Positions 1-64,000 of a stretch of DNA of 64,000 bases are shown piece after piece (within the stretch, counting starts at the first letter, position 1; every line of letters starts with the position of its first letter). This DNA comes from Tribonema minus (taxonomy: Eukaryota > Sar > Xanthophyceae > Tribonematales > Tribonemataceae). The position numbers and the translations under genes were made by a program. The stretch lies in NCBI GenBank assembly GCA_017506865.1, contig JAFCMP010000323.1, forward strand, positions 868,001-932,000. The letters run 5' to 3'. The notes below the pieces were generated by a model. The model saw only the letters and a list, made by a program, of their open reading frames with translations. It did not search any database and was not told the DNA's origin.

Positions 1-997
1 CGCCACACGCAGCAGCACATGTCGAGATTCACAATGCCACGTCGTGATTCAGAAACCCGAAGGCGCGCAACAGACGAAACGAGTGTGCTCACAAGTCACA
101 AGTACGCGGTGCTCGCCCATGGGCGCAAATGCCGCGCGAAGAGTAGCGAATAACCTTCCGCTGCTTGCTTGCACGCAGCGCATCTCGGGATGCCGCCACA
201 TTCGGCCGAGACCTCTTCAAGTGCACACGCCATACGCCCACGGCTGCCGTTTTCGCGCCGCGCTGACCAGCGCAGGCTGCGGATCACAGCAGCGCCGAGC
301 GCACGTGCGCCTCCGCACACTACCACTTCTGTATGTACATGTTGATGGTGAGCTCGCAGCGCGCGAGTGAGCGTACACTCTCTCAAGCCCTGGCTGAAAC
401 TGCTGTACCAGTTGCCCTGCCAAAGGGTGGGGTTGTTGGAATATGGACCAGTTCCTGCTTCAGTCACAACCATGAAGCTACTGGGTCTGAACCCCCCCCC
501 GTACCAGATGATTGTGACTGAAGCAGGGGGTGTGCTGCGCCACGCCGGGAATAGGGGTGTGCGCCTATACTACATTGGTCAGGCAGAGCGCGGCGCGGGG
601 CTTGGACCGCGCAGCAAGCGGCGCTGTCCAAAACAGCAGCGCCGCGTGCGCCGACTTTCAAACCAGCTTCACTGTCGTGCGCTGACCATCGCTAACCCCC
701 AGACGGCGCCAAGAGAGCGCTTGCTGCTGTGATGATGTCGGCCCGCAGTGCATACCTACACTGCGCGACGGTGGCGCTTGCGGGCGCACAGGCAGCGCGC
801 GGTCACCGAGTGGCGCGCATGCGCGTGCTGCGCAGCGGGGCCGCGGTAGCGACACAGCGAAGGACCATCGCTTGTGTCGCTGCCAATAGCGAGCAGCGAC
901 GTGCGGCCTCAGAGCGCGTGCCGCTGGCTGCAGTGGCGCGTCTGCGGCGGCAGCGCTCTGCTATGTGACGAGGAACCGCGGCAGCAGGCGCGCCCCC
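1..997. other. 3' flank of the Zn2Cys6 gene, no convincing gene
   Basis: Several short overlapping open frames exist on both strands but none has splice-compatible partners, a recognisable domain or clear coding composition. The region holds a small foldback repeat (454-527, listed separately). The downstream gene on the minus strand ends at 998, so this stretch should contain its 3' UTR and polyadenylation region. Confidence 0.5.
454..527. repeat. small foldback repeat, related copy at about 41428-41510
   Basis: Arms CCTGCTTCAGTCACAA (454-469) and its exact reverse complement (512-527) flank a loop with a C-run and GTACCAG. A related unit lies near 41428-41510: the words GGAATAT and AGTTCCTGCT recur in the same orientation, while the loop (CATCTGGTACGGGGG then CCCAGCAGCTTCAT) is inverted. 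Dispersed occurrence with an inverted loop suggests a short foldback mobile element. Confidence 0.5.
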
Positions 998-1652
998 TCA
1001 GACCTGACTCACGTCCGGCGCGGAGAGCGGAGAGTCGCGGCCTCCAGAGCGCTGCGCAGCGGGCGGCGGCTGCCGCTGCTGCAGCGGCCGCGGCGCTGCC
1101 AGCGGCTGCGGCGCTGCAAGCGGCGGCAGCGCGTCCACTGCGCCCGCGTCGGGAGCGTCGTCGGGGCCAGCGACGCGCGGCGCAGCGCAGCGCGGCGCCG
1201 CCGACAGCGCGCGCAGCTGCGCCAGACCGCTCGCCGCCGCCGCGAGGCCCGCGCTGCCGAGGACGTCGTCGAATGTCGCGGCGCCGCCGCTGTAGAACAC
1301 GTCGGGCCACTGCTGCTGATGCGGCGGTGCGGGCGGCGCGGCGGCGCGGCGCAGACCGGGCGCTGCGCCGAAAAGCGGCTGCTCCAGTGCTGCGCTGCCA
1401 AACGGGGGCTGCGCGTACGGACTCGCCACGCTCTGCGGTGTGCCTGAGTCGCGGCCCACGCTGCCGTACGTGTCGTACGCATGCGCGCTGTTTGTGAGAC
1501 TTACACTGGGTTCGTCCCACGCGTGCAGCGCGCCGTGCTGCTGGTACGCCTTCGCGGCAGACTGCCTGAGGCTTGCGGACTCGTGATACCGCATGCCAAG
1601 GCCGGATGGAGGGTGCATTGGCGGCGGCGGCTGCGGCTGCCACGACTGCGCA

Positions 1653-1687
<35 letters not shown>

Positions 1688-4600
1688 ATATTTCTGCACA
1701 TTCTGCATCTGCTGCTGCTGCTGCTGCTGCCACCACTGCTGCCCTTCCTGCCACTGCTGGCCTTGCTGCCACTGCTGCCCTTGCTGCCAGTGCTCTTGCT
1801 GCCACTGCTGCCCTTGCTGCCACTGCTGCTGCTGCGCCGCAGCAGCAGCAACCGCAGGCTCCGGGAAACACGCGTCGGCCATCGAGAGCAGCGACTCATC
1901 ATCGAGCTCCGCCGCCAGCTGCGCAAGCAGGCCCTCGTCCACAGCGATGTCCTCAGCGCCCAACGCTGCCGCTGCTGCCGCGGCGTCGCCGCCGTGCGTG
2001 CGCGCAGCGCCACACGGTTCAGCGCCACTGCCCGTAAATCCGCTGCTGATGCCCGCGTCCGCACCGCTACCCGCAAGGGCACCGAGGCAAACATCAACGA
2101 GCCACGTGCCGCCGCCGCCAGAGCTGCCACTGATGCCGCCGCTGCTGCCGCTGCTGCCGCCAACGGCCGCTGGCGGCGCGGAGCCGTCGGGCGACACTGA
2201 CACGGCGCGCATGACTGCGCTGCTCCCTTCGCCCTCCGCCGGCTCCGGGTCGCCCTCGACGAGCTGCGGCTGCGCCGCTTGCGCCGCTGCCGCCGCCGCC
2301 TGGGCACGCTGCGGCCGCGGCTGCTGCGGCGCGCACGCGCTCGCCTCGTGCGTGTCGCCACGTCGATCCGCTGCCGCCGCTGGCGCCAGGTGCTGCGAAT
2401 CGACGCTATCTGCCCCACTGCAGCTGCCGCTGCTGCTGCTGCTGCTGCTGAGGGAGGAAGGGTCGGGGCTGCCGCCGTCGCCGCTGCTGCCGCCGCTGCC
2501 GCTGCTGTCGCCCCCGGCAGACACGGCCGCGACGGCGGCGGCAGCAGCAGCAGCGGCGGCAACGCCTGGCTCGCCGATGCCGCCGCCCATCGCCGCGACG
2601 CCGGCAGTCGCGCGTTCCCACAGGATGCCCTTTGGCGCGCGTCCGCACCACGTCATGTACAGCTGCGACGGCTGCGTGCCGAGGTCGATGCTGCTGAGCG
2701 CCGCCGCCGGCAGGTCGCGCTGCGTGCGGCGCGTGAAGATGCGCGCGGCGCCGCGCGCGTTCAGGTCCGCGACGACGCGGTGCACGGCGGCGCAGTGGAA
2801 CTCGCTGCGGCGGCGGGGGTGCGGGCGCAGCGGCAGCAGCGGTGGCGAAGGGGGCAGGTGAGGGTGCAGCGCTTCAGCGTGAGTGAGTAAGTGAGTGAGT
2901 CATGCGCTAGCAAAGGCATGAAGATGCGCGCGGCGTCGCGCGCGTTCAGGTCCGCGACGACGCGGTGCACAGCGGCGCAGTGGAACTCGCTGCGGCGGCG
3001 GCGGCGCAGCGGCGGCAGCGGCGGCAGCAGAGGCGGCGGCAGGTGCAGGTGCGGCGCTTCAGTGTGAGCGAGTGAGTGAATGAGTCATGCGCCAGCATAA
3101 GCATATGTGCAGTGGACAGTGCACGGCGGCGGCAGCGACAGCGCAGCGCGGCGGCGGCAGAGGCGGCTGAGGGCGCGGCGCTGCCGTGTGAGTGAGTCAG
3201 TGAATGAGTGAGTCGATTGTGCGCCAGCCGTCTGAGGCGCATGTATTTGTACTGCAGACAGGAGGACGAGGCTCGAAAGACATGTTCACGTGCGCGGCAG
3301 CGGCGCTGTGATACTTCAAGAACCGCCTCATCCAGCGGCGTACACTTCAATACTTCAACAAGTACACTAAATCAGGTATACTTCAAAAAGTACACGCACA
3401 CACACATAACTGCGGAGGCACAACTGCGCCTGGCCCGCATTGTCCAGCAGAATACTTCTTCTTGAAGTGTAATGCCTGATAATACTGCTTCTTCTTGAAG
3501 TTTACCGTAAAATCTATAAGTAAGCCCATGGGGCGACTTTTTATGAGAGCGAAAAAAGGGGGGTGGGGCGTCATTAATATATGGAGGAAAAAAGGGTGGG
3601 GCGGATTAATAGCTGAGCCATTTCAGCTTATCTAACACCATCATGAAGTGACGAGCACCGATTGCCAGCCTTCCCCCCTACTTTTCAGCGCTTTCGAACC
3701 TTAAAAGCCGGTTCAACTTGAAGTGGCGGTAGCTTGAATACACAAGCGTGATGGCTGACAGATCAGGAGCTGGCGGTAGGCCGTGTAAAGCCAAGCAAGC
3801 TATGAACAAAGCTTTGCGTGAGGTACAGGAAGGCAAGCAACGCAGCATACTGGACGTCTTCCGCAATTGCCTAGCCAATTCGGTCGCCGCAACAGCCTCA
3901 GCTCAGCCCCCCCCCCCCCTGCAGCGCAGCAGGTTGTCGTGCAGATGGAGTCTGAAAGCGACAGCGATTATGCTTCTGTGTATTTGCTGCCTATTTGTGT
4001 GTTTGCTGCCTTTCTGACTGCTCTGCACGTCGCTGGCAATGGCTGCTTCGCGTATTTGTGCCCAATAATGTGGTGTAGCATGAGTCACTGAGTGGATCAT
4101 CCCTGCAGCATGCGCATGCGCAGAGGGCACGTTATGCTGCATATACATGTGAGAAAACAGGGGGGGGGGGGGCACATTCATGAAAAAAAGGGTGGGGCAT
4201 CGTTTTAGGAGGGCTCGGAAACTCATAGAAAAGTCGCCCCATGGGCTTAAGCATAGACTTTACGGTACTGCTTGACGTGTACTTCAGGAAGCACAGGTGC
4301 GCCTGGCCCGCATCGTCCAGCAGTCCAGCAGTACTGCTCTCTGACGTATACTGCCTGAGATGTACAGCTTCTTCAAGTATACTTCAAGAAGTACATATAC
4401 ATACATACCTGCAGAGGCACAGGTGCGCCTGGCCCGCCTCGTCCAGCGGCAGCGCGTCGCGCCCGCCCGCGAGGCCGATTGAGTTGCACGCACGCGCTAG
4501 CTCCATGTACTCGACGTGCAGGTCCGCATTGAGCAGTAGCGCGGCCAGCCAGTGGATCTGCCGGGGGGGTGGATGGGTGGGTGGGGGGGTGGGTGGGGGG

Positions 4601-7600
4601 GGAGTGTAAGCTTTTTTGGCGGCCAACTGAAGCAGGCGGTTTAAGGGGGGGGGGGGGGGAGGGGGGACACTGTGGCAGCCAATGGGAAGCAGGCCGATTC
4701 ACTCAACTGGCACATGGGTACACACGATCCGTGAAGCATGCAGCACAGACACAGCGGGTGCTGCGCAGTGCTGCACACATGATTTGGGGTATCAAGGAAT
4801 GACCCGTGGAATGGGGGCATTTACAAAGGCAGTCGCTGAGCCACGCATCTCACACTGTACCTAAAATATCGTCAAGCAAGCGTAGGCACACCCTAACCCT
4901 AACCCTAACCCTACGCAGGGTACTAACTGGTAGTTGGGTTGGTATCAAGCAGGGGACGTTCGCCTCCAGCTACACAGCACGCAGCACTTGATGGCTGTGG
5001 AGTAGCACGTCGCACACACCGCGATACACGTTTACAAAAGCAGTTGCTGAGCCATGCTGCTCACATTGTGCCGCATGGTCGCGCTCCGCTGGACGCCCGG
5101 CGCGTGCGTGAGCATGCGCGACAGGTGGCGCAGCATGTGCAGGCTGCCCTCCTGCAAAGCGGGGGCGCGCGCGCAACTAGGATTAAAGTTCTGCAGCGGC
5201 AGGAGAAAATGTCAAACGGCAGCGCGCAATGGACGCCGCCAATCGCGGCGACCTAACGCGGGCCCAGCCCTACCCCAAATTCAAAAATCATGCGTGAGCA
5301 TGTGCGACAGGTGGCGCAGCATGTGCAGGCTGCCCTCCTGCGACGCGGCGGCGCGCGCGCAACTAGGGTTAGGGCTGATGAAGCGGAGAAAAACGCAGCG
5401 CGCAATCAACGTCGCCAGTCCTGGCGGCCTGACGCGGGCCTCACCCTAACCCTGACCCTGACCCTGATTCGAAAACCAGCATGCGCGACAGGTGGCGCAG
5501 CATGTGCAGGCTGCCTCCTGCGACGCGGCGGCGTGCGTGTGCAAGGGGGGTTAGGGGGTTAGAAGGTGGCACGAAACAAACAAAATAAAGACAGAAACAT
5601 GCGCGCTAGGTGGCGCAGCTGCTCTCCCGGAACGCGGCGGGCGCACGCAACTAGAGTTAGGGCTGATGCAGCGGCATGAAAACCTTGCAGTCAAGAGGGG
5701 AACGGGCCTCAACATGTGCGCTTTCTGCGAAGAGTTCAGGCGAAGGAAGCAGCACGTGCATCACAAACATTTTGACTGGCACCGCCCAGCAAGTCTAGGC
5801 GCATGGCTGCATCAGAGCACTAGCTGGTGGGCCAGCATAGAGAGCACTCCTCCAACGACCAACCAGCGGTTAGCGGTCGTGACCACCCGATGCAAAGGAC
5901 CGAGATGAAGCCAGCAGCGCGCTCAGGTTTGGGCATACACTCAGGCACGTCCCAAACCCAGCGCTACAAGTGCCACCATCAACTTCAACCCTAACTGCAA
6001 GATGAGGTGCGTCACCTCGTCCCCCGCCAGCAGCCGCAGGAAGATGAGCTCGTACGCCATGCGATTGTGCACGATGCTTGCCTGCCGCGTCAGTCGTAAC
6101 CTCAACACCGGGGCACACCAAAGCCAGCCCCTACCGCCACCACCACCAACAACTTCAACCTTAACCGCAAGATTTAAGTGCGTCACCTCGTCCCCAGCCA
6201 GCAGCCGCAGGAAGATGAGCTCGTAAGCCATGCACTTATGCACGATGCTGGGCTGCGCGAGGAATACCGCGCCGTCCATCACCTCCCGTAGCCCTAAACA
6301 CTAACTTCAACCTCAACATTCACTTCAACTCTAATACCAATTTCAACCTACCCCCCCCCCGGTGCGTCAAGCTCTAACACTAACTTCAACACTAACCCCG
6401 CGGTGCAATTACCTCATCTCCCGCCAGCAGCCGCAGGAAGATGAGCTCGTACGCCATGCACTTGTGCATGATGCTCGGCTGCGCGAGGAACGCCGTGCCG
6501 TCCATCACCTTCACGAGGCGCTCGACGATGTGCTGCAGGCGCGCGCCCGCCTCGCGCGGCGCCGCCAGGTCCGCGCCGCGCGGCAGCGCGTGAATCATCA
6601 TCATGAGCTGCAACGGTGAGCAGGCGGCACATCAATCATGAACACTACCATGATCATCGTCATGATGTTGATCATCATTGCTAAATTATCAAGCAGGCGT
6701 GCGCCGGCCTCGCGCGGCGCCGCCAGGTCCGCGCCGCGCGGCAGTGCGTGGATTTTCATCATGAGCTGCTGTGGCGGCGGCGGTGAACATCACGATCAAC
6801 AGAATGATCATCGTTACCATGGTCATTATCACGATCGTGATCACCATTAATCATTATTCGCGCAAGCAACTAGTGTTGCAATGCGCGGCGCCGCGCGGCA
6901 GCAGGTGGATCATCATCACGAGCTGCGCCGGCGACGCCGAAGGCAGGGCGAAAGAAAGCGGGTGCGGTATTGTTGGGCATACGCAAGGACACATCACGCT
7001 TCTATGAAGTGTTTTTGCTCGCTTGCGCCACCTTCATGTCGACAACGAGCAAAAGCGGGTGCAGAGCACGTGCAGCCCTTGAATGCTGACGCAAGGACGT
7101 CAGCGTAGTGGTGTGTCAATGCCGCACATCATACTCAAGTCCTGGGATTTGTGCTTTTAGTATGAATAATGCTCACTCACCTGCGCCACCTTCATGTCGA
7201 CGCCGAGCAGCAGCGGGTGCAGGCGCGTGCAGCCCTTGGACGCCGTCGCGACGAGCTCACTCACGCACTGCAGCTGCGGCTGCGCGAGCACCGTGAGCGC
7301 TGACGTCACCATTGCGTGCCGCGGCAGTTGCGTCTGCGACGGCAGAGCAACGGTCATTATGCACGTGAGTGTAACGCCTGTGATGGCTTCAAATACACTT
7401 CAAGTTGAAGTGTGCAGTGTTCAGCTGCGGCTGCGCGAGCACCGTGAGCACGGACGTCGCCATGGCGTGGCGCGGCAGCCGTGCCTGTGCGGGCAGAGCA
7501 ACGGTCATGATGCACGTAAGCGTAATGCCCGTGTTAAAGCAGTTCAAGGCGAAGTAGCAGAAAATAGCATCATGACATGCTGCGGCAGCTGCGCCTGCGG

Positions 7601-10600
7601 GGGCAGAGCGACGGTCGTTGTGCACGTGAGCGTGAAGCATGCCATTTCCAACCATGGCGCCTCCGAATGGGAAGCACTTGAAGGTGAAGTGCGCAAGAAC
7701 GGCGCCATGGCGTGCTGCGGCAGCTGCATTGTGAGCGTGACGCGCGCCGTTTCCTGTCATATGTAGTGCATTGCTGCGAAGCACTTCGAGGCTTGCCCGC
7801 AGGTAATACTGCCAGGTACGCATTTTCTGAAACGTGCACACGGCCCAAGTATACATTGTCTGTGGAAATACCATGCAAAAAACAGAATACAACAAAGCAA
7901 GACAACCAGAAAGCATCACCGCACGACCCTTGCCTCCGCGGCCTTCATTGCTGCGATGCCGCCAACGCCGTCGTTTCTGCTCGCGGCGGGCTCCGGCAGC
8001 AGCCCCAGATAATACTCTACTTCAAACTTCCATATCCAAACTTCACAAAAAAAATTGGGGGTACTTGAAGTAGCAACGATAATGCGTCACCACGACACGA
8101 CACGACCCTCACCTCTGCGGCCTTCATCGCGGCGATGCCGCCGGCGCGGTCGTCCCTGCTCGCGGCCGGCTCCGGCAGGCCCGGCAGGCGCGGTGCGAAG
8201 CACATGAGGATCATGCCGGGCGCGCAGTGGTGGTAGCCGCGCATGCCGCTGCCGGCGTCGCTTATGTCTGCGAGGCGCGAACTGGAGACGCGACGCGCAT
8301 TTTGAAGGTCAGCGTACATGGCAAAGGCCCTGAAGCTGACAGGGCACGGCGTGCAGCGCAGCGCCTGCACGCATTTTTGCAAAGTCAGTGCAGCGCAGCA
8401 GCACACGCATAGTAAAGGTCAGCGCACGCGGTGAGAGATCTGAAGCTGAGCACTGGTTGTGTGTGTTACGAGCTGCCGGCGTCGCCGATGCCTGCGAGGG
8501 GCGGACTGGCGGGAAGCGATGCGCAGCGCACGCGTTTTTGAGGGTCAGTGTGCGCCGGGATTACACCTGAAACCCAGCACTTTGTGTGCGGGGCGCGAGC
8601 TTGCACAGCGCACGCATTCTGAAGGTCGGCGAACACGGCGGGAGACCTGAAGCTGAGCATTGTTTTGTGTACGTACAAGCTGCGAGCTTGCTCACACGAC
8701 GAGGGACCTGAAGCTGAGTTTTGTTCACGTAGTTCACGAGCTGCCGGGCGACGCCTATGTCTGCGAGGCGCGAACTGGCGGGGCGCCATGCGCAGCGCAG
8801 CGCAGCGCGTGCATTATGAAGGTCAGCGTACATGGTGAGGGTCCCAGCGCTGAGCACTGTCCACGTATGTACAAGCTGCGGGCTTGCTGATGACCAATTA
8901 AAGAAGGTCAGCGCGCGGGGGACCTGTGACATAACTCCAAACCTAAATAAACCGCACCTGCTGAAATGCTGGAGCAGCCTGCGCTGTACAAACGCCTTCC
9001 ACTGCGCGTCGCTGTCGAGGAAGCTGATGACGTAGTTCTTGACGACTCCCAGCGCCTGAAACACAGAATGATATTACAATGCATGGTGCGTCCGTTTCGA
9101 GTCAGAGCTGCGGCAGCTGATTGTTTGAGTATTGAACTGACGTGGTGTCCAATGCTGCTGCCTCACCAACTTCAATTGTGCCGGGAAGTTGGCACGGTTG
9201 ACGATGCCCAGCATCTGGGGCGTATTTATCGAGATGACAATGCACGGTGCGTCAGTTTCGAGTCAGCGTCGCGGCAGGGGTGGTGTTCAAGTATGGAAGT
9301 GACGTGGCGTCAACTGCTGCTGCTTCAACAACTTGTATCGCAGAATGAAGAGGGCAACGGCGAACAATGCACGGTGCGTTGCTTTTGAGTCAGCGTCGCA
9401 GCAGCGGTGGTTGTTCAAGTATGGAAGTGACGTCCCTCAACTGCTGTTTGCCCCAACAACTTCAATTGTGCTGAGCTGGGTGCGGCGCACAGCATTTCCG
9501 CAGGTGTCGCACACTTGAAGTGCAAGAGAAAGGCTGGACGGTGACGCAGCAAACTTCAAGGACTCGTGAGTCAGCATGCAATAATAATGACTGCGTTCAG
9601 CCACACGCGGGCCTCCAATGCAGCACTGCACGCCTTTACAGCGCTGCCTTGCGCGCGAGGGCCGGCGGCTGCTGCCACGCCTGCGCAGCGGAAGGTCGAG
9701 AAGCCGTGCAGGCGATGCAGGGCACACATGGCAGCACCCAAACCCAAACCCTTTCCCTAATCCTAAACTCTAAACCTGACCCTAACTAACCCTAACCCTA
9801 ATCCAACCCTAACCCTAACCCTAAGCGCGGGTGGCTCGCTCGCATGACAGTCCGCACTCCCTCTACCTCCGCCAAGGCCCCGCTGTCGCTTCGTCAAGTC
9901 AACCTCAACACAGAGTTCAACAGGAGCCCCCACACGCCCCATTTCCCACCGCCACCCAGATCCACGCGTGTTCATCTACTTCACCTCAATGCAAACCTCA
10001 AGATGGACCCCAGCCAGTCCTCTCTTCCGAACTCAACCCTGATGTACGCTCCTTGCGTCACATCAACCTCAACATAAACTTCAACACAATCGCCTCTGTC
10101 ACCTCCAACCACATCCACGCGTCTCGTGTCTGTGTAGTTCGACATCAACATCAGCTTCAACTTGAGCGCTCCGAGCCTCCTGTGCTTCACACAAACTTGA
10201 ACATGGACCCCACCACTCCCCTCCACCACGCCACACATGCCACATCAACCTCAATAACAACTTCAACAGGAGCCCCCGCAACCCCCTCTCCCACCTCCAC
10301 CCAGATCCAGGCTTCTCGTCCAGTCATGGCGTGCCGGCGGCCACACCAACCTCAACATCAACTTCAACACAGCCCCCCCGCAACCCCCCTGTCTCACCTC
10401 CACCCAGATCCAAGCTTCTTCGTCGAGACAGTGTGTGCCGGCAGCCACATCAACCTCAACATCAACTTCAATGGAGCCCCCCCCCCAAACCCCCTCTCTC
10501 ACCTCGACCCAGATCCACGCTTCTTCGTCGAGACAGGGCGTGCCGGCGGCAGGTCTGGCGCCTTGCGCAGCAGCCTTGGCGGCGGCGTGCGCACGCAGAA

Positions 10601-13600
10601 TTGCAGCGGCGAGGTCTGCTGCGCAGTGGTAGTACGCAAAGAACCTGCGCGCGGGCGTTCAGCGGCGACGCTCGCCCATTTACGTGTTCAGTCAATGTGT
10701 ACAACACACTTCCACACACATTCATGGAGGCATATATAATAGGCGGCGGCGTGCGCGCGCAGAATCGCGGCGGCGATGTCCGCCGCGCAGTGGTAGTACG
10801 CGAAGAACCTGCACGCGGGCGCACAGCGGCGACACGCGCCCGTTATCATGTCTTGTCGATGGGTAGAACACACTGTCAACCCTAACCCTAACCCTAACCC
10901 TAACCCTAACGTGCGCACAGAAGCGCAGCGGCCAGGTCCGCTGCGCAGTGGTATGTATGTAGTACGCAAAAACCTGCGCGCGTGCGCACAGCGGCGATAC
11001 GCGCGTGAACAAGGCGCTATGTTCGCCAACGAAGTTGTGCTTGCGCTTACATTTGATACATCATCCTCTTGGCGCTTGACGCTTTTGGACGGCGATCCAC
11101 CCGCCAATGCCACACGCTAAGATTACTGTGCATGCGTTACGTCCAAGGCTTCATGGTGTGTGCATTCATCGTACTCTGTGTCCGTTGCGCCCAAGCAGTC
11201 GTTCACCCGGCGTAGTCCTCCACGAGCACGTGTGCCCACGCGAGCGCGATGTGCTGTCAGTGCGTCCGCGGACTCAATCCCATTTCTCGTTTGACGCATC
11301 GGGACTCATGTCCTCATTGAGTTTACAATCACGTTTAATGCACTCTCAAGTTTCGTGCGAACAAACGGCGACTCACCCGCATAGTCCTCCACGAGCACGT
11401 GCGCACACGCGAGCGCGATGTGTTTGCAGTGCGTCTGCGGAGCAGCGCCACCCCCACGCAATCCAATCTCTCCTTTGGAGCTAGCGTCACGTGCAAGGCC
11501 TCAGATTTTACCTATTCCATTGCACTTGAAGTTGGTTGATGCAAACGGTGACTCACCCGGCGTAGTCCTCCACGAGCACGTGCGCCCACGCGAGCGCGGT
11601 GTGCGTGCGCAGCACATCGAGCAGCGCCACGCACTCAATCCACTCTCTCGTTTTACTCATGTCCTCATTGACCGTGCGCTTACGGCTGACACAACCTCAA
11701 CCTGCGTTCAGCGCGCATGGACGGCGGTGACTCACCCGGCGTAGTCCTCGACGAGCACGTGCGCCCACGCGAGCGATATGTGCGCGCGCAGGACGTCGAG
11801 CAGCGGCTCCCCCGCCGCGGCGGCGTGGCAGCGCGCCGCCGCCGCGCGCGCGCAGTCGATGTAGCGCTGCGCCTCCGCCGCCTCGGCGGGGCGGCACAGC
11901 ACGCTGCCCTTGGCGATGGTGGCGAGCAGCACGCACTCGTTGGCAGCGGCGACGGCGACGCGGCGGCGCTGGGCGCTGGCGTCGTCATCATTGGCGGCGG
12001 CGTCGGCAGCGATGGCGATGCTCAGGCCGTCGCGGCCGTGCGCGAGGAGGCGCATCGCGGTGCGCTGCAGCTCGCTCTCATGGACCATGCCTGCGAGTGC
12101 GCGTCGACGAAGTTGAAGAGGTTGTTGAACCTGAAAGTGGTTGTGAACTCAAAGAGGTTGTTGAACTTGAAGGAGGCGTGCGCGAGGAGGCGCATTGCGG
12201 TGCGCTGCAGCTGGCTCTCGTGGACCATGCCTGTGCGCGCGCGCGAAGTGCGCGGCGTCAAAGTTGAAGAGGTTGTTCAACTTGAAGAGGTTGTTGAAGT
12301 TGAGGAGGTTCTTATACCTAAAGAGGCTCTTCCGCCGTGGAGGTGAGTATGTAGTGTTGGGACGCAGGTGCTGGCGCCGGAGTACATACCACCCTCATGG
12401 AGTACACATGTGTACTGTACTCAATCAGGCCTGCGCGTTGGTTGCGCAGAGTGCCCCAGGCCGGGAATGCTTGTGCTAACAGCTTGTTCTTTGTACTTGA
12501 ACGAGTTCAACAGCTTAAACGAGGCGCTTCTGCCGCACGCGGGTGGGTGGGTGCATCGGGCCACGTCTGGTAGCGCCGGAGTACACAACACCCTTTCGGA
12601 GTACACAGGTGTACTGTACTCATGGCAGTGCTCGCACAGCGAATGTCTCACCGCCCACATCCGACATGCCGGCGCCGAACGTCATGACGTATGTACATCT
12701 CTGAATTCACAACTGCATGGCGCGTATACCAGAGTACACCAGAGTACACACGTGAACTGCGGCGGCCACCGCCGGCCGCGCGCGCGCGCGAGCACGACGG
12801 CGTGCCGTTGTCAGCACCCGTGCCCACTGCGACGTGAATGCAAGATTGGGATGGTCTGGACTGCAAGGCTGCACCCTCTATAGAGCGTGCCGTTACGCCC
12901 TCTCAGACAGAACAGTACGGCATCGTCCCCACATGATTGTGCCCATGGCCTGTTTCGCCACCACGGTGCCAGACTTGACGGCGCCAGCAGTGCCCAGTCC
13001 CGCCTACACCCGAGCACACTGACACGTACACCTGGTCCCATTTCGAGCCGTGCAGATCAGCGGCGTGCGCGGTGCAGTGCGCGACGGCCACGCCTCGCCG
13101 CACCCATTGCTACCTGTACTTGCCCACGCCGACGCATACACGTGCAGGCATTTCTGGCTCCAAACACACACACACACCCGCGCGCATGCGCGGCGTGCGC
13201 AGCTGCAGTTTGCGCGACAGCTACGCCTCGCCGTACCCATACCTACCTATACTTACCCACGCCGACGCACACACGTGCAGGCATTCCTGGTATTGCCTGG
13301 CTCCGTGCACACACACACACACACAAACGCGCGCGCGCGGCGTGCACAAGTGCAGTGCGCGACAGCTACGCCTCGCTACACCTATGCCTACACACGCCGG
13401 GATGCCCGCTTCTTCATCACCTCATGCCCAGGCTGCAGCGCTTTTGGTCCCGCCTAGCGCCGTGCGCACCGGCGGCGTGTGCAGCTGCAATACGCGCGAC
13501 GGCTGCGCTTCGCCGTAACCATACCTACCTATATTTACCCACGCGGACGCACACATGCGCAGGCATTCCTGGTCCCGCCTGGCTCCGTGCACACACACAC

Positions 13601-15007
13601 ACACACACGCACAGACGCACGCGCGGCGTGCGCAGCTGCGATTCGAGCAATGTCTACGCCTTGCCACACCTACACTTACACACGCCGGGATGCCTACTTC
13701 CTCATCAGCCCATGCCCGAGCTGCAGCCCTTTTGGTCCCGCCTAGCGCAGTGCGCACCGGCGGCGTGCGCAGGCGCAGTTCGTGCGACGTCTGCGCCGCA
13801 CCCATACCGATACCTACATACCCACACACACTCACCTAAGCCCATGTACGCCAGCAGGTACACCTCCAGGTACTTGCGCTCCTTCGCGCCCAGCAGCTGC
13901 CCGCTGTGTATCGCCGGGTGCCGCGGCAGCGTGGCGGCGCTCCGCTGCAACTGCCCCCCCCCGCCCCCGCCCACGCCGCTGCCGCCGAATCCCCACTGGC
14001 CGGCGGCGGCGGCGGCGACGGCGGCCGCGTTCGCCGCGCCGTCCCATCCCGCAGTGCCGCGCAGCTCTGCGTCATCTGGGTGCTTCGCCTTGGGGCCCCG
14101 CCTGAGTGACTGCGTGGCGCGAAAGGGGGGTTAGGGTTAGGGTTGAGGGCTGACTCAGGCGCGCGTTAAGGGCGACATATCAGCCGCGCGGCAGGTTCCG
14201 CACCAGAGAGACAACCTCGATTTTCATGGCGGGCGATGGTCGGCGTAAATCGGCGTGTGTGTGCAATGTGCCTGCATCGCTCTCAGTGGCTCTGGTCTGG
14301 TGCGAAGGGGGCCCGGGGGCGAGTGCGGTGAGCCCTGGGTGGCGGATCGCGGTGCTGCCGCCGAGCGAGCTGCGCACAGCGTGCGACGCCGGACGTGCGG
14401 CAGAAGATGCCCGGCGCTTTGCGGAGCGCAGCGGGGCGGCATACAGGGGCGCAAGCCTGACCCCGCAGCCCAGAGATCTGCTGCTGCTGCTGCTGCTGTC
14501 AGGACAAGGCACACGATATTGCGCATTGCCGCTCGGGCGGCCACGCGCCTCCGCACAATGCGCTGAGCCTCTATTTCGTCATGCTGCGCACGACGCAGTG
14601 CCAGGTACTGTCAGGCCTCTCACACCTCACTGCATGTGACTTGCAGCTTCACAGCTCTCTACCCGACCAAAAGTAGGCTGCCAGCTTCACGTAGGGAACT
14701 GCATCAGCTGCTGATTGGTGTCACGTCAAAAATATTATCGGCTATCGAGCACAGGTGTGCTAACCCCAACCTAAACTCTGGTAAGCATGCCATCCGGGTT
14801 TGAGACTCCATGGGCGAAGCATGGTTCATGTGCCAAGAAACAAAAAGTCACCTTGCCAAAGTTGCAGGGCTCCTTGCACCTCACACACAGAGAGCAAGGC
14901 TGCAGTCCAGAGCACTTCCTTTTACGCTTGATGCAGAAATCACATGTGCGCCGCAGTCCCGCTCTCGATGGCACATTCGATGCCGGCTCTCGCGTGATAG
15001 ACCGCAT
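998..15007 (-). CDS. Zn2Cys6 (fungal-type) transcription factor, multi-exon
   Basis: Likely a nuclear DNA-binding regulator. The first exon (15007-14852, ATG start) encodes a complete binuclear zinc cluster with spacing C-x2-C-x6-C-x5-C-x2-C-x6-C and the basic loop CDFCIKRKRKC. Further exons, chosen by GT-AG sites and phase: 14101-13836, 12090-11736, 10644-10503, 9055-8958, 8281-8113, 7333-7181, 6607-6413, 5151-5065, 4557-4409, 2804-998 (TGA stop). From 14101 onward every phase matches. The helical middle part resembles the middle homology region of fungal zinc-cluster factors only loosely (inference). The last exon, about 600 residues, is Ala/Ser/Gly/Gln-rich with a Gln-Trp array, typical of an activation domain. 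The link between exons one and 14101 is unresolved: phase does not match directly, and a Gln-repeat exon starting at 14495 is a candidate bridge. Confidence 0.72.
1640..1850 (-). repeat. CAG/CTG repeat coding Gln and a Gln-Trp-Gly array in the last exon
   Basis: On the minus strand this stretch encodes runs of glutamine (uninterrupted CAG codons near 1660-1686) and several repeats of the type QQWQQG. It lies inside the last exon of the Zn2Cys6 gene. The regular spacing of Trp in a Gln matrix is unlike a simple CAG slippage tract and may form a low-complexity interaction region. Length polymorphism is likely. Confidence 0.75.
3503..4267. mobile_element. TIR DNA element (about 765 bp), probably non-autonomous
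   Basis: Terminal inverted repeats of about 45 bp: 3503-3546 and 4221-4267. Both contain AAGCCCATGGGGCGACTTTT and the outer ends read TACCGTAAA and TTTACGGTA. The arms match with a few mismatches. The ends allow a TA target duplication, as in Tc1/mariner-like elements, but this is not proven. G-rich stretches next to both TIRs are also inverted copies. Internally there is a short open frame (3751-4014). It sits in an intron and splits two copies of the neighbouring exon edge, so it arrived after that duplication. Confidence 0.72.
3751..4014 (+). pseudogene. short ORF inside the TIR element, possible transposase remnant
   Basis: An ATG frame begins with a Lys/Arg/Glu-rich segment (includes GGRPCKAKQ and QRSILDVF) and then changes character at a run of C near 3907-3919. 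The neighbouring frame after the C-run reads more naturally (Asp/Ser/Glu-rich, then a hydrophobic segment), so a slippage frameshift in the C-run is likely. No transposase catalytic motif is visible. It may be a remnant of the element's protein or a chance frame. Confidence 0.3.
4558..5064. repeat. intron with G-runs and a telomere-like tract
   Basis: Intron of the Zn2Cys6 gene. It holds long G-rich runs near 4560-4605 and 4643-4665 and a CCCTAA tract at 4888-4914. No coding signal seen. Confidence 0.6.
5152..6412. repeat. intron with three acceptor-side and two donor-side exon-edge copies
   Basis: Copies of the 5' part of exon 5151-5065 with its acceptor lie at about 5286-5350, 5475-5530 and 5595-5650 (shared core GACAGGTGGCGCAGCATGTG, plus strand, in the first two; shortened in the third). 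Copies of the 3' part of exon 6607-6413 with a donor lie at about 6000-6090 and 6180-6285 (shared core CAGCAGCCGCAGGAAGATGA). CCCTAA-like sequence links the units near 5440-5470. Confidence 0.75.
6608..7180. repeat. intron with exon-edge copies
   Basis: Acceptor-side copies of exon 6607-6413 at about 6700-6770 and 6880-6925 (GCGCCGCGCGGCAG core), separated by A/T-rich ATCATCGT-type sequence. A donor-side copy of exon 7333-7181 lies at about 7015-7080 (CGCCACCTTCATGTCGAC core). Confidence 0.7.
7334..8112. repeat. intron with exon-edge copies
   Basis: Acceptor-side copies of exon 7333-7181 at about 7425-7530, 7560-7640 and 7700-7745 (GGCAGAGCAACGGTC or GGCAGAGCGACGGTC cores). A donor-side copy of exon 8281-8113 at about 7915-8010 (CGCGGCCTTCATTGCTGCGA). 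Confidence 0.7.
8282..8957. repeat. intron with acceptor-side copies of exon 8281-8113
   Basis: Copies at about 8470-8530, 8585-8640 and 8745-8825 share GCGAGGCGCGAACTGG-like sequence or its close variants and the following CAGCGCACGCGTTTTGAAGGTCAG-like intron start, seen in pieces. They preserve the CAG acceptor on the minus strand. Confidence 0.65.
9056..10502. repeat. intron with repeats, telomere-like tract and one possible extra exon
   Basis: Three units with ACAATGCAtGGTGCGT and GAGTCAG(C/A)G at about 9070-9125, 9235-9290 and 9365-9420. A CCCTAA-rich tract at 9745-9825. Donor-side copies of exon 10644-10503 at about 10265-10345 and 10385-10450. A possible additional minus-strand exon lies within about 9650-9735, but skipping it keeps the phase, so it is not included in the gene model. 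Confidence 0.6.
10645..11735. repeat. intron with acceptor-side and donor-side exon-edge copies
   Basis: Acceptor-side copies of exon 10644-10503 at about 10745-10830 and 10915-11000, with a CCCTAA array at 10877-10911 between them. Donor-side copies of exon 12090-11736 at about 11205-11270, 11370-11425 and 11550-11610, each with CGTAGTCCTCCACGAGCACG or a near match, i.e. the exon end followed by GTGAGT on the minus strand. Confidence 0.8.
10877..10911 (+). repeat. interstitial telomere-like array (CCCTAA)n
   Basis: About five perfect CCCTAA units inside an intron. Similar short arrays: 4888-4914, 5440-5466, 9785-9825, 14128-14146, 38556-38573, 60260-60290 and many degenerate ones from 61900 to 63055. 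They match the TTAGGG telomere type but lie far from a chromosome end, as genes flank them. Confidence 0.85.
12091..13835. repeat. intron with exon-edge copy, paired palindromic units and a five-unit array
   Basis: An acceptor-side copy of exon 12090-11736 at about 12178-12240. Two units with GGAGTACAC(A)(T/G)GTGTACTGTACTC-like palindromes near 12375-12430 and 12573-12625. From about 13060 to 13800 at least five tandem units of 100-150 bp share GCGCGACGGC/CAGCTACGCCTCGC, CCCACGCCGACGCA(C)ACACG and (CA)n tracts; they resemble the start of the intron after exon 14101-13836. Confidence 0.65.
14102..14851. other. first intron region of the Zn2Cys6 gene with a candidate Gln-repeat exon
   Basis: On the minus strand a TGACAG acceptor at 14496-14501 is followed by six CAG codons. 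A frame stays open in two phases down to about 14280, but no donor in a fitting phase is convincing. It is needed to join exon one (phase 0 end) to exon 14101-13836 (needs two bases). A TTAGGG tract lies at 14128-14146. Confidence 0.4.
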
Positions 15008-15559
15008 TTGAAGTAGTGAGAAAAAATTGCAGGCTTCCTGTAGCAGGCTTTCTGGATGACAAGCTGGGCGCCACCCTTTCCCTCGCGCCTCTCCAGGACC
15101 TCAACAAGCTGTTCATCTATCTACTCTACTCGGTCGGGTTTTTGTAAGACCTCTTTTGAACTCAAGAGCTAGATCCACACGTGCTACCGCTGCTGCTGCT
15201 GAATGCCTTTCGAAATCATGCCCACATCTGCCTGCAGCATGCGTGTGCATGGGCTCATCCAGGCAATAGCAGGCAAGAGCCCAACCTGTCACAACAGAGC
15301 TTTTTGTTTTTCGGCAGCACCAAGTGGCGAGTCACGGCTCTCCGCGAAGAGTTTTCGCGGAGGAATCGGTCATCAGTCGATACGTGACCGATACGTATCG
15401 AGTCCCAAAAGTGATTCCCCTCAGTCCTCCTGTCATGTCATGTCATGTCATTCCCTAAAACTGTAGCACCACCTCGCCCTTTGCCTTCTGTCCTTGCCCA
15501 CACATGAAGACACAGCGCAGCAGCAGCGCCAGCGCCGAGCACACACACGCGGCACTCTT

Positions 15560-15685
15560 CTCATGAGCGGCTCCTGCTGCCGCTGGCGCTGCCGCTGTGT
15601 GGCTGGTGGCAGGGACGCATGCTGCTGATAATGGTGGCACGCCGCTGATGAAGACGCCGCCACCCTCAGGCTGAGCAACGCTGCT
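15560..15685 (+). repeat. dispersed repeat, second copy at about 28770-28900
   Basis: The two segments share CTGCTGCCGCTGG(C/T)GCTGCCG, GCATGCTGCTGATgA-like and GGCACGCCGC followed by TGAAGACGC(C/T)GCC. They are in the same orientation and clearly related but diverged. They lie on either side of the retrotransposon and are not part of it. Confidence 0.6.
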
Positions 15686-15963
15686 TTATTCTGCACGTTT
15701 GGCAACACAAACAATGACGTGCTTCCTCCTTCAACTTTTTTTCCCTACGCTTCCCCCCCAACCTCCTCATCGCAGCCAAGGTGGTATGCCTCACTAGCCT
15801 TCAGGTGTGCCTCACTAGCCTTCACATCACACAAACACTGCATGCTGAGGATATTATGTGAAACACATTTCAGAGGTGTTTTCAAAGCACACAGAACATG
15901 CTATGGGAAGATACTAGTTGCAAGTACACAGCAACAATAAAAAGTACTTACAGCTAGATGCCA

Positions 15964-16009
15964 ATCATCTGGGCTTTTTCGCGCCCTGAGCGAGAATTAA
16001 TAAAAAGTA
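15964..16009 (+). repeat. 45-bp dispersed repeat, second copy at 33820-33865
   Basis: Both copies read CATCTGGGCTTTTTCGCGCC followed by CTGAGCGAGAAT, then T/C, AATAAAAA. A weaker relative is near 33966-34005 (TTTTTCGCGCCTGGAGC). The AATAAA within the conserved block could be a shared polyadenylation signal or the end of a retroposed element. Confidence 0.6.
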
Positions 16010-16417
16010 CACAGCAACTCATTGTCCGTACATACATAGGGTGGCAAAAAAGTCTACTTTGAAGTGTATTTCTGAGTTTAAGTGTCCCTTCTGTGGCAGA
16101 CTGTATGCTCGAAATTGAGCAGACTCACCGCATACCCCACAAATACACTCTTCGCGCAGCATACTATCATGTTGAGGTTTGCTCAAGACGTATTCCTGGT
16201 TGCCAAATACGCCCCAAATACGCCGTATTTGTATGGTCAAATACGTTTTCGTGCAACCCTGTCCGTACGCGAAGGCACGCGACCCTATAGTTTGGCCCAA
16301 AGTCGTAAGGGCACATGCGCAAGCAACTACCACCGCTTTCAGGGTTGTTGCCCACGGCTCAGCAAGCATTACGCCATTCGCACACAGCAGCAACATGCAG
16401 GTATGCACAGAAGCAAA

Positions 16418-16800
16418 TGATACAGCAAAGCAGCCTGGAGTCTATGTTCTTGAGCAATAGAGCTGCTGAGCTGCTAGTGACATCAAAGTGCAACCAACTT
16501 GCAGGGCAAACATCAGTGGGGCAAGCAAAGACACACCTGTGTAGACATGGCTGAAGAAGGAGAGTGAGCCCAATGGATATGGCTCAGCTCCAGAGGTCTT
16601 GCTGTCTCCCAGCCAGGATGGTCTCTTGTTGCTTGCCTTGTAGGTGCCTTGAGCACTTGTTCTTGAAGCAAAAAAGAGCCTTCCTCCTAGTTGCTGGCAC
16701 AGGGCTTGAAGTTGAAGTACCGGTCCAGAGAACGGTCTCCCCCTTCCAGAGCTCCTGGCATTTCATGCTACTTGTAGCATAAAACAGAGAACTTGTATCA
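16418..16800 (-). repeat. 3' LTR of the retrotransposon
   Basis: 383 bp, identical to 27255-27637 except at 16723. Ends TGATAC...GTATCA form a 6-bp inverted repeat containing the standard TG...CA. A perfect hairpin ATGCTAC-TT-GTAGCAT lies at 16765-16780. Confidence 0.97.
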
Positions 16801-16812
16801 TCCCTCTTCTTT
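16801..16812 (-). other. polypurine tract
   Basis: On the minus strand AAAGAAGAGGGA directly abuts the 3' LTR. This is the expected position and composition of the primer for plus-strand DNA synthesis. Confidence 0.9.
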
Positions 16813-17053
16813 GAAAGGGCCGCCGTCCGCGGTGCCCACTAGACTGGTGCGCGGAAGTCGACGTTTTATGATACTTGATATTCAGCAATCCGCCTGCTCT
16901 GTCGCATCATAGCCAGGTTCTTGTCTTGTCTAGGTCCAGGGTGCGTCACCGTTCACCGTTCCTTCACGCCAAGCGCGTGAGCTCAACACGGCTTCAGGGT
17001 CAACACCGATGCTTCACCGCTCCTTCGCACCACGCGTGCGAGTTCAACGCGAT

Positions 17054-18406
17054 TCAACATTTGCGCAGGCGTTTCTGGGGTCTAGTATCCCCGGTCTCGT
17101 GACTTGCAGCTGGCAAATCAATTTGTATGTCGGCCTTGAGCGGCTCCTCGGCGAGCTCGCGTGCCAGCATGAGGTTCCAAGATGAAGGTTCAGCTTGAGC
17201 GTCATCACGGTAATATTCGGCTCTGAGCTTCAAACGCTTCTCTAGAGGCTTTTGTCCTCGCGTGTTGGGGAACTCCGCATCAAAAGTGAATTCTCCACGA
17301 TCGCGCTTGACGGATACAAGCCTAAGCAAGACGCCGCGGCTCCATCCGGAAGGGAACCGGTAGCGGAGAACTTGGCCAACGTAGAGTGGTCCAAAGTCAG
17401 TTGGCAAGCATGGACTCACAGTCACTCTTACATTAGCAGGCAGGTCAGCCGTAAGGCTGGAGTCAAAGGTAGGTTCTGGCTCGTTGCGCTGACGCGCTAA
17501 CCTACGCAGTCTGTCGCGCACGCCTTCGGCCATGAGCTTAGCAGCCCGTACCTGAGAAGACGTTAAGTCCTCCCACGTGCCATCAGAGTAGCGTACACGC
17601 CAGCGGGACAGCGCGAAGTCACGTACCTGGCCCCACAAGTAGTCAGTCGAGTTCGGCACATCATTGACTTGCCGGACCACTTGCGTGCCGCAAGGGTATC
17701 GCAGCAATGCAGCATCTTTGGACAGCGTGCAATCTTCGCGAGGAAGGTGACGTTCAGCGTATGGGGGAACGTTACCTTGGTGCTTGAGCTCATACAAAGC
17801 ATGAAAAGTGTCCAGCACCCATGGTGGTATGAACACCAGTTCTACAAGCTCTTTCTCGCGCACCCACTCTGAAGTAGTGCCGTCGCGCGCCAGCCACTTG
17901 TACGACCAGCCGCCGTCCTCATCAGCTCTGCGGTCTAGTATCTGGCACAATCGCTGGTCAGGGTCCAGCTGGTGCAGTTGCGCAGAGTCCAGGAGGGCAT
18001 GTACTCCCTCAATGTCAAGTCGCACAGGTCTGGGGTGATATGGCTTCATGTTTTCAACATGCGCGGTGGTCTCGCGTATGCGCGTGCCCATGAGTTGGCA
18101 TTGAAAAGAAAGCCCTGAATCACCATACGGAGCCACTAGCTTCCAGGGGCCAGTGAAGTGCTCCTCAATGGCACTTGCGCGGCCGCGTGAAGGTGGTTTC
18201 TTGATCCACACATAGTCACCGACCTCCAAGTGCACAGTGCGTTGGATTTGGTCATTGCGAGCTTGGATGCGTTCAGCACGTTGCTGCAGCGCCTCGCCGA
18301 CCGCCTCCTCAGCAAGCTTGAGATTTTCTTGCAGACGCTTTACCTCAGCATGTAGGTCTTGCGGGCTTGTAACCTCAGAGGTCAAAGCGTCAAGAGGGAA
18401 GCGTGC
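17054..18406 (-). CDS. integrase C-terminal part with chromodomain-like and Tudor-like segments
   Basis: This frame directly continues the upstream pol frame after the TAA at 18407-18409 and ends with TGA at 17054. It starts with a helical segment, then an integrase C-terminal beta module (EVGDYVWIKKP, then the EEHFTGPWKL block), followed about 90 residues later by a chromodomain-like block (ILDRRADEDGGWSYKWL ... EWVREKEL). Further on is a segment with GTQVVRQV, WGQVRDF and RWRVRYSDGTWEDLT, which resembles Tudor-like chromatin readers. In chromoviruses such tails direct integration to marked chromatin; that role is inferred here. An ATG-less start after the stop means this part is probably not translated from this copy without readthrough. 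Confidence 0.8.
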   Translation of the reverse strand, partial: ARFPLDALTSEVTSPQDLHAEVKRLQENLKLAEEAVGEALQQRAERIQARNDQIQRTVHLEVGDYVWIKKPPSRGRASAIEEHFTGPWKLVAPYGDSGLSFQCQLMGTRIRETTAHVENMKPYHPRPVRLDIEGVHALLDSAQLHQLDPDQRLCQILDRRADEDGGWSYKWLARDGTTSEWVREKELVELVFIPPWVLDTFHALYELKHQGNVPPYAERHLPREDCTLSKDAALLRYPCGTQVVRQVNDVPNSTDYLWGQVRDFALSRWRVRYSDGTWEDLTSSQVRAAKLMAEGVRDRLRRLARQRNEPEPTFDSSLTADLPANVRVTVSPCLPTDFGPLYVGQVLRYRFPSGWSRGVLLRLVSVKRDRGEFTFDAEFPNTRGQKPLEKRLKLRAEYYRDDAQAEPSSWNLMLARELAEEPLKADIQIDLPAASHETGDTRPQKRLRKC

Positions 18407-20578
18407 TTAGCGACCATAAACACAGAAGAATGGGGTCAGACCCGTCTCCTCCCTAGGCGTGTTCCTGAGCGCAAATTGCACGGCATCAAGGTATACATGC
18501 CAGCGTGCCTGGTAGCGAGAACAGAGTCTAGCAAGCGCTCGCTTGACGCGCCCATTCATGTTCTCAACGACGCCGTTAGACTGGGGGTGATATGCGCTGG
18601 TTTCAATCTTGTGCACTTTAAAGAAGGTGCAGAGCGTGGTTATCAGCGCACTCATGAATTCTGCGGCTCTGTCAGACATCAGCTCTTCCACAAGCGCGCC
18701 GCACTCAAAGAGCACTCTTGCCAGTAGGGGTGCGGCCTCAGCTGCTGATCGTGTCTTTACGGGGAAAAGCCAACAGTAGCCTGACCTAGCTTCAGTGATG
18801 ATGAGCAAGTATCGATGCCCTTCTGAGGAAAGGACGCCGACTTCGGTGTAGTCCACATGCAAGCGTTGCCACATGTGTGTAGATGGCATCAGTGCTTGCT
18901 TGTACCTGGCAGTGGACTGCGGTTTGGTTTGTTGACAAGGGACGCATGAGCGTACGTAGTCTCGGACGTCAGCGCCTAACCCTCTCCAATACATGCGTTC
19001 CAGCACCTTGGCGTGCGTGGCAGCAGTCGAGGGGTGTTGAGCACTGCCATCATCATGGCAAAGACGGAGCACAAGTGGCTTCAAAGCGTCGGGGACCACC
19101 CACTGAGTAATTAAGGTGCCCTTCTTTGACCGACTTGCCATGAAGTGCACGAGTAAACCGTCAGGTTCAACTGTGAAAAACTCTTGGTTCTGGCTGACAA
19201 ATTTGGCAAGGCTAGGGTCAGGGGTCTGGCCTTGTGTTTCCAGATAGTGCTTCACAGATGAACAGAAATGGTCACTTTCCTGCCAACGCACAAAGTTTTT
19301 GCGTTCCAGCATAGCAGGTGAAGACTCTAGGCGTGAGTCAGACTCTCCAGTCCGAGTTGACGTATTGTCATCTGAAGTGTCTGCTTCAGCGTCTTTAGCT
19401 TCAAGGGCAAGGTCAGTGGTTTCGCTAGTCTCGGTTGGAGCAGTTGCATCTTTAAGCGGCGAGAGCATCGCAGCGCAGCTGTCCCAAATGTGCTCAGAAT
19501 ACGAGCCCAGTTTCAGATTGCGAAGCATGGAAACGAGGGGAGTGGTTTCTGGTTCTGGTTCACCTCCCTCTTCTTTGAAAAGCGCGGTGTCCACGCACGC
19601 GCTCTCGTGCATGGTATCACTGAGGTCATGTACCTCCTGAGGTGTCAATGTACCCATGCAGTTGCTCAGTTTTGTAGATATTTGTGCAAGTTTGTTAAAT
19701 TTAAAAGCCGTGGCTCCTGGGCATGCCGTATAAGCACCTATACGGCCTAGAAATGCTGGTGAGTCTTGCAGTTGTTCATCATCAAAACGTACCCCAGACG
19801 GAGGTGCAGGTCCAGCATCGGTGCAGTCGGGCCACTGCTCGTCAGCGTGCTCGTACTGCCTAGGTCCGATGATCTCCGTCATCGGAGGCATGCGTGAAGG
19901 GCAGTCTGCATTGCCATTGTCTTTGCCAGGCCTGTGTACGACCATGATGTCGTATTCCTGGAGACGCATGGCCCAATGTAGCAGCTTGCTATTATGATTG
20001 TTCAAGGTCAAGAGCCAGCGAAGCGCAGACGCGTCGGTTACGACGGTTACAGGTCTGCCCCAAATGTAACCGCGGAAGTTGTTCAAAGCTAGCACCACAG
20101 CCAGACACTCTAGTGCAGTAGCACCAAGTTTTGCGTCCTGCACTGAGTTAATCTTGCTGAAAAATGCCACAACTACCTCTCTGGCAGGTTTGCCGTCAAC
20201 TGTGTTGACACGGCGCGTGCTGGCCCAGGGGAAGTTCTTGTGCCGTTCACGTAATTTGTCTAGTGGCACGAATTGAGATAGAACACCAGCAACGGCTAGC
20301 TTGCTTGCGTCTGTATGTACTATAAAAGGTAGGTCAAAGTCTGGGTGCATGATCACAGGAGCATTTGACATGGCGTGCTTGAGTTTGGCCAGCGCCTCTT
20401 GGCGGCGTTTGGTCCACGACATGTCAGCGCCATCACGCGTACACTCGACTAGGGGAGCTGCAATATGCGCGAACCGATGTATGTAGCGCCTATAGTAATT
20501 GAAGCACCCCATGAGGACTTGCATTAGCCGTTTATCTACCTTGCCGTCCTTGCCTACGGGTGGCATCATGTCGACCAT
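18407..20578 (-). CDS. pol: RT thumb/connection, RNase H and integrase core
   Basis: Continuation of reverse transcriptase in another frame. Order: RT thumb (CFNYYRRYIHRF), RNase H with the first catalytic aspartate in FIVHTDASK (near 20305), a spacer of low similarity, then the integrase HHCC zinc module (H and H in the HDDGSAQH block, C-x2-C in SCVPC, about 18920-19065) and the integrase core. The three acidic residues are visible: D in HVDYTEV, D in MSDRAAEF and E in VVENMNG, with exactly 35 residues between the last two (D35E). The frame ends in TAA inside the conserved stretch after the integrase core. It begins 13 nt inside the end of the preceding frame, offset by -1. Confidence 0.9.
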   Translation of the reverse strand: MVDMMPPVGKDGKVDKRLMQVLMGCFNYYRRYIHRFAHIAAPLVECTRDGADMSWTKRRQEALAKLKHAMSNAPVIMHPDFDLPFIVHTDASKLAVAGVLSQFVPLDKLRERHKNFPWASTRRVNTVDGKPAREVVVAFFSKINSVQDAKLGATALECLAVVLALNNFRGYIWGRPVTVVTDASALRWLLTLNNHNSKLLHWAMRLQEYDIMVVHRPGKDNGNADCPSRMPPMTEIIGPRQYEHADEQWPDCTDAGPAPPSGVRFDDEQLQDSPAFLGRIGAYTACPGATAFKFNKLAQISTKLSNCMGTLTPQEVHDLSDTMHESACVDTALFKEEGGEPEPETTPLVSMLRNLKLGSYSEHIWDSCAAMLSPLKDATAPTETSETTDLALEAKDAEADTSDDNTSTRTGESDSRLESSPAMLERKNFVRWQESDHFCSSVKHYLETQGQTPDPSLAKFVSQNQEFFTVEPDGLLVHFMASRSKKGTLITQWVVPDALKPLVLRLCHDDGSAQHPSTAATHAKVLERMYWRGLGADVRDYVRSCVPCQQTKPQSTARYKQALMPSTHMWQRLHVDYTEVGVLSSEGHRYLLIITEARSGYCWLFPVKTRSAAEAAPLLARVLFECGALVEELMSDRAAEFMSALITTLCTFFKVHKIETSAYHPQSNGVVENMNGRVKRALARLCSRYQARWHVYLDAVQFALRNTPREETGLTPFFCVYGR

Positions 20579-23500
20579 GGCTTTACTTTGTCCTCACATG
20601 GCTTGATTCCATACTTGCCCACCTTGTGGCCTAGGTATGTAACTTCTTCGGCAAAGAGTTGGCACTTGTGTCTAGACACACTCATGCCGTACTCTTCCAC
20701 GCGTCGAAGTACATCGTCCAAGTGAGCTATATGGTCTTCTAGATTCTTGCTGTGTACGAGCACATCATCAACGTACACGCATGCATGCGTTTGCCTGGCT
20801 GAGCCTAGGAGCTCATGCATGCATCTGGTGAATATACTTGGCAGGCACACCAACCCAAACGGCGCGACCTTGTACTCCCAGAGTGAGCCATCAGGTGCCC
20901 GGAATGCCGTCTTGCAGGTTGATTCTCTAGTCATAGGTATTTGCCTGTAACCAGAAGCAAAGTCTAGTGCCGAGAATATGCGTGAGCCCGAGCATTTCTG
21001 AACCAAGTCGTCCATATTGCCAAGCCCATACTCATCACGGCGTGTAACTCTGTTGAGCGGCCTATAGTCAACGCAGAAACGGACCTTGTCCTTCTGAGTC
21101 ACTAGCACTGGATTGCTAGCCCAAGGACCATTGGTAGGTCTGATCTGTCCGCGTTTGCGCTCATTTTCAATGGCTTCAAATATGATTTTAGCTTCGCGTT
21201 CAGCCCACCTGCGTGCCCTGTCGGCGATGGGCGCTGCGTCGCCTGTGTCAATGTCCACGTCAAAACGGTCCGTCACCTTGGGGTTCTTGGGGTCCTTGGC
21301 AAAGGCGCCTCGTCGCCGGCGAAGCACCTCCATGGCGCGGTCATAATAGGTGACGCCGTGTCGATCGCGTTGCTTGAGGATGTTGAAGATCTCCCCGTTC
21401 TTGTCACACAGCACTTCACGTAGCTCCTCGTCTGTGCAAGTTCCCAGCGAGGCATTGTGCTCCTCTGCCACCTTGTGTCTGAATGCAGCTCGTTCTGCCT
21501 CAGCGCGCATGGCAGGGTCTGGTCTTGGCGAGTCGTGTTCTGGCACACACGAGGGGTCTGGCTGCTGCACAGGTCTTGATCTGTTTACAGCAGGTGTATC
21601 TGGTGCGTTTTGCCCAAGGTGTCTCAACGCAATTCTTGTCAAGTTAGCCACAAGCTCCTCTTTGCCAATGTCTAGGCTGCAGATCATGTCAGGGGCCTCA
21701 ATGACGCCTAGCACTGCACCTCTAGGCACAAACACTGGCGCAGTGGAAGTGTTCTCGACTAACATCCCTAGTGGCTTGTTAGGTGCTACAAAGCCCACCG
21801 TATCCATGAGAACGGCACCTCTGGTGGCCAGCCTGTTTGCCATCACTGACGCCTCTGGCGCGTCAGGGGTGAGTAGCACTTCAACAGGGCCTGTGCACTG
21901 TACTGGTGGATGTGACACTACTTCAATGGTTTTAGCGGTGTCAGCTTTAAGCACCTGGTCACACGTTGTACGCAGCAAATAAGTGCGACTAGGCAAAGTG
22001 GGCCTCTGAGAAGACTTGGCTCTTGTAACACCCACCTTGATCGTGTTGGCAGCTGGGGGGTCTAGAGTCCCCAACTTAGCTTGTTCATGCATGGCAACGG
22101 CAGGTCCAGCGGATCCAGCGGGGTGGAATCGCATGCCATGTTCATAGGTGATGGACGAGCCAAATTTGCCAAAGAAATGTGACCCCAAGATTGCCTCATA
22201 AGGCAGGTCCACCACGTAAAAAGCGTGTATGAATATGGTGTCTTTGAAGCGCACCTGGGCGTGCACTACACCTGAAATTGGCACAGACTTCTTGGCGTCT
22301 GCAAGTTCAACCGTGGTAAAATCACCCTCGGAGAGCGGGCAAATTGAACCCGGCGGCAACTGGTGTGCGCGTTCTGTGTTAATGAATTCGGCCTCGGCGC
22401 CGTTATCCACTAGCGCGTCAAGTACCAGTTCTTGTATGCCGTTACCAACTTGTGTGCGTATTGGCATGTGCACAAAGCCATTTTTCTTAGGTCTGCCGAC
22501 TGCACGTGCCCTATGTAGAATCTTGGGAGGCTTGTCACGCGCTATGCGCCTGGGTTGAGCCTTGAAAACATCGGTAGCAATGCTACTAGCACTAGGCTGC
22601 TGAGCATCTGCATCGCTGTCAGTGTCGCTCATTTCTCGCATTGCAACAGCACGTGGCGTCTCGACATGCGGCGCATGAGAAGCATGAGGAGTCAAAGGCT
22701 CTTCCTCATCTTCACCGTACGTCCAAGGCGTCTGCGAAACCGGTGCATCACTTCCAGGCCCAAATGATGCAAGTATGGCTTGGCCTACATTGCGTGTAAA
22801 ACGCTGGAAGTTCCGCACGCAAGCACTAGCTAGGCGCAGTATTGCAGGCCGATCAGGACCGGAGTCTACCATCCATTCTGGCGGGGGAGAAGTGCGATCA
22901 TGCACTACAACCTCACCTGGTGAGACGCCAGTGGCATCACGAGGGCTTGGCCACTCCTCCGGCAAGGCGGCGACCGCGTGCAAGGCAAGCATGAGCGCTG
23001 ACACGCAATTGGGTTGCACTAAGTTTGCAGCCCAGCGCTTCATCTGAGTGATGGTCCCGGAAGGATGTGGCTCAAAGTAGCCCAGCAAGTTCATGACCTG
23101 ATCAACAGTCAAGACAAGGGCCTTACTAACCGGTCCCGCGTCTTTCTCACGTGGCTGATAAGACGAGGAGGGGCCCCGCCCAGGCTGGCGAGTAGCAGGG
23201 CTAGGGAGCGGCATGTCAGTAGACAGCACGCCTTGCGTCGTGGGTTGCCTCGGGTCCCAATAAAACGTGTCATGGGAGCAACCAAGATGTTCACGGACCG
23301 TACGTGGCTTGCTGGTGCGAAAGCGCTCATTGAGAATTGCATTCAAGCGTGCAAATCGTTCAGGCAACCGAGCAGCATTTGCAGCTGACACAGTATAGAC
23401 GCGCTCGCGTGAAGATGCACCATTAACGTCGGTCCCACGAAACTGCACCTCATAGGTGGAGTACCCCTTTGTACCCACGACGCGGCAGAAGTCACGCCAT

Positions 23501-26500
23501 GAGCTTGATAGGAGCATCCTAGGCACGTTTTCGTTGATGACTAGAGCTGGCAGGCAATCGGCAGCAATCTCTGCAACATGTACAAGCGTGCGTGCTGCAT
23601 CGCCTTCAATCCCCATTCTCGCAGGGGAAAACTCAACACAAGAAGCTGTATTCCAAATCGCGTCTGGCTTGAGGTGCTTGAGCCTCTCGCGAACTTGGGG
23701 GCTAGATACATCTGCACATATGACCTCGGTGTCAGGGAAGAGTTTGCTGTACTCCTCACATGTACGCTTGCAGTTGTCTACCGCTACGACCACCTGCACG
23801 TCAACGTCTGCTGCACGTGCGAACTCCTGCAACCCCCTATGTACACCCCCTATTCCACAGCACAACTCTGCCACCCGCAGCCGCCTTCTGTCCGAGCGCC
23901 CCGCGTCGGCATCAGACGCCTCCTTAGTCTGCGGATATGACACGGGCGAAGTGGTGGAAGTAGGTGCAACGCATCTGGGGTCAGAAACGTCGGTCTTACC
24001 TGGCTGCGGAGTAGCAACATCATGAGCGACATCTTGCGCTGCAAGCGGCGCGCAACTGGTCGTGTCACTGGTGCCCAAAGCAGTCAAAGGTGCGCTAGTG
24101 TCAGGCGCGCATACTGCTGGAGCGTCACTGGCATCTGGAGCAGTCAAAGGTGCGCTGGTGTCAAGTGCGCGTACTGCTAGCTCACTATGCGCATACAAGA
24201 ACGTGGCTAACATACAAGTGCCAACGGTCTTGTCGAGCATGCGCGTAGTGACTTGTGTGCCGGCCTCAGTCGCCGCTGGTTGCACATCTAGCGCTTCTAG
24301 CACATCTTGCGTGGGGCTAGTGCAATGACCGCTGTGCCCGAGTTGCACTGGCGCGTCAACATCCATGAGTGCACTAGGCAAGGTGTGGAAAGCGGTGAGC
24401 GAACACTCACTTGTCTTGGCGCGCTTGGCGCGCAGCTCGTCGCGGCGCTTCTCCAGCTTGTCGTGGGGCCTCTTGGCGGCCTTCAGGCGCTCGATGCGGT
24501 GCTCGTACCATTCCGGGCACTCTTGGCAGTGCTCCCGGAGCTTGTTCTCTCCACCGAAGTGCTTGTGGCACCCGAAGCACTCGTCACTGCTGGAAGCCTT
24601 GGCCTTGTCGCTCTTGGGCTTGGCCGGCTGCTTGGCAGGCTTAGCAGGAGCCATTGCCGCAGCCCTAGGGTGGCTCTCGTCCGAAGTGTCCATGGCGTCG
24701 CTGCCGCGCATGGCGCTAGTCTTGGCCTTGGCGCCCTCGTTGACGATAGCGAGCGCCATGCCCTGCCGCTCAGCTGCCTCTTTGAGGTTGCGCTTGAAGT
24801 CTGCGAGCTGTTGGGGACGCATGGCTTTGTAAAAGTCCTCGGTGCGGTCGACCATGGCGTTCCAGTCTTCAAGTATAAGGCGCTCCTTGCGGAAGTCTTG
24901 GCGAAGGGGCTGCGTCATGCGGTTGGAGAAGTGCGTCTTGAGCATGGTGACGTCGACGACCGCGCCCTCGGGTCCGGCGCGCTCCGCAGCATGGAGTAGC
25001 TCGTCGGCAAACTGGCGTGGCGTCCAGTCTGGCTGCCAGACGAGGTCAGTGATCTCCATCATCGCCTCGGCGCGGTGAGCTGCGTTGTCGAAGCGCTTGG
25101 CGATCGCCGCCCAAAGCTCCTCGTAGTTCATGGAACCGCAGCCCTGAACGCGCTCCAGTCCCGTAACAGGGTCCTTGTGCGCGATGATGAGCTGGTCTTG
25201 CTGATCCGCGGTCAGGCAACGGCGCAGAGCAAAGTCCCACTTGTCGTAGGGGACACTGTTGTAGTGGGCCGCCTGCTCGAAATGGCGGCGAGTCGTCTCG
25301 GTTGCGCCGGGGCGGAAGGGGATAGGGAGCGCCGTAGGGTTGAAGAACTTCTGCCAGCTCACGTCTTCATGGTGGCTAGAGCTCGCAGTGGCGGCAGCTG
25401 CAGGCGCGGCGAGTGGCGCTGCGCCCTCGAACGGCGCGCGCGCGGGGTTGATGACGTTGGCGAAAAGGCCGCTACTGCTAGTAGGCGCGGGAGCATAGCT
25501 GTGGCTAGCGGTGGGCGCGAGTAGGTCCGCCCCGGGATAGCCCACGGGCATTGTGCGAAGCTGCTCCTCTTGGGTGCGCTGGGCAGCTTCGGTGAAGAGC
25601 GTCGGCGCGGTGAAGTTGACAAAGTGCGCCAGCGCCGCCGGTCCGGCGCGGCGCGCCGCATCAAAGTAATCTCGAATGCGGCGGTACCGCTCGACGCGGT
25701 CCGCGTGACGCCGCAGGTCCGATGCGCGCAGGGCGCGGCGGTGACGCTCCGCCTCGATGCGCGAGCGCCAGTCGGCGTCAGCTTCGGCCTCGATGGCTAG
25801 CTGCAGGGGCGTGGCGTGGGCAGTAGGCAGAGGACGCCGCTCGCGCTCCTCGTACAGCTCCTTGATCTTGGCGTCCGCGGCTAGAGTGTCGCGCTTGGCT
25901 TTGTCACGAGCAGCGTCATCTTGGGTAATGCGCTGGCCAAGCTCGACCTCGATGCCGCGGGCGACGCATTCAACGTCGTCAGAAGAGGTCGGGGCGACGG
26001 CGGCGGCGCGTGGAGTTGCAGCGGTGCCGGCGCTGAAGAGGATGGCTGGGTCGAGGCTAGCAGTGGTGCTAGTAGCTGGACGCACCGAAGCGCTCACGCG
26101 CTCTGCAGCACGGCGCAGAGCCTCGTCGCTAATAGCGGGGAGAGCAGCGCGAAGTCCTCGAACAATGTCGTCCATCTGCTCTCGACCATCACCGGAAGCC
26201 GGGGCAGGTGCGGCGGATGTCGCGACCGGCAGGTTTCCGGAGGACGCGGGGGGACCTTGAGCTTGAGCGGCAGTGACAGGCGGAGTGGCAGTCGGTGCAG
26301 TCCCAGCGCTCGCGGGGATCGAGGCGACCGCAGCTAACATGCCGCCCTGATCGGCAGGAGGCGCCGACACAGGGTGCACAGGGGGGGGCTGTGCCTGCGG
26401 ATCCGCACCGCCACCGCTACTCTCACCGCCGGTTCCCGCGCCACCCGTTTCCCCAACGGAGGCTAAGGCCGTCGCAGGCTGTTCGGCGTTGCCAGTGTGG

Positions 26501-26523
26501 ATAGCACTTCCTCCCTGAGACAC
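20566..26523 (-). CDS. Gag - zinc finger - C5-cytosine methyltransferase-like - protease - RT polyprotein
   Basis: About 1985 codons, open up to 26580 without an ATG; the first in-frame ATG is at 26340 (residue 62 of this frame), the best start. Residues about 1-640: Ala/Pro/Ser-rich leader, coiled helix and a Gag-like capsid region. About 645-665: Cys/His finger (CFGCHKHF ... EHCQEC). About 878-1195: C5-methyltransferase-like domain with motif I AELCCGIGG, motif IV region ASCVEFSPARMG, motif VI NENV, motif VIII SSRERVY and a motif X-like QPNCVSALML. About 1365: aspartic protease with DNGA where DTGA or DSGA is usual. About 1780-1985: reverse transcriptase with VDYRPLNRV and YVDD. The frame ends by TGA at a -1 shift inside RT. 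The methyltransferase part is intact as a reading frame; the Pro before the catalytic Cys is replaced by Ser, so activity is uncertain. Confidence 0.93.
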   Translation of the reverse strand: MSQGGSAIHTGNAEQPATALASVGETGGAGTGGESSGGGADPQAQPPPVHPVSAPPADQGGMLAAVASIPASAGTAPTATPPVTAAQAQGPPASSGNLPVATSAAPAPASGDGREQMDDIVRGLRAALPAISDEALRRAAERVSASVRPATSTTASLDPAILFSAGTAATPRAAAVAPTSSDDVECVARGIEVELGQRITQDDAARDKAKRDTLAADAKIKELYEERERRPLPTAHATPLQLAIEAEADADWRSRIEAERHRRALRASDLRRHADRVERYRRIRDYFDAARRAGPAALAHFVNFTAPTLFTEAAQRTQEEQLRTMPVGYPGADLLAPTASHSYAPAPTSSSGLFANVINPARAPFEGAAPLAAPAAAATASSSHHEDVSWQKFFNPTALPIPFRPGATETTRRHFEQAAHYNSVPYDKWDFALRRCLTADQQDQLIIAHKDPVTGLERVQGCGSMNYEELWAAIAKRFDNAAHRAEAMMEITDLVWQPDWTPRQFADELLHAAERAGPEGAVVDVTMLKTHFSNRMTQPLRQDFRKERLILEDWNAMVDRTEDFYKAMRPQQLADFKRNLKEAAERQGMALAIVNEGAKAKTSAMRGSDAMDTSDESHPRAAAMAPAKPAKQPAKPKSDKAKASSSDECFGCHKHFGGENKLREHCQECPEWYEHRIERLKAAKRPHDKLEKRRDELRAKRAKTSECSLTAFHTLPSALMDVDAPVQLGHSGHCTSPTQDVLEALDVQPAATEAGTQVTTRMLDKTVGTCMLATFLYAHSELAVRALDTSAPLTAPDASDAPAVCAPDTSAPLTALGTSDTTSCAPLAAQDVAHDVATPQPGKTDVSDPRCVAPTSTTSPVSYPQTKEASDADAGRSDRRRLRVAELCCGIGGVHRGLQEFARAADVDVQVVVAVDNCKRTCEEYSKLFPDTEVICADVSSPQVRERLKHLKPDAIWNTASCVEFSPARMGIEGDAARTLVHVAEIAADCLPALVINENVPRMLLSSSWRDFCRVVGTKGYSTYEVQFRGTDVNGASSRERVYTVSAANAARLPERFARLNAILNERFRTSKPRTVREHLGCSHDTFYWDPRQPTTQGVLSTDMPLPSPATRQPGRGPSSSYQPREKDAGPVSKALVLTVDQVMNLLGYFEPHPSGTITQMKRWAANLVQPNCVSALMLALHAVAALPEEWPSPRDATGVSPGEVVVHDRTSPPPEWMVDSGPDRPAILRLASACVRNFQRFTRNVGQAILASFGPGSDAPVSQTPWTYGEDEEEPLTPHASHAPHVETPRAVAMREMSDTDSDADAQQPSASSIATDVFKAQPRRIARDKPPKILHRARAVGRPKKNGFVHMPIRTQVGNGIQELVLDALVDNGAEAEFINTERAHQLPPGSICPLSEGDFTTVELADAKKSVPISGVVHAQVRFKDTIFIHAFYVVDLPYEAILGSHFFGKFGSSITYEHGMRFHPAGSAGPAVAMHEQAKLGTLDPPAANTIKVGVTRAKSSQRPTLPSRTYLLRTTCDQVLKADTAKTIEVVSHPPVQCTGPVEVLLTPDAPEASVMANRLATRGAVLMDTVGFVAPNKPLGMLVENTSTAPVFVPRGAVLGVIEAPDMICSLDIGKEELVANLTRIALRHLGQNAPDTPAVNRSRPVQQPDPSCVPEHDSPRPDPAMRAEAERAAFRHKVAEEHNASLGTCTDEELREVLCDKNGEIFNILKQRDRHGVTYYDRAMEVLRRRRGAFAKDPKNPKVTDRFDVDIDTGDAAPIADRARRWAEREAKIIFEAIENERKRGQIRPTNGPWASNPVLVTQKDKVRFCVDYRPLNRVTRRDEYGLGNMDDLVQKCSGSRIFSALDFASGYRQIPMTRESTCKTAFRAPDGSLWEYKVAPFGLVCLPSIFTRCMHELLGSARQTHACVYVDDVLVHSKNLEDHIAHLDDVLRRVEEYGMSVSRHKCQLFAEEVTYLGHKVGKYGIKPCEDKVKPWST

Positions 26524-27236
26524 ACGACAAAGTTGGCAACTCGTCGCCAGTACGCACTTCCGTGTAGAGCGGGCAAACGCTCAAAATGTGCGCGTCGACG
26601 GCGTGCCAGAGCGCTCAAGATTTTTCAAAGTGCTCAAAGGTTATGCAATCTGCTCAGAGATTATGCAGAAGCCGATAATTCCCTTTTCCACTTGAAAAAG
26701 CGTGTCAGGGTCGGCCTAGGCGAGTCTAGCCAGCGTGTGGACAACTCCACATTGTCAACTCAAAATGCGTCGGGGTGATCAGTCCCGTTGCATACATGAG
26801 TTTTCACGCTGCACGCAACATTGTGCCGAGGTGCACGAATCAGTTAGCGGCGCTCACACTAACTGACGGAAAACGCTGTTGCATGGTTGCGTGTCCATGC
26901 TCACGGATTCCTCAAAGTAGCTGGAGCACCTAGTCTGACAGTACAGCCAGTTGTGCCTAGCAGCCGTGTGCTGGAAGGGAAACACCACGAGCTTCGTTGA
27001 TCGCATGCTGTCGTCTGCAGGACTAAACAGCACGGACTTGCCATAGCATGCGAGCAACTGATAGACGCTGGGCAGTCTAAGTACATAGCAGCGTCCCTAT
27101 GTGTCTGTTGCACCGCCAGCGCGACCCCGTCGCGGACGCAGTACTTCAGAACACCTTCGTGGCCTAAGTGCACGGCATTAAACTGTGTCGGAGTAATCGA
27201 CAGAGTCTTCAAAGTCTAGCACCGATGGTGTCGCCG
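26524..27236 (-). other. 5' leader of the retrotransposon
   Basis: Lies between the PBS and the gag frame. No conserved protein. Contains repeated GCTCAAaG/TATGCA(G/A) words near 26620-26670 that could belong to a packaging or dimerisation region (speculative). Confidence 0.5.
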
Positions 27237-27254
27237 GCAAGTGGAGCTGAGCCA
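27237..27254 (-). other. primer binding site
   Basis: On the minus strand TGGCTCAGCTCCAC... follows the 5' LTR with no gap. The leading TGG is complementary to the CCA end of a tRNA. The priming tRNA could not be identified, so the true length is unknown. Confidence 0.8.
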
Positions 27255-27637
27255 TGATACAGCAAAGCAGCCTGGAGTCTATGTTCTTGAGCAATAGAGC
27301 TGCTGAGCTGCTAGTGACATCAAAGTGCAACCAACTTGCAGGGCAAACATCAGTGGGGCAAGCAAAGACACACCTGTGTAGACATGGCTGAAGAAGGAGA
27401 GTGAGCCCAATGGATATGGCTCAGCTCCAGAGGTCTTGCTGTCTCCCAGCCAGGATGGTCTCTTGTTGCTTGCCTTGTAGGTGCCTTGAGCACTTGTTCT
27501 TGAAGCAAAAAAGAGCCTTCCTCCTAGTTGCTGGCACAGGGCTTGAAGTTGAAGTACCGATCCAGAGAACGGTCTCCCCCTTCCAGAGCTCCTGGCATTT
27601 CATGCTACTTGTAGCATAAAACAGAGAACTTGTATCA
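27255..27637 (-). repeat. 5' LTR of the retrotransposon
   Basis: 383 bp, with A at 27560 where the other LTR has G. Expected to hold the element's promoter on the minus strand. No TATA box was assigned. Confidence 0.97.
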
Positions 27638-27745
27638 CAAACACTATTTTGTCAATGGTCATTGTTTAATCACCATTGACATTACTTGGCCCTCTTCACA
27701 TTGTCACACGTACGTACAGCGCTAGCACATGGGCCACGCGCATTG

Positions 27746-28345
27746 ATGGGACAGAGCTTCCTTATCACGTTCTCCAACAAGCTGCCAGCATTGGCCGCCG
27801 CCGCCGCCGCCGCTGCCGCCGCTGCTGCAGCCAACCCCCTTGCCTGGCAAGTCTCCGGAGGCCTTATTGTCCCCTTGGGCGCTGTTGCCTGTACCCTGCA
27901 AGCCCCGATGTTCCAACGTGTCCGACCCAGCGCACTGCAGGCTGCTGGCCATGGCAAATGGTGGCAACATGATGGCTTCACCTCTGGCGCTTTGGCATAT
28001 GCACTTCGGGTGGGCGCCCCATGCTTCCGGCCGTGGCGAGCCAAGGGCCTCGGCCCTGGCTTCCTGGATGAATATGGACGTGCTGCGCCTGCTGCTGTCG
28101 CTGCTGCGCTCGCTTCCTGCGGCATGAAGCAGTGCATGTGTCCTGGTGTCAGTGTTCAGCACCTGCTCAGGTCAACAACCATCGCCAATACATGTGTCCT
28201 GGGGTCAGTGTTCAGCACCTGCTTAGGGTCAAAAACCATCGCCAATATCGTGCTGTCGTGCCGTAGCAAGCAAGAACATGAGCAGGGACCCAGTGCAGTG
28301 GGAGGCACATTTATGTGGGGCAAGCGCTCTTGCCCATCAAGTTAG
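27746..28345 (+). CDS. hypothetical protein, weak
   Basis: About 199 codons from ATG 27746 to TAG. It has an Ala run from GCC codons near 27800 and a mixed Gly/Ala/Pro remainder; the last part overlaps a tandem repeat. The opposite strand is also open (28137-27682), so coding status and strand are uncertain. No domain recognised. Confidence 0.25.
   Translation: MGQSFLITFSNKLPALAAAAAAAAAAAAANPLAWQVSGGLIVPLGAVACTLQAPMFQRVRPSALQAAGHGKWWQHDGFTSGALAYALRVGAPCFRPWRAKGLGPGFLDEYGRAAPAAVAAALASCGMKQCMCPGVSVQHLLRSTTIANTCVLGSVFSTCLGSKTIANIVLSCRSKQEHEQGPSAVGGTFMWGKRSCPSS
28139..28248 (+). repeat. two-unit tandem repeat of about 56 bp
   Basis: Both units contain TGTCCTGG(T/G)GTCAGTGTTC, AGCACCTGCT and AACCATCGCCAATA with a few mismatches. 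Confidence 0.8.
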
Positions 28346-29524
28346 TACTGCACTAGCCCGAGGCTTTTGAAAAACTTACAGCAGCAGAAGCATGATGACA
28401 TATGGCAAATTATGATGACAAGATATCTGTGCCTGACAGTGTGATAATCTGGGAGTACGCTGGTTGAGCGTAGATAACAAGGCGTGTACCCTTGGTCAGA
28501 CCACTTATGCACAATATGTCCACCATAACTATATGTGACATGCAGCTGGCATCTGCTTCGCTCAAGCGCTGCAATCATGTACTGCACATCCCAACTACAC
28601 ACATGGTGGCATACTTGAACAGCAACAAGCTTGGACTTGCAGTGACTTCTCAGTGCTCACCTGTTCCTGTTCATCACCGCCAAGTGAATGCCCGCCGCTG
28701 CAAAAATGCTTGTCACTGAGCGCTGCAGTTATCTTGCGCATCCCGCTCCCTCAAATTTGGACTGCTGTAGGAAAGCGGCCCCTGCTGCCGCTGGTGCTGC
28801 CGCCGTGTGCCTAGTGCCAGCGGCGCATGCTGCTGCTGATGACGGCACGCCGCCAACTTGATTGAATGAAGACGCTGCCGCCCTGATCTCAGCTGCTTGA
28901 ATTTGCATCTGGCGCCACGTGTCGTGCGGCTTAATGCCAGCACTGCTCCTGCTGCCGTGTGCATGGTGCGGCCCGTGCGCTTGTTGTTGCTCAGGCGTCC
29001 GTGACCGCGTTGGCTTGAGCGCCGCCGCTGCTGCCGAGGAACCATGCTGCAACCTTGCACGCAGTGCGGATGCAGCTGCGCCGCGTTGAGCAGATGCTAC
29101 CCTCTGTGCACGCAATCACAGCCTGCTTGACAAAACCACGCTCGGCTTCACGCTTGGCTCCATGATCAACCCCTCCGCCCCCTGCTGCCACTGCTACCGC
29201 CGCAGGGACCTGTAGGCACGCCAGCGCTGTCCCGTACATGAGGGATACAGCTGTCGGCTGCGGCGGCAAAAGCAGCGGCAGCGATGGCGGTGCAGGTGGC
29301 ACGACTGGTGCCGCAGTCTGGCACCGTCGCCGTTGCGCGTCCCTTGTGTGTGGAGCTGCTGCTGCTGCCGCAGTGCTGCCGCGCCTGCTGCCGCGCGGCC
29401 GCCCTTGCTCGGCCGCTGCCGAGGCTGCAGCGCATTGTGCCGGCGCTGCTGCTGCCGTGTGCTGCAACGCCCGCTGCCGCTGCTCCTGCTGCCGCTGCTG
29501 CTGCAGCCCGATGTGTTTGCTGCA

Positions 29525-30880
29525 TCAACGCGGAGCGCTGCATGGACGGCAACGGCGGCGCACGCCATGCAGGCGGCTCGCTGCTGGACTGCGCCGCCAG
29601 CCTTGTAATTCAGCGGTGTCGCTCACCGCCACTCGCTCGCCGTCTGGCAGCGTGGGTCCGGCGGCGGCGTCCGCAGCGGCAGCAGGAGTGCCGACGCACG
29701 CGCGCGCCGCCGCCGCCAACGGAGCCACCAAGTCGATCCGCCTGCGCGCGACGCGGCGCCGCCTGAGGCGGAACTTGGCAATCACATCTGGCGCGCTGTC
29801 TATGTCCTGCTGCAGCCGCCGCTGCTCGATGCGAGCCCGGAGGCCTGCGTTCAGCCAGAGGGCGACGGGGTTGGGCTGCGGCGACCACTCCGGGTACCAG
29901 TACACCCAGGCGGGAGTCCTGCACTGCCGGTGCAACAGCGGCAGGTGCTCCACGATGAAGCTGCTGCACTCCCGTAGGTGGGCCCACTGAGCACGCTGCT
30001 TCCGCGCCATCGCGGCGTGCTCCTCCCGCGACATGGGCACGCGCTGCAGGCCGCCTCCGAGGCGGCGCAGTCGCTTGCAGCGGCTCGTGATTTCAACGGT
30101 TGACTGCTGTAGGCCCTGCTCCAGGAATCGAAAGAGGCAGCCGCTGAGATCGTGCGCCTGGCGAGCCAAGTGGTGGACGAGCTGGACCAGCTCTATGACG
30201 GTGGACTCCCTGTTGGGCGCGTCAGCCGCCAGCGCCCGCACCTCGCTCATGCAGCCCTCCAACACCTCTATCTCCGCGTCCAGGGCGTCGAAAAGCCCCT
30301 GCAGCAGCTGGCGGCGCCCGTTGCACGCGCTGTCGTCCCATGGTAGGACGTCGACGCCACGGAAGCACTCCAACGTCGTCTGGTACTCGGACGGCCACTC
30401 ATCGACTGTGCGAAGGTGGGCTTCCGTAGCCTCCCAGATCGCGTCCAGTTCGCCGAGGGGTAGGCTGATCGGCTGCGTCCGCAGAAAGTGGCACAGTTAG
30501 AGGTGCATGTCCATGCATGTGGCCACGATCCGTTCTCCACCGGCCAGCAACGTCGCCGCCCTCTGCTGCCTGTCTGCGTGCCGCACAGCTTTCGCACAGC
30601 TCTCGCCGTCGTAGTCGCCGTTGTCGTCGCACCGCAACGACCGCAGCTCCCTCATGATGCTGTCTGCCATCTCCTGGTGGATGACGAATCGCTGAAACAC
30701 GAGCTGCACCCATTCAGCATCGGCTGCGGTCAGCGCCCACGCTGTCTCCCGGGTGCTGGCTTTGGTCAGTTGCCCTTCCTGCTTGTGCTTCCTGCGGCAG
30801 CGTCTTGCGCGGCGGGGAGCGTACCAGGCTGCGCCTAGTAGGCAAGCTGCTGTGCCCAGCAGCACCGCCTTTGCAATCAT
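29525..30880 (-). CDS. membrane-anchored protein of unknown function, two exons
   Basis: ATG at 30880, TGA at 29525. The single frame is interrupted only by a TAA at 30497-30499. That TAA lies in a 54-nt GT-AG interval (30526-30473) with CTCTAAC, a good branch-point match, and a CAG end. Removing it joins exon 30880-30527 (118 codons) to exon 30472-29525 in phase, giving about 433 residues. The N-terminus has a hydrophobic segment (AVLLGTAACLLGAAWY) followed by an Arg-rich stretch, as in a signal anchor. The middle is helical and charged, the C-terminus Arg/Ala-rich. No family recognised. If the interval is not spliced, the gene would encode two frames and be a pseudogene. It shares a 194-bp divergent promoter region with the ankyrin gene. 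Confidence 0.55.
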
Positions 30881-31074
30881 GGTTTTACCGCTACGATACC
30901 GTTCTTGCTCTCTGATCTTCTCCTCAAACGGGAGACGTTACTTTTCAGTTTCATATACCCTAGATCATCATCACCACACTAGCACACAGCACTTTTAAGC
31001 TAACACACAGTGCACCACACAGCAGCGAAAGGACTACAGTATCAAGCAGGATCAGGAAGGATCAGGCAGGAGAG
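30881..31074. promoter_or_regulatory. divergent promoter interval
   Basis: Only 194 bp separate the minus-strand ATG at 30880 from the plus-strand ATG at 31075. Both genes must be transcribed from this interval or from within neighbouring transcripts. It contains a short direct repeat ATCAGGAAGG/ATCAGGCAGG near 31050-31070. No TATA box seen. Confidence 0.5.
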
Positions 31075-32915
31075 ATGATGCCCGCGGCTGGGCCACTCGG
31101 TAAGAGGCGAACTGCATTGCCAACTTCAACCCAACTTCACTAGCGAGCATGTGCTTGCCTGCGACTCACCTTTTGAAGCCTTATGGAAGGTAGCAGGCAC
31201 GCACAACATCTGCGCGACTGCTCCTGCATTGCTCCTCCGCTTTCGCCAGCAAATGCTGCCCAGTCATTAGTCACCATGGTGTAGCATGGCCGCAACTGAG
31301 GTCCTTGCGTGCACCATGCATTAATGTAATGTGAGAATGTGTTGCATGACATAAGCATGCTGCTGAGACGGAGATCTTGGGCGCTTCTCATGGCGATGCC
31401 GCTGCCGCCAACGACTCGCTTGCTCGCACGATGAAGTCACGATGAAGTCAAGTACCTGATGTGGGCCCCTGCTGTGACATGTCCATGCAGGTGCTGACGC
31501 GTCTGATTCGGACGGGCAGCTGGTGGCGGCCTCGCCAGTCAGCTGCTCAGGGTGCTGCGGCCTTCGCAATGCCGTGCTTGCCAGCGACGCCGACAGCATC
31601 AAATCGCTGCTGGGCACCCAACTGACATGCGTCGACAGCAAAGGCTACACACCGCTGATGCAAGCCTGTCGCGCCGGAGTGCGTCAACGCACTGCTTCAG
31701 CAGCCTGCCTTCATACACAAGCAGGTCACGGCCATCACCAGCTACGGCACCACTGCGCTCATGCTGGCCGCCATAAACGGCCACGTCGACTGCGTCAACG
31801 CTCTACGGCAGCACGACACCGCCGTCCTTCTGCATGCACGTGACAGCAATGGCGGCATAGCGCTAATGTACGCTGCTGCCAAAGGCCACGTCCGCTGCGT
31901 GGCTGCGCTGCTTCAGCATGACGTGTCCGTCCAGCTGAACGCCCGCAACAGCGCAGGCTGCACAGCGCTGATGCACGCTGCACACCACGGTCGTGTGGCC
32001 TGCGTCCATGCCCTGCTTCAGCATGACGTGGCCTTCCAGCTGAACGCCCGTGACAACGACGGCGGCACAGCGCTGATGCATGCTGCACGCAAAGACCATG
32101 TGGACTGCGTCAATGCCCTGCTTCGACATGACGCGTCCGCCCAGCTCAACGCCCGTGATAGCGCAGGCGGCACAGCGCTGATGCTTGCTGCTGCCGGTGG
32201 CCATGCCGACTGCATCAATACCCTGCTCCAGCAAGATGCGTCCGCCCAGCTCAACGCTCGTGATAGCGCGGGCGTCACAGCGCTGATGGTCGCTGCACTC
32301 TACGGAATTGCCGACTGCATCGAGGGGCTCCTTCAGCGAGATGCGTCCATCCAGCTCGCAGCAGTTCCCTCCCACGGCTTCACAGCGCTGATGGTCGCCA
32401 CAATCAACAGTCATGTCGACTGCATCAGGGCGCTGCTGCGCCGAGACGTCCCCGTGCAGCTGAAAGCCCACGACGGCACTGGCTGCACGCCGCTAATGTT
32501 TGCTGCTCTCTACGGCAAGGTTGACTGCATCAGAGCGCTGCTTCGGCGAGACGCGTCCGACCAGCTGAACGCCCGGGATGGCAAAGGCTGCACAGCGATG
32601 ATGTACGCCGCGATCGGTGGCGATGCTGGCAGCATCGAGGCGCTACTTCAGCAAGACGCCTCCATACAGCTGGCGGCCTCAAGTCAAAACGGACTAACGC
32701 CTCTTCACGTTGCGGCAAAGAGGGGTCACAGGGATGCCGTTGGGGCATTTCTGACTGCAGGCGCTGATCCTTATGCAGTCACGGACAAGGCGGAACAAGT
32801 GTTTGTCGGCGACATCATAGCGGACGTGTGTCAGGAGGCCCGCATGCAGCATGCGCTGCAAAGTGCGATAGTGGACTTTGCCGGGCACGCGCTTGCGCGC
32901 AGGGCAGTGCCCTGA
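31075..32915 (+). pseudogene. ankyrin-repeat protein with a frameshifting deletion
   Basis: A mini first exon (31075-31099, ATG ATG start, donor GTAAGA) joins in phase to exon 31491-32915 (acceptor CATGCAG, TGA stop). The protein is almost entirely ankyrin repeats of about 33-34 residues, about eleven in all, with repeated cores such as GGTALMLAAAGGHADCI and LLQ(H/Q)D. Ankyrin repeats mediate protein contacts. At 31673-31680 the frame shifts within a repeat: the usual G-H-V-D-C segment is replaced by GG-AG-TGC, as if about 8 nt were lost. From 31681 the correct frame continues uninterrupted to the stop. Either the gene is a recent pseudogene, the read has an error, or translation starts at the ATG at 31761. 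The near-identical repeats suggest internal duplication. Confidence 0.7.
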
Positions 32916-35122
32916 GCGCGAAAAGCCGCTGATAACTATGGACTCTTGTAAAGACGTAATGCCAGTTTGTTTGCTCAGTTAAGCTGCTGCCGTTGTTCTG
33001 ATGCGATGTCGTATGTGTCTCCGCTCGTTCGCTGATACTGCCATCCTTGCCATGCGATGGCAATGCATACGTCGAAGTATACGCTATGCAAAATGCTTAG
33101 CTGTGTGTCTCTGCTGCGCACTGTCAATCAACTGAAGACGCAAGCCAGAGGTCGCTTTGTGGACAACAGCGACATCTACATACAGCGCTTTGACATGTCC
33201 AACAGAGCTGTCTGCCTGTGGTCTTGCAGACGCCTAAAATGGTAACACGCAAGTCCTGAATCAGCAGAGATCTCGAGCACTATTCTGATGCATTGTTCCC
33301 GTATGTTTGTGTCCCCTCATTGGATGCAAAGTGATCAACATGTGTGCAACGAGCATGTTTGGCAGCGGTTTTTCTCACTCCAGGATACATGTGTGCACTG
33401 TGCAAGCCAGGCTGTCATGATGTATGTCATGCTGCATATGCAAGGCGCGCATGAGCCCGAGCGTGGCCAGCATGCGAGACCTGCACATGCAGCGGATTTG
33501 CCAATGAATGCTTCAAGCCTTTGTTCAACTTTATGGCGTAGAAGTCAATGCGCATTGAGACACTCCTAAGGTTTTCACAAGGCTACATGTAGATTCTGGT
33601 TGCAGCTGGACATCCACCATCTGGTCTTATTTGCACCCGTAGAGAGAATTGAAACTTCTAAAAAGTACAAAATCTAGGGGGGGGGGGGCACATGGAGGAG
33701 GACGTAGGGGAGGATCCCGAGATGCCATTTGGCGGCAGCGGCGTTTGAGTGGTTGTCGTTGAGACACTTTCAGAAGTCACACGACATGTAGATTCCGTAC
33801 AGCAGCATCAAGTTAGACCATCATCTGGGCTTTTTCGCGCCCTGAGCGAGAATCAATAAAAATTACAAAATGATAGTCAATGCGCATTTAAAAAAAAATT
33901 GAGAGTCGTTCAAATTATAACTATTTATAAATACCTGCAGATGCTGAATAGAAAGCTTGAATCACCCAGGTTTTTCGCGCCTGGAGCAGGAAAAAGTACT
34001 TGAAAGCGAGAATTGCAGGGGGGGGGGAGGACCTCTGCTCTGTGAGGGCGGCATACTTGCATGCTTCAATGAGCTGAAGCAGCTGCTAGTACATCCGTCG
34101 GCCTGACAAAGTCAGCAAAACCGTAGACGCTTTTCAATACAAATGTCATGCAAATGTAGTTGCCTTTTGAGGTGTTCTGCACCGCAGCCATGTATTCTTT
34201 TCGATGCAACTGTAACACAAATTCCGCTGCCTGCCAAGGTGTTCTGCACTGCAGCCATGACATTCTGACGCGTCTGGCGCAGCACTACTTCAAGTCTACT
34301 TGCAACATGCTGAATTTCTCAAACTCGTTTCTGCGTCGCGCAAAAGGTTCATGTGGCAAGGCTGACAGCGATGCTGAGGACCTAGCAGGCATGCTTGCCA
34401 AGCCAGCGCCACGGACAGAATAGAAGAGGTTGGAATGTATGCCATGTAGTGCCAGCCTGAGCCACTGCAGCCATCAGCGCTCAGCGACTGCACCGCCTCA
34501 TAGCACCTCTCTGAAACCCAGTTCATAGCCTTAATACCATGTAGAATGATTTGAACAAACTGGGTCGCAAGTGCAGCAATGGTGGCAAAGTTCATTGACA
34601 AAGTAGGTATGCTGGCATGACTAAATCAGCACAAGCAAGGAATGTGGTATGACAAAACCAGCACAACAACGACGCAGCAGGACTGACTCCGCACCATGGC
34701 AAGGGCAGTGCTGTGACGCCAGCTACTGATACTTCGCATTGGTATGCATGCAAAATCGCATGGCCAGTGCCAGGAAGTACCAACGTGGAGCGAATGCTGG
34801 GCTGTGTTGCAGCACCAGTGCCCAAGCTCTCCGGCCCAGCGTGGACTAGGTTGCTGCTTGTGGTGCTAATCCTAGAAACACACTGGACACCCAGCCACCT
34901 GGGGGCCTTTCAAGTTCAAGTTCAGGTCCACGAGTACCAGAATGTGCACTGCTTACAGTGGCTGTCATTGCTCTTGCCGCTGAAATCGGGCGCACGACCG
35001 CAGCGCGCCCCAAAACACACCAGAAATACACACCATTTCAAGACACGGAAGCTCGCTCACACACAAAATCAGCAGCCGCACAAAAATGTCAACGCAGCCC
35101 ATGGATACTGATCACAGAATGA
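32916..35122. other. intergenic region between convergent genes
   Basis: The ankyrin gene (plus) and the coiled-coil gene (minus) end towards each other here. Contents: a G-run at 33677-33689, the dispersed 45-bp repeat 33820-33865, its weak relative near 33966-34005, and a two-unit duplication at about 34165-34265 sharing AGGTGTTCTGCAC(C/T)GCAGCC. Short ORFs have no recognisable features. Confidence 0.5.
33820..33865 (+). repeat. second copy of the 45-bp dispersed repeat
   Basis: Matches 15964-16009 over CATCTGGGCTTTTTCGCGCC and the following CTGAGCGAGAAT-C-AATAAAAA, with a single substitution in that block. Confidence 0.6.
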
Positions 35123-38100
35123 CTATCCATAGCGCGCCGACCACTGCGGCGTGTGCCGCGGTTTCGGCTTCGATCGCGGCCTGGCGGCTGAACGTGTGGG
35201 GGTGGCACCAGTGCCGTTGACAGGAGTGCTGCCTCCGACTGGGCTGCTGTTTCTCGGGTGCGGCGGCGGCGTGGCGCACGGGGCGGGGTCGGGCACCTCG
35301 AGTATCTCGCGGCCGGTGTGCTTCTCGATGAAGCGGCGTATTCTGCGCGCACGAGCGAATGCGCGCCGCTCCGTCAGACATGCAGTAACTGACACAATTT
35401 ATAAATATATGTTCTGCTGCAGACATGCAGTGACTGACACTGTTTTATGTTGTTGATTTCTTTCAGCAGCTGTGCGCATGGGGCGGGGTCCGGCATCGCG
35501 ATGATCTCGCGGCCGGTGTGCGTCTCGATGAAGCGGCGTATCCTGCGCGCACGGGTGAATGGACGCTGCTCCGTCAGACATGCGGTAACTGATACGATAA
35601 ATATCATCTGCTGCAGACATGCGGTAATTGGCACTTATTTACATTACTTCAAAGTATTGATTTCTTTTCAGCAGCTGTGCGCACGGGGCGGGGTCTGCGA
35701 GTATCGCGCGGCGCCGGTGTGCTTCTCGAGAAAGCGGCGTATTCTCCGCGCACAAGCGGACGCGCGCCGCTGCGTCAGAGCGCTGCCGCAGACATGCAGA
35801 TTTAAACAATGCGGCATTCCTGTCTTGCATATATGTATACGCTTTTGAATCAGAGTGACGGAGCCACCACTTTGCCTGCAGCATTCGCTCATGCCGTGCA
35901 GAAAAACGGGCCATGATCCACGACGCCAAGTATTACACGCTGCCCGACAGCAAGAACCCGACAGCAAGAAGAGACACTTCCACCTCATCTCTCTATGCCC
36001 TCTTCTAATGCAAAAGGAATGATACACATGTGACAGCACCAAGTGATGCGATATCGCTGCAGTGCGCCCTCTGCGCCGCCATGCTAGTTTTCCGAGCGCA
36101 ACAACTGATGCGCATGGCAACAGCTACTGCAGCACGAAACGCTACCAACACTTTGAAGTACCTTAGGTACTGCCGGCGATCTTCGTCTGCCTCCAACGCC
36201 TCCGCGCACAGCAATGCAACCTGCGGGCCGCAGCATGCATGACAAACAGCAGTGGTCACTAGACAATATTGCAATAGCAAGTTCTGCCTCGGACTTGGAC
36301 AACAGAAAAGAAACTACATTTTCGGCAAGTTTGGCGCAAAATTAGGGAACAGCCAAGGGTCACTTCAAAGAGGGAAGCAAGCGGAAAAGGCCCACAATAC
36401 TGTGCGCCGCACGGTTGGTGACTCAGACTCTGAGTCAGATTGCTCCAACAACAAGGACTGTCGCTTGCACGCCTGCATCGCCAGTAGCAATGCGATGCAG
36501 ACAACACCTGAGCAAGGCTGCTGCTGCATCGTCTGAACGCCATGTGCGCAAGAGCACCAACTTCAATTTCAGGGACACCATTGCCCGCCGATCTGCCCTT
36601 GCAATTTGCATACTTCTCAGAGTATACAATCCTGCTGGAAGCACTTCAAAAAACATATAGAGGATGACATGTAGACACATATGTAGACATTTACCTGGCG
36701 CTCAGCAGCGTCGCGCGCTTGCTCGGCGAGCGTGCGCGCAGCGCGCTCCGCGGCCAGGTGACGCTCCAACTGATCCGTAACTGCCGCGTGCCGCGCATCC
36801 TCCAGACGCAGCTCCACGAGCTCACGCTCGATGGCCCTCAGGCGGCTGCGGCACGGAGTTTGACGTCATCCAATGCGAGGGCATGCATGTAGGTAATGTA
36901 ATGCGCAGAACGCGATGCGCCACGCGCGCGCAGTGCAATGTAGTGCGCAGTCGCCGTGCGTGCGCAAGTGCAATGTTTAATGCGCAGTCGCCACGCGCGC
37001 GCAGGTCTAATGTACCGCGTAGTCGATATGCGTGCGCAAGCGTCAGAGGGGCTGATGCGATGGATAGGGCTGCGTTTCGGCGTGCGCGCGACGAGCGTTG
37101 CTGCACGTCATCACGCAATGCGAGGGCACGTGGGTAGGTGTAATGAGCAGTCGACGCTCGTGCGCAAGTGTCAGATGGGCGGGTGCGATGGGGCGACAGT
37201 TGGTGTGCGTGGGGTGAGCGCTGCTGCGGGGCGCGGTGGGCGCGCGGCCACGTCGTGCGCGCGGCCACGTCGTGCGAATCGCGGGGGCGCAGCCGCTGCG
37301 CATGGATGGCGTCACACGCCGCACATGTGGGGCAGGCAGGTATCCGGACGATGATAGACTTCCGCATTGGCGGGTGGGCGGCGGTCGGACACGAAGATGC
37401 ACTGACGTGGTCCCGGGCCACCCTATGTATGAAACCGAGAACTGCCCTGCGGCTTCCGTATCTGGTACAGCTTGCAACCGCATAACCGTGTCCCTGCTCG
37501 TAACATTCATAAACAAGGAAACGCACGCAGCACCGCTCAACAGCACCAACCTGGAGGCGCTGGGTGGTTCGATCTGGGGCGGCCGCTGCGCTGCATCTGC
37601 GGCCGCTGCACGCCGTGCCTGCTGCCTGCCATTGAGCAAAACGGGGGAGCGAAACACGCGTTTTGGAGGCTGGTTCATCATGTGATGCGGAGGTCCGCTC
37701 CCCGCGCTGACTCCGATTGCAAGCACGGGCTGCTGCAAGGCGTTCCGCTGCGAAGCGCCTCCAACACAAGCATTTTCGGTGCCTGCGGCCAGACGTGCAG
37801 AGTGCACGCATACCATCAAAGTTCAAACCCTGCAGGAGCGTCGCCACCCCCCATCCTCATCTACGTGCGACTGAGGGCGTGACAGCGCGCGCGGCGAGTA
37901 CAAGGCAATCTTTTGCGGCAGAGTTGATGCTGACCTGACCGCAAATTGCGTCACCCTGCGACACAGAGCTGAGGGTGTGCATGATCCACACACACACAGA
38001 CGATTTCAGCAGGCCGGGCGCTGAGCCTTGTAGAGACTTAGATGCAACTCTGTTTTCCTTGCAGGGCTCCCTCCTAGGGTGCATCACGGACCACTGTTGA

Positions 38101-41100
38101 GCACTGTGACGACGTCACGATGATCCACATGCGTGAACCAGCAGCTGCCACGGGTGCTGAGCCATGTCACGCTGCTGCGCAGAGGCAAGCGGGTTGTGCA
38201 CCGCGCGCGCAGTCCCAGCAGGCTGGCTGTCGAGCCGCATGTAAGCTAAGCTTACATCAAAGTTGAACCCGCTGCACAGCGCAAAGATGCCTCGCACCGG
38301 CGTGGTATGTACGCATTACGTATGATATTAGTGGTGGAACATTCAGATTGCACAGGCCACCAGTAAGACCTTCGCTTCAGTCCACGACCTAACCCTAATT
38401 CTGGCCCTTAGAAAGGCACGCAAGGGAGCGGGGCGGAGCGCGCACCTGAGCTTGCGCCGGAGCTCCGCATTGTCGCGCCGCAGGTTCCTGAGCGCTGCCT
38501 CCAAACCCTACTTAGTAGCAGCGCATAAGCGGAGTCAGTGCTCGTTGAATGCGGGTTTAGGGTTAGGGTTAGGTCACCACCATAGGCGGGGGAATGACGC
38601 ACACAGAAGTACCTGCTTCACAGTACAACATGCATCACTTTTGTTTTGTGCAGAGTGCGGCACCATCGACACGGGCGGCGAAATGCCGTACACAGAAGTA
38701 TCCACTTCAAGAACACAAAGCGCTGCTTCCAGACCCTGTCGTGCGGCAGCGCACGAGCGGAGTCAGCGCTCGCCGAGTGCGCCGTCACCGCCACGGGCGA
38801 CACGATGACGTACGCCGCAAAACTATGTACTTCAAGAGTACAACGTACTTCAACCCCTGTGGTGTGGCAGCGCACGAGCGGAGTCAGTGCTCGGTGAATG
38901 CGGCGTCACCGCCACGGGCGGCGAAATGACGTACACCGCAAAAGTGTCTAATTCACAGTACAATGTACATCAACCCTTCTTCATGCAGAGTGCGGCGTCA
39001 CTGACACAGGCGGCGCAATGATCTACACAGAAGTATTTACTTCAAGAATACATGCGTCAATAAACGGGGACCAGACGTATGTAGAATGGGTGCTTCTGCA
39101 AGCCCCCGGAGAGGTGGGCAGGATGGCCAAATCACGCTTTGCGCTGGTAAGCATACGCAGCCAGCGGGCGTTTGGCACAGCTGCAGTAGAGGCGACATGA
39201 CGTACGCAGAAGTATCTACTTCACAGTACATACATACATGAACAATTCACACACGCGCGCGCGCGCTCACATACCCGAAAGACACAGCGACTTGTAGCAT
39301 TAGCGCTGAGGTGTCGTTTCCGGCCGTTGCGAGCGCGCGGCCATTTTCTAGGAAGCATCCGCTGCTCCGGTGCATAACCCCGAGCAGGAGCGCGCATGGT
39401 GTGCAGCAGGTTGTAAAGTCAGTGCAGCCCTAGCCGCCACCGTATTCCTACTGCAGCGGCAGCGCAAGCATGCATGCGCGCACAGGGTGCGCCAAGCGCT
39501 GCCCCTGAGGCTCTGCCTCGCGAACGACTTGACACCAGATCAACATTTCACAGGCGGCATCAGGCTCGATCGGCCTTTCGTGTGCGACAAGAAGACAGCG
39601 CCGGCATTTGGACGCCCTGATGGCCTAGCCTCTAGACATGAGGAAGGACGCCTGAGCTGCAGGCAAGTCGTAGGCAGTGCTTCATACGCGGCACGTCACC
39701 TGTGACGACTTCAACACGGGCACCTGCTGGTGAATTGCCACAAAGCGCTGCTCTGGACAACAGTCACGCTGAGGCTTTGACGAACCCGATCTCCGCGGTT
39801 GTTGACTTCAAGACATTGAGGTAAACCTGTTGGTACTTTTATGTATTTTCGCTTTGAGGGATTAAAACCTGTATGGACACCATACCGTTAACGACTGACT
39901 CCCAGCGCAACAAGGGTGGGCGCAAGCGCATCCCCGTTCCCACCCAAGCACAGCTACCACTACCGCTACCACTGCCACCACTCCTGCCACTACCACTACC
40001 ACCCTCTTCGTCTGTTGCGGAAGTCGCGATATGCCGTACACGGAAGTACCCACTTCAGAGTACACAGGTGCATGAAACATTCACACACACACGCACACGC
40101 ATCTACTTTACAATAGTACGTGCGTACATAAAACATGCAGGCGCACTTCAAGAGGGACACTCCGCCGGACTGTATACGTCGGCGCAGATCGTCCTGGAGG
40201 GAAGAAAGTCACTCAACAGGAACTCTCTGTGGGACTGACCTTCAGACATTTGCAGCTCACCTAAAACATGCCCAACGAGGGAGAAACGCACCCATACTTC
40301 AACAACGACGCTCCATGGCACGGACCTTCAGACGTCTGCGCAGGTCGTCCGCGCCGCGGCCCGTCGGCGCTTCGACGCCAATAACCGCCAGCTGCGCATT
40401 CTTCCTGTACAGGCCTGAGTTGGGATCAAGGTAAGGGTTAGGCCAGCTGCGCATTCTTCCTGTACAGGCCTGAATTAGGGTTAGTTTAGGGTTAGTCGAA
40501 GCGCGCCGACGACCGCCAGATGCGCATTCTTCCTGCGCAGGCCTGAGTCAGGGTTAAAATTAGGGTTGGGACAGCTGCGCATTCTTCCTGTACAAGCCCG
40601 GGCAATGCGCGCACGGCAATGGCGCATCATGCAAAACAAGTCCCTCAGAATTCGACGAGAGTTCACAAGGGACCTGAACAGCGGCTGTCTGCATTGGTGT
40701 AGCGAAGGGGACTGACTTTCTTGCTGGCATCTGAGTCACAAAAGACTGGACCAGGTGGCTGCCTCCTATTTGTGCCTCTGGGGATGCAGTTTGACTCACA
40801 CGAAATGCGAGCATAATGTCATGTAGAAGTACGTGGTTTGAGGAACTTGATGTGCAATGTGCCTGCCAGATCTATGCGTGCAGCCTCTCATCAGGCGACC
40901 GCCGTTCTTGTTTCGGTTGCATCAAGGTGCTTCTTGTGCAGCAGTATCAAAAGTAAATTTTATACCTACAGAATGATCAAGCTTATATTTTAGATAACAG
41001 AAGCGTCACATCACGGCTTAAAGGTAGGGTTTACTCAGATTACCGCTGTGCTCATTTCACTTCAGCAACAGTATGCTTGTATGATGGTCTCAATGAATGC

Positions 41101-44100
41101 TACTTTGAAAAAAATCCATTTATTCATCGTCGAATATGACAACCGCCGCACCTTGTATTTGATTGTGTAAGCGCGAAAGCTCGTCCTCGTACTCCCGAAA
41201 CAGCGCCGCGTGCGGCGACGCCTCCTGCAGACTGCATAGTCCAGGCCGACACATGTATGCATGGAGTATATGAGTGATGATTCATGCGCTACAAATGAAG
41301 AAGCAAGCACCAAATGAAGAGGTAAGCACAAGTACATAGCAAGCTAGTCCTAGTACTCGCGGAACAGCGGAGTGCGGCGACGCCTCCTGCACACAATGCA
41401 TAGACAAGTGTAGTGATAATCACCTCTGTTGGAATATTGACAGTTCCTGCTCCTTCAAAATCATCTGGTACGGGGGGGGGGATTCAGACCCAGCAGCTTC
41501 ATAGGCCGTGTCAGGCGTGTTCTCAGGAATGTGCGTTACTTGACGGTTACATCTACCGTCTGACGAACATAGTGCTTTGTCTAGTTACAATTCGTTTGCG
41601 TAAGCCCATCACGCACGGTCTGGCGATGCCTCTCAGCCTCCTCTGCTGCCTTTGCTACTGCGCAACACCGCATTTCCAACACCTCAGTCATTGCAGCCCA
41701 CTGTTTGAGCAGCTCAGCAGCGTCCAGCCAGTTCAGTTCATGCCCGGGTCCTTTGTGTACTCATAATTACGTATTGCGGCGCCCTTCACATACCCACTCA
41801 GCGACAGTGTGTGAAGATTATTGTGGCGTAGAGTTCACAATCTGCACCAATTGTCAAAGCATTGTGTCTGGCCGTGTTTTTCTTTTTAAGTTAGCCATCT
41901 AGAACTTGCACAAACATCTGAGGTGGCGTCAAGCCAGCACTTTCAGCACTCGGCAAGTGCTATAGTATACCGTAATTTGAGTATTGCTTATACCTCGGGG
42001 TTCAATTCCATCAGCACCCAATCTGGTGTTACCGATTGGCACCTGCCCTCACAGCTGCGGATGGTGTGCAAGAGAACTCACATGAACTCCACTTCGAAGT
42101 ACCAAATTTATACATGAGTATCACAATTCAGGTGCGTTGTGCAAGCTCGGCATCGAACTGTGCTGCTGGATGTGCCAATGCGCCTCCTTGTCTGATATCG
42201 ACAAGTGTTGTGAACACTCGTCAGACGTTACAGCTGAGGACAAGAAGGCTGCAAGGAATTCAATGAACCCGGCCTGAGCAGTTTCTGCTTGAGTCTAATG
42301 CTTCAATCATAGTCTTTGAGGAAAATGAAGAATAATACTGCAGTGGACTCCTGTAGTAGGCTTAAACAGTACTTCCAAGTACGTGTCAAAAACATCAACA
42401 CCTGAGGACGATATGGTGCAGGGCTTGATTTCTCAGACTTCTACTTTGAAATTCCTTGAAGACATTTCTTTTTTTAAAATACTTCGGAAGTACAAAATTA
42501 ACGAAGTATCACACTACGCGCAGTATCATGTATAGCACGTACATGTCGATAAGACAAGGGGGTAGGAGACTTGCAACGAAAATGGGACTTGCCTGAGCAG
42601 CTTCTCTCCGAGGCGCGAGTTCTCGTACTTCAACTACACACCGTCAAAGTACAATAATATTAAAGCATGATACTAATCGGTAAAAAAAATTATCAAAAAC
42701 GTATTCATTATAGCAACAGCTGAGAACAAGGGGGCTGCGCATGGCTTGCAAGGGACTGGGACTTGCCTGAGCAGCTTCTCTCTCAGGTGGTCTACTCGAA
42801 AGACTCACAATCGAGTTTTACACTACACTGTAGTATTATGTAGTATATACATGTACATGTCGATAAAATCAACAAGACAGGTGAGCAGGAGACTCGCAAC
42901 AAAATGGGACTTGCCGGAGCAGTTTTTCTCTGAGGCGCAGATTGTCCAGGCGCAAGCTGCTGAGCTCCGTTTCTCGCAGCAGCTCAGCCTGCGCACACAA
43001 AGAGGGAGGGCGCGTTACAGTATTTACCTCGTGATCTGAAGCTCCGCCCAATGAATGATGTAGTCATTCCTGTGTGTGCGTAAGCGTATGTGAAACCGTT
43101 TTATTTATTTTCGCTTGAGGGGCAAAAACCCCCTGTATCATGCAGCATATGTGCAGTAGAGACACCATATTGATAGAAGTGCCATAACAGAGGTTGAGAC
43201 ATGCCAAAGCTTCCTCAGAGGCCACCCCTTGCTGCGACTGGCCAATGTTGGAATCTCCCGCAGTTGAGCTTCACGTAAATCATCTGTTGTTGAGACTGAT
43301 GCTACTTCAAGTACATCAGTGGCCCGCCCGTCGGCGATGGTCAGTGACGCGCATACAAGTCAGTTGAAACAAGTTGAAGATGAAGGTGGAACAAGATGAC
43401 GATGGAGGTCAGAGCGTCGTCCGAAGCCACAAAGCGCGTGCATCAGTGCTACACGCCCCTCAGAGCTGTCGGGCGTACGGCACGGATGAAGGCATCGCCT
43501 GCGCGTCAGTCGCATCGGCTGCATCTTAGGGTTAGGGTTACGGTTCGTCCTGAACAGGCCGCCTCTCCCAAAGCCTCTTTGTGCTGCACGCCTCATACTT
43601 GTCCCCTGGGAATCCCCCTACATACCCCCCTATGAATAAAATAGGGGGAAGGGGAGGCGCCCAGGGGACAAGCCTCATACAAGCCTGTGAAGAGTGAGAT
43701 CACTTGTTGACGAAGTGTTGTCAGGGAGTGATTCGCCGCTCCGAACAAAACACAAAATTCCCATTGCTGTGATGTTGTCCTAGCAGTCGATGCGAACTTC
43801 GCAGACTGGAGTACGTACAAGTCCAAGACGCGCACTGGTCACATTGTCGTGTTTAAGATTGGCTGGGCTGCTTGATCTGCCGATATATGCACTGCCCCAA
43901 CGCCTGATGCAGCCACAACAGTGAGGCTCGCATATAAAATAAAAAGCTTGCAGACACAAGTCTTTTGGCTACTGCGGATATGCTGGCACTGTTTGACTCG
44001 TGGCCAATGACTGCAGCAGCGGCGACCACGGTTATCGGCCGGAGGCACTTGCGGCTAACCACAACTTGTCACCTAGAGCTCTACAATCTCTTGATTCGTC

Positions 44101-47100
44101 TCCACAAACATGAAATACTTCGTGATAACACGATGACAGAGAAAAAAATCACCTCCTGGCGCGTCGCGTCGTCCACCGGGCGGCGCCGCCGCTCCCGTGC
44201 GTCCGCCGCCGCAGCGGCAGCAGCGCCAGCTGCTATCTTTGCATCCTCGCCGTGCCGCCGATGCCATGCGCTGCTGCCACTGTTGTTGCGCTCGCAGCTG
44301 CTGCTGATGCCGCCGCCGCCACTGATGCTGCCGCCGGCCCGCTGCGCTGCCGGCGCTGCTGTCCCGGCGGCGGCAGCAGCCAGGCCGTCACCCCAAGCGT
44401 CGTTGGCGCGGCGCGTTGCGCTCACAGTACGCGGGCTGTACAGTGGCATGTTGCCACTGCTGCCGCCGCCGCCGCTGCGGCTGCTGCTGCTGCCGCCGCT
44501 GCTGCTGCCGTTTGCGGCGTCGCCATGCGCGCCGCTGGCCGCTGCCGCAGCGCTGTCAGGCACCATTTTCCCGCCGCCAGCACTGATGGGAACACTTCTA
44601 CTCGAATTACGGCGGCCATTTCCAGATGCACCGCCCTCTGAACTGCCGCCGCTGCTGCTGTCTGCCCGGCCGCTGTCGCTGCCGCCGCCGCCGCTGCCGC
44701 CATCGCCACAGCGCCTGCGTGCGCTCCGTGCGAATGCTCCAGGACCCGCTGCCACTGTCTCTGCGAGCGGCACCACACTCGACGCAAAGATTGATCTCCC
44801 TAAAGCTTCGCTCTCCGCGCTCGCCGACAAGTGCAGCGACCGCATGCGTGGGCTGCTGCACTGCGGCCGCCGCCGCTGCTGCTGCTGCTGCTGCTGCTGC
44901 TGCGCCCTCGCTACCGCTGCCGCTTCGTCTGCACAAGCACCTGCGCCGAGCGGGCTGCGCGGCCGCAATGCGGAGCGCGCGCGAGGACTCATGGCGGCAG
45001 CGGCCTCAAATTGCATGCGCAGAGCCCGTGCGCTACTACCGCCGCCGCCGCCACCGCTGCCGCTGCTGCTGGTAACACAACCGCCGCCGCCGCCGCCAAA
45101 AGGCTTTCCGCTGCTGCAGAGCGCGGGCGCAGTCTTTGCGGTGTTGCCGCCGCCGCCGCCGCCGCTGCCGCCGCTGTGCGGCGCTGCTGCGCGCACGCCA
45201 TCCGCCCGCTGCCGCCGCTCGTGCATGCTACGTGTTGACATTCGCGCGCCTGACACGAATTCGCCACCGCCACCACCGCTGCCGCCACCGCCGCCGCGGC
45301 GGCCCGGCGCTGTCCGCGCCTGCTCCGCGCAGCACGCTTCCAGAACGTGCTGGAACGGTCCCCGCGAGTCGGCGCTGCCACGGCGCGATTGGCCGGGCTC
45401 CGGCGGCGGCGTATGCACCGCAGCTGCCGCCCGCGACGCGGCAAACAACGCTGCGTGGGGGCCACTCTGTGCCGCGATGCGCTCTTGGGAACCGGCTTGT
45501 CCTCCAGTGAGCGTTTCCGCCACTGGCGCCTGAGCGCTGCTGCCTTTGTTGTAACTGCCGGCGCTGCGCTCCGTCGCGCCTTCCGCGCCGCTGCCGCCGC
45601 CGCCGCCGCCGTCGCTGCCGCCGCTGCCGCCGCCGCTGCGTCCGCTGCCGCTGCCGCCGCTGCTGCTGATGGCGGCCGCTGCTCGCACGCCTGCTGCGGC
45701 TGCACGCTGCGACGCCGGCGCGGGCGCGGTGCGCCGTTCCGGAGAGGAACGTTCTGCAGAGAGCGGGCTCGGACCGTGCCTGGCGTGTTCCGCATCCGGG
45801 AAGCTGGCCCTGCACGAGGCAAGGGCAGGCCGGTGGTGCGCGTGAGCGCGGCAGACGAGAACTGCTGCGAGCAGTCAGCGTCGCGCGTAGGTACATACAT
45901 ACCTGCTGCGAGCAGTCGGCGCCGCGCACATAGGTGCATGCAATCACTCTCGAGCTTTGGTGAGGGGTTTTCGTATTCGACTGCGCGCGAGAGCAGAGCT
46001 CGACGACGCCCGTGCGGCAACAGCGCTCAGCGCCCGGAACACAATCGCTGCTGCGCGACGGCCGCGACAGTGCGCCGCAACTTAGTACAATGTAAAGACA
46101 CACACACACGTCAGAAGGAGGTAGGGGGCGTCTCATTCATCAATGCTCTTTTTGATATTAGAATAGTCTGAAACTCACGCTCGCGGTGCGAAAAAGCACC
46201 AAGTTCACGCGTGCATACCTACATACCTGGCCAGCAGCAGCAGGTCCGCGTTCTCCGCCATCAGCTCCTGCAGCGTGACGCACGTGCGGGGCGAGGCCAC
46301 CGCCGCCGCAGCAGCAGCGCTCCGCACAGCAGCAGCAGCGCTCGGCGCAGCGGCAGCCACGCTCAACGCAGCAGCACCGCCCCTCCAGTGGTCAGCCGCA
46401 GGAGTTGCGGGAGTGCTCCGGCCAGCAGTAGCGCTCCGTTTGCCAGCACCGACAGCAGCAGCAGCAGCAGCAGCAGCTGCAGTGAGGGTAGCAGCGCTCC
46501 ACCCCTCAGCCACAGCGCCGCGTTCGCCGGCAGCGGCAGCAGCAGCGCTCAAGTCCACCTCAGCAGCAGCAGCAGCAGTAGCCGCAGCAGTAGTAGTAGC
46601 AGCGTTCCACCCCTCGACTGCAGCGCCACGTTCGCCGGCAGCGGCAGCAGCAGCAGCAGCAGTAGCAGCAGCGGCAGCGCTCAGCTCCGCGCTGCCGGCG
46701 CCTCCGCCGTCCTCGACGCTGCGCGCGCTGCCTGCCGCTCCCGCTCTGCTCGCGCTTCCCCCGCTGCCGCCCCCCGAGCCCCTGTCTGTCACCCCCCCCC
46801 GTCGCCCGGCTGCCGTATGGTGCTGCCCTGCGCCCCCTGCTGCCAATACCCCCGGTTGATGTTGGCCATACTGTTTGGGGGGCTGAGGCATCGTGAGGGG
46901 ATCAACGGGTTCCGGAAACAGCGCTCCATTGCGCAGGCGCTCTGGCGGCGGATGCTCAGCGGGATGCGGGGACCGCGGCGAGCCTTGCAGGCTGCCTCGA
47001 GAGGAGTCGTGGGATGACGCGTCGACAATGAGCGCAGCGCTCTCGTGAGCAGCAGGCACTGCGTGCGGCGGGCCATCTGCTGCTGAAGCCACCTGCAGGG

Positions 47101-47389
47101 AGGCCGGGGTGCAAGTCGTGTAACACAACTTTGACTGAGAAAATGCCATCTTCAGGTGGCAAAGCGGAGTCAGGTCGCAGACCACGCTGCTCTGTCGGTG
47201 AATTGCTAACGCGTCCCGGAGTTGACGCCATGGGCGTGTGGCCAGAGGCAGGTCCTTCAGCATTTCGATCGTGCTCTGATTGTCCACAAACAGCAGTATT
47301 GCGGAATGCTTGTGAACACGGAGGCAGCTGTGGAAGCGCACACCGTGCTGGACATCGCCGTGAATGTCTTGCATCAGCGACAGCGACAT
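35123..47389 (-). CDS. large low-complexity and coiled-coil protein, eight exons
   Basis: Exons: 47389-46227, 45809-44153, 42988-42911, 41224-41152, 40414-40326, 38498-38446, 36845-36695, 35368-35123; all junctions agree in phase, giving about 1170 residues with ATG and TAG. Exon one opens with about 100 ordinary residues (includes LLFVDNQSTIEMLKDL) and then Ala/Gly-rich sequence, ending in a short helix (TLQELMAENADLLLLA). Exon two is Gly/Ser/Ala-rich with a Gln run. Exons three to seven are short heptad-rich coiled-coil segments, e.g. LRLDNLRLREKLLRQ, LRNLRRDNAELRRKLR and the Glu/Arg/Ala helix of 36845-36695. The last exon has RRIRRFIEKHTGREI and a Ser/Pro/Arg tail. This suggests a structural or scaffold protein; no family recognised. 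Donor at 42910 is GTCCCA and at 40325 GTCCGT, both weak. The start could lie further upstream. Confidence 0.62.
35369..36694. repeat. intron with two complete copies of the last exon's 5' part
   Basis: Units at about 35465-35595 and 35672-35800 repeat the last exon (35368-35123): all three share GAAGCGGCGTAT(T/C)CT or GAAAGCGGCGTATTCT, ATCTCGCGGCC or its variant, and the acceptor-proximal GACGCAG/GACGGAG. The unit at 35672-35800 has the cleanest acceptor (CAG). The three could act as alternative terminal exons. The region 35890-36009 also has a plus-strand open frame of unclear meaning. Confidence 0.7.
36846..38445. repeat. intron with exon-adjacent tandem copies and unassigned open frames
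   Basis: At 36865-37190 there are repeated blocks with CAATGCGAGGGCA(T/C)G, TGCGCAGTCG and GCGCGCGCAG, duplicates of sequence next to exon 36845-36695. The rest (37200-38440) has long open frames on both strands with mixed composition; none connects by phase to the gene model, and I leave them unassigned. Confidence 0.5.
38499..40325. repeat. intron with at least seven copies of a GTAC(A/G)CAGAAGTA unit
   Basis: Copies of sequence next to exon 38498-38446 occur at about 38510-38600, 38690-38800, 38860-38940, 38990-39050 and 39185-39235. They share GCAGCGCACGAGCGGAGTCA and/or a TACACAGAAGTA...ACTTCA block; a further block is at about 40020-40065. A donor-side copy of exon 40414-40326 lies at about 40185-40245. 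A TTAGGG tract is at 38556-38573. Confidence 0.65.
39838..39885 (+). repeat. dispersed repeat, related copy at about 43098-43170
   Basis: Both read TTTTAT(G/T)TATTTTCGCTT, then GAGGG or GAGGGG, then AAAACC or AAAAACC...CTGTAT, and end in GACACCATA. The second copy has an extra 25 bp before the last block. Confidence 0.55.
40415..41151. repeat. intron with three acceptor-side copies of exon 40414-40326
   Basis: Copies at about 40440-40475, 40510-40545 and 40570-40605 share TGCGCATTCTTCCTG(T/C)(A/G)CA, i.e. the acceptor plus the first codons of the exon on the minus strand. They are joined by TTAGGG-like sequence. Confidence 0.8.
41225..42910. repeat. intron with donor-side copies of exon 42988-42911
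   Basis: Copies at about 42555-42625 and 42735-42790 share GGGACTTGCC(T/G)GAGCAG and TTCTCTC followed by diverged intron. A copy of exon 41224-41152 acceptor side lies at about 41345-41395 (GCGGCGACGCCTCCTGCA). The foldback repeat relative is at 41428-41510. Confidence 0.7.
42989..44152. other. intron containing a miniature TIR element
   Basis: Contains the micro-element 43599-43671 and the dispersed repeat near 43098-43170. Several short ORFs exist on both strands without support. A short TTAGGG tract is at 43527-43539. Confidence 0.5.
43599..43671. mobile_element. 73-bp miniature inverted-repeat element with 9-bp target duplication
   Basis: Terminal inverted repeats TTGTCCCCTGGG and CCCAGGGGACAA (12 bp, perfect) enclose a C-rich/G-rich pair that extends the pairing. 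The flanks GCCTCATAC at 43590-43598 and 43672-43680 are identical direct repeats. A 9-bp duplication is typical of Mutator-like elements; 8 bp (hAT-like) is possible if the first G is a coincidence. Confidence 0.85.
45810..46226. repeat. intron with a two-unit duplication
   Basis: Two units at about 45858-45900 and 45901-45945 share CTGCTGCGAGCAGTC(A/G)GCG and GTACATACATAC or GGTGCATGC. The acceptor for exon 45809-44153 is CGTGCAG. Confidence 0.6.
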
Positions 47390-48064
47390 GGTCGCTCCCT
47401 CGCAGCTTGCTGGTGAGACAAGCCTTCAAATTCATCTGCCGTGGTTTCGAAGCAGCCACATCAGCCTCTGATTAGATTTTTCGCTTTGCCCTCTACGCGT
47501 GCAGTGCTGCCCGTGGAAAGCCCACAGAACCGAATGACCAAATGCATGACATTGTGCACTCATACCTGTAATGGCTGCGTCTCCTCCGCTTCGCCGTCAG
47601 AAGCGCCCTCATCCAGCTCGCTGTCAGTGAGGTACACTGCGACAGGCCCGTCGCTCATCACCTCTCACGAGTTCCCTCACTGTAAATGATCAACTGCCTG
47701 ATGCTGATGCCCAGCAGCACACCCGCCGCCGCTGTTTCGCTGCCTGGCGCCACTGCTATGCTGCACTGTGCATCCTTCTTCCAAAGCATTTGATCCCCTT
47801 TTCGTCTCTCAAACTCCCATCAATGCCATCATCTGCAATGCTGCATCGTCTGCAAACATTTGTTGGCCAACAGATCTGACGCCAGATCCAGAGGGAGGGC
47901 ATCACGCGGCAAAGCGGCGTTAAAGGTAGATCACAAGCCGAATCGCTGCACTGCTTGTAAAGAGAGAGACCGGCGACCGGTACAGCAGTAGCTGCAACCA
48001 CTAAAGGAGCACCTGCTTTGACGTAGACAAACTCTTGCGAGCTAATTGATTGCAGCAGAGCCAG
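47390..48064. promoter_or_regulatory. divergent promoter interval
   Basis: 675 bp between the coiled-coil gene's ATG (minus) and the JmjC gene's ATG (plus). An opposite-strand ORF (48280-47756) overlaps the first JmjC exon and looks like a shadow. No core promoter motif recognised. Confidence 0.45.
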
Positions 48065-51000
48065 ATGCGGAGGCGAAGTGCAGCCACCAAGGGGGAGGTG
48101 ACGCCGCCTCCAGTGATACGCATCAAGCCACCGCCGGAGACAACGGCACAGAGGCTGCGAAAGAATGCTGGCTACTACGCTCTGGCCTTCATCATATCCT
48201 CCGTCGTCATCAAAGGGATCTTTGACAAGAATCATCACACGGAGGTACCGTGCGAAGAGCACCACTACGCGTGTTCTCAATCTCGGGATTAACGGAGAAG
48301 CCTACTTATTGCTTTCAATACTGCCACATTGATTGCATCTGCTCTGCTGTACACGCTCTGTAGATCCAGAGAGTTGGTGCGACGACGAGTTGAATGTGAC
48401 TGTGGCAGTCGGTTGATCTTTCAAGGTCATTGTATAGCTGGGTATATTTCAAGTTGTGCATGTGTGCTCCGGGTCTTGTTGACATCCCTGACTCATCTGC
48501 GCTCACGCGCGATTCACTTCCCGCACTCTTCCGCGCAGCTGCCGATCCTGCACACCATCGCCAAGCACAACATGAACTGGGTGGACAGCACCACGGCGGC
48601 GCCCATCAGCGTTCCTAGGTATGTTGGTATCAACGCACAGCCACTGTTTTGTCGCTGTTGCTCGTTCCAAGTACATCAAGATGTAGAGGCTCCTGGCCTC
48701 AGCTCGCCAGTTTGCAGGCAACTCCAATAGTAGCGTTTCTTCAAATTGAAGTGCGCCAACAAACACCCATTTTCCTGCGATCGTTGTGAGGCGCGCGTAC
48801 ACGACAGTATCTGTCATTGCACTTCATCAGTTCTGGTTTACTGGATTACACGTTGTGTCAGGTCATTGCATCACGAGAATTGGCCTACTTCAAGTTGTTG
48901 AAGTAGCATGAGATGATTGGCAAAGCCCCCTGCAGCACACAAAATGCAAAGCAGCGGTGTACCCGAGGCACATGTAATGAACTTCGGCACTTCCAGTCTG
49001 CTGCAAACAGCGGGGGAGAACCTTCAGACACAAAAAACTGTGTTTCATTTAATTCTACAATGCGCCACTCGCAGGAACTTGCTTTATATGAGCGCCAGTG
49101 CTCATGTTGCCCTTGTGGAGGCACTGTCAGGTTGTTTGCTGGCAAACGAGCGCAGCCACGTCCCCCAGCACACGACACCGCTACTGCCACCAACACCATC
49201 ACTCCTGCGCTCACCTTCCAACAGAGCTCATGTGCTGAACCTGCGGACCCACCTTTCACTCCGACATTGCCCACTGCTTCATGAAGTGATATCTAGTCTA
49301 GACGCTGTGCAGTACGTCTTTAATTGAAACGATGCGTACCTATATTGCAATGAATTGCAGTGTGCTGGCGAAGCTCATGCTGGCGAAGGAGCCAAAGGAC
49401 TGGCCGGAGGGGCTGACGCTGGACGAGGAGACGCTGGCAGCGGGCACTAATGCCAAGGGGTGGAGACATACGGTGCCGCTGTCAGGTGATTACAGTATTT
49501 GGTATAGTTCCCCGACATTGGTACCATGATTTTATCATAAGTCTTACAAATGAAGACAATAATGGATGAGGAGACGCTGGCAGCGGGCACTAATGCCAAG
49601 GGGTGGAGACATGCGGTGCCGCTGTCAGGTGATTACGGTATTTGGTATAGTTCCCCGACATTGGTACCATGATTTTATCATAAGTCTTACAAATGAAGAC
49701 AGTAATGGATGAGGAGACGCTGGCAGTGGGCACTAATGCTAAGGGGTTGAGACATACGGTGCCGCTGTCAGGTGATTACAGTAATTGGTTTCCCGATATA
49801 TTCATAATGATCTTGTCATTTATGAATCTTACGAATGAAGACAATGATGGATGAGGCAACGCTGGCAGCGGACGCTGGCAGCTGGCACAGATGCCAAGGG
49901 GTGGAGACATACGGTGCCGCTGTCAGGTGAGAATTTGGGAGAATTCATCGTGTTTTGCCCTGGCTTGGGGCTGTTTTCAAATCCTCATCATCTGTAAAAC
50001 AAAATATAGCATTACTGTAGTCATTCTGACAAAGGTTGTGACAATATTATAATTGTATGAATAACGACAGTGATGAATGAGGAGACGCTGGCAGCAGGCA
50101 CATATGCCAAGGGGTGGAGACGTACAGTGCCGCTGTCAGGTGATTACAGTAATTGGCACTTTGATGTATAGTTTTCCTACGTATTACGGAGATGTGAACA
50201 ACGACAATGATGACTGGCAGTGGACATGGATGTCAAGGGGTGGAGACATACGATGCCACTGTCAGGTGGCGACAATGGCTGGTGCACTTTGACAGAGTTT
50301 TCATGTAGTCAGATTCTTCGGGCGCCAAGAGACCCAGTGATTGTCACTGTCAGGAATCTTGTAACGGTAACATTTCAGTTCGGCAATCTACAATCAACAT
50401 AAGTAATAGTACGTGCAGTAGTAATACCAATCATAATGGTAATGGACGAGGCAACGCTGGCGGCGAGCGCGGATGCCCAAGGGTGGAGACAGGCGGTACT
50501 GCTGTCAGGTGATGACAGTGATTGATAATTTCCTTGCAATACAATTAGGGTTATATTTGGTCAGGGATAGCGTTAGGGTTTGGGCTTGACACAAACACAG
50601 TACCACTATGGCAAGTGGCATTCGCAGGGGGTGGGAAACAGACGGTGCCCTCTGTGAGTGACTTTTTTTTTTAGGAACGCTTGGTTCAACACATGCTGTT
50701 CTTTTGTGGAAATCATGGCAACTCCCTAAACAGGGGGGGGGAGGGGGGGGCAGTTGCACGAACGCCGAAGCGCGGAGAAATTGCGGGGCCCTGTCAGGCA
50801 ACAATTGCTGGGCTGGAAAAGTTCACTTGAGGGATGCTTGGCGCAATGTGCAGCTTCTCTCAGTGCAAAAAGTTCACTTGAGGGATGCTTGGCGCAATGT
50901 GCAGCTTCTCTCAGTGGAAAAGTTCACTTGAGGGATGCTTGGCGCAATGTGCAGCTTCTCTCAGTGCACCGCAACTCGCAATGAGAGTGTGCGGTCTCGC

Positions 51001-52936
51001 ATGCGCTTCACTACGCAGTTCACGCACAGTTCAAAGCTCAGATTACACTATTAGAGCATCTGGTTACGGCGGCGCTCGCAATGAGCCGTCTTGTGTGTTT
51101 GACGATAGTGGTGATTCGCTGCGCGGCATCATAAAATGAAGTACTTCGAAGCATGCACAATCACTCAGATGTGATATCATATGCTGTGCAGGGGGGGGGG
51201 GGGGGCGAGGCGCGCGTGCCAGAGGATGTGGCAGCGCTCGGCGCGGTTGCGCCACATTCCGTGATGTCAACCGTATGTTTGTGACCAATCGAGGCAACGT
51301 CGATGATGACGTTGCGTCCTTCAAATCGGTCACGCATGCATCCAAGCCAGATTCTTGTTCCACAACGCGTTCCTTTCTTGCGTGGCGCAGCATTGAGGCG
51401 CGCTTGCTAGAGGGGGTGGCAGCACTCTGCGCCGTTTGCGTCACACGTCGTGTCATTAATGATGACTTGTCAAAGTCTACATTGGTGCATTCCGAAGTGC
51501 AAAAGCAGCAGCCATGCATTCACTCGCGCGCCCATATTGCCCTCCTCGCAGCGGCGCGGCGCAGCAGCGCGCGTGCTAGAGGAGGTGGCGGCGCGCTGCG
51601 ACTTGTCATCGATGATAATAACGCTAGTGTGCTGCGAACTTCATTCATCCACTTGTTTCAATTCGTTGTACCGCGTCGACCACCTCGCAGCGGCGCGGCG
51701 CAGCATCGAGGCGCGCGTGCTGCAGGAGGTGGCAGCGCTCTGCGGCAGCACCACGCGCGCGCGCACCGAGGCGGGCCCGCTGTGCGACCCTAACGAGCGC
51801 GACCCCGTGTTCGGCATGACGCCGCTGCACATGGCGCGGCTGCAAGGTACTGATGTGTTTGTGCTTCTAGACTAGGTTGTCAATCGCAAAAATTGGCGCA
51901 AGGTACGTGTGGGTGCGCTTGCCGTTCCTTCCGCGAGTGCTCTGTTAGTGGCGTACGGGCAACATCGAATGCATGCACGAATTCGTGTTCGACATGACGC
52001 CGCTGCACGTGGCGCGGCGGCAAGGTTCGTGGCGCTGTTGTTCCTTCCGGAAGTGTACTGTTAGCGGTGTGCTCTCTGACCCCAATGCGCGCGACCCCGT
52101 GTTTGGCATGATGCCGCTGCACGTGGCGCGGCTTCAAGGTGTGTTGTGTTGACGGTGGCAGGCGCTGTCGTTCCTTCCGCAAGTGCACTGTTAGTGACGC
52201 GCTGGACGCGATTCGCCTACATTTTTCAATCCGCCAGTGCATTGTTAGCGTGGCGTGTGGGATGTGTTTTCGAGCACGCGGCAGCACTCTATGACCCCAG
52301 CGAGCGGGACCCTGCATTTGGCATGACGCCGCTGCGCGCGACGCGGCTGCAAGGTAACCACGTTTTTGCGTTTCTAGGTACTCAATGGTAACAGGTGCTG
52401 CAAGTAACGTGGGGGGGCACTGTTGTTCCTTCCGCAAGTGCTCTGTTGGTGGAGTTCGGCATGACGCCGCTGCGCGTGACGTGGCCGCAAGGTACCCTTG
52501 GACTTGTGATTCTAGCCAATTCAATGGCATAATCGGCTGCACGTCAGGTGTGGGGCACTGTTGTGCGTTCCGCGAATGCTCTGTTGGTGGCATATGGGAA
52601 GGGTGGAATGCATGCGCCAACCCTGCGTGACCCTGTCAAGCGCAATCCCGTGGCGCGGCTGCAGGGTGCGTCGTGTTGGGGGGGCGCTGTTGTCCCTTTC
52701 GCAAGTGCACTGTTAGTGTGGTGCTGGATACGTTGCATGCACTTGATACCCTCGCCGTGTAAATCAGCGCACAGCGGTACGCCCCGTTTCCGGCACGCAC
52801 ACGGTGCTGACCAGCGGTGTTGTGGGCTGCTGATAACAATGTTCTAACCGAGCGCGATCTCTACTCAGGATTAGGGTTAGGAATAGGGGTAGGTACCACG
52901 TGCTCTCGCTGCTCTCATTCCCGGCTCCGTTACCCC

Positions 52937-52967
<31 letters not shown>

Positions 52968-55900
52968 AGGCAAAACAAAAACAAAAACGTGCTCCTTCAT
53001 CGCCAGTCGCAGTTCTGGTGCGTATGTATGGCCTAATCCTGACCCTAACTGTTGGCAGCTTACCCCAGGTCTAACCCTAAGGTGGCTGCGTGCTGCAGGC
53101 GACGGGGTGCCCTTTTTGTCTCTGAAAGCAGCTGAGTCAGTCTGTGTTGTGAGGTTTTGATGCATGCAACACCCAATGACCCAGCTCGCACCTGGGGAGT
53201 CAGTGGGACCATCATCAGGCAGGCGGCTGACCTCGTAATTGGCCGAGCTGATTCTCGCCTCTCTCTGCCCACCCAGTACATGCACGCACAGAAAAGCGCG
53301 ATATAGCAGCTGCTCGAAGCGCCTGTTACGGTCGCCGCTTGCTGCCTGCACGGGCGCCTCGCAAGCGCGTATGATGCCGTTTAGGGTTAGGTATGTATGT
53401 ATGATTCCGTGCCGTAGAAACATGTCACAGTGCGACCATTGTACCTTGGGGATAAGACATCCTCAAGATTGTACTGAGTACCAGTTGGACCTGCGGCGTT
53501 GATTCCCCAGGGAAACAGGGCAAAACACCGCCGACCACGACGGCGACCCCACCCGCCGCCAGGAGGCGTTTCTCACGCTGAACGAGTGGCCTGCGGGCAC
53601 TGACAGCCAGGCGAATGGCACACACGTTGCACATACGGTGCAATGTACAGTGTGTGCCATTGGCACACACACTGCACACACAGTGCAATGTACAGTGTGT
53701 GCCATTCACCTGGCTGTCAGTGCCCGCAGGCCACTCGTTGTGAATGGCACACACGTCACACACACATTGTTCGTTGACATTGCCCCTCTGTATGGTCAGG
53801 TATGAGAGCTACATAAGCGCAACAGACAGAGGGGCTATGTCAACGAACGATCTGAGATCCTGGATGGTCATGTGGTCAACTATTGATACCTACCGTAGGT
53901 GTTGATACCCAGCCCTGGCCCCCTGACCTTAAGGCCGGCTTGTGATGCGCTTGCCGGTACATGCGTAACCTAACGTTGGTTGATACCTAACCCCACTAGT
54001 AGGCCTAACCCTTAGTTGGCTGTAACGCGCTTGCCGCAGGCGACGACGCTCTGGCAGAGTACCTGCTCACCATTGGCGCGGACCCCAATGTAGAGGTATG
54101 TACGTACGCTAGTACACCCATGTGTATACTTCAAGTGGGTCTTGAACTATTTTTGCTGAACGCAATTATGCTCTGGCAGAGTACCTGGTCACCATTGGCG
54201 CAGACCCCAACGTAGAGGTATGTATGTACGGTATGCGTATACAAGTAATTGTTGAAGTATGCTTGCTGGAGAACATGAGGACGTTTCAGATGCTAGTAGG
54301 TGCATGCACTTCACTCATGCATGGAGCAGGGCTTCAGCGGTTTTGGTGTGGTATGCATAGATGTATGCTCGTCATGGAAGGTCGACATAAAGTAGGTGCA
54401 TGCTTTTCAAGCTGCGTTGATTTTCTTTTATCCCCTGTTGATTAATGGTCGCATAGTGTGCACCTGCAAGCACGATGCAGACGAGATGCGGAGGAGCGAT
54501 ACTTCAAGTAGTCGTACTGCATTATGGCGCCTGAGTCTGAAATATGCAATCGACGCACCTGCCTACAACTCAGTGCGCAAAGACGCCTGTGAAGGTGAAC
54601 ACGCTACGTACATGCATGGGCTTCAGCTGCACACCTCTTAGCAGGTGCAGAGAGCAGTCATGGATGGAATCAGTGGTGTGGCCTAGGTAAAGATCTGTGC
54701 AAGACTCATTAAGATGAGTGTCAGCGAGCAGCACTAATTTTTTGCCTTTAGTAGCGACACCATGGGTTGCCTGGTGCCTGGACTTTCTGCTGGGCATTGG
54801 CACAAACTTCAACAACCACGTAAGCGTACGACACGTGCGCTTGGCATGTTGTTATGTAGATGTTCCACGCTTCTTTCAACACTCCAGAAGTTAAGTAGCA
54901 CCCTACAACTGACTATGATGATGAAGCAGTGCTGTTGAAGCCTGTCACATATTCAGCTGCCACTCGGCAGCACAGCCCGGCCCTGCTGCTGAGCGTTGAT
55001 GCAACATCTGTTGCCTGCGCTTGACTGCCCGTTCGTCGCAATGGCCGCAGTGAATAGTACCTGACAAAGATTGTACCCCTGCACAATTATATCTACTGCT
55101 TGAAAGTATGGAAGTGTGTACCTTTCCACACTTATGTACTTCTGAAGTAGCCTTGTCAAAACTCTTAGCACACATGGCTGCCGCACTACACGTTGCTGAG
55201 CATTGACACGGCATCGGTCACCCAATCTTCCCGTTGTCGTAGGCAGGACACTAATTCTCAAGTAGCAATGTCCTCATTTTTTGTCGGCACACGTATACTA
55301 AAGTGGCAGCAGTCTCCAAATGCTTCAATAGTGTGGCTGCTATACTGCATGTTGCTGAGCGTCGACGCTTCATCGGTTGCCCGCGCTTGACCCCCTTTCC
55401 CGCCATCAGGACACTGTGAACACAGTGCTTGACAGAGCATGTGTCCCTTTGACGAATGAATCTACTTCTGAAGTAGCCCTTTTCAAAAATCTTACAGTAC
55501 AATACATGGCTGCCACAGTACATGTGCTGAGCAGGTCAGTTACCCGGAATTCCGTTTGCCACAGCCAGGACACCAATTCTAAAGTAGCGGCGTCAAATTT
55601 CTTTGTCACGGCGCTACACACTTCAAGAGTAATATTGAAGTATGTAGCAGTGTCCAAAGTCTTCAGAGATACGGCTGCTACACTGCACGTTGCTGAGCAT
55701 TGACACAGCGTCGATTGCCCCTGCTCAACCCCCGTTTGCCGCAATCAGGACACCGTGGGCCGCAAGCCCTCCAACATGACCTTCCAAAGCTTCGCCGTCA
55801 ACAGCAAGGTGTGCGCCGTTGGTGCTGAGCGTTGCTGCTGCTGAGCGCTGCTGCCACTGTCGAGCACTGTGTTGTCGGTGCCAGACGCATTTGCTGACGC

Positions 55901-58900
55901 TGATGCTGAGTGTGGGTAAAAGACGCCGTTGCTGATGTTGAGCGCTGTTGAGGTCGCTGAGTGCTGTCCCTGATGCGGAGCACTGCAGCTGATGCCGAGC
56001 GCTGATACTGAGCGCTGCTACTGCTGCTGCTGCTCACCTGATGCGAAAGGCTGGTCCTGATGCTGAAACGCTGCCGGCAATGCTGATCGACGTTGCTTTG
56101 TTGCTCCGCAGATGCTGGGCACTGTCACCGATGTAAAGCGCTAATCCACAGCGCTGCTGCTGATGCCGGGCGCTGTTGGTGATGCTGAGCACTGTCACTG
56201 ATGCTGATGTTGAGCGCTGCTGCTGATGGAGTGCCGTTGCTGATGCCGAGCGTTGCTGCTGATGCTGAACACATTGACTGGGTGCTTTCACTGATGCGAT
56301 GCGCTGTTGCTGCTGTTGCTGAGCGCTGTTACTGATGTTGAGCGCTGCTACTGCTGTTATTGCTACAGAAATGGGCGCTCGCACGTGGATCAGAATGTCA
56401 GATCCCGGAGGTCAGCATTGATCCAGCAAACCCAGAGGCTGGACTCAGGTAAGGGCAGCATCGCTCATCTGCCGGGCTCTAGCCCTGACCCTTAACCCTC
56501 ACTCAAGGCATGGGCAGCATTGCTCTTCTGTGTAAACCTACTTAGCCAACACTCATCGCTTACCTGCCTGGCGCGAGCCCTAACCCTTACTCAAGGCATG
56601 AGCAGCGTGACTCTTCTGCGTAAATATAAGCCCTCACTAAGGGCAGCATCGCTCACCTGCCTGGCTCCAGCCCTGACCCTAGCTGAAGGCATGGGCAGCA
56701 TTGCTCATCTGTATAGACCTAGCCCTCTCTCAAGGTAAGGGCAGCATCACTCACCTGCCTGGCTCTAGCCCTATCCCTACTTAAAGCATGGGCAGCATTG
56801 CCGATTTGTGTAAATGTAACCCATCACTCAAGGTAAGGCAGCATCGCTCATTTGCCTGGCTCTTAGCTGTAATTGTTTAAGTAGCATTGGGGGGGGGAAG
56901 GGGAGAACCCCAAGGGGCATCCAGGGCACCCTCCTTGTCCCTGTTGCACCGTTACTTGAGGCATGGGCAGCGTTGCTCATCTGTGTATTTTTAGCCCTCA
57001 CTCTTAAAAGGGCAGCATCGCTCACCTGTCCGGCTCCAGCTCCAACTGTTGCCGCAGGGTTGGGGGGGGGGGTGGGGGACCCTGGGGCATTCAGCGCACC
57101 CCTCTTGTCTCTGTTGCAGCCTTAATCAAGGCATAGGCAGCATTGCTCATCTGTGTACACCTAGCCCACCTGAAGGTATGGGCAGCATCGGTCATCTGCA
57201 CTGTTTCCGGCGACAAGCGCCAGATTGCGTTGTCCCGTTCCTGGCAGTAAGCGCCGGGCGGTACCGAGTCATCTCAGGTATTTATTTGCAGCGGAAGCGG
57301 ATGCCACAGGCACTGTCAGGATTAGGGTTGGGATTAGAATGAGGGTAAGGACTAGCACTATTGACGACCGTTGCACGCACGCAATGGAAGAGTATTTCAA
57401 CGCATTTGTCAAGCGCGCTGGTACTGGCGCGGAACCGCACCCGGTGACACGCCTCGTTGTGTAAAGGGGGCTACCGACACTATAGGACGTCGGTGAACTG
57501 CTGCTGTGCTAGGGTGCGCGCGATCATCACTTGCTGTTGTTGAAGTGCGCGTTACAGACGCTGACCACTGTGAACGCGCCCGCTGCGTGCGCGCGATTGC
57601 TGCAACACCAGGGAGGTGCGCCGGCTGGTCGGCGAGGGAGAGCCCGTGATGGTGCGCAACGCAATGGCGTGGCTCAGCGCCGCCAGGTAAGGCAGCTGCG
57701 TAAGTTCAACTTGAAGTCTTTTGAAGTTGAAGTTGACATCTACTTTTCTCGTGCGGACTAAAGCTGTGTTAACAGTGGAGGTAAACCGCGATGTACGCAC
57801 CGGCGAGGGCGAGCCCGTGATGGTGCGCAACGCCATGGCGTGGCTCAGTGCCGCCAGGTGAGCAGCGGCATAAGTTCAACTTGAAGTTTCCTTCTCGCAC
57901 GGACACAGCTGCACTAGCAGTAGAGGTACATTACAACGTACAAAGAGCCCGTGATGGTGCGCAACGCCATGGCGTGGCTCAGCGCTGCCAGGTGAGGCAG
58001 CTGTGCAAGTTCACATTGATGTCTGTAAAAGTTCAACTTCAAGTCTGTACTAGTTCAACTCTAATTTTCTCGTCGGACTACAGCTGCACAAGCAGGAGAA
58101 GTGAACCTCGATGTATGCGTCAGCGAGGGTGAGCCCGTGGTGGTGCGCAACGCCATGGCTTGGCTCAGCGCTGTCAGGTGATACAACTTCAATTTGAAAT
58201 CTGTACGAGTCAACTTGACGTCTACTTCTCTCGTACGGACCACAGCTGCACTAGCAGTAGAGGTGAACCCTGATGAACGCGTCGGCGAGGGCAGGCCCGT
58301 AGCGCAACGCCATGGCGTGGCTTAGCAACGCAGGTGAGCGCTGCATAAGTTCAAGTTGAAGTACACTTTTCTGGTGCGAACCACAGGTGCAGTAGCAGTA
58401 GAGGTAAACCCTGGTGTACGGCGAGCCCCGTGATGGTGCGCAATGCCATGGCTTGGCTCAGTGCCGCCAGATGAACGTGCAGAGGTCCAACTTGAAGTAT
58501 GTTGAAGTTCAATTTGTCTGTGTAAGCTCTAGTTTTCTGGTGCGGGCCAGCTACACTAGCATTAGAGCAGCAGAAATAGGCCCAGATCTACGGCCAACCC
58601 CGTGATGGTGCGCAACGCCATGGCGTGGCTCAGCGCCAGGAACGGTTTAGAAGTTCAACTTGAAGTACGAGTTCAACACCTCATGACTTCCGTCCTTCGC
58701 CAGACCTGTGTACGGACCGCTGATGGTGCGCGGCGCCATAGTATGGCTCAAGGGGGAGTACAGCATGTTGAAGTTTCCTGACGTTGCATCTGCCTTGACC
58801 TGACTCTCAAAGGGCACACAGCGCAACGGTCATCTGCGCCGGTGAGGCTTCCTTGCATGGCTACGTTCGCATCCGCACGCCACCCCCGCATTGTCTGCAC

Positions 58901-61900
58901 GTACAGCATGTTGAAGTTTCATCACGCGCTGTTGAAGTTATCTCACTTCACCACACCAAATCAGACTTTGCTCAACAAACGCATGCGCCAGCGGGGCCAT
59001 TTAGCTGGCTGCGTCCGCACCGGCGCATCATCACCATCGCATCTGCCGCGCCGCTATAAATCATGTTGAAGTTTCCTTATGTTGAACGTACCTTGGCCTG
59101 ACTCTCTTGAATCAGAGTCTTAATTGAAGCACACGCGCAACGGCGGTCTGCGTCGTCGAGGCGCTCTTGCATACCTGCGTCCGCATCGGTGCGTCACCAC
59201 CGCATTGTCCGCGCAGACAGCATCAGGAAAGTGGTATGATGCGCCGTTGGACTTACCTCTTCCGACCTAAGCAGACGCTGCGCACAGAAGCATGCGCCAG
59301 CGTAGCCATTTAGCACAGCTACGTTTGCACCGGCGTATCTACACCAGTGGTAACACCACCGCATCTGCTGTCGCCGCAACAAATCGCCGCCGCCGCAGGG
59401 GGGAGCCGCTGCTGTACCCCACCAGCGCCAAGTTTGCAGAGGCGTGGGGTGAACGGCCCGTCGATGTCGCGGGCGTCCCTTACGCAGGTAACTTCAACTG
59501 CTGCTTGAAGTACCAGCACTTGCGACAAGCAGGGAAGCAGCGCTTTTGAACGAAAGCTATATCTGAAGGAGATGTGAGTTGCGGCAACACTGCCACTGTC
59601 GGTCTGCGCCGAGTTTGCGGAGGCGTGGGGCGAGCGGCCAGTTGATGTTGCGGGCGTCCCTTACGCAGGTAACTTCAACTACTACTTCGAGTGTCAGCAT
59701 TTCGTGACGAGCAGCGAAGTAGCACGTTTGAAGTCGGGCTGATGCTGCGGGCGTCCCTTACGCGGGTGACAGTGACCAGTATTCTTGCAAGTGAAGTAGA
59801 CTACTTCAAGTAGTCCAGGGAAGTATTCTTGGAGTAGAACCGTTGAAGCGCGCTCAAGAAGAAGGCATTCATTCATTTGTTGCCAAACTCGTTGCTGGAG
59901 GGGTTCACGAGCGTGTTGATGTTGCGGGCATCCCCATACGCAAGTAACTTCAACCACTACTTCAAGTATTGGTACCTGTGTGAGTGACGAGCAGGGAGGT
60001 AGCATGTTTATAGCACGAAGGCTGTCTGAATGAATTGCAGCAACACTGCCGCTCTCGGTGTGAGCAAACGCCATCGGCCAGTGCAGCATGCTTGCAAAAA
60101 TTGAAGTAGTCCAAAGCGAAGTACTTCTTGAAGTGAAACTGTCGAAGTGCGATAGAGAAGCAGGCAGGCATCCATGATGCGCGGCATGAACTTTTTGTTT
60201 GCTGCGAACGCGGTGCTGGAGATATTCCTAACCCTCACCCCGACCCTAAGCTCGTTGACGTCCTTGACCCTAATCCTAACCCTAACGCAGGCAACAGTAA
60301 CTGCTCTGAGTACTGGTGTTACTTCCCGAAATACTCCGAAGCAGCAGCATGTCTTCAAGTTGCCTCATGTAAGAGGCATACCCAACACAATGGTGTCGGG
60401 CACCCACGCGGACGCGCACGCCGCCGCGGGGCGTCCCTTGCGCAGCACTCAACTTCTTTGAAGTACCATGAACTTACTCTTGTGACGTGCCGTGAGAAGC
60501 AGGCGCGTTGCGCTGGACTCGCGCGGTCTTGAGCGTATGTCAACGTCATGAACATACTCTGCAGTTGGTCTTGATGAGCGTTCAAAACGCTGAAGAAAAA
60601 AAATCCCTTCTCCCACTGGCCCCTCGCGCAGCCACGTTCAACATCACCGCCGCACACTTTGCGCTGTTTTCGCAAGCAGTCAATTGCGAGTGGTCAAACG
60701 GCTAGAAAAGTCTTGCCTTTCCCCGCCGTCCCCCTCGCAGCACCATGCGCTTCACGCTGTATTCACGAGCGGTCGGTTGTTGCGAGTATTCAAACGGCTG
60801 GAAGAATTCACCTTTTCCCCGTTTCCCTTCCCCGCAGCCAAGTTCAACGTCACCACCGCGCGCTCGACGCTGTCGGCGTTCCGCGCGGAGCACATGGGCG
60901 GCAGTGACGCTCTCGCTACTTCAACTGGTGACACTCCTCTATTGAAAGCCGCCAAGAGCGACAAAAAGCCGGCCAAGAACGCGGAAAAGAAGCGATGGAA
61001 GTGGGACAGGAGGGGGGGGGCTAAGGGGGACGCTGCGGCTGAGGCGGCGGCAGCAGCGACGGCGGCGGCGGCAGCGGCGGCAGCGGCGGAAGTGGAAGCG
61101 GAAGCGGCGGCAGCGGCGGCGGCAGCAGCGGCGAAGCTCCCCCTGTATGTATTTCAGCAGGACGGCCTGGCGTGCGGGGAGGGGTACGAGCTGATGCGCG
61201 ACTTTGGTGAGTTGAAGTTACACCTCACTTTGAAGATTCACATTGGCTACGTGCTTACCGCTCAATGACGATACGCAGCTGTTGTGCTGTGAGCTCATGC
61301 GCGATTATGGTGAGTTTGTCTCACACTTCAAGTTGAAGTCTAAACAGCCTTCGAAGGTCCAAGTCTTCAGCACACGTACGCAGCTGTAGTGCCTTTTCCG
61401 GCACACTTTGCAGGCACAACTCACTTCAAGCTGATGTGTGTTTTCAAGCAGTCTCCCCAGCACCACGCAGCCGCTTCCTGTCGCAGTGCCGAATGGAGGG
61501 CGCCCAAGGTGCTAGCATTGAGGTTGAGGTTAGGGTTAGGATTAGGCGCAGCTGAAGGAGCAATGCGCCGCGCCACTACGAGGACGGGGTTTTGGTAGGT
61601 ACGTAGGCACGGCGTGCAAGCCCTAACCCTTACCCTAACGCCCGGCTGTCTGAACCTTCGTGCGCGATCCTGGCCCGCAACGCCTGCTTCAGCTCCGCCC
61701 AAGTTGAAGTTGAAGCGCCAACGCGCGGCCTTCATCATCGTCTGCGCATCTCGTTTCCTGAAAACGATTCAACAGATCGTAGAACTGTAGGTGACAGGGA
61801 TCTCGTTTCCCCGTGATCCGCAGTCATGGCCGCGCTGCCCGTGCGTGGGGGGGGGAGACTCCCTGGGGGGCGAGACTAGGGGTAGGGCTGGGGCTAGAGC

Positions 61901-64000
61901 CAGCGTAATTGCGGCCTTTATTGTGCTCTGCCATATCCCGCTCAGGGTTAGGTTAGGGTTAGAGCTAGGGCTTTGCTGATTGGTCTTAGGGCTAGGGCTG
62001 GGCTCAGGGCAAGAGCGGCCCTCATTTCGCTTCCAAGAGTCTCGTATAGTCATGGCTGTGCGCCCGTGCAGGGTTAGCTTCACCCAGGGTTCAGGTCAGG
62101 GTAAGGGTTGCTTGGTGGTCTTCCCTTTTCGCTAACCCTGCCCCTGACCTTGCCCCCCCGCACTGTTCTGCGCGGCCCGTGCAAGGCGGGCTGGAGACAC
62201 CAGAGGGTAGAGTGACGGCTAGGGTTAGGGTCAGGCTGACTTAAGAGCGGTTTTGATCTCGCCTCTGCGTCTTCCGCGCTGCAGGGTTACGGCCAGCGTT
62301 AGGGTTTGGGCTAGGGGAACGGTGGCGTTCTCCATCGCTTCTGATGTGGGTTAGGGTTGCTTCATGGCCTTCCCTCACCGGTTCCGAACCCTAACCTAAC
62401 CCTCGCACTACTCCAACTCTCGTTTGTCCCCGCGCTGCAGTCATGGCCGCGCTGCCCGTGCAAGGGGGGCTGGAGACCCCAGGAATCAGGGTTAGGGCTA
62501 GGGTTAGGGTTGCCGCAATGTCATCGCCGGTTCTGTTGACCCCCTGCGCTTCATGGGCGGCTGCAGGGATTAGGTTTAGGGTTAACCCTAACCCTAAGCT
62601 AGGGTTAGGGCCTGGGCTAGGCTAGGGCTGGGTTGCTGCATGGTCTTTCTTCATCGCTTTCCTACCTCGTTTTCATCGTGTTGCAGTCATGGCCGCGCTG
62701 CCCGTGCTTAGGGTTAGGATTAGGTTTAGGGTTAGGGCTGAGTTGCAGTTGCTGCATGATGTCTTCTCCACCGCTTCTGATCAGGGCTAGGGTTGCCGCA
62801 TGGCCTTCTCTCATCGTTTCCGAACCTTAACCTAACCCTAACCCTACGCTAACACTCATTTGTCCCCGTGTTGCAGTCATGGCCGCGCTGCCCGTACAAG
62901 GGGGCTGGAGACCCCAGGTTTAGGGCTAGGATTAGGGTTGCTGCATGGTCATCATCGCAAGTGTACCTCGTGGGCCAGTTAGGTTCAGGCTCAGGGATGA
63001 GGTTTAGGGGTAGGGTTGGGGGTAGAGGTAGGCTTAGTGAGGGTTAGGGTTGCTGCATCGTCTTTCATCATCGCTCCCATGTTCTCGTTTGTCCCCGCGC
63101 TGCAGTCATGGCCGCGCTGCCCGTACAAGGGGGGCTGGAGACCCCGGGGGGGCCGCTCATGTGCCCCCCCACCAATGGCGGCATGGACATCATGCACTAC
63201 TTCATGGGAGACAAGGGTGAGTATGGTATGTATGTATGCACTTGACTCAACTGCACTTGGAGTCATTTGGAGTGATTACACTGGGCCCCCCTTGTACGGC
63301 CAGCAGAGCACAGTGCAGTGCGTGGCCTGCTTTTATAGCAGTGACATGTCTCCACGACTGTGGCCTGGAGCACTGCTAAATGGGAGACAAGGGTGAGCTT
63401 ACGCACATTCTCATCAATTATGCTTCAGAGTGTTGCAGAAGTGTGAGCAGCATTGTCACCTGCAATCGCCAGCTGAAATGCCAGTAGTATGAGGGGGTCA
63501 CGCCGCAGACGCGCCGGGGGGGCGGGGGGGGGGGGGGGGGGGGGGAGGTCTCAACATGAGCATGACGAGCGAAGCACTCAGATCCGTAATGCTTGCGTTT
63601 TCCAATTTGGTTAGGGACAAGCCGTGAAGGGCAGTAGCACAAAGCTCGGGCATGGTTGTGTATTTACATCCGTGGTCTGCAGGAGGCTTCAACTCGCGGT
63701 GCTAGGTACTGTCGCGTTAGATTCAATTATCGCAGTAGGACCGCAGTACTTTTTCAAAGGCCGTTCTGAGAGCCGCAATTTGCGGCCTGTCGGCAGTCTG
63801 GGCACGTGTGGAGCGCTGCCACGCGCGTACATCGCTCGTGCAGCATTCTCACATTTGAGATCAATATGCTCACTTGCTTGTCTCCAGGCCACGGTAGCGC
63901 CATGCTGTCATGGCGCACGCTTGGGCAAAAGTGTGCATTTTCACATCACCATTATTCCTTCGGTGCATCGCCGTCGCTGGTAATCATGAAAGGCGGCAAG
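48065..64000 (+). CDS. membrane-anchored ankyrin and JmjC/cupin-like protein (3' end outside window)
   Basis: Exons: 48065-48244, 48539-48618, 49361-49485, 51691-51846, 54040-54095, 55749-55808, 56369-56448, 57612-57686, 59399-59487, 60838-61206, 63106-63216, with a possible next exon from 63888. All joins are in phase. Exon one has a transmembrane helix (YYALAFIISSVVIKGIF). Exons four and five form an ankyrin repeat (GMTPLHMARLQ joined to GDDALAEYLL). From exon eight the order matches JmjC/Cupin_8 hydroxylases: EPVMVRNAM, then VDVAGVPYA, a TLSEF-like segment (STLSAFRAEHM), PLYVFQQD, LMRDF and MHYFMGDK. The Fe-binding His/Asp residues would lie further on, outside this window. Exon ten has an insertion of about 90 residues, mostly Ala and Glu. 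Such enzymes are Fe(II)/2-oxoglutarate dioxygenases; the substrate is unknown. Exon one joins by a weak GTACCG donor. Confidence 0.78.
49486..51690. repeat. intron with six donor-side and three acceptor-side exon-edge copies
   Basis: Copies of the 3' half of exon 49361-49485 with its GTGA donor at about 49562-49633, 49706-49775, 49850-49930, 50075-50142, 50218-50268 and 50440-50508. All share GCCAAGGGGTGGAGACATAC or a close variant and CTGTCAGGTGA. Copies of the 5' part of exon 51691-51846 at about 51205-51255, 51370-51430 and 51545-51600 share GAGGCGCGC and GTGGCAGC(G/A)CTC. Both gradients approach their own exon. Confidence 0.85.
50821..50966 (+). repeat. three-unit minisatellite, about 50 bp per unit
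   Basis: Units start at 50821, 50872 and 50922 and are identical over GTTCACTTGAGGGATGCTTG and the following GCGCAATGTGCAGCTTCTCT-CAGTG; they differ only in the A-run between units. Identity implies a very recent duplication. Confidence 0.9.
53581..53739. repeat. 159-bp palindrome (foldback structure)
   Basis: Arms of about 45 bp: AACGAGTGGCCTGCGGGCAC... at 53581-53625 and its reverse complement at 53695-53739, with one or two mismatches. The inner part holds further paired repeats (GTGCAATGTACAGTGTGTGC twice). No target duplication was found. Confidence 0.85.
53769..53848. repeat. 80-bp inverted repeat
   Basis: Left arm GTTCGTTGACATTGCCCCTC and following TGT; right arm ACAGAGGGGCTATGTCAACG and following AAC. 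Arms of 23 bp with one or two mismatches, spacer about 34 bp. It lies 30 bp from the preceding palindrome. Confidence 0.8.
54096..55748. repeat. intron with one donor-side and four acceptor-side exon-edge copies
   Basis: A copy of exon 54040-54095 with its donor at about 54165-54222 (GCAGAGTACCTGGTCACCAT). Four units of about 160-200 bp at about 54955-55065, 55180-55265, 55340-55430 and 55500-55585 repeat the region before exon 55749-55808: CTGCA(C/T)GTTGCTGAGC, GCATCGGT or variants, a CCCG(C/T)TTG-like tract, CAGGACAC. The true acceptor is the last unit. Confidence 0.75.
55809..56368 (+). repeat. intronic minisatellite
   Basis: The whole intron is built from units of 20-30 bp of the form TGCTGAGCGCTG(T/C)TGCTGATG, diverged, about twenty in number. 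Confidence 0.8.
56449..57611. repeat. intron with about eight donor-side copies of exon 56369-56448
   Basis: Units begin with CTCAAGG(T/C)A and continue GGGCAGCAT(C/T)GCTCA(C/T)CTG and a CTGGCTC(C/T)AGCCCT block, at about 56500, 56590, 56635, 56685, 56733, 56825, 56955, 57120 and 57175. G-runs at 56889-56897 and 57061-57070. An ORF at 57354-57464 is not phase-compatible and was left out. Confidence 0.75.
57687..59398. repeat. intron with seven copies of exon 57612-57686
   Basis: Copies at about 57775-57860, 57945-57995, 58100-58180, 58258-58335, 58400-58475, 58585-58640 and 58715-58750 share GATGGTGCGCAACGCCATGG and GGCTCAGCGC(C/T). Several (57775, 58100) keep an open frame equal to the exon's, an AG acceptor and a GT donor, and so could work as alternative exons. 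Each unit has a AAGTTCAACTTGAAGT-type word after the donor. From about 58835 two further units repeat the acceptor region of exon 59399-59487. Confidence 0.85.
59488..60837. repeat. intron with donor-side copies of exon 59399-59487 and acceptor-side copies of exon 60838-61206
   Basis: Copies of the exon end at about 59607-59670, 59745-59770 and 59885-59945 share GATGTTGCGGGCGTCCC or part of it and TACGCA(G/A)GTAACTTCAAC. Copies of the next exon's start at about 60600-60690 and 60705-60790 share CCCTCGCAGC or GCGCAGCC, TTCAACATCACCGCC-type sequence and GAGTGGTC/GAGTATTC. A CCCTAA tract at 60226-60290. Confidence 0.75.
61207..63105. repeat. intron with acceptor-side exon-edge copies embedded in TTAGGG-like sequence
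   Basis: Copies of the start of exon 63106-63216 with its acceptor at about 61820-61860, 62430-62490, 62680-62710 and 62870-62925, with weaker ones near 62050 and 62166; they share CAGTCATGGCCGCGCTGCCC and GGGCTGGAGACCCC. A donor-side copy of exon 60838-61206 is at about 61290-61320 (GAGCTCATGCGCGATTATGG). Between copies the sequence is a degenerate (TTAGGG)n, densest from 61900 to 63055. Confidence 0.8.
63217..64000. other. last visible intron and possible next exon
   Basis: A donor-side copy (ATGGGAGACAAGGGTGAG) at 63380-63397. A G-run of about 35 at 63509-63545. At 63888 an acceptor (TCTCCAG) opens a frame in the right phase that stays open to the window end, but the reading does not show the expected Fe-binding motif, so the exon is only a candidate. 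Confidence 0.4.

Follow-up and report, generated by a model that had tools for sequence, protein, structure and literature searches.

A C5-cytosine methyltransferase domain inside the Gag-Pol polyprotein of LTR retrotransposons in Tribonema minus

The window, a 64,000-nucleotide stretch of Tribonema minus contig JAFCMP010000323.1, contains on its minus strand an LTR retrotransposon of 11,220 bp (16418-27637), delimited by its LTR pair, target site duplication, primer binding site and polypurine tract. The direct LTRs are 383 bp long, have TG...CA ends (TGATACA...TGTATCA) and differ at 1 of 383 bases; the 5' LTR occupies positions 27255-27637 and the 3' LTR positions 16418-16800. The 4-bp target site duplication CAAA, to which no strand is assigned, flanks the element on the left (16414-16417) and on the right (27638-27641). 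The primer binding site (sense TGGCTCAGCTCCACTTGC.., 27235-27254) abuts the 5' LTR, and the polypurine tract (16801-16820) abuts the 3' LTR on its upstream side. Three minus-strand open reading frames lie inside. ORF1 (20566-26523, 1985 aa; listed start GTG, first ATG at aa 62) encodes Gag, a Cys/His knuckle, a C5-cytosine methyltransferase (DNMT) domain, protease (PR) and reverse transcriptase (RT). The knuckle-like stretch of Gag (CFGC...HCQEC, 24517-24579) was recognized by eye and has no Pfam match above the cut-off. The aspartyl protease-like region with the triad LVDNGA (22174-22425) matches under the Pfam cut-off (E=0.19), and the RT (RVT_1, 20620-21090) matches with E=4e-32. ORF2 (18407-20578) carries RNase H (19952-20341), the integrase zinc finger (18917-19096) and the integrase core (18584-18868; 31.0 bits, below the cut-off of 32.6), and ORF3 (17054-18385) encodes the integrase tail. 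Judged by this layout and by the domain order PR-RT-RNase H-integrase, in which PR and integrase core of this copy score under their Pfam cut-offs, the element is a Ty3/Gypsy-type LTR retrotransposon; the integrase core is above the cut-off in proteins P0002 and P0003 of other records. Two breaks disrupt this copy: the frame shifts between RT and RNase H, and a stop follows the integrase core. Other copies keep an open frame across 3177 aa. The first-pass annotation had given 20566-26523 as the retrotransposon; this is a real 1985-aa frame, but it covers only the part from Gag to RT.

The DNMT domain (22894-23877, minus strand) is located between Gag and the protease region; its far end is approximate, being placed by a motif X-like stretch at aa 1170. 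The Pfam profile PF00145 matches aa 883-1073 of ORF1 (23305-23877) with E=4.5e-14 and a score of 53 bits (cut-off 22), and TIGR00675 (dcm) also matches, under its own cut-off (E=2.8e-11). The LTRs and this match bear out the initial proposal, in which the Gag-Pol frame of an LTR retrotransposon includes a C5-methyltransferase domain and which was to be abandoned if the profile search gave no significant hit or if all sister copies had lost the motifs, and the sister copies retain them. The motifs read by eye were located at the SAM-binding motif I, AELCCGIGG (23845-23871, aa 885), motif IV, ASCVEFS, with the catalytic cysteine (23626-23646, aa 960), motif VI, NENV (23524-23535, aa 997), and motif VIII, SSRERVY (23395-23415, aa 1037), all on the minus strand, with the qualification that motif IV is Ala-Ser-Cys rather than Pro-Pro-Cys, serine replacing the usual proline before the cysteine. 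The catalytic cysteine, ENV, both motif VIII arginines (RxR) and a GxGG-type SAM motif are invariant in all 19 rows of alignment A1, from which L029, carrying ENL for ENV, was omitted.

The top PDB sequence relatives of the domain are DNMT2 enzymes (E=1.4e-8), and DNMT2 is also the top PDB sequence match for three family alignments. In a fold search with a predicted model of the domain, whose second half is of low confidence, the best 50 matches listed are all C5-methyltransferases, again with DNMT2 on top. DNMT3 chains are present in PDB; among the 53 matches of the A1 profile to PDB, no chain is named DNMT3, and DNMT2, HaeIII, HhaI and DNMT1 are found instead. By sequence, the domain does not look Dnmt3-type; our DNMT tree was built without any Dnmt3 sequence.

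DNMT-bearing elements are numerous in this 158-Mb genome, which contains at least 177 DNMT places. Of the 150 RT places listed for this clade, 108 are preceded on the same strand, at a distance of 0.5-7 kb, by a DNMT place, and three of five inspected RT places lacking a listed DNMT do have one. The elements form several deeply diverged families spread over three RT lineages and display two domain orders, namely, Gag-DNMT-PR-RT and PR-DNMT-RT with a true chromodomain. DNMT and RT are also found within one protein in P0001-P0003 of other records. Nothing was found in favour of a chimeric assembly or a chance match as the source of the union, which copies on numerous contigs together with P0001-P0003 rule out for practical purposes. 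The AU test is compatible with a single origin of all retrotransposon DNMTs (p=0.40 with all three groups, p=0.25 without I) but does not establish one. Alignments A2, A3 and A4, searched against viral contigs, and the window's domain, searched against prokaryote genomes, detected no relative at the sensitivity of these searches. Profiles for SRA and DNMT1-RFD gave no match in the host genome and none in the control genomes either. The sequence stretches examined for families C, K and F revealed no LTRs. The LTRs of the window's family (family A) and family B barely align, with 242 identical positions versus a mean of 222 and a maximum of 236 after shuffling.

In the better-diverged families, the DNMT domain evolves under purifying selection, with dN/dS of 0.07-0.21 in 13 of 14 pairs with dS of at least 0.4. 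Five close pairs show values of 0.25-0.58, and therefore some families may be decaying; four of the five belong to families G, I and J. In the single comparable pair, dN/dS was 0.023 for RT versus 0.097 for DNMT, indicating stronger constraint on RT. Besides the single difference between the window's LTRs, near-identical copies point to recent activity: 24 of 128 matches, counting the window's own, are at least 97% identical to its domain over at least 281 residues, and six of these sit in frames longer than 3100 aa.

The LTRs of the window element are poor in CpG, with two CpG in either LTR versus 23.8 expected. The observed/expected ratio is 0.084 in the LTR versus 0.93 in the internal region, and a level as low as in the LTR occurs in none of 2601 overlapping flank windows. 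Since internal CpG is not depleted, the interior of the element shows no trace of methylation-driven decay. Five Copia controls (of 82 matches), with LTR ratios of 0.30-0.67, weaken the notion that only DNMT elements have CpG-poor LTRs; the repeat interpreted as the LTR of DNMT family D has a ratio of 0.46.

A few DNMT-carrying retrotransposons are already known from other algae, and we found no report in the literature of this kind or this variety of such elements. The nearest counterpart, KnitGypsy-Dnmt3 of Klebsormidium nitens (de Mendoza et al. 2018, PMC5890265), is likewise a Gypsy-type element whose polyprotein includes a C5-methyltransferase evolving under purifying selection, but, in the accessible text of that paper, it has a DNMT of Dnmt3 type and repeats in a DIRS-like layout, whereas the elements described here combine direct LTRs and a target site duplication, no DNMT3-named PDB match, and several families with two orders in one genome. 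SymbioDIRS-Dnmt3 and SymbioLINE-Dnmt, compared by their description in the same text rather than by DNMT sequence, are also retrotransposon-borne and present in hundreds of copies, but represent DIRS (tyrosine recombinase) and LINE rather than LTR/integrase elements; the SymbioLINE-Dnmt domain is placed there in no named DNMT family. The m6A demethylase-bearing Ty3/Gypsy elements of orchids, as outlined in PMC9289625, similarly acquired a nucleic-acid-modifying enzyme, in that case an RNA demethylase and in land plants.

We hold, with roughly even confidence in the explanation as a whole, that the window element is a copy that inserted recently and has since been broken, from a family in whose polyprotein the DNMT has long been a standard component, and that the enzyme methylates the element's own cDNA, which we infer to be its most likely role. 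Synthesized within Gag-Pol, the DNMT would be packaged in the particle together with RT; the protease would free it, and it would then methylate the newly made double-stranded cDNA. A new copy, methylated before insertion, would thus arrive pre-marked, and the CpG-poor LTRs may let the element bear such a mark without silencing its own promoter. The first-pass annotation had suggested other conceivable roles, namely, shielding the element, silencing its competitors or marking the places where it integrates. As a precedent, Symbiodinium DIRS DNMTs performed de novo CG methylation in yeast, while LINE and Gypsy DNMTs gave no methylation in the same assay, a result that the authors, in the accessible text, call inconclusive (PMC5890265).

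Counted against this explanation are the Ser-Cys motif IV, unusual in DNA methylases, the LINE and Gypsy DNMTs that gave no methylation in yeast, the weaker constraint on DNMT than on RT, the possibly decaying families, the CpG-poor LTRs of the Copia controls, the undepleted internal CpG and the low confidence of half the fold model. A serious rival, if an unlikely one, is that the domain is an RNA m5C methyltransferase acting on the element's own RNA or tRNA primer, as DNMT2 does on tRNA. The proline that usually directly precedes the catalytic cysteine of C5-methyltransferases is replaced by serine in all 33 pattern matches of family A, where three different codons for serine occur, and the proline version of the pattern has no match anywhere. 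Pmt1 of S. pombe has the same Pro-to-Ser change and is, according to the available text of PMC5372726, an active tRNA methylase, so the change need not abolish activity. Both this likeness and the top rank of DNMT2, the closest solved relative by sequence and fold, favour RNA methylation, as does the adjoining Gag knuckle, the probable site of RNA binding. DNMT2 and Pmt1 differ in being free-standing tRNA methylases. Against RNA methylation, the tree groups none of the retrotransposon domains with DNMT2, whose top rank may be generic, and Pro-Cys is retained in the aligned sequences of families B, C, D, E, F, G, I and J. An extended version, which we regard as a long shot, has the family A enzyme derived from a DNA methylase by fixation of serine and modifying genomic RNA or the tRNA primer in the particle, with the PR-DNMT-RT-chromodomain sisters staying DNA writers; one genome would then house the enzyme in either mode, acquired at two different positions of the polyprotein.

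Improbable, too, is cooperation of writer and reader, in which the domain would mark chromatin at the insertion site and a Tudor-like or chromodomain tail would steer integration to marked chromatin. The first-pass annotation had joined the methyltransferase to a chromodomain-like tail; this applies to family F, where L011 and L012 have a chromodomain (28.9 bits versus a cut-off of 25.1) in one open frame with the DNMT, and not to the window's family, in which the Pfam search of the window's tail found no chromodomain and only PTM_DIR17_Tudor below its cut-off (17546-17644, minus strand; 18.1 versus 27.2 bits). The same profile is matched weakly by all three tails examined, from family A and two relatives (best E=1.4e-4). 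Against this reading, such readers are, to our knowledge, binders of histone marks rather than of methylcytosine. Ectocarpus Gypsy elements carry comparable chromodomain or Tudor tails at the integrase end, as described in the accessible part of PMC12477816.

It is likewise improbable that the domain is catalytically dead and kept as a nucleic-acid-binding part of Gag. Ser-Cys in family A, Asn-Cys at motif IV of L037, ENL in L029 and the faster evolution of DNMT than of RT are compatible with such a loss, but the cysteine, Glu-Asn-Val and both arginines, invariant throughout A1, would hardly be expected in an enzyme that had lost catalysis.

Hosts ordinarily deploy methylation against transposons. 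Here, the parasites own the methylating enzyme, in many families, two domain orders and three RT lineages, and with signs of recent activity. One genome holds sister families with different catalytic motifs, domain positions and reader domains, and comparing them makes it directly testable why a retrotransposon would methylate anything.

The window contains an LTR retrotransposon 11,220 bp long, on the minus strand (16418-27637). Its LTRs, of 383 bp each (TGATACA...TGTATCA, minus strand), differ from one another at one base, and a 4-bp target duplication, CAAA, is found on both flanks. The primer binding site, which begins TGG, lies immediately 3' of the 5' LTR, and the purine tract immediately 5' of the 3' LTR. 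ORF1 (20566-26523, minus strand) encodes Gag, a Cys/His knuckle assigned by eye, the C5-cytosine methyltransferase domain (DNMT), a protease-like region and reverse transcriptase (RT; E=4e-32 in a domain profile search), an order that agrees with the first-pass annotation, where the DNMT was placed between Gag/zinc finger and protease. ORF2 (18407-20578, minus strand) encodes RNase H and integrase, and ORF3 (17054-18385, minus strand) the integrase tail. The copy is disrupted twice, by a frame change at RT/RNase H and by a stop beyond the integrase core. Since other copies of family A, the element's own family, are open across 3177 aa, Gag-Pol seems to be a single frame in this family. The window flanks contain local direct repeats of 74-92% identity (49420-49930, 31895-32663 and 57628-58474).

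The methyltransferase domain is real: as first proposed from the sequence, it belongs to the C5 enzymes, matching PF00145 at E=4.5e-14, above the cut-off. Its top PDB sequence matches are DNMT2 enzymes. A profile (A1) built on 19 related domains of this genome matches 53 PDB sequences, with DNMT2, HaeIII, DNMT1 and HhaI at the head of the list and none of the 53 named DNMT3. In the fold model, most of the first 150 residues are confident, with alternating strands and helices; the second half is poor (mean pLDDT 64.9). The best 50 PDB matches of this model are all C5-methyltransferases, with DNMT2 on top (4.5e-13).

Such domains are numerous in the assembly (158 Mb, 554 contigs). PF00145 finds at least 123 places and the window's domain at least 128 matches, which merge, after removal by hand of seven short fragment matches of the latter search, into at least 177 distinct places; these counts, like those of the RT matches below, are lower bounds, as scoring covers best candidates only. 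Gene neighbourhoods were inspected for part of the places; some of the sequences are incomplete or contain stop codons. Of the 177, four belong to another type, namely, a DNMT2-like exon (locus L004) and three free-standing enzymes (L001-L003). L001 adjoins a gene for a deoxynucleotide monophosphate kinase and L002 one for a ResIII helicase; L001-L003 are perhaps relics of endogenous large viruses. Four viral-contig relatives of L001 have 30-32% identity. At 108 of 150 examined RT matches of the window's clade (from a search counting 152), there is a same-strand DNMT place 0.5-7 kb upstream. Five of the remaining 42 were fetched; a DNMT domain is present in three and absent within about 3.5 kb upstream in two. 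The genome also has numerous light-harvesting gene matches, one of these genes having fucoxanthin chlorophyll a/c proteins as best PDB matches, and a genome search for the RuBisCO small subunit found none, a gene content that fits a red-type plastid alga, e.g. a haptophyte or ochrophyte.

Families A to K were named from fetched loci. A tree of the domains was built from 48 rows and 174 columns (motifs I to VIII), including DNMT2, DNMT1, bacterial-type enzymes and L001/L002; near-copies (L003, L005, L013, L015, L021, L030) were omitted, and L020, L032, L033, L035, L038, L040, L041 and L044 are likewise absent. One supported group (98/92) unites families A, B, C, D, E, G and H with two proteins of other records, family I is next to it (96/93), and F and J, with full support (100/100), cluster on their own, away from DNMT2, DNMT1, bacterial-type enzymes and L001/L002. 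A single origin of all retrotransposon DNMTs is not rejected (AU p=0.40). The RT tree (16 rows, without RTs of B, C, E and H) repeats this division into three: A, D and G together with the outside proteins P0002/P0003; I; and F with J. The DNMT precedes the protease in A, D, P0001 (B-like) and P0002/P0003; a D(T/S)GA protease motif precedes the DNMT in F (L011) and P0011. The difference in position points to either two captures or a single move. Related domains in P0001-P0011 and P0016 of other records, several recognized by eye only, indicate that DNMT retrotransposons may not be peculiar to one genome, and P0001, apparently very close to family B, may come from the same species.

At the protease triad, the window's element (22174-22425) and L040 have D-N-G, L041 has D-P-G, and L019 and P0001 have D-C-G (L040 and L041 by eye). 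P0002, P0003 and L011 keep the usual D-T/S-G. Repeats of 72-79% GC are common to two parts of F/J elements (L005, L007, L011, L012, L013).

The catalytic Cys, Glu-Asn-Val and both motif VIII Arg are invariant in 19 of 19 A1 rows; L029, outside A1, has ENL. The DNMT is under constraint, weaker than that of the RT. Among 20 DNMT pairs, with members shared between pairs and many dS values above 1 and hence rough, 14 have dS >= 0.4, and dN/dS is 0.07-0.21 in 13 of these, L034-L037 being the exception (0.42). Among the six closer pairs, one lacks synonymous change and five have dN/dS of 0.25-0.58, four of them in G, I and J. The comparison with RT rests on one diverged pair (0.023 for RT versus 0.097 for DNMT), RT dS being saturated in two others. 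Similar selection levels on RT and DNMT are described for Symbiodinium by de Mendoza et al. (PMC5890265).

The window LTR has 2 CpG versus 23.8 expected (0.084); the ratio is 1.02 in the adjoining 5' untranslated stretch and 0.93 in the internal region, and among 2601 overlapping flank windows of LTR size there is no value as low. A second family A copy has an LTR ratio of 0.168 and family B 0.126. Examined LTRs are CpG-poor generally, A and B being the most extreme: LTR ratios in five Copia elements are 0.30-0.67, against about 0.9 in their interiors, and a 415-base repeat that lies between a pair of tandem family D copies and is interpreted as their LTR has 0.46, values that count against a special link to the methylase. 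Beside a family B LTR, L051 375-900, perhaps another LTR, is nearly CpG-free (0.00 in 250-base windows at 500 and 625).

The data establish that the domain is present, where it sits, that it is conserved and under selection, and that there are recent copies; its action is a matter of inference. Being within Gag-Pol, the DNMT would be packaged together with RT and then released by the protease. By analogy with Symbiodinium DIRS enzymes, it might methylate the element's own cDNA, and the CpG-poor LTRs could keep the marked element active. The Tudor-like or chromodomain tails of such elements might act in concert with the methylase. Methylation of RNA by the family A domain is the main and a serious rival to cDNA methylation. 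In family A, Ser precedes the catalytic Cys, where C5-methyltransferases have Pro. A DNA pattern loose at that codon has 33 genome matches, all 33 with a serine codon, versus none for a reversed control and none for the Pro version, copies diverging elsewhere in the stretch being excluded from the count. The codon varies by subfamily (TCT, TCG, TCA), as expected if selection keeps serine. The same change occurs in S. pombe Pmt1, which was formerly held inactive for it, yet is reported as an active tRNA methylase (PMC5372726); thus, the change need not abolish activity, and RNA becomes a serious alternative substrate.

The first-pass annotation mentioned retrotransposon-captured DNMTs in dinoflagellates and a charophyte. 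De Mendoza et al. 2018 (PMC5890265) described DNMTs in Symbiodinium DIRS and LINE elements and a Dnmt3 within a Gypsy-like element of Klebsormidium; in yeast, the DIRS DNMTs gave CG methylation, and the LINE and Gypsy DNMTs gave none, a result called inconclusive there. Those elements, together with orphan lineages, are also mentioned in a survey of DNMTs across eukaryotes published in 2025 (PMC12344493). In the literature covered, with few subscription papers or preprints, no report was seen of a non-Dnmt3 C5-methyltransferase in LTR/Gypsy elements of chlorophyll a/c algae, or of any retrotransposon whose frame combines a DNMT with a chromodomain. Family F has a terminal chromodomain (28.9 bits versus the Pfam cut-off of 25.1), and the sister elements L011 (654-9272) and L012 (1422-9998) each encode protease, DNMT, RT, RNase H, integrase and chromodomain in a single open frame, so that one polyprotein holds a methyl writer and a chromatin reader.
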